DNA of 64,000 nucleotides, taken from NCBI GenBank assembly GCA_021845595.1, contig JAJZVV010000015.1:1-64000 (forward strand). The letters run 5' to 3'. The notes under the pieces were generated by a model that ran no database searches, was not told where the DNA came from, and saw only the letters and a program-made list of their open reading frames with translations. Positions 1 through 64,000 of this stretch are shown here, in pieces. Every line of letters starts with the position of its first letter. Within the stretch, counting starts at the first letter, position 1. A program made the position numbers and the translations under genes. Source of the DNA: Pseudomonadota bacterium. GTDB taxonomy: Bacteria > Pseudomonadota > Alphaproteobacteria > Acetobacterales > Acetobacteraceae.

Positions 1-131
1 CTAGGGCACGGTCCGACCTGATGGAATCATCTGGTCGGACGGTCGTGCTCTAGAAACATATGACTCTAGAGCAACTTATCTCCGATCGGCCCGAGCCGGA
101 ACGGCTCGGGCCGATCGGAGGTTGCTCTAGA
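1..131 (+). repeat. Composite palindromic repeat, copy A (REP/BIME-like)
   Basis: Two bulged hairpins lie in tandem. Hairpin 1 (about 1-54) has an outer arm of the type gagcacg/cgtgctc, a 3-nt bulge and an inner arm gtccgacc/ggtcggac. Hairpin 2 (66-130) has an outer arm ctagagcaac/gttgctctag, a 4-nt bulge (ttat) and an 18-bp inner stem. About 10 bp separate them. The same arrangement recurs at 4267, 42099 and 59398. The outer arm of hairpin 1 carries one change here and the copy touches the window edge. It lies downstream of the minus-strand PEP-CTERM gene and could act as its terminator. Confidence 0.9.
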
Positions 132-254
132 TATGCATAATACTGTTTATTTGACAACGCCAAGCTGGGAGCCGGCGGCCACTTGCGCACGCCGGCGCCG
201 CGCGGCGCGATGATGCGCGGATGGGGCGGGGACGGGTTCGGTCCGCCGCCGAAA

Positions 255-968
255 TCAGCCCCGGCGGCGCGCCATGCCGAGGCCCAGCAGACCCGTGGCG
301 AGCACCGCCGCGGAGACCGGCTCCGGCGCCGGAACCGGAACCGGGCTGTCGCCGCCGAGCAGCAGCGTGCCGGACTGGGCGGTGGAAATGGCTTTGCCGT
401 TCGCTTCGGCGAAGCCCAGGATCAGCGTGCCGTGCGGCAGCGCCGCGGACAGGCTGAAGGTCGGGTCGGTGGTGGAGCCGAAGGTCACGGTGCCCATGTC
501 GGCCTGGTAGACATAGAACCCGCTCGCCGTCGGATCGACCCCGGCGGTGATGTAGGCGCCGATCGGGTTCGTCGGCGAGCCGTTGGCGAGGGTCAGGCCC
601 AGGTACGAGTAGAGATTGCCCGAGCTCCAGGGGGTCGAGGAGACGAGGCTGGCACTGGTGGTCACGGTCGGCGATGACGATGTCTTGGTGATGGAGAAGC
701 TCAGGGCGTTGTTCGTCGGCGGTTCGGGCGCGAGGGCGTAGAGAACGAGATCGTAGGTGCCGCTGTCGGGGGATTTGGTGAAGCCGAAGGTCGGCTGCAG
801 CGACAACACCGGCGTGATGGTGCCGTTATCGGAGCAGGTGAAGGCACCGGTGCAGAACCCGTGCAGCGGATCGATCGTCGTCGCCCCCGCCGGCACCGCG
901 CCCGCCGCCAGAAACGCGGCCAGGACACCGGCGAACACCCCACTCACGCGCATCTCGGTCACCGGCAT
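255..968 (-). CDS. PEP-CTERM sorting domain protein
   Basis: This is a predicted secreted protein of 237 residues. A hydrophobic N-terminal signal (about residues 7-30, ending near AGA) is followed by a beta-rich Ser/Thr-rich body. The C-terminus carries a PEP-CTERM module: APEP near residue 215, a hydrophobic span and a terminal RRR cluster. In characterised systems such tails are recognised by an exosortase; none is encoded in this window. An aggag purine run lies upstream of the chosen ATG, and a second ATG five codons in (953) is also possible. The cargo function is not recognisable. A second PEP-CTERM gene lies at 9724. Confidence 0.85.
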   Translation of the reverse strand: MPVTEMRVSGVFAGVLAAFLAAGAVPAGATTIDPLHGFCTGAFTCSDNGTITPVLSLQPTFGFTKSPDSGTYDLVLYALAPEPPTNNALSFSITKTSSSPTVTTSASLVSSTPWSSGNLYSYLGLTLANGSPTNPIGAYITAGVDPTASGFYVYQADMGTVTFGSTTDPTFSLSAALPHGTLILGFAEANGKAISTAQSGTLLLGGDSPVPVPAPEPVSAAVLATGLLGLGMARRRG

Positions 969-1317
969 CGGAGCCTCTCCTGTCGTATCGATCGACGGAC
1001 CAGACCGGCGACCGCCGCAATGTGACGACAGGCTTACATCATCGGATCGTGAATGTCACTTCAAATTTATGGTTGTGTCGAAAAAATTATTCTCCCTCTG
1101 AGGTAGTGCCAGATCGCCCTGCCGAAGCGTCGGAATAGAAACGATCTCGAAACTTCCTCCACCCGGCCGTGATCATGGGCAACCGCCGCGTGCGCCGCGC
1201 CATGTCCGATCGCGCGCCCCTTCCGGTAAACATGGTTTCCGGGCCGGCGCCGGGCTCGATACAGTAAGGCCAAGGATAGGCCACGCGACGGAACGGGCGC
1301 GGATGGGGGGAACACGG
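969..1317. other. Divergent intergenic region
   Basis: These 350 bases separate the minus-strand PEP-CTERM gene from the plus-strand binding-protein gene. An AT-rich tract at about 1060-1090 stands out against the GC-rich surroundings and is a likely place for promoter elements. I see no convincing ORF, RNA or exact promoter consensus. Confidence 0.5.
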
Positions 1318-2559
1318 ATGGAACGGGCGGGACTGACGCGGCGTTTCGCCCTCGGCGGCGGGGGCGCGCTGCTGGCCGGGGCACGGCGCGGCGCCCAGGC
1401 AGGGGGGCCAGCGGGGGGGCCAGCGGGCGGGCCGGTGCGCATCGGCGTGCTCAACGACCAGTCCGGCCTCTATGCCGATCTCGGCGGCCCCGGCTCGGTC
1501 ATCGCCGCACGCATGGCGGTGGAGGATCTCGGCAGCACGGTCGATGGCCAGCCGGTCGAGGTGCTGGTCGGGGACCATCAGAACAAGGCCGAGATCGGCG
1601 CCGCCATCGCCCGGCGCTGGTTCGATGTCGAGAAGGTCGGCATGGCGATCGGGTTCGACAATTCCTCCGTCGCGCTGGCGGTGGAGAGCGTCGCCGCCGA
1701 GCACGACCGCGTCGCCATCGGCACCGCCGTGGGCTCGGTCGATTTCACCGGCCGCAACTGCACGCCGACGGCCGCCTCCTGGCTCTATGACAGCTACGCG
1801 CTCACCACCAGCCTGGCGCACGCGCTCGTCGCCGCCGGACGGGACAGCTGGTTCTTCATCACCGTGGACTATAATTTCGGCCATTCCATGGAGGCGGACG
1901 CACGCCGCGCCGTGGCGGCCAGCGGCGGCAGGGTGCTGGGCAGCGCCCGCCATCCGCTCGGCACCGCCGATTTCAGCGCCTATCTGCTGCAGGCCCAGGC
2001 CTCGGGCGCGAAGGTGATCGGCCTCGCCAATGGCGGCGGGGACCTGGTGAACGTGATCAAGCAGGCCAACGAGTTCGGCTTGCCGCAGAGCGGGCGGACG
2101 CTGGCGGCGATGCTGCTGTTCATCACCGATGTCCACAGCCTGGGCCTGGCCACCGCGCAGGGGCTCAGCTTCGTCACCGCCTTCTACTGGGACCGCGACG
2201 AGGCGACCCGCGCCTGGGCGCGGCGGTTCCAGGCGCGGCACGGAGCGATGCCGACCATGGCGCAGGCCGGCGTCTACTCCGCCACGCGGCACTATCTGCG
2301 CGCGCTCGCCGCCGGCGGCGAGGCCGGCGGCACGGCGGTGATGGCGCGGATGCGGGCGATGACGGTGGAGGATGTCTATGTCCACGACGCCAGCCTGCGC
2401 GCCGACGGCCGGCTGCTGCACCCGATGTATCTGATGCGGGTGAAATCGCCGGCGGATTCCCGCGGCCCCTGGGACTACTATTCCCTGCGCGCGACCATCC
2501 CGGCCGAGACCGCGTTCCGCTCCCTGGCCGAGGGCGGCTGCCCGCTGGTGCGCGGATGA
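1318..2559 (+). CDS. ABC transporter substrate-binding protein, branched-chain amino acid/urea type
   Basis: This is a periplasmic binding protein of the Leu/Ile/Val (Peripla_BP_6) fold, 413 residues from the ATG at 1318. That start follows a ggggggaa purine run; an in-frame ATG at 1303 is the alternative. The N-terminus has a TRRF motif and hydrophobic stretch resembling a Tat or Sec signal, then a GGPA repeat near the cleavage region. The mature part begins with IGVLNDQSGLYAD, typical of this family. No permease or ATPase genes accompany it, so it is an orphan here. The ligand cannot be told from sequence. The liv-type ATPases at 62.4-63.9 kb are far away. Confidence 0.85.
   Translation: MERAGLTRRFALGGGGALLAGARRGAQAGGPAGGPAGGPVRIGVLNDQSGLYADLGGPGSVIAARMAVEDLGSTVDGQPVEVLVGDHQNKAEIGAAIARRWFDVEKVGMAIGFDNSSVALAVESVAAEHDRVAIGTAVGSVDFTGRNCTPTAASWLYDSYALTTSLAHALVAAGRDSWFFITVDYNFGHSMEADARRAVAASGGRVLGSARHPLGTADFSAYLLQAQASGAKVIGLANGGGDLVNVIKQANEFGLPQSGRTLAAMLLFITDVHSLGLATAQGLSFVTAFYWDRDEATRAWARRFQARHGAMPTMAQAGVYSATRHYLRALAAGGEAGGTAVMARMRAMTVEDVYVHDASLRADGRLLHPMYLMRVKSPADSRGPWDYYSLRATIPAETAFRSLAEGGCPLVRG
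1400..1434 (+). repeat. 12-bp tandem repeat in a signal-peptide region
   Basis: About three units of a ggccagcggggg-type 12-mer encode GGPA-GGPA-GGPV just after the hydrophobic part of the binding-protein signal sequence. This looks like replication slippage in a disordered segment. Confidence 0.7.
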
Positions 2560-2574
2560 GGGAGTTCGAACGCG

Positions 2575-3051
2575 ATGGCCAAGGTCACCACCTGCCTCTG
2601 GTTCGGCACCGACGCGGAGGCCGCGGTCCGGTTCTATGTCTCGCTCGTCCCCGGGTCCGGCATCGGCCACATCCAGCGCTCGCCGGCCTCCTGGCCCGGC
2701 GGGGCTGCGGGCGATGTGATCCTGATCACCTTCACCCTCGGCGGCCAGAGCTTCCAGGCGCTGAATGGCGGCACGCCAGCGAGTTACGGCACCGCCGCCT
2801 CGATCTCGGCCCTGTGCGCCGACCAGGCGGAAGTCGACCGGCTGTGGGCGGCGCTGACCGCGGATGGCGGCGCGGAAATCATGTGCGGCTGGCTGCGGGA
2901 CCGGTGGGGCGTGCCGTGGCAGATCGTGCCCGAATGCCTGCCGCGCCTCCTCGCCGACCCCGACCCGACGGTCTCGGCGCGGGTCTTCGCCGCCATGACC
3001 GCCATGATCAAACTGGACATCGCCGCCCTGGAGCGCGCCGCCGCCGGATGA
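2575..3051 (+). CDS. VOC superfamily protein (PhnB-like)
   Basis: This 158-residue protein belongs to the vicinal-oxygen-chelate/glyoxalase superfamily, PhnB-like branch (often annotated as 3-demethylubiquinone methyltransferase-like). Typical features are the N-terminal TCLWFGTDAEAAVRFY, the central FTLGGQSFQALNGG, and the C-terminal CGWLRDRWGVPWQIVPE. It starts 16 bp after the binding-protein gene and may share its transcript. PhnB-like proteins mostly lack a defined activity and the substrate here is unknown. Confidence 0.85.
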   Translation: MAKVTTCLWFGTDAEAAVRFYVSLVPGSGIGHIQRSPASWPGGAAGDVILITFTLGGQSFQALNGGTPASYGTAASISALCADQAEVDRLWAALTADGGAEIMCGWLRDRWGVPWQIVPECLPRLLADPDPTVSARVFAAMTAMIKLDIAALERAAAG

Positions 3052-3245
3052 GGGCGGGGCCGGGCCCCGTTCGGCCCCGGGCGAAACGGCTATTCCCGTT
3101 GCCGGGCCGGAAGGCGTAGCTTGCCTGCACCCGCCGGCCCGCCTCCTTCGCCGGCGCGCCCGGTGCGCAGCGGATCGCGGCGGTGCCCGAGGGCGGGACG
3201 ATGTTCGTCGTCGCCCTGCTGGCGAACACGGAGGAGACGAAGCCC

Positions 3246-4106
3246 ATGCCCCATGCCCAGGCGGACGGCGCCCGGCTGTATTACGAGGAGACCGGCACCG
3301 GCTATCCGATCGTGTTCGTGCACGAGTTCGGCTCCGACTGCCGCGAGTGGGAGACGCAGGTGCGCTGGTTCTCCCGCGAATATCGCTGCATCACCTACAA
3401 CGCGCGCGGCTATCCGCCCTCGGACGTGCCGCCCTCGCCCGGCCGCTACGGGCATGAATACGCGGTGGAGGATATCGGCGCGGTGATGCGCCATCTCGGC
3501 CTCGAGCGCGCGCACATCGTCGGGCTCAGCATGGGCGCCTACGCCACGCTGCTGTTCGGCCTGCGCTACCCCGGCATGGCGAGCGCGCTGGTGGTGGCCG
3601 GATGCGGCTCCGGCGCGCCGGCGGAGGACCGCGACCGGTTCAGCGCCGCGTGCAAGGCGCAGGCGGAGCGCTTTCTCGCCAACGGCGCCGCCGCCGTGGC
3701 CGAGGAGGTCGGCGTCGGGCCGACGCGGGTGCAACTGCTGCTGAAGGACCCGCGCGGCTGGCGGGAGTTCGTTCAGCACCTCGGCCAGCACTCGCCCGAG
3801 GGCTCGGCCGCGACGCTGCTGGCCTACCAGGCGCAGCGCCCCTCGCTGTGGGACTTCGCCGACGCCCTCGCGCACCTCACCGTGCCGGTGCTGCTCGCCG
3901 TCGGCGACGAGGACGAGCCGTGCCTGCAGACCAACCTGTTCCTCAAACGCACCATCCCCACCGCCGGCCTATGGATGGCCCCACGCACCGGCCACGCCAT
4001 CAACCTCGAAGAACCAGCCGCCTTCAACGCCGCAGTGCAGACCTTCCTCAGCACGGTCGAACACGGACGCTGGAGCCCGCGCGACCCGCGCACGCGCGGC
4101 GGGTGA
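3246..4106 (+). CDS. Alpha/beta hydrolase
   Basis: This is an alpha/beta-hydrolase-fold protein of 286 residues from the ATG at 3246, which is preceded by ggagga. An in-frame start at 3183 would add 21 residues that do not look like the family. The oxyanion HEFG segment comes early; the nucleophile elbow is GLSMGA (Ser near residue 94), the acid lies in GDEDEP, and the histidine in RTGHAINLEE. The substrate is unknown; it resembles the broad esterase or 3-oxoadipate enol-lactonase-like group. Confidence 0.85.
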   Translation: MPHAQADGARLYYEETGTGYPIVFVHEFGSDCREWETQVRWFSREYRCITYNARGYPPSDVPPSPGRYGHEYAVEDIGAVMRHLGLERAHIVGLSMGAYATLLFGLRYPGMASALVVAGCGSGAPAEDRDRFSAACKAQAERFLANGAAAVAEEVGVGPTRVQLLLKDPRGWREFVQHLGQHSPEGSAATLLAYQAQRPSLWDFADALAHLTVPVLLAVGDEDEPCLQTNLFLKRTIPTAGLWMAPRTGHAINLEEPAAFNAAVQTFLSTVEHGRWSPRDPRTRGG

Positions 4107-4266
4107 GTGGGGGGTGGCGCGACAATATGCAGAGTGGGTTGTCCTGCAGGCCCGCCACATGCGCCTTGAGACCATCCCTCAGTTGGGCGACGACCCCACC
4201 GTCAGCCTGCCCGCCCCGGGCGGTCTGACAATAAGGCCGCTCACCGCAGCCAACCGGCAGCCGCTT
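4107..4266. other. Intergenic, nothing recognised
   Basis: This gap runs from the hydrolase stop to repeat copy B. I see no ORF with family features and no RNA. Confidence 0.4.
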
Positions 4267-4396
4267 CTAGAGCAACCTCCGATCTGATTGAGCCGTTCCG
4301 GCTCGATCAGATCGGAGATAAGTTGCTCTAGACTCATAGGTTTCTAGAGCACGACCGTCCGACCGGATGATTCCATCAGGTCGGACCGTGCTCTAA
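4267..4396 (-). repeat. Composite palindromic repeat, copy B
   Basis: This copy has the opposite orientation to copy A: hairpin 2 comes first (4267-4331), then hairpin 1 (4344-4395). The stretch 4268-4395 is identical to 59398-59525. The inner stem of hairpin 2 differs from copy A but remains paired apart from one mismatch. The copy sits between the hydrolase gene and the four-gene membrane operon. Confidence 0.92.
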
Positions 4397-4650
4397 GCCA
4401 CATCCGGAGCCACGACCCCAAGGTCAGGACGGGCCGCGGGCCAACCCGGAAAACCACCGGACAAGACTTGGCCGACGAGGCGCCTCAGGGACAGTCGCTG
4501 AGCCTGTCCATGCGGCGCCTGTCGTTGTTCCCGAGCGGCCAGGCCCCTTCACGTCCAGCGCCTGGATCCGGTGCGCAGCAATCGAGCGGAATGCGGCGAG
4601 AGCGGCCTCCAGCCGTTCGCCTGGGACAGACGCGCGTGGACCTTCCGGCG
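4397..4650. other. Gap between repeat B and membrane operon, no gene supported
   Basis: A 76-codon minus-strand frame (4424-4654) and overlapping plus-strand frames exist, but none has a recognisable motif, start signal or convincing composition. It may be degraded flanking DNA of the downstream operon. Confidence 0.4.
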
Positions 4651-5598
4651 TCACCGGGGCACCTCATGAACCATGAAGGCCGACCAGAGTTGCCCCATCA
4701 ACGACTTGTAGCCGGGCTTGTTGGTCCGCGCGGTGTCGTCGACGGCCAGGACACCGTAGCGGCACTTCGCCGCCGACGCCTGCGCCCTGAGCGGCGCCGC
4801 CGCAGACAGCAGTGTAGTCACCGGAATAGTTGTCTCTCGGGGTACGTTACCGAGAAGCTGCCACATCGGATCGTCCGGCCGCGGGCGCGGCTCGACGTCG
4901 CGCACGATCACGCCCTCGTCAAATAGATTGATCCTGAGGATATAGATCGGATGCCCCTCCGGGGTGGTCCAGCAGTAGGGAAGACCGGAGCCGCCGTTGC
5001 CCTTGAGCCGCGCGAGCTCTTGGCGCATCTGGGCGTTCTGGCCGGTCAGATCGAGATCTGCGGACGCCTGCTTCGCCGCACGGTCGAGAAGATTCTGCAG
5101 CCGCTCGGGCGCGGAGCCGCTCGTTCCCGCGGCATTCTCGAGCATCGCGCTCATTGCGTCATCCTCGGCCAGCTTCGTTGCGATAGCCTCCTGCCGAGAT
5201 TGAAGGTTGGCGACCTGCGATCGCAAATCCGCCACCGTCTGCTCCACCCGTTCGGTCGCGCCGTGAGCCTCCGCGAGCGCACTCTTCGTTTCGTCAAGCT
5301 CCTTCGCGAGCCGATCCGCCTCTGCCGCGCGTTCGAGGCGGGCCACGAGCTCCTCACCACCCTTGATGTCATGACCTTCCTCTCGCATCCGCAACATGAC
5401 AGGCGCGAGCACGGATTCGTACCGCGACAGGTTCTGCTCAAGAAGCCCGACTTCCTGATTGCGTCGAGCCAGCAGAGCACCGAGCGAAAGGAGAAGAAGG
5501 AACACGAGAAGGAGCAGTATTTCGGCAAGGGTGAGCCCAAGGACGACGCCTCGCCGGTACTCCCTGGGATCCGCAAGGCGAAAGCCCGAACCCATCAA
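4651..5598 (-). CDS. Single-span membrane protein with coiled coil, MotB/ZorB-like topology (operon gene 4)
   Basis: This 315-residue protein has a short cytoplasmic N-terminus, one strongly hydrophobic helix (about residues 18-44), a long charged coiled coil (about 46-200) and a compact C-terminal domain (about 208-315, beginning near LPYCW). Membrane-helix-then-coil-then-globular order resembles MotB, ZorB and ExbD partners of ion-driven stators. One acidic residue, Glu26, lies at the start of the helix, where those families carry a key Asp. I do not recognise an OmpA-type peptidoglycan-binding domain at the C-terminus. The start overlaps the end of the MotA-like gene by 4 bp (ATGA), implying translational coupling. 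No named family can be assigned. Confidence 0.85.
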   Translation of the reverse strand: MMGSGFRLADPREYRRGVVLGLTLAEILLLLVFLLLLSLGALLARRNQEVGLLEQNLSRYESVLAPVMLRMREEGHDIKGGEELVARLERAAEADRLAKELDETKSALAEAHGATERVEQTVADLRSQVANLQSRQEAIATKLAEDDAMSAMLENAAGTSGSAPERLQNLLDRAAKQASADLDLTGQNAQMRQELARLKGNGGSGLPYCWTTPEGHPIYILRINLFDEGVIVRDVEPRPRPDDPMWQLLGNVPRETTIPVTTLLSAAAPLRAQASAAKCRYGVLAVDDTARTNKPGYKSLMGQLWSAFMVHEVPR

Positions 5599-7028
5599 CG
5601 CTCCCCGAGCCGCTCGACCAGTCTCTCGGCCACGTCCGCCAGAGCCTCTTGAAGCTTATGGAGGGCGGCTGTCGATTGTATCAGGTCGTCCTGGGTCGCG
5701 GCCCTGGCCTTGGCGATGGCCGCCGCATCCAGTTCCGCTTGAGCCGTAGCGGCGGACATCGTGCTGGCTTGGGCCGCCGCATGCTCGCCGACGCTACGGA
5801 TAGCGCCGCTGGCAGCATCGAAAGCGGACGGAAGGCGCGCGACCGATTGCTCCAGGGTCGGAAGCGATGACTCGGCCAAGCGCTGCAGCAATTGACCGAG
5901 ATTCGAGGCAGACCGCCCGAGTGCTGCCTGTCGTTCGGCATCCCGTTCGGCCGCGGCCTCCTGCGTCAGCGCAAGCGCGTTGATCCGCTGCCGGGCATCC
6001 TCCACCTGCCGGGTGAGGAGGTCGGATGGCACGTCGATATTCTCGATGCGGTGGACGAGGCGGCCAACCTCGCCTGAGACCTTTTTCGCAATGCCGATGA
6101 GGCTCTCGGTGGCTTCCCGATGGGAGTCACCAGCCTTCTGCATGTTTGCGGCCATGCTCACCGCCGCCTGCGCCAGCCTGGCGGCTGCGTCATCGGTGTG
6201 CCGCCCCAACCGCTCACTTGCGGCCGCATGAGCGGCGCCCGAAGTCGCGAGATGTTCGCTGAGCCCCTTCGAGACGGACGCAAATTGCGCAATCCTGCTT
6301 CCGAGCTGTTCGTCCATCACCTGGGTCGTTCGCAGTCGGAATCCCTCCAGGCTCTGCACGGCCGTGCCGAGCTGGTCTTTTAGCCGCTGGGCCGCGTCCT
6401 GAAGTTCGGTTCGGATTACCTCTTCGACATCCTCGATCTCGCGCCGCATCTGCATGAAGAAGACCCGGAGCGTGATGCCGCCGATCGTGGAGAACAAGGC
6501 GACGCCGAAACTCCCAATCAAACCCTCCAGCAACATCCCCCGCGCGTCCGGCGCTTTGACCTCGATCTCGATTAGCGCGGCCGAGAGGCTCGCGAGCGTG
6601 AACAGGAAGCCCATGTAATAGCAATTGTCCCCGAGCCGGTCCGGATGGAGCCGGAACCACTCGAGGCGGTATGAAACCAAGGCATAGGCGACCAGCACCC
6701 CAACTGCCATCAGTGCGGCCGTGAGGCCGGGAAAACCGTTCGTCTTGGCGACAAAGGTTCCGCCAAAGCCGAGGACCGCAAACAGGATGAACAAGCCCCG
6801 GTCGGGCATGTCGTTGAAGAACGAGCGGCGTCTTACCGGGCGCGCTGCAGCCGGACGGAGTGCTTCCTCCACACCGCGGGGGTCCGCGGGCGAAAGCGCG
6901 TCGTAGCGGGGTGCATCCCGTGCCGAGGCGGCGGTTCCCGGCGGCACGGCACCGCGACCAGGCCGCGGCGCCGAAGCCGCTGGTTGCTGATCTCCGTCAG
7001 AGATCGGAGGTGACGCCTCGCCGTTCAT
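5595..7028 (-). CDS. MotA/TolQ/ExbB-like (ZorA-like) membrane protein with long coiled-coil tail (operon gene 3)
   Basis: This 477-residue protein has a disordered Pro/Ala-rich N-terminus (1-72), then hydrophobic spans at about 77-97, 100-120, 134-153 and 168-192. The last span contains GSFGVALFSTIGG, resembling the pore-lining helices of MotA/TolQ/ExbB and ZorA channels, and the third contains YYMGFLFTL. Residues from about 195 onward form a long charged, alanine-rich coiled coil, as in ZorA tails. Family membership is inferred from topology and motif style. It lies between the VWA-like and single-span genes with 1-bp and 4-bp overlaps, so the products probably form one complex. Confidence 0.85.
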   Translation of the reverse strand: MNGEASPPISDGDQQPAASAPRPGRGAVPPGTAASARDAPRYDALSPADPRGVEEALRPAAARPVRRRSFFNDMPDRGLFILFAVLGFGGTFVAKTNGFPGLTAALMAVGVLVAYALVSYRLEWFRLHPDRLGDNCYYMGFLFTLASLSAALIEIEVKAPDARGMLLEGLIGSFGVALFSTIGGITLRVFFMQMRREIEDVEEVIRTELQDAAQRLKDQLGTAVQSLEGFRLRTTQVMDEQLGSRIAQFASVSKGLSEHLATSGAAHAAASERLGRHTDDAAARLAQAAVSMAANMQKAGDSHREATESLIGIAKKVSGEVGRLVHRIENIDVPSDLLTRQVEDARQRINALALTQEAAAERDAERQAALGRSASNLGQLLQRLAESSLPTLEQSVARLPSAFDAASGAIRSVGEHAAAQASTMSAATAQAELDAAAIAKARAATQDDLIQSTAALHKLQEALADVAERLVERLGER

Positions 7029-7852
7029 CAGATCGCTTCCATGCTGCGCAGGGTTGCGTTTTCCCGATCAAAAAACTTTTCCCAGAACAGCTGATGCCGT
7101 CGGTCCTGAACATGAACGTCCTTCGGCCTGACGAGATAAAGAACATCGACAGACGCCCCATGGCAATCAGCCAAGACTTCTTTATAGGCAGAACTGTTAG
7201 AGAATTTTTCGAATTCCTTGGTCTTATAATGATTCATGAGACGAGAATATTGTATCATATCAGAAACAATCGTGAATCTAGCTGGCGCTCGGCTAGGCAG
7301 ATTCCCGAATGCCGCGACACAAACAGCTTTTACGCTCTCCATGATAGGCGAAGACGGTTCACTGGACGGAGACGTCATCATCGACAGAGTTTGGTCGAGA
7401 GGTTTTATGAATTTATCCTCGTATCTCTCGTGTATTTTTGCCGAATTTTCGTAGAGATCGTTTCCGTTCGACTTCGGGCGGCAGAGGGAGACCACCGGCG
7501 CGAGTGCCTGGGTACCATCGCCCGCGAGCACGTAGAAGTCGATCCGCTCCCCGATGCTGGCGTCGGACACGATACGGTCCAGAACCTGGTGCAAACGCTG
7601 CGCCTGCAGCGGCGTGATGGCATCCGACCGATCGACAAGAATGGCATGGACCGCTGTCGGACCGGAAACGGGACACATCGTCGCTTCGTCCACGGCGACG
7701 TGTGTCTTCCGGAGCCAGTAGTCACCGCCCACGCCGGCAATCACGATCGCGATCGACACGCCGATCAGCATCCATGGCAAAAACTTGCTCGGCTCACCGC
7801 GCCGATATCTCGTGACGCGCGAACGCTGGCGCCTGCTGTCGCGCACCATCAC
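7028..7852 (-). CDS. Membrane-anchored von Willebrand A-like protein (operon gene 2)
   Basis: This protein has 274 residues: a basic N-terminus, one transmembrane helix (about 24-45) and a soluble domain. ILVDRSDAI (near residue 73) resembles the first MIDAS loop of VWA domains (DxSxS) but ends in Asp. ERIDFYVL and TIVSDMIQYS follow in the order of a Rossmann-like VWA fold. The first codon is GTG at 7852, with ATG at 7849. It begins right after the stop of the upstream gene. The 3' part, around 7070-7450, is visibly AT-richer than the chromosome around it, suggesting acquisition. The VWA assignment is an inference from motif order. Confidence 0.8.
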   Translation of the reverse strand: MMVRDSRRQRSRVTRYRRGEPSKFLPWMLIGVSIAIVIAGVGGDYWLRKTHVAVDEATMCPVSGPTAVHAILVDRSDAITPLQAQRLHQVLDRIVSDASIGERIDFYVLAGDGTQALAPVVSLCRPKSNGNDLYENSAKIHERYEDKFIKPLDQTLSMMTSPSSEPSSPIMESVKAVCVAAFGNLPSRAPARFTIVSDMIQYSRLMNHYKTKEFEKFSNSSAYKEVLADCHGASVDVLYLVRPKDVHVQDRRHQLFWEKFFDRENATLRSMEAI

Positions 7853-9244
7853 CTAGAGTTCTCCAGGTGTCTGCTGGAGAACGATAGCATGTTCGTCGAG
7901 AACTTTTTGGCGGAGGGTATCGAGCTCCGCAATGAGCGAATCGGCGTCGTGTTCCATTCCTTGATCGATCATGAGAAATTGGAACTCCGGCCTTTCCAGC
8001 GCCGCATCATGGAAAGAAAATCGGTCACCGAAATGATTCGGTGTCGGTTCACTTCGGGACGCGATGTTCGACTCCCTGTAAACTCTAAGAAGATGCTGAG
8101 CTGACTGCGCAAGATTATCTTCCACAGATCTGTATTCAGAAATAATTCTAGCGCGAGCTGCCGATATCTGCTGCCGTTGGGAGCTTGCAGCTCTCAGCTC
8201 CTCGATCGCCTGATAGGCTTGGTCGGCGTATTCATTCGTAAAGTCGGCTGCGTCCTCGATCAGGTTATGGCGTTCATCGCGATACCGCTCGACGGCAACG
8301 ATGCGGCGCCTCTCGACGGCGCCGTAGCCCGGCAATGGATCGTCTAATTTATAGCCCTTCCAAGTTGCCGCACCAGAGAAAAGCATCCCCGCAGCAAAAA
8401 GAAGCCACGAATAGATTGACTGCAGGCCAAATGGTGCCGAGATAAGACGTTGCCCGACGTCGATCATCCGCGTGGCGTCACCGGCCGTCTGATAAATGTC
8501 ACGATAATGCGCGACAAAGCCGTTGAACCCGATGATGGCTCCCTCGATGGCAAAAAACGCCAGGCCGGAGGGGAATGAAATAAGCCAGCGGCGGTGATTT
8601 CGAAACCTTAGGAAAACGAAGCCGTTCAGTGCGCCGGTTGCCACGTTTATCGCCGAAAGCGCGAGCGCGAGTAGAACTCCACCAAGAAGGCCCATATCCG
8701 AACCATTCGCAAAGAACAGTCCGTTGAGGATCGATTCAACAATCACGAAAAAAATTAGAATCGCAATAGACATGAACCGACCCTCGGCCAACCTGGGAGG
8801 TCTTGTGATCCGGTTCGTCCGCCTGAATTTCGCGAATTCGGCCGTCGCCTCCACCGCATGGCGCCGAAGCTCGCTGATTTCTCCACTCCATAGCGACCGG
8901 ATCTTCCGCAACTGCGTAATTGCCTCATCCGCCCGCTGACGCATCTCCGCGACCGTCATCCCGGTCTGGAGGGTCGACAGCGCATCGCGCTGAGCCCGGA
9001 GGTGGGAGGCCAGATCCGCGGCGCATCGGTCCCGCTCCGCGTGGATGTCGGTCACCACTTCCTGTTCGGCGAGAGCCAAATGGTCGGCCCCCGCCGCCGG
9101 GACATTTCTTGCGCCATCCTCGGCCCCGCGCTCCGCAAGCCGCCGTGCCTTTGCCTGCCTGGCGACGTCCACAGGCCGGAACGGCAACGACATGGTGCTC
9201 CGGGGGCTGTCGAGCCATTTCATGAACGAAGGGGTGTCGGTCAC
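7853..9244 (-). CDS. Four-span membrane protein flanked by coiled coils (operon gene 1)
   Basis: This protein has 463 residues. A charged helical N-terminal part (about 25-150) precedes four hydrophobic spans (about 157-178, 182-205, 219-240, 270-292) and then a second helical cytoplasmic region (about 305-463). The start used is GTG at 9244; ATG at 9223 is an alternative, and neither has a strong ribosome-binding site. It is the first gene of the minus-strand four-gene operon and abuts the VWA-like gene. No known family is recognised. It could be a membrane scaffold or sensor for the MotA/MotB-like pair; that role is inferred from linkage only. Confidence 0.8.
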   Translation of the reverse strand: MTDTPSFMKWLDSPRSTMSLPFRPVDVARQAKARRLAERGAEDGARNVPAAGADHLALAEQEVVTDIHAERDRCAADLASHLRAQRDALSTLQTGMTVAEMRQRADEAITQLRKIRSLWSGEISELRRHAVEATAEFAKFRRTNRITRPPRLAEGRFMSIAILIFFVIVESILNGLFFANGSDMGLLGGVLLALALSAINVATGALNGFVFLRFRNHRRWLISFPSGLAFFAIEGAIIGFNGFVAHYRDIYQTAGDATRMIDVGQRLISAPFGLQSIYSWLLFAAGMLFSGAATWKGYKLDDPLPGYGAVERRRIVAVERYRDERHNLIEDAADFTNEYADQAYQAIEELRAASSQRQQISAARARIISEYRSVEDNLAQSAQHLLRVYRESNIASRSEPTPNHFGDRFSFHDAALERPEFQFLMIDQGMEHDADSLIAELDTLRQKVLDEHAIVLQQTPGEL

Positions 9245-9723
9245 CTGCGCTGCCTACACGACATTGTCTCAAAATTTCTTAGACGTAAGCAAGACCTGGG
9301 CCCCGGGTCAAGACGGCGGCGCCCCCGTGACCGAGTGTGTCCCCCATCGCGTAAATCGCCCTGCTTGTTTTGATCGTAGTTCGCCTTCGCGGCCCCTCTC
9401 TTCTGCTTGCGCTCGTTGCTCCAGGCGACCAGCAGCGCCGCTGGAAGCCACCCTCACCCAGGATCACCACCCCGGCCGCCTGATCCGTGGCCACCTCAAT
9501 CTATGCCGCAAATCACTCTGTTGACGGACACGGCGGATAAATATAATTTAAGGATCCTCGCTGCTGCCGAACAGGCCAAGCGCCCGCGTGCGGGCCACAG
9601 TGTCTCTATTTTTCTTAGCCCGCTCGGACGCCGGAACGAACATACCCTGAATCAATGCCTGAAGGCAGTGGCGCGCGGATTGCCTTGCACAACTCAGAAC
9701 ATCATTGCCGGGAGGAACCCACC
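9245..9723. other. Upstream region of the membrane operon and PEP-CTERM gene 2, no gene supported
   Basis: About 480 bp lie between divergent genes. Short frames on both strands lack motifs. AT-rich patches at about 9260-9285 and 9535-9560 are plausible promoter areas for the membrane operon (minus) and the PEP-CTERM gene (plus). The stretch 9300-9500 may be decayed coding DNA but matches nothing I recognise. Confidence 0.45.
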
Positions 9724-10362
9724 GTGCTCAAGAAATCCCTGCTCGCCGCCGCGGCTCTCGGCGGCAGCCTCGCTTTCGCCGCCCAGGCCCGGGCCGATCT
9801 GATCGTGATCAGCGTCAACGGCAGTGAGGTGACCAATGGCTCCGGCAGCGCGAACGTCTCCGGCCAGACCTTCGGCAACTTCACGGTCACGGCTTCGGCC
9901 GTGGGAACGCCCCCGCTCGCCCAGCCGCGGCTGACCTCGTCCACCCTGGACGTTTCCGCGACCGGCGGTGGAACCCTGACCATCACCATCACCGAACAGG
10001 ACGTCACCAGCCCGCTTGGCGTCTACAACATGCTGAGCGGCTTCTCGTTGACCTCGATCAGCGGCGGCATCGGCTCGGTCGAAGAGGCGACCTACCTGAA
10101 CACCAGCAACGGACTCTATGGCGGTACGCTGCTCAGCAGCACCACCTTCACCGGCACGGGAGGCTTGAACCAGATCGCGCCGACGCCGCTGACCACCGGC
10201 ACATACTCGGTCCTGGAAGTCTTCACCATCACCGCGACCGGCCTCGGTTCCACCGCCGGCGGGATCTCCACCGCGGACGTGCCGGAGCCCGCTTCGCTCC
10301 TGCTCCTCGGCACCGGCCTGCTCGGCACCGGGCTGGTCCGCCGCCGCCGCCGTTCGGTCTGA
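9724..10362 (+). CDS. PEP-CTERM sorting domain protein
   Basis: This is a predicted exported protein of 212 residues from the GTG at 9724, chosen because gggagga lies just upstream and the N-terminus then reads as a clean signal peptide (VLKKSLLAAAALGG, cleavage after ARA). Starting at the ATG at 9655 would put 23 polar residues before it. The body is beta-rich and low in charge. The C-terminus has VPEPASLLLLGTGLLG followed by an arginine cluster, the full PEP-CTERM signal. The exosortase must lie elsewhere. A strong terminator hairpin follows. Confidence 0.9.
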   Translation: MLKKSLLAAAALGGSLAFAAQARADLIVISVNGSEVTNGSGSANVSGQTFGNFTVTASAVGTPPLAQPRLTSSTLDVSATGGGTLTITITEQDVTSPLGVYNMLSGFSLTSISGGIGSVEEATYLNTSNGLYGGTLLSSTTFTGTGGLNQIAPTPLTTGTYSVLEVFTITATGLGSTAGGISTADVPEPASLLLLGTGLLGTGLVRRRRRSV

Positions 10363-10401
10363 GCCGCGCCGCATCGTCCGGAACGCATCGTCTGGAACAA
10401 A

Positions 10402-10426
10402 GAGGGGGCGGTCTTCGACCGCCTCC
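10402..10426 (+). terminator. Rho-independent-like terminator hairpin
   Basis: A GC-rich stem ending in ggcggtc/gaccgcc closes on the 3-nt loop ttc, 40 bp after the PEP-CTERM stop. No long T tract follows. The structure is symmetric and could also serve the convergent Tim44-like gene. Confidence 0.65.
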
Positions 10427-10470
10427 TATGCCGATTGATCGTCGGAACGAGACCTGGGCCGCCCAGCGCC

Positions 10471-11406
10471 TCAGCGCGCCTGCTGGATCGCCGAGAGCAG
10501 CCAACGTCCGCCGGGGGCGCGCAGGAAGGTCCAGAGTTCGGTCACCATCACCCGCTCGGTGGCGGAGCCGTCGGCGACGCGGCCGGCGCGGTCGAGCGTG
10601 ACGTCGGTCATCGAGAACTGCATCGCCACCGTGGCGTATTCCCGTCCCCCCTCGGCCCAGGCCTCGCTGAGGTCGCCGCGCTCCAGGCGCACGTCGCGCA
10701 CCAGGTTGCGCACGCCGCGGCTTTCCTGTTCGGCGAGCTGCTCGGCGAAGTAGGAGACCATCTCCGGCGTCGTCAGGCGCTGCAGGGCGGTGAGGTCGTG
10801 CGCGCTCCACGCGCCCTGGATGTCGATCAGCGCGCGCTCGAACTGCTGATAGTCCTGCGGCGTGATGGCGACCGGCGGCGCCGCGGCACGGCCGCCGCCC
10901 GTTCCCCCGCCCATTCCCCCGCTGGCCATGCCCGCCCCCCTGCTGGCCGCACCCGGCGCGGCGAAGGCGAAGCCCTGGCCGAGGAAGCGGCGGAACAGCC
11001 AGCGGCCGACCAGGTAGAGCAGGTAGACCTGGATCAGGAACCCGAGGAACCCGAAAATCCCGTGGATGCCGCCGAACAGCCCGTGGCCGAACAGCAGCCC
11101 GCCGATCCCCGCCCCGATCAGCCCGCCGAGCAGGCCGGACATGAACGGCGAGCCGGAGCGGTAGCCGGGCGTGTAGCCGGGCGCGGCATAGCGCGGCGCC
11201 TCCGGCTGGGTCAGGCTGCGCTGCACCGGCGCGGCGCTGTAGGGCGCCGTCGGGGTCGCCTGCGGCGCCGAATAGGTCCGGCTGCCCCGGCTGCCCGAGG
11301 ACGTGCCGCCGCCGGCCCGCGCCTCGGCCAGCGCCGGGACGAGGGCCAGAACCAGCGCCAGAACCAGCGCGGCGAGCGCGGCGGGGCGGAAACGGCTGAG
11401 GCGCAT
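10471..11406 (-). CDS. Tim44-like domain membrane protein
   Basis: This 311-residue protein has a signal/anchor (about 8-28), a Ser/Pro/Tyr-rich low-complexity stretch, a glycine-rich hydrophobic region (about 87-140, GLLGGLIGAGIGGLL then FLIQVYLLYLVGRWLF), and a C-terminal Tim44-like domain from about 180 (ITPQDYQQFERALIDIQGAW). This is the usual build of bacterial Tim44-like/TimA proteins, which bind membranes or inner-membrane partners. A cellular role cannot be given. It is transcribed alone, convergent with the PEP-CTERM gene. Confidence 0.88.
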   Translation of the reverse strand: MRLSRFRPAALAALVLALVLALVPALAEARAGGGTSSGSRGSRTYSAPQATPTAPYSAAPVQRSLTQPEAPRYAAPGYTPGYRSGSPFMSGLLGGLIGAGIGGLLFGHGLFGGIHGIFGFLGFLIQVYLLYLVGRWLFRRFLGQGFAFAAPGAASRGAGMASGGMGGGTGGGRAAAPPVAITPQDYQQFERALIDIQGAWSAHDLTALQRLTTPEMVSYFAEQLAEQESRGVRNLVRDVRLERGDLSEAWAEGGREYATVAMQFSMTDVTLDRAGRVADGSATERVMVTELWTFLRAPGGRWLLSAIQQAR

Positions 11407-11473
11407 GCGCGTCGCTCCAGGATGAAACCCGATCCGATATGGGAATGGCCCCGCCGACTTGGCAGGGGGTCGG

Positions 11474-12805
11474 TCACCCCCCGGCGATCGTCATTCCCTC
11501 CACCCGCACCGTCGGCGCATCCGTGCCGCGGCGGAAGCGCAGGTCGCTGGCGGGGGTGAGATGGGCGAACATGTCCATCAGGTTGCCGGCGATGGTGATC
11601 TCGGCCACCGGCTCGGCGCACTGCCCGGCGCGGATCATGAACCCGGCGGCGCCGCGGCTGTAGTCGCCGGTGACGGTGTTCACCCCCATGCCGATCAGCT
11701 CGGTGACATAGAGCCCCTCGGCGATGTCGGCCATCAGCGCCGCCGGGCTGAGGGCGCCGGGCAGCAAATAGAGATTGGAGGGCGCCGGCGCCGGCGGGCC
11801 GGAGGTGCCGCGCACCGCGTGGCCGGTGGAAGCAAGGCCGAGCTGGCGGGCGCTGCGCAGATCGAGCAGCCACGACGCCAGCACGCCATCGGCGACCAGG
11901 TCGCGCGCCGCGGTCGGCTGGCCTTCGGCGTCGAACGGGCGCGAGCGCAGGCCGCGCACCCGGCGCGGGTCGTCGCGCACGGTGATGCCGGGGCCGAACA
12001 CCGGCTGGTTCAGCCGGTCCTTGAGGAACGACGTGCCGCGGGTGATGGCGCCGCCATTGATGGCGCCGGCGAGATGGCCGAGCAGGCTGGCGGCGACGCG
12101 GGGGTCGTAGACCACCGGCAGCTTCGCCGTGCGCGGCCGGCGCGGATTGGCCCGCGCCACCGCCCGCTCCCCGGCGCTGCGCCCGATGGCGGCGGCCGGT
12201 TCGAGATCGGCGAGGTGGACGGCGGTGGAATAATCATAGTCGCGCTGCATCGCCGTGCCGGCGCCGGTGAGCGCGGTGGCGGAGACCGAGTGGCTGGTGC
12301 GCGCGTAGGTGCCGGCGAACCCGGCGGAGGTGACGAGCGCGATCTCGCTGCGCCCGAACCCGGCCTCCGCACCCTCGGAATTGGTCACGCCGGGCACCGA
12401 AAGCGCCGCTTCCTCGGCCTCGGCAGCGCGCGCGATCAGGGCGGCGACGTCGGGCTCGGCGGCGTCGGCGAGGTCCAGCGCCGCGGCGGCCGGCGCCGGC
12501 CGCGGGTCGGCGTCGAGCCCGGCGAACGGGTCCTCCGGCACCACGCGCGCCATCGCCACCGCCTGGGCGGCGAGCTCGGCGAACCGGCGCGGATCGACCG
12601 TGCTGGCCGAGACGATGGCGGCGCGGCGGCCGATGAACACGCGCAGGCCGACGTCGCGCGTCTCCGAGCGTTCGACATGCTCGACCCGGCCGAGCCGGCG
12701 CTGCACCGAGAGCGAGGCGCCGGCGAGCAGCACCGCGTCGGCGGCGTCGGCACCGGCGGCGCGCGCGGCCTCGATCAGGCCGCCGAGGAGACCGATCGGG
12801 TCCAT
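11474..12805 (-). CDS. pmbA: Metalloprotease TldD/PmbA family, PmbA/TldE subunit
   Basis: This 443-residue protein is the PmbA/TldE member of the TldD/E family. TldD-TldE heterodimers are zinc proteases that mature modified peptides and degrade unfolded CcdA in E. coli. Family features are the N-terminal SxxRxGR-like region, GTYARTSHSVSATAL, LGHLAGAINGGAITRGTSFLKDRL, and the C-terminal GVNTVTGDYSRGAAGFMI then EITIAGNLMDMF. It lacks the HExxxH zinc motif that TldD carries, as expected for TldE. The start overlaps the M16 stop by 1 bp (TGATG). No tldD is present in the window. Confidence 0.92.
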   Translation of the reverse strand: MDPIGLLGGLIEAARAAGADAADAVLLAGASLSVQRRLGRVEHVERSETRDVGLRVFIGRRAAIVSASTVDPRRFAELAAQAVAMARVVPEDPFAGLDADPRPAPAAAALDLADAAEPDVAALIARAAEAEEAALSVPGVTNSEGAEAGFGRSEIALVTSAGFAGTYARTSHSVSATALTGAGTAMQRDYDYSTAVHLADLEPAAAIGRSAGERAVARANPRRPRTAKLPVVYDPRVAASLLGHLAGAINGGAITRGTSFLKDRLNQPVFGPGITVRDDPRRVRGLRSRPFDAEGQPTAARDLVADGVLASWLLDLRSARQLGLASTGHAVRGTSGPPAPAPSNLYLLPGALSPAALMADIAEGLYVTELIGMGVNTVTGDYSRGAAGFMIRAGQCAEPVAEITIAGNLMDMFAHLTPASDLRFRRGTDAPTVRVEGMTIAGG

Positions 12806-14073
12806 CACGCGGCCAGCCGGTCGGCGATCACCGGCAGGCCCGGCACCTTGCCCGCCGGGCCGAGCGCGGCCAGCGTCGGCGGGGCGCGGAACAGGCGCGC
12901 GGCGACGCGGACGATGTCCTCCAGCGTCACGGCATTGATCCGCGCCACCGTCTCCTCGGTCGGGATCACCCGGCCGAACACCTGCCATTGCCGGGCGAGC
13001 TGCTCGCACCGGCTGGAGGTGCTCTCCAGCGACATCAGCACGCTCGCCTTCACCTGGGCCCGCGCGCGGGCGAGTTCGGGCTCGTTGGCGTCGCCCTGCA
13101 CCCGGCGCAGCTCGTCGATCATCACCGGCACCAGCTCCTCCGCCTCCGCCTCGCCGGTGCCGGCATAGATGCCGAACAGCCCGCCATCCATGTAGGGCGC
13201 GGTGAACGAGTAGATGGAATAGACCAGGCCGCGCTTCTCGCGGATCTCCTGGAACAGGCGCGAGGACATGCCGCCGCCGAGCAGGGTGGAGAGCAGCAAC
13301 GCCGGGTAATAATCCGCATCGCCATAGGCGACGGAGGGGAAGCCGAGCACGATGTGGACCTGGTCCAGGTCGCGCGCCTCGCGGAACTCGCCGCCCTCGT
13401 AGCGGGCCGCCTCCGCCGCCGGCATGGTCTTGGCGCGCAGGTCGGCGAAGTGGCGCTCGACCAGATCCACCACCGCGGCGTGCTCCAGCGCGCCGGCGGC
13501 GGCGACGACGCTGTTGGAAGCGGCGTAATGGCGCTGCATGTAGCCGACCAGGCTGTCGCGCCCGAGCCGGCGGATGATCGCCTCGGTGCCCAGCGTCGGG
13601 CGGCCCATCGGCTGGGCGGGAAAGGCGCGTTCCTGGAAATGGTCGAAAATGATGTCGTCCGGCGTGTCGTTGGCCTGGCCGATTTCCTGCAGGATGACGC
13701 CGCGCTCGCGCTCGAACTCCTCGGGCTCGAAGGTGCTGTGGGTGAGGATGTCGCCGATGATGTCGGCGGCGAGCGCGGTATCCTCCTTCAGCACCTTGAC
13801 GTAGTAGGCGGTCTGCTCGCGCGCGGTGTAGGCGTTGATGTGCCCGCCGACGGCCTCGATCTCCTCGGCGATGCGCTGGGCGCTGCGCCGCTCGGTGCCC
13901 TTGAAGGCCATGTGTTCGAGGAAGTGCGAGACACCGTTCTCCGCCGCCGTCTCGTTGCGCGTGCCGGTGGCGACATAGGCGCCGAGCGAGACCGTCTCGA
14001 CACGCTCCATGCGCTCGGTGATGACGGTCAGGCCGGACGCGAGCCGGCTCACCTGGACGGCGTTGCTGTTCAT
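12805..14073 (-). CDS. M16 family zinc metallopeptidase (processing-peptidase-like)
   Basis: This 422-residue protein has the inverted zinc motif HFLEH near residue 51 (HxxEH) followed by MAFKGT and the downstream glutamate region of pitrilysin-family enzymes. The two M16 lobes, beginning with LASGLTVITERM, are present. Its length is that of single-chain bacterial homologues of the mitochondrial processing peptidase beta subunit. No signal peptide is seen, so it is probably cytoplasmic. It lies between thrC and pmbA with short overlaps, a common alphaproteobacterial order for thrC and the peptidase. Confidence 0.92.
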   Translation of the reverse strand: MNSNAVQVSRLASGLTVITERMERVETVSLGAYVATGTRNETAAENGVSHFLEHMAFKGTERRSAQRIAEEIEAVGGHINAYTAREQTAYYVKVLKEDTALAADIIGDILTHSTFEPEEFERERGVILQEIGQANDTPDDIIFDHFQERAFPAQPMGRPTLGTEAIIRRLGRDSLVGYMQRHYAASNSVVAAAGALEHAAVVDLVERHFADLRAKTMPAAEAARYEGGEFREARDLDQVHIVLGFPSVAYGDADYYPALLLSTLLGGGMSSRLFQEIREKRGLVYSIYSFTAPYMDGGLFGIYAGTGEAEAEELVPVMIDELRRVQGDANEPELARARAQVKASVLMSLESTSSRCEQLARQWQVFGRVIPTEETVARINAVTLEDIVRVAARLFRAPPTLAALGPAGKVPGLPVIADRLAA

Positions 14074-15473
14074 GCGGCGTTCCTGAGGCTGAAGCTGCGG
14101 ATCGCCGCCTGGATGGCGGCGAGATCGTTGGGCAGCACGCTGTACTGCTCCCCACGCTCATATAGGTCGGCCAGCCGCGACGGCAGGGGGGGGCGGGTGC
14201 CGGTCGCCTGCTCCATGGCGTCGGGGAATTTCGCCGGGTGGGCAGTGGCCATGGCGATCATCGGCACGTCCCGCCCGGCCGGCAGCGCGGCGGCGGCGGC
14301 GATGCCGACGGCGCTGTGCGGATCGGCGAGATAGAGGGTGCGCGCGGCGAGCAGGCGGATCTCGGCCAGCGTCGCGGCATCGTCGAGGCGGAAGCCGTGG
14401 AACAGGGTGCGGATGCGGTGCCAGGCGGCTTCCGGCACCGGCATCCGGCCGCTGGCGCGGAAGGTCTGCATCGCCGCGCGCGTCGCCGCCGCGTCGCGGT
14501 CCAGCGCCTCGAACAGCAGACGCTCGAAATTGGAGCTGATCTGGATGTCCATCGACGGCGACAGCGACGGCTCGACCGGGCGGACGCTCATGTCGTTGCT
14601 GGCGAGGAAGCGGGCGAGGATGTCGTTGCGGTTGGCGCCGACGACGAGGCGCGCGATCGGCAGGCCCATGCGCCGCGCCGCGTAGGCGGCCAGCACATTG
14701 CCGAAATTGCCCGTCGGCACGGCGAATCCGACCTCGCGCTCGGGCCCGCCGAGGGCCAGCGCGGCGGCGACGTAATAGGGGATCTGCGCCGCGATGCGCG
14801 CCCAGTTGATCGAGTTCACCGCCGAGAGGCGCAGCTCGGCGCGGAACGCGGCGTCGGCGAACATCGCCTTCACCAGGTCCTGGCAATCGTCGAACGTGCC
14901 CTCGACGGCGATGTTGGCGACGTTGCGCGCCCGCACCGTGGTCATCTGCCGCCGCTGCACCTCCGAGGTGCGCCCGCGCGGGTGGAGGATGACGATATCG
15001 ACCCGGGCGCGGTCGCGGCAGGCCTCGATCGCCGCCGAGCCGGTATCGCCGGAGGTGGCGCCGACGACCGTCACCCGCTCGCCGCGCTCGGTCAGCACAT
15101 GGTCGAACAGCCGGCCGATCAGCTGCAGCGCCAGGTCCTTGAAGGCCAGCGTCGGGCCGTGGAACAGCTCCTGCACCCAGAGACGGGTGTCGAGCTGGAG
15201 CAGCGGCACCACCGCCGGGTGGCCGAACCGGTCATAGGCCTCCCGGCACAGGCGCTGCAGCACGGCGAACGGCAGCGCCGCGCCGACGAAGGGCTGCATC
15301 ACCCGCGCCGCCAGCTCCGCATAGGAGAGCGCGCGCAGCGACCGCCAGTCGGCAGCGGTGAAATGCGGCCAGGATTCGGGCACGAACAGCCCGCCATCCT
15401 CGGCGAGCCCGGCGAGCAGCACATCGGCGAAGTCGCGCGCCGGCGCCTCGCCGCGAGTGGAGATGTAGCGCAT
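14070..15473 (-). CDS. thrC: Threonine synthase
   Basis: The product converts O-phosphohomoserine to threonine with PLP in the last step of threonine synthesis. The 467-residue protein starts MRYISTRGEAPARDF, typical for the long class of bacterial threonine synthase. The PLP lysine lies in GPTLAFKDLALQ, and GATSGDTGSAAIEA forms the phosphate-binding loop. ATG at 15473 is taken as start; the in-frame TTG two codons earlier is less likely. The gene overlaps the M16 gene by 4 bp. Confidence 0.96.
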   Translation of the reverse strand: MRYISTRGEAPARDFADVLLAGLAEDGGLFVPESWPHFTAADWRSLRALSYAELAARVMQPFVGAALPFAVLQRLCREAYDRFGHPAVVPLLQLDTRLWVQELFHGPTLAFKDLALQLIGRLFDHVLTERGERVTVVGATSGDTGSAAIEACRDRARVDIVILHPRGRTSEVQRRQMTTVRARNVANIAVEGTFDDCQDLVKAMFADAAFRAELRLSAVNSINWARIAAQIPYYVAAALALGGPEREVGFAVPTGNFGNVLAAYAARRMGLPIARLVVGANRNDILARFLASNDMSVRPVEPSLSPSMDIQISSNFERLLFEALDRDAAATRAAMQTFRASGRMPVPEAAWHRIRTLFHGFRLDDAATLAEIRLLAARTLYLADPHSAVGIAAAAALPAGRDVPMIAMATAHPAKFPDAMEQATGTRPPLPSRLADLYERGEQYSVLPNDLAAIQAAIRSFSLRNAA

Positions 15474-15493
15474 GAGCAAAGACTAGGCGGTTT

Positions 15494-16999
15494 TCACGAC
15501 GGGAGATACCGCGCCCGCAGATGCGCCTCGAAATCCGCCACGTCCAGCGCCTTGCCGGTGGCCGCGCGCAGCAGGTCGTTGAACCCGAGCCGGCTGCCCT
15601 GGGCATGGACATGGGCGCCGAGCCAGGCGCGCAGCGGCGCCAGATCCCCCTGCCCCAGCGCCGCATCCAGCCCCGGCGTCTGCTGGCGCGCCGCCGCCAT
15701 CAGCTGCGCCGCCGCCATGGCGCCGAGCGTGTAGGACGGGAAATAGCCGAAGCCGCCGTCGTACCAGTGGATGTCCTGCAGGCAGCCCTGCGCGTCGTCC
15801 GCCGGGATGATGCCGAGCAGGGCGTGGATGCCGTCGTTCCAGGCGCCGGGCAGGTCGGCCACGGCGAGATCGCCGCCGATCAGCGCCTGTTCCAGGCGGA
15901 AGCGCAGGATGACATGGGCCGGGTAGGTCAGCTCGTCGGCATCGACGCGGATGAAGCCGCGCTCCACCCGCCGCCACAGAAGCGCCAGGTTGGCCGGGCC
16001 ATACACGTCGGCCGCGCCACCGAAGGCAGCGTGGAGCTGCGGCCCGAGCCAGCCGAGGAACGCATCGGTGCGGCAGGCCTGCATCTCGATGATGAGCGAC
16101 TGGCTCTCATGCACCGCCATCCCCGCCGCCTCGCCCACCGGCTGGCGCGCGTGGTCCGGCGGCAGGCCGCGCTCATAGAGCGCGTGCCCGGTCTCGTGCA
16201 GGACGGCGAGCACCGCCTTGGCGAAATCGGCCTCGTCGTAGCGCGTGGTGATGCGGACATCGGCGGGCGTGCCGCCGCAGAACGGATGCGCCGAGCGGTC
16301 CAGCCGCGCATGGGCGAAATCGAGCCCGACGCGCGCGGCGAGGCGGCGGCACAGCGCCTCCTGCGCCGGCACCGGGAAGGGCCCCGGGATCGGTCGCGGC
16401 GGCGGGCGGCTTGCCTGGTGCTCCTCCGCCGCCGGCAGCGCGGTGGCGAGGAAGGCCTCGTAGCGATCGAAGATCGGCGCCACGTCGGCGGCGCCGATGC
16501 CGCGCTGGTAGCCGTCCATCAGCGCGTCATAGGGCGAAAGCCCGAGCGCGCCGGCCAGCGCGGCGGCCTGCTCGCGCACCAGGCGCACCACGGTTTCGAG
16601 CCGCGGGCGGACGCGGGCGAAATCGGCCGCGCGCCGCGCCTCCCGCCAGACCGTCTCGCAGGCGGCGTTGGCCCGCGCCTGCGCCTCGACGAGGTCGGCC
16701 GGCAGCGCCACGGCGCGGACGCGGGCGTGGCGCATCAGCGCCAGATTCGCCGCCGCCCATGGCTCCGCCGCCGACGCCGCTTCGAGGTCCTCGGCCAGGG
16801 CCGGCTCGGTGAGCAGCCCGTGGCCGAGCCCGGCGAGGACGGCGAACTGTTCGCCGCGCGCCGCCGCGCCGCCTTCGGGCATCATCGCCGCCGCGTCCCA
16901 GCCGAGCATGGCGGACGCCTCGCCGAGCACGGCGATGCGATGGAACCGCGCCGCCGCCCGCGCGTAGGCCGCCGCGCCGGCTGAACCTGCTGGCGTCAT
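15494..16999 (-). CDS. Carboxypeptidase Taq (M32 family)
   Basis: This is a zinc carboxypeptidase of 501 residues. The catalytic HExxH appears as HETGH in AVLHETGHALYERGLP, followed by the M32 signature HESQS. The C-terminal half carries DIHWYDGGFGYFPSYTLGAM, which is conserved in the family. Start at 16999 was chosen because its ATG overlaps the surf1 stop (ATGA) and the residues upstream in frame are not family-like. It is cytoplasmic, acting on peptides of broad sequence. It closes the oxidase-associated operon, probably as a passenger. Confidence 0.93.
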   Translation of the reverse strand: MTPAGSAGAAAYARAAARFHRIAVLGEASAMLGWDAAAMMPEGGAAARGEQFAVLAGLGHGLLTEPALAEDLEAASAAEPWAAANLALMRHARVRAVALPADLVEAQARANAACETVWREARRAADFARVRPRLETVVRLVREQAAALAGALGLSPYDALMDGYQRGIGAADVAPIFDRYEAFLATALPAAEEHQASRPPPRPIPGPFPVPAQEALCRRLAARVGLDFAHARLDRSAHPFCGGTPADVRITTRYDEADFAKAVLAVLHETGHALYERGLPPDHARQPVGEAAGMAVHESQSLIIEMQACRTDAFLGWLGPQLHAAFGGAADVYGPANLALLWRRVERGFIRVDADELTYPAHVILRFRLEQALIGGDLAVADLPGAWNDGIHALLGIIPADDAQGCLQDIHWYDGGFGYFPSYTLGAMAAAQLMAAARQQTPGLDAALGQGDLAPLRAWLGAHVHAQGSRLGFNDLLRAATGKALDVADFEAHLRARYLPS

Positions 17000-17700
17000 C
17001 GGTCTTGTCCTTCCTGCGTCAGCGTTTTGCGCGCCCATAGCGCGAACACCACCGCCAGCACCGTGGCGAGGCCGAACCAGGTCAGCGCGTAGGAGAGATG
17101 GTCGTTCGGCGGCCGCGGCATGGCCAGCGCCGGCTGCGGCACCGCCCCGGCGGGCAGCGGCTCCGGCGCCAGCACCACCAGCGTGTAGGGCGCAAGACCG
17201 GGGAGGCCGAGCACCGCGCCGATGGCGGCGGGGTCGAGCGTGTAGACATGCCGCCCCGGCGCGTCGTCACGCGGGCTGAGCCAGCCGGGATGTTCGGGCG
17301 GGCGCAGGAAGCCGGTCAGGCTGGTCTCCGCGCCCCCCGCCGGCGCCGATCCGGGCGTCAGGAGCCACCCCTCGGGCGCCCATCCGAGATCGACCAGCAG
17401 CGGCGACGACGCACCGCGCTCCAGCACCGCCAGCACCTGCGCGCCCATGCGCCCGTCGCGCACCTCGGCGCCGTAGCGTGCGGTGAGATCGGTGCGCAGC
17501 CGGCCGGCGACGGTGACGCGCTGGAACGGATCGGACCGGTCCACCGCCGCCAGCGGCGCCGGCGGGCGCGCCACGGCGGCGTCGATCTCGGCCAGCAGCG
17601 CCTGCTTCCAGGCCAGACGATGCAGCTGCCAGACGCCGAGCCCCATGAGCGTGGCGAACATGGCGAGGCTCATCAGCCCGGGCCCGAGGAGCCGGCGCAT
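16996..17700 (-). CDS. SURF1 family cytochrome oxidase assembly protein
   Basis: This 234-residue protein has two membrane helices, one at the N-terminus (MSLAMFATLMGLGVWQLHRL) and one near the C-terminus (ALTWFGLATVLAVVFALWA), with a soluble periplasmic loop between them, the SURF1/Shy1 topology. LLVDLGWAP matches the family core motif. SURF1 supports heme a insertion into subunit I of aa3 oxidases, fitting its place downstream of the oxidase genes. The start at 17700 (MRRLLGPG) falls just after the DUF983 stop. Confidence 0.93.
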   Translation of the reverse strand: MRRLLGPGLMSLAMFATLMGLGVWQLHRLAWKQALLAEIDAAVARPPAPLAAVDRSDPFQRVTVAGRLRTDLTARYGAEVRDGRMGAQVLAVLERGASSPLLVDLGWAPEGWLLTPGSAPAGGAETSLTGFLRPPEHPGWLSPRDDAPGRHVYTLDPAAIGAVLGLPGLAPYTLVVLAPEPLPAGAVPQPALAMPRPPNDHLSYALTWFGLATVLAVVFALWARKTLTQEGQDR

Positions 17701-17710
17701 CACGCCGCCG

Positions 17711-18070
17711 TCAGAGCCCCATCTCGGTGGCACGATGGCGGAATTGCAGGGCGACCAGCGCGGCCTTGATCGGGCGCAGCAGCCCGATCGCGGCGGGGAA
17801 CGTGACGACGGGCCAGAGGATGGCGTGGACCCAGAGCGGCGGGGCGAAGGTGAATTCCACCCAGAAGGCGAGGCCGACGACGACGGCGCCGAGCACCAGC
17901 GTCACCGCCACCGCCGGGCCATCGCCGGCGTCATGGGCGCGGAGGTCGAGCCCGCAGACCGGACAGGCGTCGCGGATCGTCAGCACGCCGTCGAAAATCC
18001 GCCCCTCGCCGCAGCGTGGGCAGCGCCCGAGCAGCGCCGCCCGCAGCACCGAGATGGCCGGCTCGGCCAT
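17711..18070 (-). CDS. DUF983 zinc-ribbon membrane protein
   Basis: This 119-residue protein has two CxxC pairs, CPRCG near residue 17 and CPVCG near 37, giving a zinc ribbon, followed by two hydrophobic helices. This is the DUF983 architecture, which very often sits between oxidase subunit III and SURF1 in alphaproteobacteria. A role in oxidase biogenesis is likely from context but not established. Confidence 0.9.
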   Translation of the reverse strand: MAEPAISVLRAALLGRCPRCGEGRIFDGVLTIRDACPVCGLDLRAHDAGDGPAVAVTLVLGAVVVGLAFWVEFTFAPPLWVHAILWPVVTFPAAIGLLRPIKAALVALQFRHRATEMGL

Positions 18071-18089
18071 TCAAGCCGGCCCGCCCATC

Positions 18090-18944
18090 TCAGCCGGCCG
18101 TGACCGGGCCGGCGCCCCACCAGTAGATGCAGGAGAACAGGAACAGCCAGACGACATCGACGAAGTGCCAGTACCAGGCCGCCGCCTCGAAGCCGAAATG
18201 CCGCTCCGGCGTGAACTGCCCGGCGCGGGCGCGGAAGAAGCAGACGATGAGGAACAGCGTGCCGACGATGACATGGAAGCCGTGGAACCCGGTGGCGAGG
18301 AAGAACACCGAGGGATAGACGCTGCCGCCGAAAGCGAACGGGGAATGGGCGTATTCGTTGGCCTGCAGCGCGGTGAAGCAGAGGCCGAGCACGACGGTGA
18401 GGCCGAGGCCGCGCACCAGCCCGGAGCGGTTGCCGGCGAGCAGGGAGTGGTGCGCCCAGGTGACCGTGGTGCCCGAGAGCAGCAGGATCATGGTGTTGAG
18501 GAACGGCACCGCGAACGGCGCGATGGTGATGATGCCCTCCGGCGGCCAGACCAGCGCCTTGGCGCCGGAGACGTGCTCCGGGAACAGCGCGAAGTTGAAA
18601 TAGGCCCAGAAGAAGGCGACGAAGAACATCACCTCGCTGGAGATGAACAGCAGCATGCCGTAGCGCAGGCCGAGCCGGACCACCGGCGAGTGCAGCCCCG
18701 GCGTGCGGCTTTCCCGGAGCACGTCCCGCCACCACACGAACATCGTCGCCAGCACCACGGCCAGGCCGATGATCAGCATCGTGTAGTTCTTGTAGTGCGC
18801 GACGAAGATGATGCCGAGCACGGTGAACAGGCCACCGACCGCGCCGACGATCGGCCACGGGCTGGGATCGACCAGATGGTAGGGCTGCTTCAGCCCCGAA
18901 CTCATCGCCGGCGCCTGGTCATGGGTGTCGCTGATGCTGCTCAT
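18090..18944 (-). CDS. ctaE: Cytochrome c oxidase subunit III
   Basis: This is the seven-helix subunit III of the aa3 oxidase, 284 residues. Recognisable segments are QPYHLVDPSPWP at the N-terminus, EVMFFVAFFWAYFN, the conserved GFHGFHVIVGT, and the C-terminal AAWYWHFVDVVWLFLFSCIYWWG. It supports proton uptake and stability of the catalytic subunit. In many alphaproteobacteria ctaG precedes it; here the preceding gene is the 50-codon CoxF-like ORF with hairpins between. Confidence 0.97.
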   Translation of the reverse strand: MSSISDTHDQAPAMSSGLKQPYHLVDPSPWPIVGAVGGLFTVLGIIFVAHYKNYTMLIIGLAVVLATMFVWWRDVLRESRTPGLHSPVVRLGLRYGMLLFISSEVMFFVAFFWAYFNFALFPEHVSGAKALVWPPEGIITIAPFAVPFLNTMILLLSGTTVTWAHHSLLAGNRSGLVRGLGLTVVLGLCFTALQANEYAHSPFAFGGSVYPSVFFLATGFHGFHVIVGTLFLIVCFFRARAGQFTPERHFGFEAAAWYWHFVDVVWLFLFSCIYWWGAGPVTAG

Positions 18945-18975
18945 GCCGTTTCCGTTCCATTCAACTCCGAGATCC

Positions 18976-19025
18976 GCCCCGGTTGGGGGCGCATCATGAT
19001 CAAAACCAAGCCCCGTTCAAGGGGC
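18976..19025 (-). terminator. Two small hairpins with a U-rich tail between oxidase genes
   Basis: Reading the minus strand, a 5-bp GC stem (19025-19021 with 19014-19010, gcccc/ggggc) is followed by the T-rich ttggtttt, and a second gcccc/ggggc-type hairpin lies at 18990-18976. They fall between the CoxF-like gene and ctaE and could cause partial termination inside the operon. The stems are short, so this is tentative. Confidence 0.4.
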
Positions 19026-19038
19026 GCCGGCGCCGGCC

Positions 19039-19191
19039 TCAACTCCGGTGCCCCAGCTTCACCAGGGTCATGGCGTAGAACAGCACCGACAGCCCGATCA
19101 GCACCGCGAGCAGCGCCCAGTTGCGGCCCCGACGACGGCGCGCCGCTGCCTCGGCCGGGGTTTCGCTGGGCCGCTCCACGCTCGCGCTCAC
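19039..19191 (-). CDS. CoxF-like small membrane protein
   Basis: This 50-residue protein starts with GTG at 19191, overlapping the ctaB stop (GTGA). A charged N-terminus with an arginine run (residues 18-23) precedes one hydrophobic helix (about 25-44, ending [10 protein letters not shown]). A short single-span ORF at exactly this place, after ctaB, is typical of alphaproteobacterial oxidase operons (often named CoxF), where ctaG usually follows. The assignment rests on position, topology and the [10 protein letters not shown] ending. Confidence 0.8.
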
Positions 19192-20183
19192 CCCGCCCAC
19201 CCGCCGAGACGATCGACGACGAGGGCGGCGAAGATCAGGAACAGATAGAGGATCGAGAACCGGAAGGCGGCTTTCGCCGGCGCGTCGCCGGTCCGGCTGA
19301 CGCCGCGCTCATCCTGCGCATCGCGCAGCACGCGCCAGGCGCTGAACAGGAAGAAGCCGCCGAGCACCGCAGCCGAGGCGCCGTAGATCGCGCCGGCGCG
19401 GCCGAGCGCCCAGGGCAGCAGCGACAGCGGCACCAGCACCAGCGTGTAGAGCATCACCTGCCGCCGCGTCTCCCGCGCACCGGCGACGACGGGCAGCATC
19501 GGCACGCCGGCGCGGGCATAGTCGGCATGGGCGAACAGCGACAGCGACCAGAAATGCGGCGGTGTCCAGATGAAGATCAGCGCGAACATCAGCACCGGCA
19601 GCAGATCCACCGACCCCGTCACCGCCGCCCACCCGATCACCGGGGGAAACGCGCCGGCGGCGCCGCCGATGACGATGTTCTGCGGCGTCCGCCGCTTCAG
19701 CCACATGGTGTAGACGAAGACATAGAACGCGATCGAGAGCGCCAGCACAGCAGCGGCGACGGCGTTTGTCGCCAGCCCCATCAGCATCACGGCGGCGACG
19801 GAGAGGGTGACGCCGAAGCCCAGCGCCGCCTCCGGCGCGATCCGCCCGGCGGGCACCGGCCGCTGCGCCGTGCGCCGCATCAGCGCATCGATGTCGCGGT
19901 CGTACCACATGTTGATCGCCCCCGCCGCCCCGGCCCCGACCGCGATGGCGAGGATCGCCGCCAGCGCCAGGACCGGGTTCAGCGACCCCGGCGCGAGCAG
20001 CAGCCCGACCAGCCCGGTGAAGACGACGAGCGACATCACCCGCGGCTTGAGCAGGGCGAACCAGTCGGCCGCGCTCGATTCGCCGAGCATGACCGGGTCG
20101 GCGAAGACGCCCTCCGGAGCGGGAACCGACCGGGCGACGCCCATCCCCCGGTCGGCGAGCAGCGCAGTCGAGTCGCGCATCAT
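19188..20183 (-). CDS. ctaB: Protoheme IX farnesyltransferase (heme O synthase)
   Basis: This UbiA-superfamily prenyltransferase converts heme B to heme O, the precursor of heme A for the oxidase. The first Asp-rich motif [15 protein letters not shown] and the following RPVPAGRI are diagnostic. Several further membrane helices and [17 protein letters not shown]-like segments fit the family. The start at 20183 (MMRDS) is chosen because it lies just after the ctaD stop at 20188, giving 331 residues. Confidence 0.96.
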
Positions 20184-20187
20184 GCCC

Positions 20188-21873
<1,686 letters not shown>

Positions 21874-21904
21874 TCATGTCAGACGATCATAATAAGCGGG
21901 CGTC

Positions 21905-22750
21905 TCAGGGCTGCAATTGCGCCATCTGCGCGCGCGCGCCGGCCGGCTGGATCTGCGAATTCTGCTGCGCCTTGGCCTTCTTCGCCCATTCGGCGAACTC
22001 GGCCTCCGGCACCGCCTTGATGGCGATCGGCATGATGCTGTGGCCGGTGCCGCAGATCTGATTGCACTCGCCATAATACGTGCCGGGCTTGTCGATCCGC
22101 ACCCAGGTCTCGATCGTCCGCCCGGGGATGGCGTAGCGCTGCACGCCGAGGCTCGGGATGAAGAAGCTGTGGATGACGTCGGCGCTCGTGGTCAGGATGC
22201 GGATGTCCTTCCCCACCGGCAGCACCGCCGGCGCATCGACATCGAGCAGGCGGAGCTGGCCGGGCTTGAGATCGTCGTCCGACACGCCATGGCTGTCGAA
22301 ATCGAGCCCGCCCTGGTCGGGGTAGGAATATTGCCAGTACCACTGGTGCGCCGTGACCTTCAGCGTCAGCGCCGGATCGTGCGTGCGGTCCTCGAAATAC
22401 ACCAGACGGAACGAGGGGATGGCGATGACCACCAGGATCAGCACTGGCAGCACCGTCCACAGCACCTCGATCAGCGTGTTGTGGCTGTTGCGCGAGGGCA
22501 CCGGGTTGCGCTTGGCGCTGTAGCGGTAGAGCACCCAGCCCAGCAGCCCGGCCACGAAGATCGTGATCAGCGTGATGATCACCAGCACGAAATCGTGCAG
22601 CGCGATGATCTCGCGCTTCACCGGGCTGAAGCCCGGCTGCATGCCGATCTCCCACGGGGTCGGCGTCTGCGCGAGCGCGGCGTGCGCGCCGGCGAGGAGC
22701 ATCATGACGGGTAACAGAAGTGCGGCAGGGCGCCGCGCCAGAAGATTCAT
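21905..22750 (-). CDS. ctaC: Cytochrome c oxidase subunit II
   Basis: This is the CuA-bearing electron-entry subunit, 281 residues. A signal peptide (1-27, cleavage after ALAQ) precedes two membrane helices (about 48-70 and 93-115) and the periplasmic cupredoxin domain. The CuA ligands are in YYGECNQICGTGHSIM with the upstream DVIHSF histidine. HQWYWQYSYPD is the aromatic electron-entry region. It is the first gene of the oxidase operon; the 120 bp upstream should hold the promoter. Confidence 0.98.
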   Translation of the reverse strand: MNLLARRPAALLLPVMMLLAGAHAALAQTPTPWEIGMQPGFSPVKREIIALHDFVLVIITLITIFVAGLLGWVLYRYSAKRNPVPSRNSHNTLIEVLWTVLPVLILVVIAIPSFRLVYFEDRTHDPALTLKVTAHQWYWQYSYPDQGGLDFDSHGVSDDDLKPGQLRLLDVDAPAVLPVGKDIRILTTSADVIHSFFIPSLGVQRYAIPGRTIETWVRIDKPGTYYGECNQICGTGHSIMPIAIKAVPEAEFAEWAKKAKAQQNSQIQPAGARAQMAQLQP

Positions 22751-22870
22751 CGGCCGTCCATCCCGGGTTCGAGGTGCCGGGCCATCTCCCCCCCGGCAGC
22801 AGAGTGTCTGGGCTAGCCGACAAGCCGGCCCAGATCAAGATACCACGCCGTCAGTCCGCCGCGCGGAGCA

Positions 22871-23530
22871 TCAGTTCGGCAGGCGGATCAAGGTGAAGAG
22901 CCCGAACGGCGACATCGCGCGCGGCTCGGCCTGGGTGCGGTCCTCGGGGCCGAGCAGTGCCTCGATGAGGAAATCCGGGTGCCAGCCGAGCGCGCGCGAG
23001 GCCGGCGCCAGCGCCCGCTCCGCCCACCAGCGCGGCCCGCGCTCGGCGGCGAAGTGGTTGATGAACAGGAGCGTTCCGCCGGGGCGCACGACGCGGCGCA
23101 TCTCGGCCAGCAGCCGGCGCGGATGCGGCACCACGGAGGCGACGAACATCGCCACCGCGATGTCGAACGACGCGTCCGCGAAGTTGGTCGCCTCCGCGTC
23201 CATCTCCAGGAGCGCCTCCACCTGCCCCAGCCGCAGCGCGGCAACGCGCGCGCGCGCCTGGGCCAGCATCTCGCCGGAGAGATCGATGCCGGTGACGCGC
23301 TTGCCCGGCGCGTAGCGCGGCAGCGACAAGCCGGTTCCCACACCCACCTCAAGGACACGCTCGCCGGGCAGGCGGTTGATCTCGGCCACGGTCTGGCGCC
23401 GCGCGCGCGCGGTGATGCTGCCGAAGGAGGCATCGTAGATGCGCGCCCAGCGCCGATAGGCGGCGCGGACGGCGTCGGCATCGAGCGCGGCGCGCGGGGC
23501 GATCGGGCGCGTGGACAGAGCGTCGCTCAT
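22871..23530 (-). CDS. SAM-dependent methyltransferase, PmtA-like (phosphatidylethanolamine N-methyltransferase)
   Basis: This class I methyltransferase has 219 residues. The SAM-binding motif I is VLEVGVGTGLSLP, motif II the acidic GIDLSGEM, and the post-motif VVRPGGTLLFINHF. The N-terminal YRRWARIYDASFG and overall length match the Rhodobacter-type PmtA that makes phosphatidylcholine from phosphatidylethanolamine. A ubiquinone/menaquinone-type methyltransferase is the alternative. The start at 23530 follows an aggagg site. Confidence 0.8.
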   Translation of the reverse strand: MSDALSTRPIAPRAALDADAVRAAYRRWARIYDASFGSITARARRQTVAEINRLPGERVLEVGVGTGLSLPRYAPGKRVTGIDLSGEMLAQARARVAALRLGQVEALLEMDAEATNFADASFDIAVAMFVASVVPHPRRLLAEMRRVVRPGGTLLFINHFAAERGPRWWAERALAPASRALGWHPDFLIEALLGPEDRTQAEPRAMSPFGLFTLIRLPN

Positions 23531-23570
23531 CCGACTTGGTCCTCCTGGCGATGGGCTCGCCGGCACAGTG

Positions 23571-24473
23571 TCATCCCGGGCCTTCCCCCGCCGCCGGCGG
23601 AGGCTTTCCGGACGCGAACGCGAGCAGGCCGGCGGCGGCGATTACCACGGCGCCGCCGGCAGTGTAACCGTCCAGTCTTTCGCCGAACAGGGCCAGACCG
23701 CTGAGACTGGCCCAGATCATCTGCGAATAGCTGAGCGGCGCGAGCAGGCTCGCCGGCGCCCGCTCGAAGGCCAGCACGAGCAGGAAATGGCTGACCCCGC
23801 CGAGCAGCCCGACCAGCCCGAGCAGCAGCCATTCGAACGGCAGCGGCGCCGTCCAGACCAGCGGCACCAGCGCCGAGGTGACCAGCGCCGGCCACAGCCC
23901 GGTCTGCAGGATGGTCGTGGGCGAGGTATCGACCCCGGCCAGGCGGCGGGTGAGGACGTGATAGACGGCATAGACCGCGGCCGAGCCGAGCGCGAGGAAC
24001 GCCGACGGCGGCAGGCCGGACCCGCCCGGGCGCAGCACGATCACCACTCCGGCGAGCCCGATCGCCACCGCCGCCCAGCGCCGGCGGCCGACGGCCTCCT
24101 TCAGCCACGCCGCCGCCAGCCCGACGGTGAGCAGCGGCGCGGTGAAATTGATCGCCGTCACCGTGGCCAGCGGCGCGTGCGCCACGGCGGCGGCAGTGAA
24201 CAAATTGGATCCGGCAAGGGCGAAACTCCGCAGCACCTGCAGCCGCGGCGCGCGCGGCCACAGCCGCAGCCGCTGGCCGGCGAGCGGCAGCGCCGCACCC
24301 ATCACCAAAGTGTGCACGGTGAAGCGCGCCCACGTCACCTGCAGCACCGGCAGATGCGCCACGAGCCGCTTGGTGCACACGTCCATCGCCGCGAACAGCA
24401 GCACCGCGACCAGATACAGCGCGATGCCCGCCCGCAACCCACCCCGCGCGCCTCTCCGCGCGAGCCGGTCCAT
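23571..24473 (-). CDS. EamA/DMT family transporter
   Basis: This protein has about 300 residues and ten predicted membrane helices in two EamA repeats, typical of drug/metabolite exporters. VTWARFTVHTLVMG and AVTAINFTAPLLTVGLAA are characteristic of the first repeat. The substrate is unknown. ATG at 24473 is used; a GTG lies two codons upstream. It is downstream of cspA on the same strand with a 52-bp gap. Confidence 0.88.
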   Translation of the reverse strand: MDRLARRGARGGLRAGIALYLVAVLLFAAMDVCTKRLVAHLPVLQVTWARFTVHTLVMGAALPLAGQRLRLWPRAPRLQVLRSFALAGSNLFTAAAVAHAPLATVTAINFTAPLLTVGLAAAWLKEAVGRRRWAAVAIGLAGVVIVLRPGGSGLPPSAFLALGSAAVYAVYHVLTRRLAGVDTSPTTILQTGLWPALVTSALVPLVWTAPLPFEWLLLGLVGLLGGVSHFLLVLAFERAPASLLAPLSYSQMIWASLSGLALFGERLDGYTAGGAVVIAAAGLLAFASGKPPPAAGEGPG

Positions 24474-24525
24474 GGTCACGACGCCACCCGCCCGCCGGAC
24501 CGACCGGCAGGCAGCGCCGGAGACC

Positions 24526-24735
24526 TCAGTCCGCCTTGGCCAGATTCACCGCGGCAGCGCGTCCGTTCTGCTGCTGCTCGATGTCGAAGCCGATCTTCTG
24601 GCCTTCGTTGAGGCTGCGCATGCCGGCGCGCTGCACGGCGCTGATATGCACGAACACGTCCTTGCCACCGGTATCCGGCGCAATGAACCCGTAGCCCTTG
24701 GTTGGATTGAACCACTTCACGGTGCCCTGCGGCAT
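24526..24735 (-). CDS. cspA: Cold-shock domain protein
   Basis: This 69-residue OB-fold nucleic acid-binding protein has RNP1 as KGYGFI and RNP2 as [20 protein letters not shown] at the N-terminus is diagnostic. The start at 24735 (MPQGTVKW) gives the standard CspA length; the longer in-frame extension is not conserved. It probably acts as an RNA chaperone. Confidence 0.95.
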
Positions 24736-24965
24736 CGCCCCGTCGCCTTTCTGTTGCGGGCGGACCGGTCTCGCGGCCGTTTGCGCCCTTCTGAACGCCA
24801 GGCGCGCCGACACCCTCCGCACGCGCCCCTCCCCTTGGCAGCGCATGGTCCGGTTTCAGTGCCCGGACCCCGCCACCAAACGGAACGATACGCTGCGGCG
24901 AAAGGCGATGCAACGACCGCGTGTGCCGCCGGCCACCAAAGAGCGCCGTCGCCACGCGCGGGCCG

Positions 24966-25055
24966 CAGCCAGACCGGGGGCAGCCAGACCGGGGGCAGCC
25001 AGACCGGGGGCAGCCAGTGCGGGGGCAGCCAGTGCGGGGGCAGCCAGACCGGGGG
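24966..25055. repeat. Six-copy 15-bp tandem repeat
   Basis: Units 1-3 and 6 read cagccagaccggggg and units 4-5 read cagccagtgcggggg. They lie just after the 3' end of gcrA and upstream of cspA. The array is open in more than one frame because the period is 15, which explains the spurious ORFs over it. Confidence 0.95.
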
Positions 25056-25069
25056 GCGCGGGCCACCGC

Positions 25070-25720
25070 TCAGGCAGCTTCCTCGCGCCGATCCCGAACC
25101 TTCACATAGGCCACCTGGGCGTGCTCGGCGCAGTATGGCTTGCCGGTTACCGCCGCGGCGTCGCAGAAGTGGAAATCCTTGGTGCCGGGATCGCCGATCG
25201 GCCAGCAGCAGGCGACCAGGCGCGTCGAGCGCGGCATCGGGCGGCTGACCTCGACGGAGCGCAGCCGCGCCGGCGGCCGCGCGCCCCCCCGGGCCGCTTC
25301 GCCCCGAGCCGCTTCACCCTGAGGCGCCGCCGCGGCCGGCGGCTGGGCTGCGGCGGGCTGGGCTGCGGCGGGCTGGGCTGCGGCGGGCTGGGCTGCGGCG
25401 GGCGGCGGCTCCATCCTCGCATCCGGCACCTGGGCTGGCGTCCGACTCAGCGTCGGACCGTGCGGACCCTGCGCCGAAGTGGGTGCGCCGAGCATCGTGC
25501 CCGCCGGCAGCGCGGTGGCGCCGCCCCGCCGACGAGGCGCGGCGGCGGGGCGTTCCGCCGGCCGGCGGATCGGCGATGGCCGCGCCGGCAGATCCAGCCG
25601 GTGCGCCTTGCCGATCACCGCGTTCTTCGACAGCCCGAGCCGGCGGCCGATTTCCGCCGTCGGCAGGCCCTCCGACCAGAAGGCGCGCAGACTCCCGATG
25701 ACTTCCTCGGTCCACTCCAT
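25070..25720 (-). CDS. gcrA: GcrA family cell-cycle regulator
   Basis: This 216-residue protein has the GcrA N-terminal DNA-binding domain (residues 1-45, WTEEVIGSLRAFWSEGLPTA then GLSKNAVIGKAHRL). It then has a disordered Pro/Ala linker that includes four PAAAQ units, and the conserved C-terminal domain with CCWPIGDPG, FHFC and PYCAEHAQVAY. GcrA binds sigma70 holoenzyme and acts at promoters with methylated GANTC. The linker is longer than in Caulobacter GcrA because of the repeat. The start follows a ggagg site. Confidence 0.95.
   Translation of the reverse strand: MEWTEEVIGSLRAFWSEGLPTAEIGRRLGLSKNAVIGKAHRLDLPARPSPIRRPAERPAAAPRRRGGATALPAGTMLGAPTSAQGPHGPTLSRTPAQVPDARMEPPPAAAQPAAAQPAAAQPAAAQPPAAAAPQGEAARGEAARGGARPPARLRSVEVSRPMPRSTRLVACCWPIGDPGTKDFHFCDAAAVTGKPYCAEHAQVAYVKVRDRREEAA
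25341..25400 (-). repeat. Four-copy 15-bp tandem repeat inside gcrA
   Basis: Four exact units of ggctgggctgcggcg encode repeated AAAQP pentapeptides in the linker of GcrA. Unit number should vary by slippage without changing frame. Confidence 0.93.
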
Positions 25721-25767
25721 ATCGTGGTCCTCCAGCGAAACCGACCACTACATACAGTAGGTCAGCC

Positions 25768-25772
25768 GAGTC
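25768..25772. promoter_or_regulatory. GANTC site upstream of gcrA
   Basis: A GAGTC site (CcrM methylation target) lies 48 bp before the gcrA start codon, within the likely promoter. GcrA and CcrM methylation control cell-cycle promoters in alphaproteobacteria, so autoregulation is plausible. A single site can occur by chance. Confidence 0.4.
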
Positions 25773-25844
25773 GCTCAACCGGGCAGACGACGAAAAGTTG
25801 TGGAAAACTGGGGTCTCTGCGCGTCCAGGCTGTAGCCACGCGTA

Positions 25845-25866
25845 AACGCCGCGCTGTCGCGGCGTT
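25845..25866. terminator. Perfect hairpin between gcrA and tatA
   Basis: A 9-bp perfect stem, aacgccgcg/cgcggcgtt, with a 4-nt loop lies about 30 bp after the tatA stop in the direction of tatA transcription. No clear T tract follows. It probably ends the tatA transcript. Confidence 0.5.
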
Positions 25867-25895
25867 CAACCCAAGCCGAGGCCGCCCCTTGCGGG

Positions 25896-26147
25896 TCAGC
25901 CCGAATGCGCGGCGGTGGTCCCCTGGGTCGTCTTGTTCGCCGCGGCAGCGCCGGGGCCACTGATCGAGCCGGCCGGACGCTCGCCGGAGGCCTCCATCGA
26001 AGCGTCCGGCTCGTCCGCCATGTTCTTCTTGAAAGCCTTGATGCCCTTGGCGAAATCGCCCATCAGCCCGCTCACTTTGCCGCCGCCGAACAGCAGCAGC
26101 ACGACCATGAGCACGACCAGCCAGTGCCAGATGCTTAAGCTACCCAT
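25896..26147 (-). CDS. tatA: Sec-independent translocase protein TatA
   Basis: This 83-residue protein has a short N-terminal helix ([21 protein letters not shown]), the GGGK hinge (in place of the common FGxGKLP) and an amphipathic helix ending GFKKN-like ([11 protein letters not shown]), then a disordered tail. It forms the pore of the twin-arginine translocase. The start at 26147 follows ggaacg/ggagg. No tatB or tatC follows, so these lie elsewhere. Confidence 0.9.
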
Positions 26148-26251
26148 CGTTCCTCCGAAGCCGGGGGTGTTCCCGGACCATGGACTTGGACCGAGGCCGC
26201 GCCAGATGCAACGACTTTCCTCCAACGGCCGGCCATGTCAAGCACGCGCCC

Positions 26252-26803
26252 TCACTCGCGCACCGAAGCCGCCGCGGCCGGCGCCTCGGCGAGGATCGCC
26301 GCCCGGCTCGGCGGAGGGTCGGGCAGGATGAACCCGTAGGTGGCGAACACCGTCTCGCCCATGCGGCCGAGCGGCGGCCACCACACCCGCACCGCGCTCC
26401 AGTCATTGGCCGCCGACACGTCCTCCACCGGCTGGTCCAGGCTCACCTCGCCATGCGCCCAGTTGGCGTGGGTGACCAGGATCTGGCGGGCGGAGAGAAC
26501 CCGCGAGACCACGGCGACATGGCCGCGCGGCAGGCGCCGGCTGCGATGGAACACCAGCAGCGCGCCCTCCGCCGGCCGGCGCGTCTCGCCGTAGCGGCCG
26601 GCGGCGCTGCGCCACCAGCTGTCGCTGTCGCCGCTGAGCGCGACGCCGGTGATGCGGCGGGCGAAGGGGACGCAGTCCACACGCCCGACCCGCCAGCTCG
26701 CGCCGGCCGGCGCCGGCGCGGGCGGCGGCACCGGCCCGGCGCAGGCGGCGAGCGCCGCCAGCGCCAGGACGAGCGGCCAGCGCCAGGGTTCCGCGCGCCT
26801 CAG
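26252..26803 (-). CDS. CHAP-domain lipoprotein (putative amidase)
   Basis: The CHAP fold is shown by VDCVPFARRI (nucleophile Cys) and RGHVAVVSRVL (His), with THANW supplying a third polar residue; such proteins cleave peptidoglycan amide or peptide bonds. Only codons after GTG 26731 have a conventional start, but the frame continues upstream to a lipoprotein signal with LVLALAALAAC. No ATG, GTG or TTG precedes that signal before the in-frame stop at 26828-26830. The likely start is therefore CTG at 26803, overlapping the CoA-transferase stop, with ggggag upstream. This gives 183 residues. The domain call is firm, the start is not. Confidence 0.75.
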   Translation of the reverse strand: MRRAEPWRWPLVLALAALAACAGPVPPPAPAPAGASWRVGRVDCVPFARRITGVALSGDSDSWWRSAAGRYGETRRPAEGALLVFHRSRRLPRGHVAVVSRVLSARQILVTHANWAHGEVSLDQPVEDVSAANDWSAVRVWWPPLGRMGETVFATYGFILPDPPPSRAAILAEAPAAAASVRE

Positions 26804-28002
26804 CCGCCGCTCCCCGCGGTGGCCGCGTCACCGAGCAGCGCACCCAGCACATAGTCGGTGTGCGCGCCCGCCGCCGGCCCGGTCCAGGCGACGACCTCCT
26901 CCGGGCGGTCCCCGTCGAAGCGCATCGCCGGGCCGGGATGCAGCGTCCGCCCGATCAGCGGGTCCTCGATCTCCAGCACCGCGCCGCGGGCGCGGAAATG
27001 CGGGTCGGCAACGCAGTCGGCGATGTCGTAGAGCCGCGAGGCCGGCACCTCGGCCTGCTCCAGCACCGCCTCCGCCGCGCGCGCGCTCCGCCCGCGGGTC
27101 CAGGCGCCGATCGCCGCGTCGAGCTCGGCGACATGGGCGCAGCGCCCGGCATTGGTGGCGAAGCGCGGGTCGGCGGCCAGGTCCTGGCGCCCGATCACCT
27201 TCATCAGACGCTGGAAGATAGGGTCGGAATTGCCTGCAACACATAGCCATTTTCCGTCGGCGCAGCGATACGTGTTGGTCGGCGCCGCCGACGCGATGGC
27301 CGCCCCCTGCGGCTGGCGGATGCGGCCATCGAGCGCGTATTCCGGCAGCATGCCCTCCATCAGACTGAAAATCGCGTCGACCAGGCTGACATCGATCACC
27401 CGCCCCTGCCCGGTGCCGGCGACGTCGCGCTGATAGACCGCGGCGAGAATGCCGAGCGCGGCATACATCCCGGCCAGATCGTCGCCGATGGAAATGCCGC
27501 AGCGCGGCGGCGGCAGCGTCGCCTCGTCGGGATAGGCGGTGAGATGGCGGATGCCGCCCATCGCCTCGCCGATGGCGCCGAAGGCGGGCTTGTCGCGATA
27601 GGGCCCGTCCTGGCCGTAGCCGGAGATGCGCGCGATCACCAGGCGCGGGTTGGCGGCGCGCAGCGCATCGGGGCCGAGACCGAATTTTTCGAGCTGTCCG
27701 GGGCGGAAATTCTCCACCACCACGTCCGCCCGGGCGGCGAGCCGCAGCGCGGTGGCGCGGTCGCGCTTGAGGTCGAGCGTCACCGACAGCTTGTTGCGGC
27801 CGTGGATGCTGAACCAGACCGCGTGCCCGTCCCGCTGCGCGCCCCAGCCGCGCACCGGGTCCCCGCCGGGCGGCTCGACCTTCACCACTTCGGCGCCGAG
27901 ATCGGCGAGCAGCCGGGTGCAGAACGGGGCGGCGACATAATGGCCGAGTTCGAGCACCTTCAGCCCGACGAGCGGGCCGCGGCGCGGGATCGGTGCGTCC
28001 AT
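26800..28002 (-). CDS. CaiB/BaiF family (class III) CoA-transferase
   Basis: This 400-residue protein transfers CoA between carboxylic acids. The N-terminus GLKVLELGHYVAAPFCTRLLADLGAEVVKVE, the ADVVVENFRPG segment and the catalytic Asp region around SIGDDLAGMYAALGILAA are all typical. The start at 28002 follows gggaga; the longer in-frame version adds non-conserved residues. The substrate is unknown. The CHAP lipoprotein gene appears translationally coupled to it. Confidence 0.93.
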   Translation of the reverse strand: MDAPIPRRGPLVGLKVLELGHYVAAPFCTRLLADLGAEVVKVEPPGGDPVRGWGAQRDGHAVWFSIHGRNKLSVTLDLKRDRATALRLAARADVVVENFRPGQLEKFGLGPDALRAANPRLVIARISGYGQDGPYRDKPAFGAIGEAMGGIRHLTAYPDEATLPPPRCGISIGDDLAGMYAALGILAAVYQRDVAGTGQGRVIDVSLVDAIFSLMEGMLPEYALDGRIRQPQGAAIASAAPTNTYRCADGKWLCVAGNSDPIFQRLMKVIGRQDLAADPRFATNAGRCAHVAELDAAIGAWTRGRSARAAEAVLEQAEVPASRLYDIADCVADPHFRARGAVLEIEDPLIGRTLHPGPAMRFDGDRPEEVVAWTGPAAGAHTDYVLGALLGDAATAGSGG

Positions 28003-28059
28003 CCGGTCTCTCCCTGCCCGCCGGGCCGCGACTCCGGTCCGCGGGCTAACCATCCATCA

Positions 28060-28207
28060 ATATGCACGGCGCAGACTATGCCATGGAGCCGGCATCGTCG
28101 CCGGCTTCACGTTTCCTCCCGGAAAAGCCTCGTCCGGCGGCACTGAGCCGCCGCGGCAGGCCACCTTGGACGGCGGTTCCTGCCGGGAGCCGCCGTTTTT
28201 TTGCTCC
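28060..28207 (+). ncRNA. Candidate leader RNA or small RNA ending in an intrinsic terminator
   Basis: The stretch between the divergent CoA-transferase and DUF302 genes is 346 bp. It contains a hairpin near 28086-28110 (gagccggc/gccggcttc), then a terminator at 28171-28202: a 10-bp stem (cggcggttcc with ggagccgccg), a 5-nt loop and seven Ts. No plus-strand gene lies upstream, so the terminator must end a leader or independent small RNA. The segment 28154-28160 (cggcagg) can pair with 28179-28185 (cctgccg), which would break the terminator. The 5' boundary is a guess and no known riboswitch class is recognised. Confidence 0.5.
28171..28202 (+). terminator. Intrinsic terminator upstream of DUF302 gene
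   Basis: The 10-bp GC-rich stem includes one G-T pair and is followed directly by seven Ts at 28196-28202. It is the clearest rho-independent terminator in the window. It lies 147 bp before the DUF302 start, so it would act as an attenuator if transcription begins further upstream. Confidence 0.85.
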
Positions 28208-28348
28208 CGCCCCGGCTTGCGGCAGTCCATCGCGTCGCAGCCTCCTCGCGCGCGCTGATCGACGCCACCTTGCTGGTCGGCTAGCATCGCAGCGGTCGCG
28301 GCCGGCCATGCGCGGCCGGCCCCTGAGGCAAGACGAGGAGCCCGGTCC

Positions 28349-28735
28349 GTGACCTATTATTTCGCCAAAACCCTGGCCATGCCGTTCGAACAGGCGGTCG
28401 CGCGCACCATCGAGGCGCTGAAGGCCGAGCAGTTCGGCCTGGTCTCCGAGATCGACATCGCGGCGACGCTGAAGGCGAAGATCGGTGTCGATTTCCGTCC
28501 CTATCGCATCCTCGGCGCCTGCAACCCCCGGCTCGCGCACCGGGCGCTGTCGGCGGAGGACAAGATCGGCACCATGCTGCCGTGCAACGTCATCGTCCAG
28601 GAAGTCGCGCCCGGCCGCACCGAGGTCGCCGCCGTCGACCCCGTCGCCTCGATGCAGGCGGTGGCCAATCCCGGCCTCGCCGACATCGCCGAGGACGTGC
28701 GGGGGCGGCTGAAGACGGTCATCGATTCGCTCTGA
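28349..28735 (+). CDS. DUF302 domain protein
   Basis: This 128-residue protein of the DUF302 family contains FRPYRILGACNPRLAHRAL and MLPCNVIVQEV, the most conserved parts. It starts at GTG 28349 after an aggag site. DUF302 proteins are small alpha/beta proteins of unknown biochemical role, often near redox or sulfur genes. It may be controlled by the terminator upstream and is followed 22 bp later by an SDR gene. Confidence 0.92.
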   Translation: MTYYFAKTLAMPFEQAVARTIEALKAEQFGLVSEIDIAATLKAKIGVDFRPYRILGACNPRLAHRALSAEDKIGTMLPCNVIVQEVAPGRTEVAAVDPVASMQAVANPGLADIAEDVRGRLKTVIDSL

Positions 28736-28757
28736 AACCCATCGCAGCACGCTGATC

Positions 28758-29669
28758 ATGAAGATTTTTATCACCGGCGCCAGCGGCTATATCGGCGGCT
28801 CCGTGGCGGTGCGGGCGCGGGCCGGCGGGCACGCGGTGCGCGGCCTGACGCGCGATCCCGCCAAGGCCGGCGCGCTCGCCCGGCTCGGCATCGAGCCGGT
28901 GATCGGCAGCCTCGACGACGCGCCCCTGCTCGCCGCCGAGGCGCGGGCGGCCGATGCGGTGATCAACGCCGCCGATTCGGACCATCGCGGCGCCGCCGAG
29001 GCCCTGATCGCGGCGCTGGCCGGCAGCGGCCGGGCGCTGATCCACACCTCCGGCAGCTCGATCATGGCCGACAGCGCCGCCGGCGAGGCCTCTGAGACGG
29101 TGTTCGAGGACAGCGTGTTCGACCTTCCGGGCACCTTCACCCCGGTCGCCGAAAAAGCGGCGCGGGTGGCGATCGACCGGCTGGTGCTGGACGCGGCCAG
29201 CCGCGGGGTGCGCGCTTCGGTGCTGTGCAACACGCTGATCTACGGCACCGGGCTCGGCGTCGCCGCCGACAGCGTGCAGGTGCCGACGCTGGCCGCCATC
29301 GCCCGCCGCCACGGCCGGCCGCGTCATGTCGGGCGCGGGCGCAACATCTGGTCGAACGTCCATATCGACGACGTCGCCGCGCTCTATCTCGCCGCGCTGG
29401 AGCGCGGTGCCGGCGGGTTCTTCTTCGTCGAGAGCGGCGAGGCCTCGTTCCACGACCTCACCGCCGCCCTCGGCGCCGCCCTCGGCCTGCCGCCGCCCGA
29501 GCCGTGGCCGATCGCCGAGGCGGTGGCCGAACTCGGCACCACGCGGGCGATGTTCAGCTATGGCTCGAACAGCCGGGTGCGCGGCCGGCGCGCGCGCGCC
29601 GAACTCGGCTTCGCCCCGGCCGCCGAACCGCTCGGCGCGTGGATCGCGCGCGCCTATGGCGCCGGGTGA
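28758..29669 (+). CDS. NAD-dependent epimerase/dehydratase family protein (extended SDR)
   Basis: This 303-residue protein begins with a Rossmann nucleotide-binding motif, FITGASGYIGGSV (GxxGxxG), followed by a basic residue in RGLTRDP that suggests NADP. IHTSGSSIMAD and NVHIDDVAALYLAALE are typical of extended SDR proteins. The canonical YxxxK active site is not obvious, which places it with atypical or NmrA-like members. Substrate unknown. Its last 16 bp overlap the convergent RidA gene. Confidence 0.87.
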   Translation: MKIFITGASGYIGGSVAVRARAGGHAVRGLTRDPAKAGALARLGIEPVIGSLDDAPLLAAEARAADAVINAADSDHRGAAEALIAALAGSGRALIHTSGSSIMADSAAGEASETVFEDSVFDLPGTFTPVAEKAARVAIDRLVLDAASRGVRASVLCNTLIYGTGLGVAADSVQVPTLAAIARRHGRPRHVGRGRNIWSNVHIDDVAALYLAALERGAGGFFFVESGEASFHDLTAALGAALGLPPPEPWPIAEAVAELGTTRAMFSYGSNSRVRGRRARAELGFAPAAEPLGAWIARAYGAG

Positions 29670-30061
29670 GCCGCCGCCGCGCCCGGCAGGCGCGCGGTGA
29701 CCTCGATCTCGATGCGCATCGCCGGGTCGGCGAGCCCGGCAACGATCATCGTCGCCGCCGGCCGCGCCGGGCCGAAGGCGGCGCGCAGCATGTCCAGAAC
29801 CAGCGGGAATTCCTCCGCCGCGCGCAGGATGTAGCGCACGCGGACGACGTCCGCGAACCCGGCCCCGGCCGCCTCCAGCGCGGTGCGGACATTGATCAGC
29901 GCCTGGCGGCACTGGGCGACGATTTCGGGTGCGATGGTCATGGCCGCGTAGTCGTAGCCGGTGGTGCCGGAGACGAAGACCCAGCCATCGACGGCGACGG
30001 CGCGGCTGAAGCCGATCTCGGTCTCGAACTGGCTGCCCGAGGTGATGTGCCGACGGGTCAT
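29654..30061 (-). CDS. RidA/YjgF family protein
   Basis: This 135-residue protein belongs to the Rid superfamily. FSRAVAVDGWVFVSGTTG and the C-terminal TARLPG segment are typical. The key arginine of imine-deaminating RidA would lie in DVVRVRYIL. Several Rid subfamilies do not deaminate reactive enamines, so the activity is uncertain. It is downstream of the enoyl-CoA hydratase with a 4-bp overlap. Confidence 0.9.
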   Translation of the reverse strand: MTRRHITSGSQFETEIGFSRAVAVDGWVFVSGTTGYDYAAMTIAPEIVAQCRQALINVRTALEAAGAGFADVVRVRYILRAAEEFPLVLDMLRAAFGPARPAATMIVAGLADPAMRIEIEVTARLPGAAAAHPAP

Positions 30062-30867
30062 GGCGCCGACCGGTACCAGGATGGCGCGCGCCCGGCGCGG
30101 AACGCGGCGGTGCCCTCGTGGCCCTCGGCGGACCCGCGCTGCATCCAGCTCTCGTGCGCCAGCATCGCCATGGCGCGCTCATCGAGGGTGAGGCCGTTGG
30201 CTTCGAGGAAGGAGCGCTTGGTCGCGGCGATGGCGCCGGGGGCCGAGCGCGCCAGCTCGTCGAGGATCGCCGCCAGCCGGGTCTCGATCTGCTCGGCGGC
30301 GATGACCTCGTGGATCAGGCCGATCCGCAACGCCTCGGCGGCGCCGAACCGCTCCCCGGTCAACGCATAGCGCCGGGTCTGGCGAAGCCCCATCGCGTGC
30401 ACCATGTGGGTGGAGATCGGGCTCGGTGCGACGCCGACCCGCACCTCGGTCAGGCCGAACAGAGCCGCCGGCGTCGCCAGCGCGATGTCGACACAGCAGA
30501 CGAGGCCGATACCGCCGCCGAAGCAGGCGCCATGAACCAATGCGATCGTAGGCTTGGGCAGTTCGTTGAGCCGCTGCATGGCGCGCGTCGTCGCCATCGA
30601 GGCGGCGAACGCCCGCTCGGGCGGATAGTCGGCGGCGCGGGCCAGCCAGTTGATGTCGGCGCCGGCCTGGAAATGCCGCCCGGCGCCGCGGATGACCACG
30701 GCGCGGACGCCGTCATCGCCGCCGAGCGCGCCGAGCCCCTCGATCAGCGCGGCCAGCATCGCTTCGTCGTAGGCGTTGCCGCGCGCCGGCCGGTTCAGCG
30801 TCACGGTTGCGACCCCGTTGGCGCCGTGCGAGACGAGCACCGGCGGATCGTCGTCCGTCACCGTCAT
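30058..30867 (-). CDS. Enoyl-CoA hydratase/isomerase family protein
   Basis: This crotonase-fold protein has 269 residues from the ATG at 30867, which follows an aggagg site. GAGRHFQAGADINWL forms the first oxyanion segment and KPTIALVHGACFGGGIGLVCCVDIALA the second with the GG dipeptide. A Glu equivalent to one catalytic residue is present in LTEVRVGVAPS. The exact CoA substrate is unknown. It is transcribed divergently from hprK. Confidence 0.93.
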   Translation of the reverse strand: MTVTDDDPPVLVSHGANGVATVTLNRPARGNAYDEAMLAALIEGLGALGGDDGVRAVVIRGAGRHFQAGADINWLARAADYPPERAFAASMATTRAMQRLNELPKPTIALVHGACFGGGIGLVCCVDIALATPAALFGLTEVRVGVAPSPISTHMVHAMGLRQTRRYALTGERFGAAEALRIGLIHEVIAAEQIETRLAAILDELARSAPGAIAATKRSFLEANGLTLDERAMAMLAHESWMQRGSAEGHEGTAAFRAGRAPSWYRSAP

Positions 30868-30985
30868 CGCAGCCTCCTGGCTTAGAGCCCCGACTTCACC
30901 GGATTTCGCACCGTACGCTCGCATGGGAACGATGCAACCACAAGACGCTTTCATCGGCGCACGGAACCGGCCAGAGTGCGCGCCC

Positions 30986-31423
30986 ATGCGGGGTAGACGC
31001 CAGATTCACGCCAGCTGCGTCGACCGGGATGGTGCCGGGGTGCTGCTGCTGGGGCAGCCCGGCGCGGGCAAGTCCGACCTGGCGCTGCGGCTTCTCGATC
31101 ACGGCTTCGCCCTGGTCGCGGACGATCAGGTGCTGATCGAGGATGGCGAGGCCGCGGCGCCGGCGGCGCTGGCCGGGCTGCTCGAGGTGCGCGGGCTCGG
31201 CCTCGTCCACCTGCCCTATCGCGAGCGCACCCGCCTGGCGCTGGCCGTGGCGCTGGACGGTGCGCCGCCGCCGCGGCTGCCGCCGCCGGAAACCGATCCC
31301 TGGTCGGGGCTGCCGCTGCTGCGGCTGGACCCGTTCGCCGCCTCCGCCCCGTCGCGAATCGCGCTGGCGCTGGACTGCGCGCTGGGGCGCCGGACCGCCG
31401 CGGCCGGCGGGTTCGCGCCATGA
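30986..31423 (+). CDS. hprK: HPr kinase/phosphorylase, short alphaproteobacterial form
   Basis: This 145-residue protein contains only the catalytic domain, as is usual in alphaproteobacteria. The Walker A motif is GQPGAGKSDLAL, followed by LVADDQVLI and the HprK signature LEVRGLGLVHLP. It phosphorylates Ser46 of HPr. The start at 30986 is typical (MRGRRQIHASCV); in-frame starts further upstream would run into the divergent enoyl-CoA hydratase gene. It leads the operon hprK-rapZ-EIIA-HPr-EI. Confidence 0.93.
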   Translation: MRGRRQIHASCVDRDGAGVLLLGQPGAGKSDLALRLLDHGFALVADDQVLIEDGEAAAPAALAGLLEVRGLGLVHLPYRERTRLALAVALDGAPPPRLPPPETDPWSGLPLLRLDPFAASAPSRIALALDCALGRRTAAAGGFAP

Positions 31424-32385
31424 CCCCGCGCCGGCGCATCGTGTTCGTCAGCGGCCTCTCGGGCGCCGGCCATTCCTCGATCCTGCGCGCGCTGGAGGAT
31501 CTCGGCTACGAGGCGATCGACAACGCGCCGCTGGCGATGCTGGACGAGATGATCGCGCGCGGCGAGGACAAGCTGGCCATCGGCGTCGATGCCCGCACCC
31601 GCGGCTTCGACGCCGCCACGGTGCTGGCGACGCTCGACCGGCTGCGCGCGGCGCCCGACCTTCGCCCGGAACTCGTCTTCGCCTGGGCCGACGAGCAGGC
31701 GCTGCTGCGCCGCTACACCGAGAGCCGGCGGCGCCACCCGATGGCGCCGGACAGCCGCGTCGCCGACGGCATCGCCGCCGAGATCGCGCTCACGGCCGAG
31801 CTGCGCCGGGCCGCGGACCTGCTGATCGACACCTCCGACCTGCCGCTCGGCGAACTGCGGCGGCTGATCGAGCAGTGCTTCGGCCCGGAGAGCGGCGACG
31901 CCGCCCGCGGCGGGCTGGTCGTCTCGCTGATCTCATTCGCCTATCCGGCGGGCTTGCCACGGGAGGCGGATCTGGTGCTGGATGCGCGCTTCCTGCGCAA
32001 CCCCCACTACGACCCGGCGCTGCGACCGCGCACCGGGCTGGAGCCGGAGGTCGGCGCCTACATCGAAGCGGACCGGGACTACGCCATCTTCTATGCACGC
32101 ATCGTCGAGCTGCTCATCCTGCTGCTGCCGCGGTTCGTGCAGGAAGGCAAGAAATACGCGACCATCGCGGTCGGCTGCACCGGCGGCCGGCACCGGTCCG
32201 TTCATCTTGTCGAGAGGCTTTCATCGTATCTTTCCGACGCGGGCTGGCGCGTGACACGGGCGCATCGTGAACTGGCCCGCGACGGGCAGGGGATGGCCCG
32301 TTCGGCCCCGCCGCTCGCCGGCCCGTTCGCGGCCGGCGCGTCCGGCGGGCCGTCCCCCTCCCCGCGTCAGGCACAGGAGGCCTGA
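31420..32385 (+). CDS. rapZ: RNase adapter protein RapZ
   Basis: This 321-residue protein of the RapZ/YvcJ family overlaps hprK by 4 bp. The N-terminal P-loop reads GLSGAGHSS, with His where Walker A Lys normally stands (alphaproteobacterial members often have Arg there). The C-terminal domain has the conserved SFAYPAGLPREADLVLDARFLRNPHY and GCTGGRHRSVHLVE. In E. coli RapZ steers RNase E to GlmZ sRNA; the alphaproteobacterial role is less clear but the link to the PTS is conserved. About 30 extra Pro/Ala-rich residues extend the C-terminus. Confidence 0.95.
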   Translation: MTPRRRIVFVSGLSGAGHSSILRALEDLGYEAIDNAPLAMLDEMIARGEDKLAIGVDARTRGFDAATVLATLDRLRAAPDLRPELVFAWADEQALLRRYTESRRRHPMAPDSRVADGIAAEIALTAELRRAADLLIDTSDLPLGELRRLIEQCFGPESGDAARGGLVVSLISFAYPAGLPREADLVLDARFLRNPHYDPALRPRTGLEPEVGAYIEADRDYAIFYARIVELLILLLPRFVQEGKKYATIAVGCTGGRHRSVHLVERLSSYLSDAGWRVTRAHRELARDGQGMARSAPPLAGPFAAGASGGPSPSPRQAQEA

Positions 32386-32394
32386 GACACACCC

Positions 32395-32817
32395 ATGATC
32401 GGCATGGTCCTGGTGACCCACGGGCGCCTGGCTGAGGAGCTCAGGCTGGCGATGGAGCACGTCGTCGGCGCCCAGAACAACGTCGCCACCGTCTGCATCG
32501 GGCCGGACGACGACATCGAGCGCCGGCGCGCGGACATCCAGCACTCCATCGAGTCGGTGGATCGCGGCGACGGCGTCGTCCTGCTGACCGACATGTTCGG
32601 CGGCACGCCGAGCAACCTCGCGATCTCGCTGATGGACCGCAAAGGGGTCGAGGTGATCGCCGGCGTCAATCTGCCGATGCTGGTCAAGATCGCCAAAGTG
32701 CGCGCCACCCAGCCGCTGTCCGAGGTGATCGAGTGCGCCCAGGCGGCGGGGCGCAAATACATCGCCGCCGCTTCCTCGGTGCTGAACGGGACCCGCCTGA
32801 ACGGCACCAGCGGATGA
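32395..32817 (+). CDS. PTS EIIA component, mannose family
   Basis: This 140-residue protein is related to the EIIA domain of the mannose-type PTS (ManX/EIIA4). The phosphorylated His is His9 in MVLVTHGRLAEEL. LLTDMFGGTPSNLAISLM and GVNLPML are also diagnostic. No EIIB, IIC or IID genes are present, so it acts as a regulatory phosphoacceptor rather than in sugar uptake, as in other alphaproteobacteria. Confidence 0.95.
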   Translation: MIGMVLVTHGRLAEELRLAMEHVVGAQNNVATVCIGPDDDIERRRADIQHSIESVDRGDGVVLLTDMFGGTPSNLAISLMDRKGVEVIAGVNLPMLVKIAKVRATQPLSEVIECAQAAGRKYIAAASSVLNGTRLNGTSG

Positions 32818-33137
32818 GCGGCGAGGCCGGCGGCGAGCCGCCGCCCGGTTCCGCGTCCAGCGCCACGGTGCTGACCCGCGCGGTCGTCATCTGCAACCGC
32901 CGCGGCCTGCATGCCCGCGCGGCGGCCAAGTTCGTCAGCGTCGCCGAACGATTCGACGCCGCCGTCGAGGTGATCAAGGACGGCACCGCGGTCCCGGCCC
33001 GCTCGATCATGGGCCTGATGATGCTCGGCGCCGGCCAGGGCAGCGCGCTCGAACTGCGCGCCGAGGGGTGGGACGCCAAGGAAGCCCTCGACGCTCTGGC
33101 CCAGCTGATCGAAGCTGGCTTCAATGAACAGGACTGA
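32814..33137 (+). CDS. Phosphocarrier protein HPr
   Basis: This 107-residue protein has about 17 extra N-terminal residues before the HPr fold. The His15 equivalent lies in NRRGLHARAAAKF and the Ser46 site in ARSIMGLMML, so both EI-dependent and HprK-dependent phosphorylation should occur. Its ATG overlaps the EIIA stop (ATGA), and the last 14 bp overlap the EI start. Confidence 0.95.
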   Translation: MSGEAGGEPPPGSASSATVLTRAVVICNRRGLHARAAAKFVSVAERFDAAVEVIKDGTAVPARSIMGLMMLGAGQGSALELRAEGWDAKEALDALAQLIEAGFNEQD

Positions 33138-35052
33138 CCCGCCCGCGCCGCGCTCCAGAAGCCGCACGCCGGCGCGGGCGGCAGACAAAGCCGCGGGTCC
33201 GGAACCGGCTCCCGCTGCGGCCGAGGCGCCGCCCGCGGGCGCGGCGCGGGCGGAGCAGGTGTTCACCGGCATCGCGGTGTCCGAAGGCATCGGCATCGGC
33301 CCCGTTTTCGGCGCCGCCGAACCGCCGCTGCAGACCAAGCGGCGCAAGATCCAGGCCGCCGACGCCGAGGGCGAGCGCAACCGGCTGGAGCGCGCCATCG
33401 CCAAGTCCCGCCACCAGCTCACCAAGCTGCGCGGCCGGCTGGCGGTGCTGCCGGAGGAGAGCCAGGCCGAGATCGGGCCGCTGATCGATGCCTATGGCCA
33501 GATGCTCGGCAGCTCGCGCCTGACCCAGGACATGCGGGCGCGCATCAGCAACGGGCTGGTCTCGGCCGAAACCGCCGTGTTCGACGCCTGCGAGGCGATC
33601 GCGCAGGCGATCCTCGGCGCCGAGGACGGCGCCAACGGCGAGGACGGCAACCACTCCAAGGAGGAGCGCGCCTCGCGCCGGCGCCGGGCGGAGGAGGTGC
33701 GCGAGATCGGCCGGCGGGTGCGGCGCAACCTGATGAACCAGCCGTTCCGCAGCTTCACCGGCCTGCCGGCCGGCGCGGTGCTGATCTGCGAATCGCTGCG
33801 CCCGGCGGACGCGGCGCTGCTCGACCCGTCGCGCCTGGTCGGGGTCGCCACCGACGAGGGCGGGCTCGAGGGCCACACCGCGATCATGCTGCGCGCCCTC
33901 GGCGTGCCCGCCGTGCTCGGCGCCGAGGGACTAGGCGAGGTGGCGCGGCCGGGCGATACCGCCATCGTCGACGGTCGCAGCGGCCAGGTCGTGCTCAATC
34001 CCGCCCCGGCCACGCTCGCCGCCGCCCGGCGCGGCGTGACCGCCTATGCCCGCGAGCGCCAGCGCCTGGCCCGCCTGCGCCGCCTTCCGGCCGAGACCGG
34101 CTGCGGGCAGCGGGTTGAATTGCAGGCGAATCTCGAAATTCCGGCGGAGCTGCCGCTGATCGCCCAGGCCGGCGCGCAGGGCATCGGCCTGCTGCGCAGC
34201 GAGTTCCTGTTCATGAACCGCGACAGCCTGCCCGACGAGGCCGCGCTGGCCGAGACCTATCGCGGCATCATCGAGGCGATGGCCGGCGACCCGGTGACCA
34301 TCCGCGTGCTCGACTGGTCGAGCGAGAAGGACATCGAGGCGCTCGGCGCCGCCGGGCTGGTGCCGGACTACCCCGACCTCAACCCCGCCTTCGGCCTGCG
34401 CGGCATCCGCCTGCTGCTGCGGCGGATCGACCTGTTCGAGCTGCAGCTCACCGCCATCCTGCGCGCCGCCATGGCCGGGCCGGTGCGCATCCTGCTGCCG
34501 ATGGTGACGACGGTGGGCGAGGTGCGGGCGGCGCGCGAGGTGCTGGAGCGGGTGCTGCGCCGCCTGCGCCGGCGCGGCGAGCGGCTGCCGGAGCCGCTGC
34601 CGGCGCTCGGCATCATGATCGAGACCCCGGGCGCGGCGCTGTCGGCGGACGCGCTGGCGCTGGAGGCGGATTTCTTCGCCATCGGCACCAACGACCTCGC
34701 CATGTACACCCTCGCCGTCGACCGCGCCGACGCCGATCTGGCCGATCTCTACGACCCGCTGCACCCGGCGGTGCTGCGGCTGGTGCAGTTCGCCACCGAG
34801 GCGGCGCTGCGCGTGCGCAAGCCGGTCTCGGTGTGCGGCGAGATCGCCGGCAACCCGGCGCTCACGCCGCTGCTGCTCGGCCTCGGGCTGCGCAGTTTCT
34901 CGATGAACGCGACTTCGGTGCCACGGGTGAAGCAGGCGGTGCGCGCGGTGGAGATCGATGCCTGCCTGCGCTTCGCCCACACCGTGATGCAGCAATCGGA
35001 CGCCCAGCGCATCCGCGACCTGATCGCCGGGTTCGATCCCGCGAGCGGCTAG
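33124..35052 (+). CDS. Phosphoenolpyruvate-protein phosphotransferase (PTS enzyme I)
   Basis: This 642-residue EI has an additional low-complexity Pro/Ala/Arg N-terminus (about 40 residues) before GIAVSEGIGIGPVF. The phosphorylated His is in GGLEGHTAIMLRALGVPAV, and the C-terminal PEP-binding domain has GLLRSEFLFM, IMIETPGAALSADAL and SVCGEIAGNP. No GAF domain precedes it, so it is EI rather than EINtr (PtsP). It overlaps the HPr gene by 14 bp, in another frame. Confidence 0.96.
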   Translation: MNRTDPPAPRSRSRTPARAADKAAGPEPAPAAAEAPPAGAARAEQVFTGIAVSEGIGIGPVFGAAEPPLQTKRRKIQAADAEGERNRLERAIAKSRHQLTKLRGRLAVLPEESQAEIGPLIDAYGQMLGSSRLTQDMRARISNGLVSAETAVFDACEAIAQAILGAEDGANGEDGNHSKEERASRRRRAEEVREIGRRVRRNLMNQPFRSFTGLPAGAVLICESLRPADAALLDPSRLVGVATDEGGLEGHTAIMLRALGVPAVLGAEGLGEVARPGDTAIVDGRSGQVVLNPAPATLAAARRGVTAYARERQRLARLRRLPAETGCGQRVELQANLEIPAELPLIAQAGAQGIGLLRSEFLFMNRDSLPDEAALAETYRGIIEAMAGDPVTIRVLDWSSEKDIEALGAAGLVPDYPDLNPAFGLRGIRLLLRRIDLFELQLTAILRAAMAGPVRILLPMVTTVGEVRAAREVLERVLRRLRRRGERLPEPLPALGIMIETPGAALSADALALEADFFAIGTNDLAMYTLAVDRADADLADLYDPLHPAVLRLVQFATEAALRVRKPVSVCGEIAGNPALTPLLLGLGLRSFSMNATSVPRVKQAVRAVEIDACLRFAHTVMQQSDAQRIRDLIAGFDPASG

Positions 35053-35094
35053 AAGATTCTCTTTTAGATCAATTCATTCCCTGAGAATGCCGAT

Positions 35095-35802
35095 CTAGTA
35101 TCTCATTTCCCGCCAGCGCCGCCAGCCGGCGGCGCGCAGCGCGCAGGCCGGGCAGTCGCCGCAGCCATGGCCCCAGTCGTGGCGGATGCCGCGCTCGCCG
35201 CGGTAGCAGCTGTGGGTCTGCTCGACGATGAGCCCGACCAGCGCCGCGCCGCCGAGCCGCTCGGCCATCGCCCAGGTCGCCGCCTTGTCGCGCCACATCA
35301 GCGGCATTTCCAGCACGAAGCGGCGCTGCATGCCGAGATTGAGCGCGACCTGCATCGCCTTGATGGTGTCGTCGCGGCAGTCCGGATAGCCGGAATAGTC
35401 GGTCTCGCACATGCCGCCGACGATGCGCCGCAGCCCGCGGCGGTAGGCGATGGCGGCGGCGCTGACCAGGAACTGCAGATTGCGCCCGGGCACGAAGGTG
35501 GTCGGCAGACCCTCCGCGCCGATGGCGATCTCGGCCTCGCTGGTCAGCGCGGTGGCGCCGACCGCGGCGATCGCGCCGGTGAGATCGACCATGTGGTCCG
35601 GCCCGAGCCGGTCGCCCCAGTCCGGCATGGCGGCGAGCGCGGCGCGCAGCGGCGCGCGGCAGTCCAGCTCGACCGCGTGGCGCTGGCCGTAGGCGAAGCC
35701 GACGGTCTCGACCCGGCGATGGCGCGCCAGCGCCCAGGCCAGGCAGGTGGTGGAATCCTGGCCGCCGGAGAACAGCACCAGCGCCGCGTCGTCATTCTCC
35801 AT
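35095..35802 (-). CDS. queC: 7-cyano-7-deazaguanine synthase
   Basis: This 235-residue protein makes preQ0 from 7-carboxy-7-deazaguanine, ATP and ammonia in the queuosine pathway. The PP-loop is [16 protein letters not shown] and the zinc site is built from Cys in SCYRGE and GCGDCPAC. No other queuosine gene lies nearby. It converges with the EI gene across a 42-bp AT-rich gap. Confidence 0.96.
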
Positions 35803-35858
35803 GGCGCCATTCCTTGCGCCCCTTCGCCCGGGCCCGGCAAGGGCCTATCTTGGTCCGC

Positions 35859-36677
35859 ATGGACCTCGATTTCAGCGAAGCCGACATCCAGCGCTACTCG
35901 CGCCACATCCTGCTCGCCGAGGTCGGCGGCACCGGCCAGGCGAAGCTCGGCGCCGCGCGCGTGCTCATCGTCGGCGCCGGCGGGCTCGGCAGCCCGCTGC
36001 TGCTCTACCTCGCCGCCGCCGGCGTCGGCACCATCGGCATCATCGACGACGATGTGGTGGAACTGTCCAACCTGCAGCGGCAAGTGGCGCACGGCACCGA
36101 CCGGCTGGGCATGGCCAAGGTGGAGTCCGCGGCGATGGCGGCGCGGGCGATCAACCCGGGCGTGCGCATCGAGCCGCACGCCGTCCGGCTCGATGCCGCC
36201 AACGCCGCAGCGCTGATCGACGGCTACGACATCGTCTGCGACGGCAGCGACAATTTCGCCACCCGCTTCCTGGTCGCCGACGCCTGCGCGCTCGGCCGGC
36301 GGACGCTGATCTCGGCGGCGGTGCTGCGCTTCGAGGGCCAGCTTTCCACGTTCAAGCCGCACGCGGGCGGGCCGTGCTACCGCTGCCTCTATCCCGAGCC
36401 GCCGCCGCCCGGCCTGGTGCCGAGCTGCTCGGAGGCCGGCGTGCTGGGCGCGGTGACGGGGGTGATGGGCACGCTGCAGGCGACCGAGGTGCTGAAGGAA
36501 ATTCTCGGCATCGGCGAGGGCCTCTCCGGCCGGCTGCTCATCTGGGACGCGCTGGCGATGCGCTTCCGCGTCATCCGCCTGCCGCGCGATCCGGGCTGCG
36601 CGCTGTGCGGCCCGGCGCCGAGCCTGCGCGATCTCGCCCATCACGCCCGCAGCGAAGCGCCGGCCTGTGGCGTCTGA
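35859..36677 (+). CDS. moeB: HesA/MoeB/ThiF family adenylyltransferase
   Basis: This E1-like enzyme (272 residues from ATG 35859) adenylates the C-terminus of a sulfur-carrier protein. LIVGAGGLGSPLLLYLAAAG is the ATP-binding loop, GIIDDDVVELSNLQRQ the next conserved part, and CYRC plus CALCG bind zinc. No rhodanese domain follows, as in E. coli MoeB. It could equally be ThiF, since the window has neither moaD nor thiS. Confidence 0.88.
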   Translation: MDLDFSEADIQRYSRHILLAEVGGTGQAKLGAARVLIVGAGGLGSPLLLYLAAAGVGTIGIIDDDVVELSNLQRQVAHGTDRLGMAKVESAAMAARAINPGVRIEPHAVRLDAANAAALIDGYDIVCDGSDNFATRFLVADACALGRRTLISAAVLRFEGQLSTFKPHAGGPCYRCLYPEPPPPGLVPSCSEAGVLGAVTGVMGTLQATEVLKEILGIGEGLSGRLLIWDALAMRFRVIRLPRDPGCALCGPAPSLRDLAHHARSEAPACGV

Positions 36678-37059
36678 TCGCGCCGCCGAGCGACTCGGCA
36701 TTCTGCTGGTTTCGGGCACGCATGAGCGCGCGCACACCGCCTTCGTGCTCGCCGCCGCGGCGGCGGCGCTGGGCCGGGAGGTGACGCTGTTCGCCACCAA
36801 TGGCGGCTGCCGCGCGCTGCTCGCCGACTGGTCGGGGCTGGAGGGAGCGGCGCGCGACGGCGCCATCGTCGCCCGCGGCGTCGCCGGGCTGGATACGCTG
36901 CGCGCGGCGGCGCGCGAGCTCGGCACGCGGCTGATCGCCTGCGAGGCCGGCATGGCGGCCGAGTCGCTGGCGGCGGAGGCGCTGTGGCCGGGGGTGGAGA
37001 TCGCCGGCGCCGTCACCTTCCTCACCGCCTGCGCCGGCGGGCAGACCGTGACGCTGTGA
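36667..37059 (+). CDS. DsrE family protein
   Basis: This 130-residue protein starts at GTG 36667, inside the end of the MoeB-like gene (11-bp overlap). LGILLVSGTHERAHTAFVLAAAAAALG and VTLFATNGGCRALL are typical for DsrE/DsrF-like small Rossmann proteins involved in sulfur transfer. A Cys in LIACEAGM lies at a position often used. Together with the adjacent adenylyltransferase, it may belong to a sulfur-relay branch; this is an inference. Confidence 0.87.
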   Translation: MASDRAAERLGILLVSGTHERAHTAFVLAAAAAALGREVTLFATNGGCRALLADWSGLEGAARDGAIVARGVAGLDTLRAAARELGTRLIACEAGMAAESLAAEALWPGVEIAGAVTFLTACAGGQTVTL

Positions 37060-37100
37060 GGCTCTTGACGCCGGCACGCCCGGCTTGGCAGGCACGCTCC

Positions 37101-38096
37101 ATGGCCCGATCCGCCCCCCGCCTGGCCTCGATCGCACTTGCCCTGGTGCTGGCCCTCTCCGGCGGCCCGGTGCGGGCGCAGAGCCAGCTCGGCACGCCCA
37201 GCGCGCCGGTGGCCCCGCCCCCCGCCGCGCCCACCACGCCGGCGACGCCCACCGTGCCCAAGCCGGCGCCCGCTCAGCCCGCGCCCACCAAACCGGCGCC
37301 GGCGAAGGCGGGCGACTCCAAGGCGGATCAAAAGAAGGGTGGGCACAAGGCGCCGCCACCGGCCCACGCCAAGCCGAAGCCGCCCGCCCGGCCTGTGCCG
37401 GTGGTCGGCGCCGGCAAGCGGCCCGAGCGCGTGGCGCCGGCGACCGCCCCGCCCCATGCCGCCAAGAGCGCGCCCGCCCAAACCGCACCCGCCCAAACCG
37501 CACCCATCGGGGCCATACCGGCCAAGGCCACCCCGGTTCCGCCGACACCCGCCAAGCCGACACCGGCCAAGCCGACACCGGCCCAGGCCCCATCCGTGCA
37601 GGCGGTGGCGAAGCCGCCGGTTCCGGCCGCGGCGGCGGAGCCGGGGAAGCCGGCGGAGCCGGACAAGGGCACCGCCACCGGCCTGCCGCTGCCGCGCTTT
37701 GCCGCGCTCCGCTCCGACGAGGTCAATCTCCGCGCCGGCCCGGGCACGCGCTACCCGATCGCCTGGGTCTACAAGCGGCGCAACCTGCCGGTGAAGATCG
37801 AGCGCGAGTTCGAGGTCTGGCGCCTGATCGAGGATGCGGACGGGGTCAAGGGCTGGGTCCACCAGGCGACGCTCACCGGCCGGCGCGGCGTGCTCATCAC
37901 CGGCGCCGAACGCACGCTGCGCGCCACCGCCGCCGATACCGCCGCGCCGGTGGCCCGGCTGCAGCCCGGGGTGGTCGGGCAGCTCGTGCATTGCGACGCC
38001 GCCTCGGACTGGTGCCAGGTGCAGGTGAAGGAGTATCGTGGGTTTCTCAGGCGGTCCGAATTCTGGGGCAGCGCCACGGGGGAGGCGGTGAACTGA
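37101..38096 (+). CDS. Exported SH3-domain protein with Pro/Ala/Lys-rich linker
   Basis: This 331-residue protein has a signal peptide (about 1-28, ending VRAQ). A long Pro-, Ala- and Lys-rich disordered region (30-195) includes 5-residue repeats (AQTAP and KPTPA). The C-terminal bacterial SH3 region (about 200-325) has LRSDEVNLRAGPGTRYPIAWVYKRR, GWVHQATLTGRRG and WCQVQVKEYRGFLRRSEFWG. Proteins of this kind act in the periplasm or at the envelope. Its stop overlaps the start of the nitrile-hydratase ORF (TGATG). Confidence 0.9.
   Translation: MARSAPRLASIALALVLALSGGPVRAQSQLGTPSAPVAPPPAAPTTPATPTVPKPAPAQPAPTKPAPAKAGDSKADQKKGGHKAPPPAHAKPKPPARPVPVVGAGKRPERVAPATAPPHAAKSAPAQTAPAQTAPIGAIPAKATPVPPTPAKPTPAKPTPAQAPSVQAVAKPPVPAAAAEPGKPAEPDKGTATGLPLPRFAALRSDEVNLRAGPGTRYPIAWVYKRRNLPVKIEREFEVWRLIEDADGVKGWVHQATLTGRRGVLITGAERTLRATAADTAAPVARLQPGVVGQLVHCDAASDWCQVQVKEYRGFLRRSEFWGSATGEAVN
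37478..37590 (+). repeat. 15-bp tandem repeats in the SH3 protein linker
   Basis: Two short arrays occur: about two units of a gcccaaaccgcaccc type near 37478-37508, and about two and a half units of an aagccgacaccggcc type near 37551-37590. They encode AQTAP and KPTPA pentads. The period equals that of the arrays at 24966 and 25341. Confidence 0.75.
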
Positions 38097-38416
38097 TGGC
38101 AGACGAGGACGCGGCCCGGCCGCGCGCGCATCACGACCTCGGCGGCGTCGCCCAATATCTCTGCGAGCCGGTCGATATCAGCGGCCACAGTCTCAGCGAG
38201 TTCGACCGCGAGGTGGATGCGCTGCGCCAGGTGCTCGGCCAGAAGGGGATCATGACCGTGGACGAGCTGCGCCGCGGCATCGAGGCGATCCCGGAGGCGG
38301 ACTATCTCCGTCTCGGCTACTATCAGCGCTGGCTGCGCTCGATCACCGCCATCCTGCTGGAGAAAAAAATCGTCGCCGAGGCGGACCTCGCCGCCGCGCT
38401 GGCGGCCGAGCAATGA
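38096..38416 (+). CDS. Nitrile hydratase beta subunit, N-terminal half as a separate protein
   Basis: This 106-residue protein matches the N-terminal domain of nitrile hydratase beta subunits: HDLGGVAQYLCEP near residue 12, EFDREVDALRQVL and YLRLGYYQRWLRSITAILLE. Its HDxGG start fits a beta subunit better than the separate activator protein, although the two are related. The beta C-terminal domain is encoded by the next ORF, which overlaps by 4 bp (ATGA) in another frame. A split beta chain is known in thiocyanate hydrolase and toyocamycin nitrile hydratase. Confidence 0.83.
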   Translation: MADEDAARPRAHHDLGGVAQYLCEPVDISGHSLSEFDREVDALRQVLGQKGIMTVDELRRGIEAIPEADYLRLGYYQRWLRSITAILLEKKIVAEADLAAALAAEQ

Positions 38417-38697
38417 GCGAGTTCGCCCCCGGCACCCGCGTGCGCGTGCGGCTGGACTGGCCCGAGCTGCGCGGCCCGGTGCATATCCGCACGCCGCACT
38501 ATGTGCGCGGCCGCGAGGGCACGGTGCTGCGCCCGCTCGGCCGGTTCGCCAACCCGGAGGACCTCGCCTTCGCCCGCCCCGCCGCCGTTCTGCCGCTCTA
38601 CCACGTGCGCTTCGAGCAGCGCGCGCTGTGGCCGGAGGTGGTGGCGGCCGACGAGGTGGTGGTGGAGATTTTCGGCCCCTGGTTAGAAGCGGCGTGA
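38413..38697 (+). CDS. Nitrile hydratase beta subunit, C-terminal half as a separate protein
   Basis: This 94-residue protein corresponds to the SH3-like C-terminal domain of nitrile hydratase beta. FAPGTRVRVRLDW, HIRTPHYVRGREGTV and LPLYHVRFEQRALW follow the family order. It lies between the N-terminal half and the alpha subunit. The overlap with the upstream ORF and the intact reading frames suggest a real split and not a recent frameshift, but sequencing error cannot be fully excluded. Confidence 0.85.
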   Translation: MSEFAPGTRVRVRLDWPELRGPVHIRTPHYVRGREGTVLRPLGRFANPEDLAFARPAAVLPLYHVRFEQRALWPEVVAADEVVVEIFGPWLEAA

Positions 38698-38711
38698 CGG
38701 CTGGAGGCGGC

Positions 38712-39293
38712 ATGAACCTGTCGGGACTGGAGAACGAGCGTCTGCTTGCCGCGCTGCGCGGCGTGCTGGCGGCGAAGAACCTCGTCAGCGCCGCCGAGAT
38801 CGCCGAGCGCATCGCCATCACCGACCAGGCGAGCCCGGCGCAGGGCGCGGCGATGGTGGCGCGCGCCTGGACCGACGCCGGGTTCCGCGCCCGGCTGCTC
38901 GCCTGTGGCACGCGCGCGGCGGAGGAGTTCGGCATCATGATGCGCGGCGCGCCGCCGCTCGGCGTGCTGGAGAACGTGCCCGGGCTGCATCATCTCGTCG
39001 TCTGCACGCTGTGCAGCTGCTATCCGCGCGCCGTGCTCGGCTACCCGCCGTTCTGGTACAAATCGGTCGCCTACCGCGCCCGCGCCGTGCGCGACCCGCG
39101 CGGCGTGCTCGCCGAATGGGGCACGACGCTGCCCGAGGGCACGCGCATCCGCGTCGTCGACTCCACTGCCGATTATCGCTGGATGGTGCTCCCGCTCCGC
39201 CCGGCCGGCACCGAGGGCTGGGACGAGGCCGCGCTCGCCGCACTGGTGCGCGAGGGCGACATGGTCGGCGTCACCCTCCCGCGCCTGCCGTGA
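38712..39293 (+). CDS. Nitrile hydratase alpha subunit, cobalt type
   Basis: This 193-residue catalytic subunit has the metal motif VCTLCSCYPRAVLGYPPFWYKS; the Thr between the first Cys pair is the cobalt-type signature (iron enzymes have Ser). Two of the cysteines are normally oxidised to sulfenic and sulfinic acid. The ATG at 38712 follows ggagg. In thiocyanate hydrolase the equivalent is the gamma subunit. No amidase, nitrilase or clear activator gene is present in the window, so the natural substrate (nitrile, thiocyanate or other) is unknown. Confidence 0.92.
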   Translation: MNLSGLENERLLAALRGVLAAKNLVSAAEIAERIAITDQASPAQGAAMVARAWTDAGFRARLLACGTRAAEEFGIMMRGAPPLGVLENVPGLHHLVVCTLCSCYPRAVLGYPPFWYKSVAYRARAVRDPRGVLAEWGTTLPEGTRIRVVDSTADYRWMVLPLRPAGTEGWDEAALAALVREGDMVGVTLPRLP

Positions 39294-39333
39294 CGGCGCC
39301 AGACCGGCGCCCGGCCGAAGGAAAAACCCCCCG

Positions 39334-40785
39334 ATGACCGTCCATCGCGAAGCACCCCGCCTGCCTGCCCGGCTGCTGGAGAACTGCCGTCTCCTGCCGG
39401 ACCGGGACGCGATCCTGCCGCTGCTGCCCAAGGGCGGACGGATCGTCGAGATCGGCGTCGCGCTGGGTGATTTCTCGCGAAAAATCATTGATATCTGCGC
39501 GCCGGACGAGTTCATCGCCGTCGACAATTTCCGCCTCCACGAGCTGCCCGAGTTCTGGGGCCGCAAGCCGGCGGATTGGTTCGGCGCGCGCAGCCACGGC
39601 GCCTTCTACCGCGACCGCTTCGCCGCCGAGATCGCCGCCGGACGGGTGCGCGTGCTGGAGGACGACAGCACCAATGCGCTCGCCACCATCGAGGATGGCA
39701 GTGTCGACATGTTCTATGTCGATGCTGACCACAGCTACGAATGGGTCGCCCGCGAGCTCGCGGTGATCAAGCGCAAGGTGAAGCCGGACGGCGTCATCGT
39801 CATGAACGACTACACCATGTCCGACATCCTCGCCGGCAACGGTGCCTACGGCGTGATCCAGGCGACCAACGAGTTCATGATTGCCGAGAACTGGGAGATG
39901 ACGCACTTCGCGTTGCAGCCGTTCATGTATTGCGACGTGGTGCTGCGCCGCGCGCGTACCGGCCCGGCGCCCGGTGAGGTGCCGGACAGGTCTGACCCCC
40001 AGCCCGCCGCGCCGCCACCAGGCAGCTTCACCGCGCACAATATCCGCCTCGACGACGGCAGCGAGACCATGCCGCAGCTTGGATGGACGATGGACCAACA
40101 CGCACTGGTCCATGCCGTCGCGCGCACCCTCGGGGTGGTGTTCCCGTCCGGGCTCTATGGCCGCAGCATCGTCGATATCGGCTGCCTCGAAGGCGGCTTC
40201 ACCACCGCCTTCGCGCGGCTCGGCCTGCGCGCCACCGGCATCGAGGTGCGCGAGAGCAATTTCCGCAACTGCCTCTACGTGAAGTCCAAGGTCGATCTGC
40301 CCTGGCTGGACTTCATCCGCGACGACGCCAACGCCATCGCCAGCCACGGGCCGTTCGACGCCGCCTTCGTCAACGGCCTGCTCTACCATCTCGACCGCCC
40401 GCGCCGGTTCCTCACCGATCTCGCCAAGGTGACGCGGCGCGTGGTGTTCGTGCACACCCACGTCGCGCAGGCGGAGGCGAGCGACGCGATCCAACAATAC
40501 AAGCTGTCCGAGCTCACCGAAAACGAGGGCCTGAAGGGCCGGTGGTATCCCGAATACGACCAGCTCACGCCCGAGGAGCTCGACAAGGCCAAATGGGCCT
40601 CGTGGAGCAACAACCGCTCGTTCTGGATCCAGAAAGAATATCTGATCGACCTGCTGCGCCAGCTCGGCTTCGGTGTGGTGGTCGAGCAGTTCGACTGGAT
40701 GGGGGACGTCATCCACGAAATGACCGCGGGCAGCTACAGGACGCAGGACCGGGTGCTGCTGGTGGGGATCAAGGTTGACGGGTAG
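39334..40785 (+). CDS. Two-domain methyltransferase (tandem class I SAM domains)
   Basis: This 483-residue protein holds two methyltransferase domains. The first (about 1-210) has IVEIGVALGDFSRKIID as motif I and FYVDADHSYEWVARELAVIK with MNDYTM, like the TylF/Methyltransf_24 group. The second (about 235-483) has IVDIGCLEGGFTTAFARLG as motif I and AAFVNGLLYHLDRPRRFL, like small-molecule or sugar methyltransferases. Each has an intact glycine-rich motif. Such fusions occur near polysaccharide or natural-product genes; none is seen next to it. Confidence 0.88.
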   Translation: MTVHREAPRLPARLLENCRLLPDRDAILPLLPKGGRIVEIGVALGDFSRKIIDICAPDEFIAVDNFRLHELPEFWGRKPADWFGARSHGAFYRDRFAAEIAAGRVRVLEDDSTNALATIEDGSVDMFYVDADHSYEWVARELAVIKRKVKPDGVIVMNDYTMSDILAGNGAYGVIQATNEFMIAENWEMTHFALQPFMYCDVVLRRARTGPAPGEVPDRSDPQPAAPPPGSFTAHNIRLDDGSETMPQLGWTMDQHALVHAVARTLGVVFPSGLYGRSIVDIGCLEGGFTTAFARLGLRATGIEVRESNFRNCLYVKSKVDLPWLDFIRDDANAIASHGPFDAAFVNGLLYHLDRPRRFLTDLAKVTRRVVFVHTHVAQAEASDAIQQYKLSELTENEGLKGRWYPEYDQLTPEELDKAKWASWSNNRSFWIQKEYLIDLLRQLGFGVVVEQFDWMGDVIHEMTAGSYRTQDRVLLVGIKVDG

Positions 40786-40840
40786 GTGTGGGGATTGGGG
40801 GCCGCTTCAGCTGGCGCGACGCTGCGGCATTGAATGCGGC

Positions 40841-40853
40841 ATCATTTGATGAT
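40841..40853. promoter_or_regulatory. Inverted repeat upstream of vapBC (possible operator)
   Basis: The palindrome atcat-ttg-atgat lies 30 bp before the vapB start, in the only gap that can hold the promoter. VapB antitoxins usually bind such repeats to autoregulate. The repeat is short and this is a suggestion from position. Confidence 0.4.
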
Positions 40854-40882
40854 AGATTCATGCCTCATGGTGGAGGCCGCGG

Positions 40883-41080
40883 ATGCGCACGACCCTTGCC
40901 TTGGACGATGAACTCGTTGCCAAGGCCGAAGCGTTCACTGGCCTGAAGGAAAAGTCGAGCCTGGTCCGTGAGGCGCTCAAGGCCCTCATCGAGCGCGAAA
41001 GCGCGCGGCGGTTGGCACGTTTGGGCGGGAGCCAGCCTGATCTTAAGGCGCCGCCACGGCGACGGTCACGCGCCGGGTGA
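40883..41080 (+). CDS. vapB: VapB-type ribbon-helix-helix antitoxin
   Basis: This 65-residue protein has an N-terminal ribbon-helix-helix region (MRTTLALDDELVAKAEAFTG, KSSLVREALKALIE) and a basic C-terminal tail. It should neutralise the PIN-domain toxin and bind the operon promoter. The stop overlaps the toxin start (GTGA). Confidence 0.92.
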   Translation: MRTTLALDDELVAKAEAFTGLKEKSSLVREALKALIERESARRLARLGGSQPDLKAPPRRRSRAG

Positions 41081-41460
41081 TCCTGGCCGATACGTCCGTC
41101 TGGGTTGACCATCTCCGGGCCAGCGACAAGGCCCTCGCCGCGCTGCTCGACGCGGGGATGGTTCTGGCGCACCCCTTTGTCATCGGCGAACTTGCCTTGG
41201 GCAACTTGCGTCCACGCGAAATCGTGTTGAAGGCGCTGGCGGACCTGCCCCAAGCCAGGGTCGCGACGGACGCCGAGGTTCTGCATTTCATCGAGCGTCA
41301 TGCGCTGTCCGGGCGCGGGATCGGATACATCGATGCTCATCTGCTCGCCGCAGTGAAGCTAACGGCAGGAGCAGAACTATGGACCAACGACAAGCGACTG
41401 CACGGTGTCGCGGTGCAACTGGGATTGGCGATCACGGTGCCTCGGTCCCGCGGATCATAG
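41077..41460 (+). CDS. vapC: VapC-type PIN-domain ribonuclease toxin
   Basis: This 127-residue PIN protein starts at GTG 41077. Conserved acidic residues are visible in ILADTSVWVDHL (Asp4), FVIGELALGNL (Glu) and GIGYIDAHLLAAVKL (Asp), with TNDKRL at the end. VapC toxins cut tRNA or rRNA; the target here is unknown. All expected active-site residues are present, so the module looks functional. Confidence 0.94.
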   Translation: MILADTSVWVDHLRASDKALAALLDAGMVLAHPFVIGELALGNLRPREIVLKALADLPQARVATDAEVLHFIERHALSGRGIGYIDAHLLAAVKLTAGAELWTNDKRLHGVAVQLGLAITVPRSRGS

Positions 41461-42098
41461 GGCTATGGCGTAGACAGAGTGCTCATCATCGCCGGTCGTG
41501 GCCCGCCAGTTCGCGAAAGAACCATGACGGTCGGGCGTATCCCGATGAGCGGCGGCGGCGGAATCGACACGGCCCAGCCGCCCGGCCGCTACCGCCGGCG
41601 CTGGAGATCAGCTACCAATCCCCTGGACTCTCACAATGATCCAGGGACCGGCGGGGGTCAGGTCAGTAAACTGCATAGTAGTAGCGGTTAAACGAGGAAC
41701 GGCCGAAGAGGTCGAAATCCCGAGAGCCGGGTGAGCAGCTTTTGGCCTTCTTCCGAAGGAAAAGTGCGACGCTCTCCATGGACTATAGTTACGAGGCTCC
41801 CGAGATCGGAGCAGCTCCGTAAGTGTCGGCCGGCATCGCGGTGGCGCAAAGAGGACCTGCGCTTTGTCGCCGACCGCGCATAGCGGTCGTTCGCTCTCGG
41901 CCAATCCAGGCAGACCGTGAACATCCCGGTGGTCGCTGCCCGCCATCTTTCTGGTATGATCACCCCACCAACAGGCGCGGAAGGAACCATGCCGGCAGGT
42001 CGGACAGGGTGGCGAAGGGCGGCATCCACTTCGCGGGCGCGGCCCGGCGCGCGCCGGGCCGATCGTCGGCCCACCGCCGCGCGCACACTCTTCGACTG
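41461..42098. other. 640-bp gap between vapC and repeat copy C, no gene supported
   Basis: Several short frames on both strands lack motifs and good start signals. The composition is less GC-rich than nearby genes in places (41640-41830). It may contain decayed genes around the toxin-antitoxin module. I see no RNA or IS structure. Confidence 0.45.
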
Positions 42099-42222
42099 GA
42101 GCACGGTCCGACCTGATGGAATCATCTGGTCGGACGGTCGTGCTCTAGAAACCATAATGGCTAGAGCAACGTCCGACCAGACCGACCGCGAAGCGGTTCA
42201 GTCTGGTCGGACGTTGCTCTAG
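42099..42222 (+). repeat. Composite palindromic repeat, copy C
   Basis: This copy has the orientation of copy A. Hairpin 1 is nearly identical to that of copy A. Hairpin 2 keeps the ctagagcaac/gttgctctag arm but lacks the 4-nt bulge and has a different, still paired, inner stem (gtccgaccagac with gtctggtcggac). It ends 13 bp before the OtnK-type start codon, so it lies in the 5' leader or promoter of that gene. Confidence 0.92.
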
Positions 42223-42235
42223 AAGGCCGGTCCCG

Positions 42236-43591
42236 ATGTCGCTCCTGCTCACTTTCTACGGCGACGACTTCACCGGCTCGACCGATGCGCTCGAGGTTCT
42301 CGCCTCAGCGGGCGTGCCGACAATTCTGTTCCTCACCATCCCGACGGACGCGCAACTGCGCGCGGCGGCCGGGGCGCGGGCGATCGGGATTGCCGGCATC
42401 AGCCGCAGCCAGGATCCGGCCTGGATGGATGCCAACCTTCCCGCTGCCTTCGCGCGCATGAAGGCGCTGGAAGCCCCCGTGTTCCACTACAAAGTGTGCT
42501 CGACCTTCGACAGCGCGCCGTCGGTGGGCAATATCGGCCGCGCGGCGGAGATCGGCCGGGCGATGTTCGGCGCGCGGCCGGTGCCGGTCGTCGTCGGCGC
42601 GCCGGCGCTCGGCCGCTACGTGATGTTCGCCAATCTGTTCGCGACCGCGGCCGGCGTGACCTACCGGATCGATCGCCATCCGGTGATGAGCCGCCACCCC
42701 TCGACGCCGATGGACGAGGCGGACCTGCGGCTGCATCTCGCGCGCCAGACGCGGCTTGGCTCCGCGCTCGTCGACCACATCGCGCTCAATACCCTGCCGC
42801 CCGAGGAACTGCGCCGCCGCGTGCTCGATGCCGATGCCGGGCTGGTGGTGATCGATACGGTGGACGCGGCGACGCAGACGGTGGTCGGGCGCATGCTCTG
42901 GCCGGGCGAGGATGGCAGGCCCATGTTCGTCATCGGCTCGTCGGGGGTGGAATTTTCGCTGGCCGACCGCTGGCGGGAGCTCGGCCTCGTGCCCGCTTCG
43001 GTCGAGACGCGGCGGCCGGAGCCGGTGGACCGCATCGCCGTGCTGTCGGGGAGCTGTTCGCCGATCACCGAACTTCAGATCCGGCGCGCGCTGGAAAGCG
43101 GGTTCACCGGCCTGCCGCTCGATCCGCAGGCGCTGATCGCCAGCACGGCTGCGATGGACGACGCGGCGCAGCGCGCCGTGGATGTGCTGGCCGAGGGCGG
43201 CAGCCCGCTGCTCTACACAGCGCTCGGCCCGGCGGCGGGCGCGGCGGCGGGCGCGGCGGCGGGCGCGGCGGCGGGCGCGGCGGCGCCAGTGGGCGAGGAT
43301 GCCATCGCCTTCAACACCCGCCTCGGCGAGCGGCTCGGGATCATGTTTCGCGACATTCTGCGCCGCTCCGGCGTCCGCCGCGCCGTGGTCGCTGGCGGCG
43401 ACACGTCCGGCCACGTCACCAGCCAACTCGGCCTATACGCCCTCTCCTACCGCGCCGCGCTCGTCCGCGGCTGCCCGCTCTGCCTCACCCATTCTGAGCG
43501 CCCCGAGTTCGACGACCGGGAACTGGCGCTGAAGGGCGGGCAGATGGGCGGGGAGACTTTCTTTTCGCACGTGCGGGCGGGAACGGCGTGA
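42236..43591 (+). CDS. Four-carbon acid sugar kinase family protein (OtnK/DUF1537)
   Basis: This 451-residue kinase begins with LLLTFYGDDFTGSTDALEVLASAG, the N-terminal substrate-binding part of the family, and ends with the nucleotide-binding VVAGGDTSGHVTSQLG. Family members phosphorylate erythronate, threonate or related hydroxy acids. A 12-bp tandem repeat adds four Ala-Ala-Gly-Ala units near residue 335. The ribosome-binding purines (agaagg) fall at the edge of repeat C. An unknown protein and an MFS carrier follow, suggesting hydroxy-acid uptake and catabolism. Confidence 0.9.
   Translation: MSLLLTFYGDDFTGSTDALEVLASAGVPTILFLTIPTDAQLRAAAGARAIGIAGISRSQDPAWMDANLPAAFARMKALEAPVFHYKVCSTFDSAPSVGNIGRAAEIGRAMFGARPVPVVVGAPALGRYVMFANLFATAAGVTYRIDRHPVMSRHPSTPMDEADLRLHLARQTRLGSALVDHIALNTLPPEELRRRVLDADAGLVVIDTVDAATQTVVGRMLWPGEDGRPMFVIGSSGVEFSLADRWRELGLVPASVETRRPEPVDRIAVLSGSCSPITELQIRRALESGFTGLPLDPQALIASTAAMDDAAQRAVDVLAEGGSPLLYTALGPAAGAAAGAAAGAAAGAAAPVGEDAIAFNTRLGERLGIMFRDILRRSGVRRAVVAGGDTSGHVTSQLGLYALSYRAALVRGCPLCLTHSERPEFDDRELALKGGQMGGETFFSHVRAGTA
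43231..43278 (+). repeat. Four-copy 12-bp tandem repeat in the OtnK-type gene
   Basis: Four exact units of ggcggcgggcgc encode Ala/Gly tetrapeptides between the two kinase domains. It keeps the frame and probably lengthens a linker. Confidence 0.93.
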
Positions 43592-43721
43592 TGACATCGC
43601 CCCCGCACGCGACGCGCCGGATCGCGGCCCGATGGCGCGGACCAGCCGAGCAGTTTCAAACCGGCCGCCCGCCGGGCGGTCCGGCCGCGACATCCCCCTT
43701 CCCCCAACTGCGAGCAATCCC

Positions 43722-44114
43722 ATGTTGAAAAAAACTGTGCTGCGGCGGTCGCAGGACCGTGTCGTGATCATGGACTCGATCACCAAGGTCACGGCCGAGG
43801 ACCGTGGCGCGATCGTCCTCTCCGCGTCCCACGGCGGCGCGAGCTCCGGCGAGTTCGCCCTCGAGGTGCCGTTGAAGCTGGTGCTGTTCAACGATGCCGG
43901 CGTCGGCAAGAACGATGCGGGGATCGCGGCGCTCGCCATGCTCGCCGCGCGCGGCGTCGCCGGCGCGACCATCAGCCACACCACCGGGATGATCGGCGAC
44001 GCGCAGGACATGTGGGACCATGGCGTGGTCAGCCACCTCAATCCGCAGGCCGCCGCGCTCGGACTCGTGGCCGGGAAGGACGTCAAGAGCCAGGTCTCCG
44101 CGCTGGCGCGATGA
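43722..44114 (+). CDS. Conserved-looking protein of unknown function in the hydroxy-acid cluster
   Basis: This 130-residue soluble protein starts at ATG 43722. It lies between the OtnK-type kinase and an MFS carrier on the same strand, 130 bp after the kinase. VLSASHGGASSGEFA, FNDAGVGKNDAGIAALAML and ISHTTGMIGDAQDMWDHG look like active-site loops, rich in His, Asp and small residues. I do not recognise the family. From context it may be an enzyme acting on the same hydroxy acid. Confidence 0.75.
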   Translation: MLKKTVLRRSQDRVVIMDSITKVTAEDRGAIVLSASHGGASSGEFALEVPLKLVLFNDAGVGKNDAGIAALAMLAARGVAGATISHTTGMIGDAQDMWDHGVVSHLNPQAAALGLVAGKDVKSQVSALAR

Positions 44115-44219
44115 CCGCGCGGCAAGGCGCGCCTTCACAGACGAAGGAACCACGGATACGCGAGCCGTGACGGGTGGCTCTTTTGCGCTATGCTGTCGGC
44201 AGGTTTCGGGGAGGATACC

Positions 44220-45530
44220 GTGCAACCAGCGATCGGGGCGATGGCCGACCATCCGGAATCGGACCGGGAATATCTCGCGTATAGGAAAGTAACACTGCGG
44301 GTCGTCCCGTTTCTTTTCATCTGCTATCTCGCGGCGTATCTGGATCGGGTGAACGTCGGCTTCGCCAAGCTGCAGATGTTGAAAGAGTTGCAGTTCAGCG
44401 AAACCGTATACGGGTTCGGGGCCGGCATATTTTTTCTAGGATATGTGCTGTTCGAAGTGCCGAGCAACGTGATCATGTTGCGCGTCGGGGCGCGCATCTG
44501 GATCGCGCGGATCATGATCACCTGGGGCCTCATCTCGGCGCTGATGTGCTTCGTGCATACGCCGCTCCAGTTCTACGCCTTGCGCTTTCTGCTCGGCGTT
44601 GCCGAAGCGGGCTTCATCCCCGGCATTCTGCTCTATCTGACCTATTGGTTCCCGGCCCGCCGGCGTGGCCGGATCACCGCGATCTTCCTTGCCGCGATCC
44701 CGACCGCGAGCATCCTCGGCGGTCCGCTGTCCGGCTGGATCCTCAAGGAGGTCAGCGGCGCCCGCGGGCTCTCCGGGTGGCAGTGGCTGTTCCTGATCGA
44801 GACGATCCCGTCGATCCTGCTCGGGATCGTCACGCTGATCTATCTGCGCGACCGTGTCAGCGATGTCGCCTGGCTGACGGATGACGAAAAGCGGGTGATC
44901 TCGACCAACATCGTCGCTGAGGAGTTCGAGAAGGCCGGCCACTCGCACCTGTCGCAGGCCTTCACCGATGCGCGCGTGTGGCTGCTCGGCGTGATCTATT
45001 TCAGCATCGTCTGCGGCATCTACATCATCAGCTTCTGGCTGCCCTCGCTGATCAAGCGCACCGGCGTGAGCGATCCGCTGCAGATCGGCCTGCTGACCGC
45101 GGTTCCGTACATCGTCGCGATCGTGGCGATGGTGGCGGTGAATGCCAGCGCCGACCGCATGCGCGAGCGCCGCTGGCACACGCTGCTGCCGGCGCTCATC
45201 GCAGCCGCGGGCCTGGTGCTGACCGGGTTCGCCGGCACCAACCCGCTGCTCGCGATGGTCGGGCTGACCATCGCGGCTGCCGGGGCGTCCGCGTCCCAGG
45301 CCTCGTTCTGGTGCCTGCCGGCCGCCTTCCTCGGCGGCGCCGCTGCCGCCGCGGGCATCGCCTTCGTCAACTCGCTCGGCAACATCGCCGGCTTCGTCAG
45401 CACCTTCCTCGTCGGCTGGCTGACCGAAACGACGCAGAGCGCGGCGGCGGCGCTCTATGTCTTCGGCGCGATCATGGCCGTGGGCGGGATGCTGATCCTC
45501 GCGATCCAGCCGAAGCTGGTGAACAAGTGA
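44220..45530 (+). CDS. MFS transporter, anion:cation symporter family
   Basis: This 436-residue carrier has twelve predicted membrane helices. The GTG at 44220 follows ggggagga and is preferred. YLDRVNVGFAKLQM and EVPSNVIMLRVGAR with RFLLGVAEAGFIPG are typical for the ACS family (tartrate, glucarate, phthalate and similar carriers). It probably imports the substrate of the kinase upstream. Confidence 0.92.
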   Translation: MQPAIGAMADHPESDREYLAYRKVTLRVVPFLFICYLAAYLDRVNVGFAKLQMLKELQFSETVYGFGAGIFFLGYVLFEVPSNVIMLRVGARIWIARIMITWGLISALMCFVHTPLQFYALRFLLGVAEAGFIPGILLYLTYWFPARRRGRITAIFLAAIPTASILGGPLSGWILKEVSGARGLSGWQWLFLIETIPSILLGIVTLIYLRDRVSDVAWLTDDEKRVISTNIVAEEFEKAGHSHLSQAFTDARVWLLGVIYFSIVCGIYIISFWLPSLIKRTGVSDPLQIGLLTAVPYIVAIVAMVAVNASADRMRERRWHTLLPALIAAAGLVLTGFAGTNPLLAMVGLTIAAAGASASQASFWCLPAAFLGGAAAAAGIAFVNSLGNIAGFVSTFLVGWLTETTQSAAAALYVFGAIMAVGGMLILAIQPKLVNK

Positions 45531-45605
45531 GCCCCCAGGCCGTGGCGGAGAGCGGACCGATGGACCGACCCGGACCGCCCGCCGCGCCGCGCCACGGGTG
45601 AGACG

Positions 45606-46346
45606 ATGACCGGGCGGACCCAGGATCCCGACCCGTTCGGCGGCGTCGGCGAGCAGATGAAACGGTCCTTCGCCGCATCATGGGAGATGTGGTCGGCGCT
45701 CGCGACGAGCTGGCAATCGGTGCTGAGCAACCGGGGGATGCCGGCAGCGCAGGCGGTGACGGACCGGCTGCTGAAGCCCGCCGCCTGGCCGGACGCGGTC
45801 GCCTCGCTGCTCGCCGAGCTGCAGCGCATTTTCGCGTTGCCGCAGTTCTCCGATCTCCCGTTGCTCGATGCCGAGGCGCTGCCCTCGCTCGCGCCGGCGG
45901 CGGAACTGCTCGCCGTCGCCAACCAGTTCATGCTCGCCGCGCTGCCGCTGTGGGTGCGCGCCTCGCAGCGCTTCCAGGCCGAGATGGCGGCGAGCGGCAC
46001 CGCCGACGCGCCGGCACTGCCGAGCGCCGGCGATGCGATGGACGTGCTCAACAACGTGCTCGACCAGACCTTGATGGAGTTCAACCGCTCGGCGGAATTT
46101 TCCAATCTGCTGCAGCGGCTGCTGCGGGCCGGAATGGGCTACCGCAACGAGGCCCGCAAGTTCGGCGAGAGGCTCGCCCGCACCGTCGACATGCCGACGC
46201 GGACCGAGATGACCGACGTCTATCAGCGCCTGCACGATCTTCAGCGCGAGATGCACGCGCTGCGGCGGGAATTGCGCGCGATGAAGCAGGCCGGCCCGAA
46301 ACCACCGGCACGGCGGAGCCCGCCGCGAAAGGGAGCGGACACATGA
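45606..46346 (+). CDS. phaE: Class III PHA synthase subunit PhaE
   Basis: This 246-residue, mostly helical protein lies directly before phaC with a 4-bp overlap. MKRSFAASWEMWSAL at the N-terminus, the central LDQTLMEFNRSAEFSNLLQ, and the C-terminal DVYQRLHDLQREMHALRRELR coiled part resemble PhaE. It lacks catalytic residues and stabilises and activates PhaC. PhaE is poorly conserved; the assignment leans on the class III phaC next to it. Confidence 0.87.
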   Translation: MTGRTQDPDPFGGVGEQMKRSFAASWEMWSALATSWQSVLSNRGMPAAQAVTDRLLKPAAWPDAVASLLAELQRIFALPQFSDLPLLDAEALPSLAPAAELLAVANQFMLAALPLWVRASQRFQAEMAASGTADAPALPSAGDAMDVLNNVLDQTLMEFNRSAEFSNLLQRLLRAGMGYRNEARKFGERLARTVDMPTRTEMTDVYQRLHDLQREMHALRRELRAMKQAGPKPPARRSPPRKGADT

Positions 46347-47434
46347 CGAAGGCGCCAGGCGGACTCCCGGGCTTTTCGGAACTGCTCGAATTCACCACCA
46401 AGGCCGCCCAGGCGGCGACGCTGCTCAGCGGGATGCGCGCCGACGATGTCGATCTCGCCGCCACGCCGCGCGAGGAGATCCGCCGCATCAACGGCCGCAC
46501 GCTGTACCGGCTGACGTCCGAGACGCCGCCGCGCATCGCGACGCCGGTGCTGGTGCTCTACGCCATGGTCGGCCGCTGGACCGTGCTCGATCTGCAGGAC
46601 GACCGCTCGTTCCTGCGCAATCTCGCTGCGTCCGGCTGCGATGTCTACGTGCTCGACTGGGGCCATCCAACCCCGGCCGACCGGTTCGATGATTTCGGCG
46701 ACCTGCTGGAGCTGTATCTCGACGAGTTCGTCGAGACCATATGCGAGCGGCATGGGATCGATGCGATCAACCTTCTCGGCATCTGCCAGGGCGGCGTGGT
46801 CTCGCTCTGTTATGCCGCGCTCCATCCGGCGCGGGTCCGTACCCTGATCACCTGCGTCACCCCGGTCGATTTCCACGCCGACAAGAATGAGACGAGGGGC
46901 GATCGCGGCTTCATGAATGTCTGGACGCGCGGGCTCACGCCCGGCGACATCGATCTGCTCATCGACACGATGGGCAACGTGCCCGGCGACGTCGGCGGGG
47001 CGATGTTCTCGCTGATGACGCCGTTCCGCAGTCTCGCCAAATACAACCTCACGCTCTTGCAGGTGGGGCAGGACCGAGCCAGCCTGATGAATTTCCTGCG
47101 CATGGAGAAATGGCTCGCGGACCGGCCGGCGCATACCGGGGAATCGGCCCGCCAGTGGCTCAAGGATCTCTACCAGGACAACAAGCTGGCGGCCGGCAAG
47201 CTGGTGGTGGGCGGGCGCAGGGTCGATCTCGGCGCCGTCACCATGCCGGTGCTGAACATCTACAGTGAGACCGACCACATCATCCCGCCTCCCGCCAGCA
47301 GGGCGCTGCGCGCGTGCGTGGGCTCCAAGGACTACACGGAGTCGGCGGTCAGCGGCGGCCATATCGGGATATTCTGCAGCCGTTCACAGCAGAAGCTTCA
47401 GGACTTGATTGTCGGGTGGCTCGCGAGCCGCTAA
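46343..47434 (+). CDS. phaC: Class III poly(R)-hydroxyalkanoate synthase subunit PhaC
   Basis: This 363-residue protein has the class III length. The lipase-like box is GICQGG with catalytic Cys, the Asp lies in YSETDHIIPP and the His in SGGHIGIF. It polymerises hydroxyacyl-CoA to storage polyester on granules with PhaE. No phaA, phaB or phasin gene is adjacent. Confidence 0.94.
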   Translation: MTKAPGGLPGFSELLEFTTKAAQAATLLSGMRADDVDLAATPREEIRRINGRTLYRLTSETPPRIATPVLVLYAMVGRWTVLDLQDDRSFLRNLAASGCDVYVLDWGHPTPADRFDDFGDLLELYLDEFVETICERHGIDAINLLGICQGGVVSLCYAALHPARVRTLITCVTPVDFHADKNETRGDRGFMNVWTRGLTPGDIDLLIDTMGNVPGDVGGAMFSLMTPFRSLAKYNLTLLQVGQDRASLMNFLRMEKWLADRPAHTGESARQWLKDLYQDNKLAAGKLVVGGRRVDLGAVTMPVLNIYSETDHIIPPPASRALRACVGSKDYTESAVSGGHIGIFCSRSQQKLQDLIVGWLASR

Positions 47435-47482
47435 TCAGGATGCGGCTCGCCTGGCGATACTCGTGACGGAAAGGTCCTCCGC

Positions 47483-48370
47483 ATGCCGTTCGTCCCCACT
47501 GCGCGCGTCGGCCTGAACTGCACGCAGACCGGGACCGGGCCGGCGCTCTGCCTCATCGCCGGGTTCCGCCAGAACAGCACGGCCTGGCCGGAGGCGTTCA
47601 TCTCCCGGCTGGCGGAGCACCACCGGGTGATCCTGTTCGACAATCGTGGCACCGGGCTGAGCGAGAAGCCGGATCGTGGCTACCTGCTGCACGAGCAGGC
47701 CGCCGACCTCGCCGCCCTGCTCGCCGCGCTCGAGGTTCCGCGCTGCCATATTCTCGGGTTTTCGATGGGCGGCGGTATCGCCCAGGAGTTCGCGATCCGG
47801 GTTCCGGACCGGGTGGGGCGGCTGATCCTGTTCGGCACCCTGTGCGGTGGCATTTTCTCGCAGTACGCGCCGTGGTCCGTGCTACGGCGGCTGTTCGCGG
47901 TCGATGGGCTGGGTCCTGAGGAAGCGGCCCGGGAGGCCTGGGCCGTCACCTACTCACCGGCCTACCTGGCGAGCAACGCGGCTTGCGTCGAGCGGCAGAT
48001 GCGGCGCGAGCTGGAGCATCCGACGCCGGGCTTCGTCGCGAAGCGGCAGATGCACGCGCTGTGGCACTTCGACTGCTATTTCGGGCTGCCGCGGATCACC
48101 GCGCCGACCCTGGTCGCCACCGGGGGCGATGACCAGCTGGTGCGGCCGTACAATTCCACCCTCCTGGCATCGCGGATCCCGGGCGCGAGGCTGGAGACGC
48201 TGGCCGATCTGGGGCACCGGGCGATCTGGGAGGCGCCCGAGGAGATCGCGGACCTGATCACCGATTTCCTCGCCGGCCCGGCCGCATCGCGCGCCGCGCC
48301 GCACGGACGCAGACCCGAACGTCCCGCCGGCCGGCACGAACGCGGCGTGCCCTCCACCGCCCAGGGGTGA
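47483..48370 (+). CDS. Alpha/beta hydrolase
   Basis: This 295-residue protein has an alpha/beta hydrolase core. The nucleophile elbow is GFSMGG, the acid is in GGDDQLV and the His in LGHRAIWE. FDNRGTGLSEKPD is typical of the esterase/lactonase branch. The last 25 residues are a basic, Pro-rich extension. It follows phaC by 48 bp and might hydrolyse oligomers or acyl-CoA, but nothing in the sequence shows this. Confidence 0.87.
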   Translation: MPFVPTARVGLNCTQTGTGPALCLIAGFRQNSTAWPEAFISRLAEHHRVILFDNRGTGLSEKPDRGYLLHEQAADLAALLAALEVPRCHILGFSMGGGIAQEFAIRVPDRVGRLILFGTLCGGIFSQYAPWSVLRRLFAVDGLGPEEAAREAWAVTYSPAYLASNAACVERQMRRELEHPTPGFVAKRQMHALWHFDCYFGLPRITAPTLVATGGDDQLVRPYNSTLLASRIPGARLETLADLGHRAIWEAPEEIADLITDFLAGPAASRAAPHGRRPERPAGRHERGVPSTAQG

Positions 48371-48401
48371 AGCGGCGCCGGCGCCCGGACGCGGGGCGCC
48401 G

Positions 48402-48415
48402 TTCGGTTTACCGAA
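48402..48415. promoter_or_regulatory. Perfect palindrome upstream of the flagellar cluster
   Basis: The sequence ttcggt-tt-accgaa is a perfect inverted repeat about 97 bp before the flgB start, in the gap after the hydrolase gene. It may be an operator. No known flagellar regulator consensus is matched. Confidence 0.35.
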
Positions 48416-48511
48416 TGTTCAGCCCCGGGCGGAGAAAATGGCTGCAGATCCCTGCGGAGCCCGTGCCATGACCGTGCCACCCCGCCGCCCCGATGCGATC
48501 CGGCCTCGATC

Positions 48512-48910
48512 ATGAGCGCCGGCGACATCGCGCTGTTCAGCCTCGCCGACCGGCGCCTGGCCTGGCTCGATCAGCGGCAGGGGCTGATCTCGCAGAACAT
48601 CGCCAATGCCGACACGCCGGGCTGGCAGGAGCGCGATCTGCAGCCCTTCGCCGCGACCCTCGCCGCCGCGGGCGGGCTTGGCGGCGGCGGCGAACTGGGG
48701 ACGACGCGGACCAACCCGCTGCATCTCGCCGCCGCCGGCGATCCGCCGGCGCCGAGCAAGCGCGTGAAGCCGACGGAGCGCGCGCCGGACGGCAATTCGG
48801 TGCCGCTGGAGGACGAAATGGTGAAGCTGGCCGACACCGGCAGCGACCACGAGTTCGTGACCAACATCTACAAAACCTACCTGCTGATGTTCAAGACGGC
48901 GGCCAGCTGA
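48512..48910 (+). CDS. flgB: Flagellar basal-body rod protein FlgB
   Basis: This 132-residue proximal rod protein contains SQNIANADTPGWQERDLQ, the rod/hook family signature, and the C-terminal EDEMVKLADTGSDHEFVTNIYKTYLLMFKTA. It is exported by the flagellar type III apparatus. It opens the cluster flgB-flgC-fliE-fliQ-fliR-flhB-cckA. Confidence 0.94.
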   Translation: MSAGDIALFSLADRRLAWLDQRQGLISQNIANADTPGWQERDLQPFAATLAAAGGLGGGGELGTTRTNPLHLAAAGDPPAPSKRVKPTERAPDGNSVPLEDEMVKLADTGSDHEFVTNIYKTYLLMFKTAAS

Positions 48911-48939
48911 GCGGCCGGGCGCAAGCGGAGACGATCGAC

Positions 48940-49347
48940 ATGGACCTCGAGAAAGCCCTCACCATCTCCGCCCGCGGACTGGACGCGCAGGCGACGCGGC
49001 TGCGCGTGGTCGCGGAGAACCTCGCCAACCAGGACACCACCGGCTCCTCGCCCGGGGCCGCACCCTACCGGCGCAAGACCATCACCTTCGCCAACCGGCT
49101 CGACCGCGAACTCGGTGCCGACACCGTGCAGGTGAAGAAGATCGGCCAGGATCAGCGGCCGTTCCAGAAGCGCTTCGATCCCGCCAACCCGGCGGCCGAT
49201 GCGCAGGGCTACGTGCAGGCGCCGAACGTCGATCCGTTCGTCGAGCTGATGGACATGCGCGACGCCCAGCGGACCTATTCGGCCAATCTCTCGGTGATGT
49301 CGGCGACGCGGACGATGCTCACCCGGGTCATCGGCCTGCTGAAATGA
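48940..49347 (+). CDS. flgC: Flagellar basal-body rod protein FlgC
   Basis: This 135-residue rod protein starts MDLEKALTISARGLDAQATRLR and has VVAENLANQDTTG, then the C-terminal NVDPFVELMDMRDAQRTYSANLSVMSATRTM. The start at 48940 is preceded by a ggag purine run. It overlaps fliE by 4 bp. Confidence 0.96.
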   Translation: MDLEKALTISARGLDAQATRLRVVAENLANQDTTGSSPGAAPYRRKTITFANRLDRELGADTVQVKKIGQDQRPFQKRFDPANPAADAQGYVQAPNVDPFVELMDMRDAQRTYSANLSVMSATRTMLTRVIGLLK

Positions 49348-49673
49348 AACCGCTCGGCGTCGCCCCGCAGCTCGCCGCGGCGGCCTATCGCGCCGCGGAC
49401 GCCGCCCCCGGCGCCGGCCTGGACGCCGCCGCCGGGGATGGCCAGAGCGCCGGCGGCACCGGCTTCGGCGCCATGCTCCAGCGCGCGGTCGAAGGCGCGG
49501 TGCAGGTTGGCCAGCAGGCCGAGACGCAGTCGATGCAGGCGATCGCCGGCGGCGGCAACATCACCGAGGTCGTCACCGCGGTGGCGAAGGCGCAGCTCGC
49601 GCTGCAGACCGCGGTCAATATCCGCGACCGCGTCGTGCAGGCGTACCAGCAGATCATGAGCATGCCGATCTGA
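49344..49673 (+). CDS. fliE: Flagellar hook-basal body protein FliE
   Basis: This 109-residue protein has a variable N-terminus rich in Ala and Gly and the conserved C-terminal part with ITEVVTAVAKAQLALQTAVNIRDRVVQAYQQI. FliE joins the MS ring to the rod. It fits between flgC and fliQ. Confidence 0.95.
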   Translation: MKPLGVAPQLAAAAYRAADAAPGAGLDAAAGDGQSAGGTGFGAMLQRAVEGAVQVGQQAETQSMQAIAGGGNITEVVTAVAKAQLALQTAVNIRDRVVQAYQQIMSMPI

Positions 49674-49734
49674 GGCGCCGCCGCGCCGGACGAACCAGCC
49701 TCCCCCGCTTGGGCCGACAAAAGGTACGGACCGC

Positions 49735-50007
49735 ATGACAGAAGCCGACGTCGGCGCGGTGCTGCGCGACGCCATGATGGTCATTCTCAAGCTCGGCGGG
49801 CCGCTGCTCGTCGCCGGGCTGGTCGTCGGCGTGGTCATCGCCATGCTGCAGGCGGCGACCCAGATCAACGACGCCTCGCTGATCTTCGTGCCCAAGCTGC
49901 TCGCGCTCGCCGCGGTGCTGGCGGTGCTCGGGCCGTTCATGCTCGCCGTCCTCGGCGCTTTCACCACGCATCTGTTCGACCGCATCATCGCCATCGGCGG
50001 CACATGA
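49735..50007 (+). CDS. fliQ: Flagellar export apparatus protein FliQ
   Basis: This 90-residue protein has two membrane helices. GGPLLVAGLVVGVVIAMLQAATQINDASL is the family core. It is part of the export gate with FliP and FliR. It overlaps fliR by 4 bp; fliP is not in the window. Confidence 0.95.
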   Translation: MTEADVGAVLRDAMMVILKLGGPLLVAGLVVGVVIAMLQAATQINDASLIFVPKLLALAAVLAVLGPFMLAVLGAFTTHLFDRIIAIGGT

Positions 50008-50789
50008 TCGCCGCCGACGCGGCGCTGCTCGCCGCGCTGCCGGACTGGGCCTTCGGCTTCGTGCTGGTGCTGGGGCGCGTCGGCGGCGCGATGATGCTGC
50101 TGCCCGGCATCGGCGAGGCGGACCTGCCGGTGCGCATCCGCGCTGGCATGGCGCTGGCGCTGACCCTGCTGCTGCTCACCGTGGTGCTGCCGGACGGGCC
50201 GCCGCGGCCAGAAGGCGCCTGGCAGGACGCCGCCGCGCTCGCCGCCGAGATCGCCACCGGCCTGTGGCTCGGCTGGCTCGCCCGGCTGGTGATGTTCGCC
50301 CTGGAAATGGCGGCCGACTTTCTCTCGGTGATGATCGGGCTGACCAGCATCCTGCTGCCCAACCCCGGCGCCGGCGCGGCCAGTAGCGAGATGAGCCGCA
50401 TCCTCGGCCTCGCCGCCACGGTGCTGGTGCTGGCCAGCGGGCTCTATGCCCAGCCGCTGACCGCGCTGGCCGGCAGCTACGCGCTGCTGCCGCTCGGCGG
50501 GCACGGGCTCTCCGGCGCCGATCTCGCCGAGACGGCGCTTCGCGGCCTCGGCCAGTCCTTCAGCCTGGCGCTGCGCCTGGCGGCGCCGTTCGTCTTCGCC
50601 GGTACCGTCTGGCAGCTCGCGCTCGCCGTGCTGTCGCGGCTGGTGCCGCGCCTGCAGGTCTATTTTCTCGCCCTGCCGGCGCAGGTGCTGGGCGGGCTGG
50701 CGCTGATCGCGACGCTCTCCACCGCGCTGCTGGCGGCGTGGCAGACGGCGGCGCAGCAGGGCTTCGCTTCGCTGCCGGGCGGCCCCTGA
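50004..50789 (+). CDS. fliR: Flagellar export apparatus protein FliR
   Basis: This 261-residue membrane protein has about six helices. It begins with LPDWAFGFVLVLGRVGGAMMLLPGIGEADLPVRIRAGMALALT and contains GLWLGWLARLVMFALEMAADFLSVMIG, both typical for FliR. It is directly followed by flhB (1 bp apart). Confidence 0.95.
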   Translation: MIAADAALLAALPDWAFGFVLVLGRVGGAMMLLPGIGEADLPVRIRAGMALALTLLLLTVVLPDGPPRPEGAWQDAAALAAEIATGLWLGWLARLVMFALEMAADFLSVMIGLTSILLPNPGAGAASSEMSRILGLAATVLVLASGLYAQPLTALAGSYALLPLGGHGLSGADLAETALRGLGQSFSLALRLAAPFVFAGTVWQLALAVLSRLVPRLQVYFLALPAQVLGGLALIATLSTALLAAWQTAAQQGFASLPGGP

Positions 50790-50790
50790 C

Positions 50791-51861
50791 ATGGCCGAAG
50801 GCACCGAGCCCGAGGACCGCACCGAAGCCGCCACGCCGCGCCGGCTGGAGCGGGCGCGCGAGGAGGGCCAGGTCCCGGTCTCGCGAGAGCTTCCCGCCCT
50901 GGTCGGGCTCGGCGGCTTCGCCCTGACGCTGATGCTGCTCGGCCCGGGCATGGGCGAGGCGCTGATGCGGCGCATGGCGGCGCTGCTCGCGGGCGCGGGC
51001 AGCGGTGCGACCAGCGGCGAGGCGCTGCACGAGGCGCTGGTCGCCGCCCTCGCCATGGCCGCCCCCTTCCTCGCCGTCGCCGTCGTCGGCGCCGTGGTGA
51101 CGACGCTGCTGCAGACCGGGTTCCTGTTCCATGCCGGCGCCTGGCGGCTCGATCTCACCCGCCTCGACCCGATCTCCGGGTTCGGCCGGCTGTTCGGGCT
51201 CGACAACCTGGTGCAGACCGGCCTCTCGCTGGCCAAGATCCTGCTCGCCGGGTTCGCCTGCTGGCGCGTCCTCGGCCAGGACCTGCCCGGCCTCGCCGCC
51301 TCCATCCACTGGCCGGTGCCGGTGCTCGCCGCCCGCCTGGTGCGTGCCGGGCTCGCGGTGCTGCTGGCGATGCTCGGGGTGCAGGCGGCGATCGCGCTGT
51401 TCGACGTCGTCCGCGTGCGCGTTCAGCACATGCGGATGATGCGCATGAGCCGCGAGGATATCAAGCAGGAAACCAAAGAGAACGAGGGCGATCCTCATGT
51501 GAAGGGGAAGCTGCGCCAGCTGCGCCGGGCGCGCATGCGCAAGCGCATGATGGCGAAGGTCAAAACAGCAACGGTTGTGGTGACAAACCCTACACACTAT
51601 GCGGTTGCATTGGCGTATGATCGCACCAAAGCCGCGGCGCCGCGGGTAGTGGCCAAAGGTGTCGATGAGGTCGCCGCCCGCATCCGCGCCGCCGCCGAGG
51701 AGAACCGCGTGCCGCTGATCGCCAATCCGCCCCTCGCCCGCGCGCTCTACCGCGTCGAGCTGGATGCCGAGATTCCGCCCGAGCACTACAAGGCGGTGGC
51801 GGAACTGATCGCCTATGTCTGGCGTCTCGCGGCGCGCGTCGGAGGCCGGCCGGCAGCATGA
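50791..51861 (+). CDS. flhB: Flagellar export switch protein FlhB
   Basis: This 356-residue protein starts AEGTEPEDRTEAATPRRLERAREEGQVPVSREL, has four membrane helices, and a cytoplasmic domain with the autocleavage motif NPTH in VVVTNPTHYAVALAYD. Cleavage there switches export from rod/hook to filament proteins. It overlaps cckA by 4 bp (ATGA). Confidence 0.97.
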   Translation: MAEGTEPEDRTEAATPRRLERAREEGQVPVSRELPALVGLGGFALTLMLLGPGMGEALMRRMAALLAGAGSGATSGEALHEALVAALAMAAPFLAVAVVGAVVTTLLQTGFLFHAGAWRLDLTRLDPISGFGRLFGLDNLVQTGLSLAKILLAGFACWRVLGQDLPGLAASIHWPVPVLAARLVRAGLAVLLAMLGVQAAIALFDVVRVRVQHMRMMRMSREDIKQETKENEGDPHVKGKLRQLRRARMRKRMMAKVKTATVVVTNPTHYAVALAYDRTKAAAPRVVAKGVDEVAARIRAAAEENRVPLIANPPLARALYRVELDAEIPPEHYKAVAELIAYVWRLAARVGGRPAA

Positions 51862-53528
51862 TTGTCGCCGCCCTCGCCCTGCTCCTGCCCTGGCGGCGGC
51901 GGCCACGCCTGATCGACCGGCTCGCCCAGCCGCTGGACGATCTCGGCCAGGTTCTGTTCGAAGCGGCGAGCGACGGGGTGCTGACGCTGGACGGCGACGG
52001 CCGCATCGTGCGCGCCAACGCCACGCTGCGGCGCATGCTCGGCGAGACCGCCGACCTCGCCCCGGGCCGCCCGGCGGTGAGCCTGTTCGCCCGCGAGGAG
52101 CGCCAGGCGGTGGCCGATGCCATCGCCACCGCGCTGGACGGCACCCGGCCACCACGACGCTTCGTCAGCCGCTTCGACCTGCCGCCCTCGTCCGCGGGGT
52201 CGGAGCGGGACGCCGCGGTGGATGTCGCCGCCACGCCGCTGCGCGAGGCCGACGGCACGGTAAGCGGCGTGGTGCTGCGGCTCTCCGACGTGACGGCGCT
52301 GAAGAGCCTGGAGGCGCAGCTCGCGCACGGCCAGAAGCTCGCCGCCGTCGGCCAGCTCGCCGGCGGCATCGCGCATGATTTCAACAATCTGCTGACGGCC
52401 GTGATCGGCGCGGCGGACCTCGTACTGGCGCGCGAGGCGCTGGACGAGACCACCGCCGCCGATGTCGGCCAGATCCGCCGCAGCGCCGAGCGGGGCGCGG
52501 CGCTGGTGCGCCAGCTGCTCGCCTTCAGCCGCCAGCAGACGCTGAAGCCGCGCGTGGTGGCGGTGAACGAGGCCATCGGCGATCTTTCGGACCTGCTGCG
52601 TCGGCTGCTCGGCGCCAAGGTGAAGCTGGTGCTGGACCTCGAAACGCCGGGGCGCAGCGTGCGGGTGGACCCGAGCCAGCTCGACCAGGTGCTGATCAAC
52701 CTCGCCGTCAACGCCCGCGACGCCATGCCGGACGGCGGCACGCTGACGCTGCGCAGCGGCCGGCTGACCCTGTTCCGCCCGCTCACGCGCGGCGAGGAAG
52801 TGATCCCGCCCGGGCGCTACGTGATGATCGAGGTCGCCGATACCGGTGTCGGCATCCCCAAGGAGGTGCTGGGGCGGATTTTCGACCCGTTCTTCACCAC
52901 CAAGCGCGAGCGCGGCGGCACCGGCCTCGGCCTGTCCATGGTCCACGGCATCGTCCGCCAGTCCGAAGGGTTCCTGGCGGTGGAGAGCGAGCCGGGCAAG
53001 GGCACGCTGATGCGGCTCTATCTGCCGCGCTGCGACGCGCCGGCGCCGGCGCGCGAGCCGGCCACTGCCAAACCGCCGCCGCCGGAACAAACCAGCCTGC
53101 CACTCGCCCACCCCGCGCCTGCGTTCGGCGAGGCAGCGGCGGGGCGCCGCGTCGTGCTCGTCGTCGATGACGAGGAGCCGGTGCTGCGCCTGGCGACGCG
53201 CTATCTCACCCAGCGCGGCTGGACCGTGCTCGCCGCCGAGTCCGGCGACGCCGCGCTGGCCCTGATGGAGCAGGCCGGCGACGTGCGGCTGACGGCGATG
53301 GTGACGGACGTGGTGATGCCCGGGCTCGATGGCCCCGCCCTGGTGCGGCGCATGCGCGAGCGCCAGCCCGGCCTGCCCTCGATCCTCGCCTCCGGCTACG
53401 CCGAGGAAGCCGTCCGCCGCGACCTCGCCGAGGCGGACACGCTGTTCCTGGCCAAGCCCTACACGCTGAAGGAGCTGGCCACGATGCTCGACCAGGTCGT
53501 CGCCCGGGAACCGGCGCCCGCGCACTGA
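51858..53528 (+). CDS. cckA: Hybrid histidine kinase CckA
   Basis: This 556-residue protein has a PAS domain (about 30-140), a HisKA domain with AVGQLAGGIAHDFNNLLTA (His about 172), an ATPase domain with NLAVNARDAM, DTGVGI and GTGLGLSMVHGIV, and a receiver domain with Asp about 484 in VTDVVMPGLDG. This matches CckA, which phosphorylates CtrA and CpdR via ChpT. The N-terminus has only one short hydrophobic stretch (residues 2-11), unlike the two-helix anchor in Caulobacter. Location after flhB suggests coupling of flagellar and cell-cycle control. Confidence 0.92.
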   Translation: MIVAALALLLPWRRRPRLIDRLAQPLDDLGQVLFEAASDGVLTLDGDGRIVRANATLRRMLGETADLAPGRPAVSLFAREERQAVADAIATALDGTRPPRRFVSRFDLPPSSAGSERDAAVDVAATPLREADGTVSGVVLRLSDVTALKSLEAQLAHGQKLAAVGQLAGGIAHDFNNLLTAVIGAADLVLAREALDETTAADVGQIRRSAERGAALVRQLLAFSRQQTLKPRVVAVNEAIGDLSDLLRRLLGAKVKLVLDLETPGRSVRVDPSQLDQVLINLAVNARDAMPDGGTLTLRSGRLTLFRPLTRGEEVIPPGRYVMIEVADTGVGIPKEVLGRIFDPFFTTKRERGGTGLGLSMVHGIVRQSEGFLAVESEPGKGTLMRLYLPRCDAPAPAREPATAKPPPPEQTSLPLAHPAPAFGEAAAGRRVVLVVDDEEPVLRLATRYLTQRGWTVLAAESGDAALALMEQAGDVRLTAMVTDVVMPGLDGPALVRRMRERQPGLPSILASGYAEEAVRRDLAEADTLFLAKPYTLKELATMLDQVVAREPAPAH

Positions 53529-53949
53529 TCCGGGCGCCCGACCGGCCCTGCCGTCCGGTCGGCGGTCATCGCGGCAGCAGGCTATGCGGCTGTTATGGTC
53601 TGCCAAGCGGCAGGGGAACGGTGAAATTCATCCACCCTGTCGAGGCCCGCGCCTCAGCGCCGCGGCAGGGAACCGGACTGGACATGCCGCCGCACGCCGA
53701 CCGACCGGCATTCCGCCAGATTTGCAGTCTGCCGGACCTCGAGGCCAGGGCTGCATTAGGTCGTTGCCGAGCAGATCCGACAGATGATAGCGAGTCATCC
53801 GGCCGGAGACCCGGTCTTCCGGCAAGATGTCCGTGGAGCGCCAAGGGCACCGCAGGGCTCCGGGGCGGCACGTACGTGATTTCGCGAACGAACGAGCCTC
53901 AGAAGGGCCGCGCCAGGCACGGACAACCGAGCATCAGGGGAGGGTCAGA
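53529..53949. other. 420-bp gap, no gene supported
   Basis: Short overlapping frames on both strands have no motifs. The region precedes the small duplicated protein and may hold its promoter. I see no terminator, RNA or repeat. Confidence 0.45.
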
Positions 53950-54297
53950 ATGAGCGATCACATCGACGCCAAGGAATTTCTCAAGATCAAACAGAATTTC
54001 GCGGTGTTGGAAAAGGCGGAAGACGCGGTCGAGGCGGCGCTGAAGCGCGATGATTTTTCGAAACTGAAGGAGGCCTGCCAGGTCTGGACGAGCGCCGCGG
54101 CGAAGCTCGGCGGGGGCGGGCGAATTGCCGACCTCAAAAACGCGTTCACGGCCCTGGAACAATCGGAAAAGGCCATCAAGAGCGCGATGGCGACCAACGA
54201 CCTGGGGAGGCTGACGGCCGCGTGCCACGGCAACCGCCAGGTAGCCCAGGTCTTCGGGAGAGCCCTCGACGCCGTGAAGCAGAAATTCCACCTCTAG
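53950..54297 (+). CDS. Small helical protein with an internal duplication, unknown family
   Basis: This 115-residue soluble protein starts at ATG 53950 after a ggag run. Residues 17-43 and 66-92 align without gaps at an offset of 49. Both contain F..LE..E.A...A....D...L..AC, including the only two cysteines (Cys43 and Cys92). It is predicted to be all helical. It stands alone between two gaps, and its stop TAG is the first part of a palindromic repeat. I do not recognise the family; its function is unknown. Confidence 0.8.
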   Translation: MSDHIDAKEFLKIKQNFAVLEKAEDAVEAALKRDDFSKLKEACQVWTSAAAKLGGGGRIADLKNAFTALEQSEKAIKSAMATNDLGRLTAACHGNRQVAQVFGRALDAVKQKFHL

Positions 54298-54342
54298 AGC
54301 GCGAACGCCCGGCCGGATGGGGCCATCCGGTCGGGCGGCGCT
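54293..54342 (+). repeat. Diverged single hairpin of the palindromic repeat family
   Basis: The sequence begins ctctagagc and ends gcgctc, with an inner palindrome ccggatgg/ccatccgg. It has the layout and partly the sequence of hairpin 1 in the four composite copies, in the orientation of copies B and D. It begins inside the stop codon of the small duplicated protein and probably acts as the transcription terminator between convergent genes. Confidence 0.75.
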
Positions 54343-54353
54343 CCGGCGGCGCG

Positions 54354-55304
54354 TCAGCGGGCACGGATCGCCGCCGGCTGCACGAACATCTGCTGCGTCG
54401 CGTAGGAGAGCCAGACGCGCTGATGCGCGAGATAGTCCGCGCCCAGCGTGATGTCCCCGGTCGGCAGCGCATAGTCGCCGACCGGGATGATGACGTGGCG
54501 GAGATGCTGCGGCCCGATCACCATTTCCGCGAACACATGGCGGTGCACGGCGATGGCGACGCCGGCGGCGCCGCTGATGCGCCCGGTCGGGTCGCGCGCC
54601 AGCGCCGCCGCGCCGACGCCGAGCCGCGTCGCCGTCGCCGTCGGCATGCCGCTGATCGCCGCGCCCCAGTCCACCATCGCCGCCAGCGTCTGCCCGTCCA
54701 CCGTCACCGGGACGGTGACGAAATGCCCGCGCCGGACGCTGAGCGGCAGGGCGAAGCCGTTGCCGCTGATCGGTGCCTCCCACGACGTGCCCCAGGGTTG
54801 CAGCGGCCCGGTGCAGTCATGCACCCGGTAGAGTCCGAACCGTCCGTGCGGGACGTCGCTCTCGACGTCGAAATCGGCGAGCAGGTCGGTGCCGATGGCG
54901 CCCGCCACCGGCAGCCCGTCCACCTCGCCCAGGGTCGCGATCGCCACCGCGACCGGATGCGCCGTCATCACCACCTGGCCGAGGCGCAGCGACGTCATCC
55001 AGACATTGCGGCTCTGCCGCTCGCCGTCGATCGCCGTGGTGGTGGTGACGCGCTCCGCCACCGCGCGCATGCGCAGCCGCTCGGCCGCCGCCTCGCTGAC
55101 GACGGTGGCGCTGGCGCCGGTATCGACCAGCATCCACACCGGCTGGTCGTTGAGCTGCGCCGGCACGAGCAGGTGCGCGTTGACGAAGCGCAGCTTCACG
55201 TCCGCCGCCGTCTCCACCGCGCAGCCGGAGGGGGTGGCGCTGCACGCGCCGAGCGCCAGCGCCAGCGCCAGCGCCAGCGCGGGCACGAATCCCCTGGTCG
55301 GCAT
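54354..55304 (-). CDS. Retropepsin-like aspartyl protease family lipoprotein
   Basis: This 316-residue protein has a lipoprotein signal (LALALGAC, lipid Cys near 21) and two retropepsin-like halves. The first has VWMLVDTGASATVVS (near 57), with an intact DTG motif, and GTDLLADFDV; the second has LAAMVDWGAAISGMP, where the motif reads DWG, and GADYLAHQRVW. One half may be inactive. Related proteins are known as gag-polyprotein or TIGR02281-like aspartyl proteases. It should be anchored to the outer or inner membrane. Confidence 0.85.
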   Translation of the reverse strand: MPTRGFVPALALALALALGACSATPSGCAVETAADVKLRFVNAHLLVPAQLNDQPVWMLVDTGASATVVSEAAAERLRMRAVAERVTTTTAIDGERQSRNVWMTSLRLGQVVMTAHPVAVAIATLGEVDGLPVAGAIGTDLLADFDVESDVPHGRFGLYRVHDCTGPLQPWGTSWEAPISGNGFALPLSVRRGHFVTVPVTVDGQTLAAMVDWGAAISGMPTATATRLGVGAAALARDPTGRISGAAGVAIAVHRHVFAEMVIGPQHLRHVIIPVGDYALPTGDITLGADYLAHQRVWLSYATQQMFVQPAAIRAR

Positions 55305-55315
55305 GCGTCGGGCCC

Positions 55316-55744
55316 CTACCGCAGCGCCGCGACGACGACGCTGAGCAGACCGAGCGCCAGATTGACCGTCACCAGCCGGCGGATCTGCGCCAGCGCCACC
55401 GCGTCGTCGGCGGCGCGGAACCGCCGCCAGGGGCCGACGGCGATGGCCACGAACAGGCCCGCCATCACCAGCCCGATCAGGTTCATCGCGTTGATGTTCC
55501 AGGCCAGCCCGGCGAACCCGCCATAGACCATGAAAATCATCGCGTAGCCGGTGAGGATCATCACCGGCATGACGTGCCAGACGAGGCGGAAGAAGCGGCG
55601 GAACACTTCGCGGTGCAGCCCCATGCGCTGGGCCGGGTCGACCGCCGCGAGGCTCGGGCGCAGCACCAGCAGGGCGAAGCCCATGCCGCCGACCCAGAGC
55701 ACGGCGCCGAGCAGATGCAGCGCCAGCATGAGATCAGCGAGCAT
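55316..55744 (-). CDS. CopD family membrane protein
   Basis: This 142-residue protein has four hydrophobic helices (about 3-25, 52-72, 82-104, 122-141). LHLLGAVLWVGGMGFALLVLRPSL at the N-terminus is typical of CopD-like and DUF2214-like proteins, with a conserved His in the first helix. A link to copper is possible but the window offers no copper genes next to it. It overlaps the ParA-like gene by 11 bp. Confidence 0.85.
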   Translation of the reverse strand: MLADLMLALHLLGAVLWVGGMGFALLVLRPSLAAVDPAQRMGLHREVFRRFFRLVWHVMPVMILTGYAMIFMVYGGFAGLAWNINAMNLIGLVMAGLFVAIAVGPWRRFRAADDAVALAQIRRLVTVNLALGLLSVVVAALR

Positions 55745-56369
55745 CGGCTACCTCCTCGATCGCGGCGAGCAGCGCCCGCACTTCGGTTGCCGCCGCCGAC
55801 CGCGGCGCCGCCTCGGTCACGCCCAGCCCGGCGGCGAAGGCGCTGGCGAACGCCGCCCGGTTGCCGAGCGCGGTGGCGAAGGCAGCGAGGCCGCGCTTGC
55901 CGATCTCGGCGGCGACGCTCTCGCCCAGCCGCGACTGCGCCGGCACGCGGTTGAGCACGATGCGCGCGGCGCGCTTCTCGGCCGCGGCGAGCGCCAGCGT
56001 GCCCTCCGCGGCCCAGAGATCGAGCGGGCTCGGCTGCACCGGCACCAGCACCAGCCGGGCGCTGCGCACGGCGAGGCGGGCATCGGTATCGATCTGCGGC
56101 GGGCTGTCGATCACCACGACGTCGTGGGTGCGCGCCAGGCGCTCCAGCTCGGCGGCGAGCCGCCAGCCGGCGATTTCGGCGAGGGTGATCGCCGGGACGT
56201 CGCGTCCGCCGGCGGCACGCAAACCGTGCCAGCGGGCCAGGCTGCGCTGCGGGTCGATGTCGAGCAAGGCGACGCGCTGCGTCGCCGCCAGCGCGGCGGC
56301 GAGGTTGGCGGCGAGCGTGGTCTTGCCCGCCCCGCCCTTCTGCTGGGCCACCGTGTAGATCACCGCCAT
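55734..56369 (-). CDS. ParA family ATPase (MinD/ParA-like)
   Basis: This 211-residue P-loop ATPase begins TVAQQKGGAGKTTLAANLAAALA, the deviant Walker A motif. DIDPQRSLARWH and VVIDSPPQIDTDAR follow. It lacks the helix-turn-helix of plasmid ParA types and has no ParB partner, so it belongs to the orphan ParA group that positions protein clusters or other cargo. The start at 56369 is set by the family N-terminus; the frame upstream is not family-like. Confidence 0.9.
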   Translation of the reverse strand: MAVIYTVAQQKGGAGKTTLAANLAAALAATQRVALLDIDPQRSLARWHGLRAAGGRDVPAITLAEIAGWRLAAELERLARTHDVVVIDSPPQIDTDARLAVRSARLVLVPVQPSPLDLWAAEGTLALAAAEKRAARIVLNRVPAQSRLGESVAAEIGKRGLAAFATALGNRAAFASAFAAGLGVTEAAPRSAAATEVRALLAAIEEVADAR

Positions 56370-56465
56370 CGGCGCGACTCCGCGTTGCCACGGGAGTCTA
56401 GCCCAAGGCGCGGAATTGCGCGCGGCCCGCTCGCCTTCGGCCGCGGCCGCTGGCACTCTCGCGCC

Positions 56466-57923
56466 ATGCTGCTCGCCGCCGCCGTGCTGCCACGCCCGCT
56501 GCCGCCCTCCGAACTGCTCGCGCCGGGCGAGATGGCGCGCGCCGATGCCGCCGCCATCGCCGCCGGCGTGCCCGGCCTCACGCTGATGGAACATGCCGGC
56601 CGGGCGGTGGCCCGCGCCGCGCAGCGCGCCTTCGCCCCGTGCCGGACGCTGGTGCTGTGCGGCCCGGGCAACAATGGCGGCGACGGGTATGTGGCGGCGC
56701 GGCGGCTGGCCGAGCAGGGTTGGCCGGTCACGCTCGCCGCGCTGGCGCCACCCGCGCCGCGGACCGACGCCGCCGCCGCGGCGGCGCGCTGGCGCGGGCC
56801 GGTGGGCGCGTTCGACCCCGCCGCGGCGGCGCGGGCCGAGTTGGTCATCGACGCGGTGTTCGGCGCCGGCCTCTCGCGCGATCTCGACGGGCTCGCCGCC
56901 GCGACGCTCGCCGCCGCCCGCCGCGTGCTGGCGATCGACGTGCCGAGCGGGGTGGACGGAGCCTCCGGCGTGGTGCGCGGCTTCGCGCCGGCCGCGGCAC
57001 TCACCGTCACCTTCTTCCGCCTCAAGCCCGGCCACCTGCTGCTGCCCGGGCGCGAGCGCTGCGGCGCGACGGTGCTGGCGCCGATCGGCCTGCCCGAGAC
57101 GGTGCTGGAGACCATCCGGCCGACGAGCTTCCTCAACCGTCCCGGCCTCTGGCGCCTGCCGGGACGCGCCGCGGCGGCGCACAAATACAGCGCCGGGGCG
57201 GTGACCGTGCTGGCCGGAGCGGACATGACCGGCGCGGCGCGGCTGGCCGCGGCGGCGGCGCGGCGCGCCGGGGCCGGGCTGGTCACCATCGCGGCCGCGC
57301 GCGGGCGCGGCGACGTGCTCCGCGCCGGCGAGCCGGGCGTGATCGTCACCGAGGCGACGCTGGCCGACCTCGCCGCCGATCCGCGGCGCAGCGTGTTCGT
57401 CTGCGGTCCCGGACTGGGGATCGCGGCGGCGCAGGCGGCGCTGCCGGTGCTGCTGGCCGCGGGCGGTGCCGTCGTCGCCGACGCCGATGCGCTCACCGCC
57501 TGCGCCGGCCGCCCCGAGGCCCTGCGCGGCGCCGCGGTGCTGACCCCGCACGCCGGCGAGTTCGCCCGGCTGTTCGGCCCGCTCCAGGGCGACCGCCTCG
57601 CCGCCGCGCGCGCCGCCGCGGCGCGGACCGGCGCGGTGGTGGTGCTGAAGGGCTCGGACAGCGTCATCGCCGCGCCCGACGGGCGGGCGGCGATCAACGC
57701 CTGCGCCCCGCCGAGCCTCGCCACCGCCGGCACCGGCGACGTGCTCGCCGGCGTCATCGCCGCGCTGCTCGCCGCCGGCATGGACCACTTCGCCGCCGCC
57801 GCCGCCGCCGTCTGGCTGCACGGCCGCGCCGCCGCGCTGGCCGGGCGGGGACCCGGGCTGATCGCGGAGGATCTGCTCGCCGCCCTGCCGGCGGCGCGGG
57901 CGGAGGCGGTCCGCGCCGGCTGA
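56466..57923 (+). CDS. nnrD: Bifunctional NAD(P)H-hydrate epimerase/dehydratase
   Basis: This 485-residue protein joins the epimerase (NnrE, about 1-210; LVLCGPGNNGGDGYVAARRL) and the ADP-dependent dehydratase (NnrD, about 215-485; VFVCGPGLG, LTPHAGEFARL, NACAPPSLATAGTGDVLAGV). It repairs hydrated NADH and NADPH. ATG 56466 gives the standard N-terminus. The DNA is extremely GC-rich with long alanine runs. Confidence 0.95.
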   Translation: MLLAAAVLPRPLPPSELLAPGEMARADAAAIAAGVPGLTLMEHAGRAVARAAQRAFAPCRTLVLCGPGNNGGDGYVAARRLAEQGWPVTLAALAPPAPRTDAAAAAARWRGPVGAFDPAAAARAELVIDAVFGAGLSRDLDGLAAATLAAARRVLAIDVPSGVDGASGVVRGFAPAAALTVTFFRLKPGHLLLPGRERCGATVLAPIGLPETVLETIRPTSFLNRPGLWRLPGRAAAAHKYSAGAVTVLAGADMTGAARLAAAAARRAGAGLVTIAAARGRGDVLRAGEPGVIVTEATLADLAADPRRSVFVCGPGLGIAAAQAALPVLLAAGGAVVADADALTACAGRPEALRGAAVLTPHAGEFARLFGPLQGDRLAAARAAAARTGAVVVLKGSDSVIAAPDGRAAINACAPPSLATAGTGDVLAGVIAALLAAGMDHFAAAAAAVWLHGRAAALAGRGPGLIAEDLLAALPAARAEAVRAG

Positions 57924-58011
57924 GCGCGGACCGGTTTCCGTGTATCATGGCCATGGATCGGGGCCGCAGATCATGGCCGCGGATCAGGGCCGATCACCGA
58001 CGAGGCTGACG

Positions 58012-59400
58012 ATGAACGAGATTGCCGCTCCCACCGGGCTGTTCGACCGCGCCATCAAGCGCATCACCGGCGTCTGGCGCGATATGGCCGCCAGCGTCGC
58101 GCGCGAGGACGACGACAGTATCGAGGCGCAGATGAACGCCTGCCTCGCCGGCCGCGGCGGCGAGGTCAGCGCGCGCAACCGCGCCGCCAAGCTGGCCGAG
58201 ACCTATCTCCGCCTCGATGACGCCGGGCAGCGCCAGTTCCTCGCCACGCTGGCCGGGTTCGACGCCGATCCGCAGGCGGTGGCGCGGGGCTTCGAGACGC
58301 TGCAGGCCGCCGCCGACCCCGCCGCGCGCGCCGCCGCGCAGGCCACGCTGCGCCGTTTGCTCGAACCGCCGCGCACGCGCCTGCTGACCCAGTTCACCAC
58401 CATCCCCGACGGCATGAAGTTCCTCGTCGACCTGCGCGCGACGCTGCTCGGCCTCACCCGCGGCGATCCGCATCTCGCCGCGCTGGAGGCGGATCTGCGC
58501 GGGCTGCTGGCCAACTGGTTCGATGTCGGCTTCCTCGAACTGCGCCGCATCGACTGGTCGAGCCCTGCCCTGCTGCTCGAGCGCCTGGTCGGCTACGAGG
58601 CGGTGCACGAGATCCGTTCGTGGCGCGACCTCAAGAACCGGCTCGATTCCGATCGCCGCTGCTACGCCTTCTTCCATCCGCGCATGCCCGACGAACCGCT
58701 GATCTTCGTCGAGGTGGCGCTGGTGCAGGGGCTGGCCGGCAGCGTGCAGCGCCTGCTCGACGAGAAAGCGCCGCTGCTCGACCCCGGCGCGGCGGACACC
58801 GCCATTTTCTACTCGATCAGCAACTGCCAGCGCGGGCTTTCGGGCATCAGTTTCGGCAATTTCCTGATCAAGCGCGTGGTCGCTCTGCTATCGGCCGAAT
58901 TCCGCAACATCAAGACGTTCTCCACGCTTTCGCCGATGCCCGGGTTCCGCGCCTGGCTGGAGGCGCGCCTTGGCGAGGCGGCGCCGGGGAACTTCTCCGA
59001 GGAGGAGGAAGCGGCGCTGCGGGCGGTCGCGCCGGGCGAGGCGCCGACGGCCGAGGCGGCGCTGACGGCCATCCTGCACACGCGCGGCTGGTTCCGCGAC
59101 CAGGCACGGCTGCGCACGGTGGAACCGGTACTGCTGCGCCTCGCTGCGCAGTATCTGCTGCGCGAAAGCCGCGGCAAGCGCGCGCTCGACCCGGTGGCGC
59201 ATTTCCACCTCGCCAACGGCGCCCGGCTCGAACGGATCAACCCGCTTGGCGATACGTCCGAGAAAGGCGTGAAGGAGAGCGCGACGCTGATGGTGAACTA
59301 TCTGTACGATCCGGCGAAGATCGAGGAATATCACGAGGACTACGCCGGCGACGGCCGCCGCCACACGTCGAGCACGGTGCGCCGGCTGCTGCGCGGGTAG
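58012..59400 (+). CDS. Malonyl-CoA decarboxylase
   Basis: This 462-residue protein converts malonyl-CoA to acetyl-CoA and carbon dioxide. Conserved parts are the helical N-terminal domain and the GNAT-like C-terminal domain with YSISNCQRGLSGISFGNFLIKRV (catalytic Ser), VAHFHLANGARLERINPLGD (catalytic His) and the final SATLMVNYLYDP. The start at 58012 follows a gagg site. Its stop codon TAG is the first part of repeat copy D. No malonate transporter or synthetase lies beside it. Confidence 0.95.
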   Translation: MNEIAAPTGLFDRAIKRITGVWRDMAASVAREDDDSIEAQMNACLAGRGGEVSARNRAAKLAETYLRLDDAGQRQFLATLAGFDADPQAVARGFETLQAAADPAARAAAQATLRRLLEPPRTRLLTQFTTIPDGMKFLVDLRATLLGLTRGDPHLAALEADLRGLLANWFDVGFLELRRIDWSSPALLLERLVGYEAVHEIRSWRDLKNRLDSDRRCYAFFHPRMPDEPLIFVEVALVQGLAGSVQRLLDEKAPLLDPGAADTAIFYSISNCQRGLSGISFGNFLIKRVVALLSAEFRNIKTFSTLSPMPGFRAWLEARLGEAAPGNFSEEEEAALRAVAPGEAPTAEAALTAILHTRGWFRDQARLRTVEPVLLRLAAQYLLRESRGKRALDPVAHFHLANGARLERINPLGDTSEKGVKESATLMVNYLYDPAKIEEYHEDYAGDGRRHTSSTVRRLLRG

Positions 59401-59526
59401 AGCAACCTCCGATCTGATTGAGCCGTTCCGGCTCGATCAGATCGGAGATAAGTTGCTCTAGACTCATAGGTTTCTAGAGCACGACCGTCCGACCGGATGA
59501 TTCCATCAGGTCGGACCGTGCTCTAG
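59398..59526 (-). repeat. Composite palindromic repeat, copy D
   Basis: This copy has hairpin 2 then hairpin 1 as in copy B, and is identical to 4268-4395 over 128 bp. It begins at the T of the malonyl-CoA decarboxylase stop codon and ends 17 bp before the convergent ilvD stop. It is well placed to end transcription from both sides. Confidence 0.94.
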
Positions 59527-59542
59527 AGCCGGCGCCGAGACT

Positions 59543-61267
59543 CTAGATATCCGCGTAGCAGTGCGTCTCCGCTGCCGCGCCCGGCTGGGTCAGGGCGCCG
59601 AAGCAGGCCGGGCCCACCGTCTGGGCGTATTTCCACAGCGCGCCGCTGTTGTAGTCGGTTTTGCGCGGCTGCCACGCGGCGCGGCGGGCGGCGAGCTCCT
59701 CGGCGGAGAGCGCGACGTCGATCGTGCCGGCCTCGGCATCGATGATGATGCGGTCGCCGTTGCGCAGCAGCGCGATCGGTCCGCCCACCGCCGCCTCCGG
59801 CCCGACATGGCCGATGCAGAACCCGCGCGTCGCCCCCGAGAACCGGCCGTCGGTGATCAGCGCCACCTGATCGCCCATGCCCTGGCCATAGATCGCGCTG
59901 GTGGTGGAGAGCATTTCGCGCATTCCCGGCCCGCCCTTCGGCCCTTCGTAGCGCACGACGATGACATCGCCCGGCTTGTAGGCACGCGCCTGCACCGCGG
60001 CGAACGCGTCCTCCTCGCAGTCGAAGCACAGCGCCGTGCCCTCGAAGCGCAGCGCGTGCATCCCCGCCACCTTCACGATCGCGCCCTCGGGGGCGAGATT
60101 GCCCTTGAGCCCGACGACGCCACCGGTGGGCGAGAGCGGCCGGCTGACCGGATGGATCACGTCCTGGTCGGTCGGAAACACGACGTGTGCGTGGTTCTCC
60201 GCCAGCGTCCGCCCGGTCACCGTCAGGCAGTCGCCATGCAGCAGCCCGCCATCGAGCAGCGCCTTGATGATCACCGGCATGCCGCCGACGCGGTAGACAT
60301 CGAGCGCGACATATTTGCCGCCCGGCTTGAGGTCGGCGATGTAGGGCGTGCGCCGCATGATCGCGACCACGTCGTCGAGGGTGAAGCGGATGCCCGCCTC
60401 CGCGGCGATGGCGGGGAGATGCAGGCCGGCATTGGTCGAGCCGCCGGTGGCGCCGACGACCACGGCGGCGTTCTCCAGCGCCTGGCGCGTGACGATGTCG
60501 CGCGGGCGGATGCGCTGTTCGACCAGCGCCATCACCGCGCGGCCGGACTGCACGGCGAACCGGTCGCGATCCTCATAGGGCGCCGGCGCGCCGGCCGAAC
60601 CGGGCAGGGCCAGCCCCATCGCCTCGCTCACCGTCGCCATGGTGTTGGCGGTGAACTGCCCGCCGCAGGCCCCGGCCGAGGGACAGGCGACGCATTCCAG
60701 CTCGTGCAGATCGGCATCGCTCATCTTGCCCGCGGCGTGCTGGCCGACGGCCTCGAACACATCCACCACCGTCACGTCGCGGCCCTTGAACCGGCCGGGC
60801 AGGATCGAGCCGCCATACATGAACACGCTCGGGATGTTCAGCCGCAGCATCGCCATCATCATCCCCGGCAGCGATTTGTCGCAGCCGGCGAGGCCGACAA
60901 GCGCATCGTAGCAATGGCCGCGCACGGTGAGCTCCACCGAATCGGCGATCACCTCGCGCGAGACCAGGGAGGATTTCATCCCCTGATGGCCCATGGCGAT
61001 GCCATCGGTGACGGTGATGGTGGTGAATTCGCGCGGCGTGCCGCCGGCCTCGGCGACGCCCTTCTTGACCGACTGTGCCTGGCGCCCGAGGGCGATGTTG
61101 CACGGCGCGGCCTCGTTCCAGCAGGTGGCGACGCCGACGAAGGGCTGATGGATCTCGTCCTCGGTCAGCCCCATCGCGTAATAATAGCTGCGATGCGGGG
61201 CCCGGTCCGCGCCCTCGGTGGTGTGGCGCGACGGCAGGCGCGATTTGTCCCAGCGTTTCGTTGTCAT
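59543..61267 (-). CDS. ilvD: Dihydroxy-acid dehydratase
   Basis: This 574-residue Fe-S enzyme of valine, leucine and isoleucine synthesis has Cys residues in [28 protein letters not shown] and [16 protein letters not shown]. The start at 61267 ([14 protein letters not shown]) follows a gggggaaag site. Its stop TAG also lies in a tctaga hexamer. It is transcribed towards repeat D and divergent from the epoxide hydrolase. Confidence 0.97.
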
Positions 61268-61341
61268 GGATCTTTCCCCCGCTCGCATTGCCGGGCAGCT
61301 TAGGGTTCGTGGCCGGACTGGACAAGATCGGGGGAGAAACG

Positions 61342-62307
61342 ATGGCCGGCGAGACGAGGCGGCGGGTCGAGGTCAACGGGATCGGGCTGGCGCTGCGCGA
61401 GCAGGGCGCCGGGCCGCTGGTGCTGCTCTGCCATGGCTGGCCGGAGCTCTCGCTCTCCTGGCGCCACCAGCTCTGCGCCCTGGCCGAGGCCGGGTTCCGC
61501 GCCGTCGCCCCCGACATGCGCGGCTTCGGCGACAGCGACGCGCCCGCCGAGGCCGGCGCCTACACCATCTTCCACACCGTCGGCGACATGGTGGCCCTGC
61601 TCGCCGCGCTCGGCGAGACCCAGGCGGTGATCGTCGGCCATGACTGGGGCGCGCCGGTGGCGTGGACCGCGGCGCTGATGCGCCCGGACCTGTTCCGCGC
61701 CGTGGTCGGCATGAGCGTGCCGCACCGCCCCCGCAGCGCCCGCGAGCCGCTCAGCGCGCTGCGCGAGGGCGGGTTCGGGCGGCACTACTTCCTCCATTTC
61801 CAGACCCCGGGCGTAGCCGAGGCGGAATTCGAGCGCGACGTGGCGACGACGCTGCGCCGCGTTCTCTACGCTGCCTCGGGCGACGCGCCGATGGGCGGCG
61901 GCGGCGCGTTCCTCACCGCGGTGCCGGAAAGCGGGTTCCTCGCCGCCGCGCCGGAACCCCAGGCCCTGCCCGCCTGGCTCGACGAAGCGGTGCTCGACCA
62001 GTTCGTCGCCGCCTACCGGCGCACCGGGTTTCGCGGCGGACTCAACTGGTATCGCAATCTCTCCCGCAACTGGGAGCTCACCGCGCCGTTCCAGGGCGCG
62101 CTCATCCACCAGCCGGCGCTGTTCATCGCCGGCACGCGCGACCCGGTGATCCAGGGCCCGATCGGCGAACGCGCGCTGGCCGCCATGCCGGCTGCCGTGC
62201 CCGGCCTGCGCCGCCAGGTGCTGATCGAGGGCGCCGGCCACTGGATCCAGCAGGAGCGCGCGGCCGAGGTGAACGCGGCGCTGATCGGGTTCCTGCGCGA
62301 ACTCTGA
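61342..62307 (+). CDS. Epoxide hydrolase-like alpha/beta hydrolase
   Basis: This 321-residue protein has [13 protein letters not shown] (HGxP oxyanion motif) and the nucleophile Asp in [10 protein letters not shown]. The acid is probably Asp in GTRDPVI and the His lies in [10 protein letters not shown] Tyr pair in the cap region (YFLHFQTPG and LNWYRN) fits epoxide hydrolases, which open an epoxide with two tyrosines. Haloalkane dehalogenase is less likely. The start at 61342 follows ggggga. Confidence 0.9.
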
Positions 62308-62430
62308 GCGTGATGACCGTAGGCGGAATCGCCGTAGGTCTGAATCACGCGATCAAACAGAGAGCATAGAGTGGGATGACTGAGCGAAAGCGATGTCATC
62401 CCACTCTGAGCTTCTCCAGTCGCGCCGGCG
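62308..62430. repeat. Palindromic intergenic element with terminator-like hairpin
   Basis: The convergent gap holds a perfect 13-bp stem (62368-62380 agagtgggatgac with 62395-62407 gtcatcccactct) around a 14-nt loop. Before it lies an imperfect palindrome (gcgtgatgacc to ggtctgaatcacgc, about 62307-62350). It should terminate both the hydrolase and livF transcripts. It differs in sequence from the four-copy repeat family. Confidence 0.75.
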
Positions 62431-63138
62431 TCAGACTTCCAGCCACTCCCGCCGCACCGCCTCGTTGGCGCGCAGGTCCGCCGGCGTGCCCTCGAACACC
62501 ATGCGGCCGTGGCCCATGACATAGAGCCGGTGGGCCACGTCCAGCGCGATGGCGAGTTTCTGCTCGACGAGCAGGATGGCGATGCCGCGCCCGGCGATCT
62601 CGCGCAGCAGTTCGCCGACCCGGGTGACCATCTGCGGCGCCAGCCCCTCGGTCGGCTCGTCGATCATGATCAGGTCGGGGTCGCCCATCAGCGTGCGGCA
62701 GATGGTGAGCATCTGCTGTTCGCCGCCGGAGAGCACGCCGGCGGCGGTGTCGGCGCGTTCCTGCAGGCGCGGGAAAAGCTGGTAGGTCTGCTCGAAGCCG
62801 AACCGCGGCGCGCGATTGCCGCGCTTGCGGCCGAGGATCAGGTTCTGCGCCACCGTCAGCGTCGGGAAAATGGCGCGATCCTCCGGCACGTAGCCGAGGC
62901 CGAGGCGGGCGATCTCGTATGGCTTGCGCCCGGCGATGCCGGCACCGCGGAAGGCGACGCTGCCCTGCGGCGGCACGTCGCCCATGATCGCCTTCAGCGT
63001 CGTCGACCGTCCGGCGCCGTTGCGCCCGAGGATGGCGACGATCTCGCCGGCCGCGACCTCGAGATCGACGCCGTGCAGGATGTGGCTCTTGCCGTAATAG
63101 GCGTGCAGATCGCGCACGCGGAGCAGCGGCTCGCTCAT
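62431..63138 (-). CDS. livF: Branched-chain amino acid-type ABC transporter ATPase LivF
   Basis: This 235-residue ATPase has Walker A as GRNGAGRST (Arg in place of Lys, seen in some LivF proteins), the signature LSGGEQQML, Walker B LIMIDEPTEGLAP and a His-loop equivalent as Gln in LLVEQKL. It pairs with LivG, overlapping it by 4 bp. The substrate need not be an amino acid, since the family also carries urea and amides. Confidence 0.94.
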   Translation of the reverse strand: MSEPLLRVRDLHAYYGKSHILHGVDLEVAAGEIVAILGRNGAGRSTTLKAIMGDVPPQGSVAFRGAGIAGRKPYEIARLGLGYVPEDRAIFPTLTVAQNLILGRKRGNRAPRFGFEQTYQLFPRLQERADTAAGVLSGGEQQMLTICRTLMGDPDLIMIDEPTEGLAPQMVTRVGELLREIAGRGIAILLVEQKLAIALDVAHRLYVMGHGRMVFEGTPADLRANEAVRREWLEV

Positions 63139-63896
63139 GACGGTGCCGCCACCGCGGTGCCGAGATAGGCCTCCTGCACTGCCGGGTTGGCGCGCACGCG
63201 CTCGGGCGTGTCGGAGGCAATGATCTGGCCGTAGACGAGAACGGAGATGCGGTCGGCGAGATCGAAGACCACGCCCATGTCGTGCTCGACCATCACCAGC
63301 GTGCGGCCCTCCGTCACCTTGCGGATCAGCGCCACCGCGTGCTCGGTCTCCGACCGGCTCATGCCCGCCGTCGGCTCGTCGAGCAGGACGACGTCGCCGC
63401 CGCCGACGATGGTGATGCCGATTTCCAGCGCCCGCTGCTCGGCATAGCTGAGCACGCCGGCCGGCAGATCCCGCCGGTCGATGAGGTTGATCTGTTCCAG
63501 CACCTCCTCGGTGCGCGCGGTGAGGTCCGCCAGCCCGTCGACGGCGCGCCACAGCGAGGTGCGATAGCCCATCGCCCACATCGCCGCGCAGCGCACGTTC
63601 TCGAACACGCTGAGGCGCGGGAAGATGTTGGTCACCTGGAAGCTGCGCGCGAGCCCGCGGCGGTTGATTTCGTATGGCGCGTGGCCGGTGATGTCGGCGC
63701 CGTGGAGCCGGATGTGGCCCGAACTCGGCGCGAAGCGACCGCTGATGAGATGGAACAGCGTCGATTTGCCGGCGCCGTTCGGCCCGATGACGGCATGCCG
63801 CTCGCCGGCGGCGATGGCGAGATCGACCCCGCGGATGATCGGCACGCGGCCGAAATTCTTGTGCAGCGCTTCGATTTCCAGAGCCTGCACGGTCAT
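63135..63896 (-). CDS. livG: Branched-chain amino acid-type ABC transporter ATPase LivG
   Basis: This 253-residue ATPase has Walker A GPNGAGKSTLFHLISG, the signature LSYAEQRALE, Walker B VVLLDEPTAGMS and the His loop MVEHDMGVVFDLADRI. The order permease-livG-livF on the minus strand is standard for the family. Its ATG overlaps the stop of the permease gene. Confidence 0.95.
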   Translation of the reverse strand: MTVQALEIEALHKNFGRVPIIRGVDLAIAAGERHAVIGPNGAGKSTLFHLISGRFAPSSGHIRLHGADITGHAPYEINRRGLARSFQVTNIFPRLSVFENVRCAAMWAMGYRTSLWRAVDGLADLTARTEEVLEQINLIDRRDLPAGVLSYAEQRALEIGITIVGGGDVVLLDEPTAGMSRSETEHAVALIRKVTEGRTLVMVEHDMGVVFDLADRISVLVYGQIIASDTPERVRANPAVQEAYLGTAVAAPS

Positions 63897-64000
63897 CGTC
63901 CGCGCCCCCGCCGCGCTTCGGCGAGCGTCGCCGCCCAGGCATTGCCGACGATCGGCAGCACGCGGCGGAACGCGACGAACCCCGGCACCGCGAGCAGCAC
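63893..64000 (-). CDS. C-terminal end of an ABC transporter permease (probably LivM), cut by the window edge
   Basis: The last 35 codons of an upstream ORF end at a TGA overlapping the livG start. The visible part is a hydrophobic stretch followed by LPIVGNAWAATLAEARRGRGR. Order of genes suggests LivM. The fragment is too short to prove the family. Confidence 0.55.
   Translation of the reverse strand: MLLAVPGFVAFRRVLPIVGNAWAATLAEARRGRGR

What the first reader, a model, noticed from the sequence alone, without database searches (positions are those of the whole stretch)
4651..9244. Four-gene operon for an uncharacterised MotA/ZorA-like membrane machine
Seen: four minus-strand genes with overlaps of 0-4 bp encode (in order of transcription) a four-span coiled-coil protein, a one-span VWA-like protein, a four-span MotA/TolQ/ExbB-like protein with a long coiled tail, and a one-span MotB/ZorB-like coiled protein with a new C-terminal domain. 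Known: MotAB, TolQR, ExbBD and Zorya ZorAB couple ion flow to movement, and ZorA has a similar long tail. Inference: this is an ion-driven machine with a private sensor or effector pair, possibly in defence or envelope function. It lacks the OmpA-like domain and the ZorC, ZorD or ZorE effectors that would make it a Zorya system.
Basis: partly seen in the sequence, partly recalled or inferred. Interest (0 to 1): 0.88.

Follow-up and report, generated by a model that had tools for sequence, protein, structure and literature searches.

The report
Ion-motor operon with periplasmic partner proteins
This is a mobile group of five genes for an undescribed bacterial membrane machine that is probably driven by ion flow, like the flagellar stator and the Zorya defence system; its relatives often carry, or sit beside, an exported DNA-cutting enzyme, which hints that it stops foreign DNA such as phage genomes from entering the cell.

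Summary
The four genes are real and at the stated coordinates.

Relatives: g1-g2-g3-g4 recur in that order, on one strand, in 78 of 88 alphaproteobacterial loci. Independent searches with g3 and g2 each found 24 plasmid records, with identical genus counts.

g4: in most relatives it is MotB/ZorB-like by sequence, with a membrane span (Glu invariant in 83/83) and an OmpA-type domain. In the window that domain is replaced by a conserved Cys/Trp ('CW') domain.
g2: predicted VWA fold.
g3: predicted four-helix membrane bundle with a long tail. Its only high-probability stator-like structural matches are ZorAB, and sequence profiles do not prove kinship.

Nuclease link: exported SNase genes lie beside the operon or are fused to g4 in 36 of 88 loci, and one g4 carries an HNH nuclease instead. 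None is seen near the window.

Mobility: the operon is patchy and lower in GC. A congener's syntenic right flank holds a Thoeris-like gene pair instead.

Best reading: a horizontally acquired ion-driven stator-like machine, probably blocking DNA entry (defence). It is not Zorya. No function was tested.

The parts
7853..9244 (-). g1, 463 aa: cytoplasmic coiled N-terminus, about four membrane spans, coiled C-terminus; new family, no Pfam, NCBIfam or PADLOC match above cut-off
   Evidence: homologues in the same operon position in 82 ORF hits
7028..7852 (-). g2, 274 aa: one N-terminal span and a periplasmic VWA-fold domain with modified MIDAS-like motif (invariant D74, D77, S168-P169, D198) and two conserved Cys (C60, C124)
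   Evidence: alignments; AlphaFold pLDDT 89; Foldseek best hits integrin I domain and BatB VWA, E 8e-6, prob 1.0
5595..7028 (-). g3, 477 aa: stator A-subunit candidate (MotA/ZorA-like), four spans and about 280-residue coiled cytoplasmic tail; invariant GDNxYY motif before TM3
4651..5598 (-). g4, 315 aa (314 from ATG at 5595): stator B-subunit (MotB/ZorB-like), one span with invariant Glu (GLTxAE), coiled coil, C-terminal 'CW' domain (about residues 186-313, conserved PxCW and a second Cys)
   Evidence: Glu in 83/83; OmpA-type relatives match ZorB, MotS and PomB in PDB
   Evidence: 67-84 aa ORFs with this motif at the same place in L036-L041, L043 and L051 (L045 as the start of a longer ORF); pairwise BLAST finds no significant match, so the homology rests on position and motif
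4399..9360 (.). inferred inserted segment, absent from the congener G147; GC about 0.55-0.65 against 0.70 or more in most of the flanks
   Evidence: right edge sharp, left edge lies next to a 130-nt repeated element

Best explanation
A horizontally acquired five-gene operon for an inner-membrane, ion-driven machine of the MotAB/ZorAB working type, probably an anti-phage or anti-foreign-DNA defence system acting at the envelope. Proposed working: g3 (A subunit, presumably pentameric) and g4 (B subunit, presumably dimeric, Glu in its span carrying the ion) form the motor. The g3 tail projects into the cytoplasm. The g4 C-terminus projects into the periplasm, where OmpA-type relatives would bind peptidoglycan and the window protein uses a Cys-linked 'CW' domain. 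The periplasmic VWA protein g2, with the four-span coiled protein g1, is a sensor or clutch that recognises envelope disturbance or an incoming DNA channel and couples it to the motor. In many relatives a periplasmic nuclease (separate or fused to g4) would then cut the entering DNA; in the window subtype the effector is unknown (CW domain, g1 or g5). Shown: operon conservation, MotB/ZorB homology of g4 in relatives, predicted VWA fold of g2, nuclease association, patchy distribution and insertion. Inferred: ion conduction, 5:2 assembly, defence function, nuclease target.
For: Operon conservation: order g1-g2-g3-g4 on one strand in 78 of 88 loci; 24 plasmid records each for g3 and g2 with identical genus counts. 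Motor: g4 of relatives matches ZorB (8vvi_A, 6e-6), MotS and PomB by profile and OmpA; Glu invariant in 83/83; g3 model has four membrane helices and a long tail, with ZorAB as the only high-probability stator-like PDB matches. g2 VWA fold. Nuclease link: 37 SNase hits in 36 of 88 loci, each within 1.3 kb of the operon or fused to g4, none elsewhere in the fetched flanks; 32 of 32 free SNases have a hydrophobic N-terminal export signal or anchor; L107 has a GmrSD_C HNH domain at the same place. Accessory status: 4 of 200 family genomes matched, none in two congeners; inserted relative to G147 with lower GC; the same right flank in G147 carries ThsB TIR and a SLOG-patatin protein. Neighbours of the family include GajA, AriA, AbiEii and PD-T7 proteins.
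Against: No experiment. g3 is not significantly matched to MotA_ExbB, ZorA or any PDB sequence; hhalign E 0.005-0.008 with probability 5-7%. No nuclease gene was found beside the window operon, and SNase was seen next to only two CW-type loci (L051, L196). PADLOC hits near the family are only modestly above a control set (48 against 18 families in 97 proteins each). Rhizobial plasmids often carry a thermonuclease near traG for other reasons (PMC13055273), so part of the association may be plasmid context. The two halves can occur apart (g3-g4-g5 in L037-L041; g1-g2 in L191-L192), so they may not form one complex.
Confidence: 0.6

Rival explanations
1. A Tol-Pal- or ExbBD-like envelope maintenance or transport machine: the motor drives a periplasmic process (outer-membrane linkage, cell-wall remodelling, uptake) and the VWA protein is a structural partner; no defence role.
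For: Same building blocks (A/B motor, peptidoglycan-binding OmpA domain, VWA partner). A distantly related VWA protein sits beside membrane and lipoprotein-like genes in gamma/betaproteobacteria (L193-L195), which looks like envelope biology. The g3-g4-g5 unit sits among ordinary genes in one genus.
Against: Patchy presence, insertion and lower GC; plasmid carriage; nuclease association and fusion; a Thoeris-like pair at the same flank in the congener.
Confidence: 0.2
2. A conjugation or DNA-uptake accessory: it excludes or processes DNA during plasmid transfer or natural transformation, with SNase as exported DNase, rather than acting against phages.
For: 24 plasmid records carry it, 15 of them typed conjugative or mobilizable; traA lies nearby in L028; thermonuclease genes are co-regulated with tra genes in a rhizobial plasmid (PMC13055273).
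Against: Many loci lie on chromosomes or large contigs; no transfer genes around the window operon.
Confidence: 0.15
3. A divergent Zorya system that has lost or replaced its ZorC/D/E/F/G effectors.
For: Long-tailed four-span A subunit; ZorB-like B subunit in relatives; ZorAB as the best stator-like fold matches.
Against: PADLOC and NCBIfam ZorA models do not recognise g3 (best 0.0014, coiled region); g1 and g2 match no Zorya component; dedicated partners are conserved instead; the window B subunit has no OmpA domain.
Confidence: 0.05

Closest known systems
Zorya types I-III (ZorAB with ZorCD, ZorE or ZorFG; PMC11890865)
   Same: Predicted four-span A subunit with a long cytoplasmic tail, B subunit with one span and (in most relatives) an OmpA-like domain, adjacent genes, accessory distribution, nuclease partners
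   Different: No ZorC, D, E, F or G; g1 and g2 are dedicated new partners; associated nucleases are exported or on the periplasmic side of the B subunit rather than cytoplasmic; the acidic residue is Glu; the window subtype has a CW domain instead of OmpA
MotAB / PomAB flagellar stators
   Same: B-subunit span with one acidic residue, and OmpA/MotB-type domain in relatives
   Different: No flagellar context; g3 lacks the large cytoplasmic domain between TM2 and TM3 and has a coiled tail
TolQR-TolA / ExbBD-TonB
   Same: Ion-driven inner-membrane A/B motor logic
   Different: No TolA or TonB relay; different number of spans and partners; poorer structural matches than ZorAB
SNIPE (membrane-bound DUF4041 nuclease cutting phage DNA during injection; PMC13190303)
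   Same: Proposed point of action: DNA crossing the inner membrane, at a membrane-placed nuclease
   Different: SNIPE is a single protein and has no motor; here the nuclease is absent from the window subtype and exported in relatives
VWA-domain partner proteins such as BatA/BatB
   Same: g2 has one span and a VWA fold (BatB among best matches)
   Different: About 10% identity; shorter, modified MIDAS; no MoxR or aerotolerance operon

Membership tests
Zorya defence system | A subunit recognised as ZorA | tested here: not met
   PADLOC best E 0.0014 in the coiled tail, NCBIfam ZorA 7.8 bits against cut-off 190
Zorya defence system | B subunit ZorB with OmpA-like peptidoglycan-binding domain | tested here: not met
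   Absent in the window g4; present in most relatives, matching ZorB 8vvi_A
Zorya defence system | Effectors ZorC/ZorD, ZorE or ZorF/ZorG in the operon | tested here: not met
   g1, g2 and g5 match none in PADLOC or in Pfam, including DUF3348 and DUF2894
Zorya defence system | 5:2 proton-driven ZorA5B2 complex | not testable with these tools
   No complex prediction available
MotA/TolQ/ExbB - MotB/TolR/ExbD type ion motors | A subunit sequence in PF01618 (MotA_ExbB) | tested here: not met
   No Pfam match; hhalign not significant
MotA/TolQ/ExbB - MotB/TolR/ExbD type ion motors | A subunit fold: membrane helical bundle with TM3-TM4 hairpin like ZorA/MotA | tested here: inconclusive
   Four membrane helices; ZorAB hits prob 0.97-1.0, rmsd 1.8-3.1 for 8qyy and 8vvi_C, but E above 0.1
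MotA/TolQ/ExbB - MotB/TolR/ExbD type ion motors | B subunit with one N-terminal span bearing an essential acidic residue, gene adjacent to A subunit | tested here: met
   Glu invariant in 83/83; adjacency and overlap; essentiality not tested
VWA domain | alpha/beta Rossmann-like VWA fold | tested here: met
   Predicted model, Foldseek E 8e-6, prob 1.0 to integrin I domain and BatB
VWA domain | Canonical MIDAS DxSxS...T...D | tested here: not met
   Conserved motif is D-x-x-D ... SP ... SD, a modified MIDAS
Anti-phage defence system (general) | Protection against phage | not testable with these tools
   Only genomic context

The most novel reading that the evidence does not exclude
A new class of envelope-level immunity: an ion-powered, cell-wall-anchored machine with a periplasmic VWA sensor that places or activates a periplasmic nuclease against DNA while it crosses the envelope. 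The window subtype has replaced the wall anchor and the nuclease with a CW domain and a small partner protein.
Probability: 0.45. Interest if true: 0.9.

Novelty: new variant of a known kind. Interest (0 to 1): 0.8.

Why it matters
Ion-driven A/B motors are known to power flagella, outer-membrane processes and the Zorya defence. A conserved alphaproteobacterial operon that pairs such a motor with a periplasmic VWA protein and, in many relatives, an exported or fused nuclease would show that the same kind of engine has been used again, possibly to cut DNA outside the cytoplasm. The gene set is short, conserved and present on rhizobial plasmids, so the idea can be tested directly in laboratory strains. 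No match was found in Pfam, PADLOC or NCBIfam for g1, g2 and g3, and none of the papers found described it.

Tried and rejected
PDB sequence searches for g3, g2 and g1 found nothing meaningful (coiled-coil noise). A first genome-contig scan with g4 of the window found no relatives; the alignment of g3 succeeded. Viewing the window g4 as typical was rejected once relatives showed OmpA domains. Zorya III (DUF3348/DUF2894 partners) was considered and rejected. Defence-island enrichment by PADLOC on neighbours was only modest against a control and is not used as main evidence. Phage genomes: no tblastn match to a relative's g3. The g3 tree places CW-type rows in two separate parts, but three rows there are unreliable (L044 truncated, so labelled Omp; L196 a short N-terminal piece; L102 without a g4), so no count of domain swaps is claimed. 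Paper searches found no description of the operon; supplements and preprints were not available.
Full report
1. Observation. The four ORFs lie at 9244-7853 (g1, 463 aa), 7852-7028 (g2, 274 aa), 7028-5595 (g3, 477 aa) and 5598-4651 (g4, 315 aa, or 314 from the ATG at 5595), all on the minus strand, abutting or overlapping. A further 76-aa ORF (g5, 4654-4424) starts inside the g4 stop codon (GTGA). A similar 67-84 aa ORF, with an N-terminal motif like ALARLRxxALxRLA, follows g4 in the other 'CW'-type loci with enough sequence (in L045 it is the start of a longer ORF), so g5 is very probably part of the operon. BLAST of g5 alone finds nothing outside the window genome; its homology rests on position and motif.

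2. Conservation. Whole-family search found the g3 gene in 4 of 200 genomes of the family and in neither of two congeners. Three of these, all of one other genus, have only g3-g4. Plasmid records gave 24 g3 hits, and their annotated neighbourhoods showed a four-gene unit. BLASTP links all four: g1 27-30% identity (E 1e-38 to 1e-51), g2 27-32%, g3 26-39% in the membrane part, g4 only in its N-terminal span. A scan of 84,980 species with the g3 membrane-domain alignment gave 202 relatives, of which 80 loci were fetched. Profile search over those loci, the plasmid loci and the window: 78 of 88 have g1-g2-g3-g4 in order on one strand. Of the ten exceptions, four lack only g4 (for three, L035, L042 and L046, the sequence ends shortly after g3; L103 was not examined), five lack g1-g2 (L037-L041) and one lacks all three partners (L102). 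An independent plasmid search with g2 also gave 24 records, with the same counts by genus. The two halves can live apart: g3-g4-g5 alone (L037-L041) and g1-g2 alone (L191, L192).

3. What the proteins are. g2: AlphaFold model pLDDT 89 with a VWA fold; best matches integrin I domain and BatB. Invariant D74, D77, S168-P169 and D198 form a modified MIDAS, and two conserved Cys fit an exported domain. g4: the span motif GLTxAE has Glu in 83 of 83 relatives, the position expected for the ion-carrying acid of MotB/ZorB (from family knowledge). OmpA-type relatives match ZorB (8vvi_A), MotS and PomB in PDB by profile at 1e-5 to 1e-6 and Pfam OmpA. The window protein instead ends in a domain with conserved PxCW and a second Cys that matches no Pfam family. 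g3: four membrane helices followed by a long helical tail. Foldseek finds no match with E below 0.001 because of the coils, but ZorAB entries stand out with probability 0.97-1.0. hhalign to ZorA and MotA sets is not significant (E 0.008 and 0.005) yet aligns the TM3-TM4 hairpin in register. g1: a new family of about four spans between coiled regions.

4. The nuclease link. All 37 SNase-type hits in the fetched loci (36 of 88 loci) lie within 1.3 kb of the operon or are the C-terminal domain of g4 (L055, L058, L062, L092); none lies elsewhere in the flanks. All 32 free SNases have a hydrophobic N-terminal segment expected of an export signal or anchor. In L107 the g4 C-terminus is instead a GmrSD_C HNH nuclease, E 2e-13. 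Since the g4 C-terminus of MotB-like proteins is periplasmic, both arrangements would put a nuclease in the periplasm (inference). In most of the sequences listed the DGDT and GIDAPE motifs are present (read by eye). Caveats: the window subtype shows no nuclease nearby; near-identical strains inflate the count; rhizobial plasmids carry thermonuclease genes near traG for possibly unrelated reasons (PMC13055273).

5. Mobility and context. Against the congener G147, homology stops at window 4398 on the left and resumes at 9361 on the right. The right edge is sharp; the left edge falls next to a 130-nt repeat, also found inverted at 2-131, so it is less certain. GC falls to about 0.55-0.65 within the operon against mostly 0.70 or more in the flanks. 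The same right flank in G147 adjoins a ThsB-type TIR gene (PADLOC 3.5e-71) and a SLOG-patatin gene, a Thoeris-like pair: the site appears to exchange defence cargo. PADLOC hits among other neighbours are above a random control but modestly.

6. Explanation. The best reading is an ion-driven stator-like complex (g3, g4) joined to a periplasmic VWA protein and a four-span coiled protein (g2, g1), acquired horizontally and most likely protective against entering DNA. In many relatives an exported or fused nuclease would be the weapon. SNIPE (PMC13190303) shows that cutting phage DNA at the membrane during injection is a real strategy; it serves here as a precedent only. The motor reading is about 0.8 likely, defence about 0.65, and the nuclease mechanism for the family about 0.45. 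How the window subtype would act without an SNase is open.

7. Comparison. It works like MotAB/ZorAB but is not filed as Zorya: ZorA is not recognised, no Zorya effector is present, and the window B subunit lacks the OmpA domain. It differs from flagellar stators and Tol/Ton motors in partners and topology. Hence: new variant of a known kind.

Noticed in passing
L127:255-2449 (congener G147, contig 236): ThsB-type TIR gene followed by a SLOG-patatin phospholipase gene at the flank that in the window adjoins the motor operon; looks like a Thoeris-like system with a patatin effector.
   Followed up: partly
L193:7546-9962, L194:6093-8566, L195:4946-7413: Gamma/betaproteobacterial units with a distant g2-like VWA protein (E 1e-10 to 1e-11), a 520-550 aa membrane protein and a glycine-zipper lipoprotein-like protein next to it; possibly a broader family of VWA envelope complexes.
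   Followed up: no
L191:8209-10598 and L192:6231-8620: g1-g2 pair alone, without g3-g4, in a conserved chromosomal setting of one genus.
   Followed up: partly
window 2-131 and 4266-4395: Inverted repeat of 130 nt, 92% complementary, containing a strong palindrome; also present once in the congener L128 at 13340-13471. Window base 1 is a contig end, so the assembly broke at this repeat.
   Followed up: partly
L033:15673-17148: DUF4041-domain gene (the SNIPE domain) next to the thermonuclease and motor operon on a Sinorhizobium plasmid.
   Followed up: no
L034:13038-16194: UvrD-helicase plus ATP-binding gene pair that looks like Gabija, 7 kb from the motor operon.
   Followed up: no
window 255-968 and 9655-10362: Two PEP-CTERM-type proteins flank the region.
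   Followed up: no
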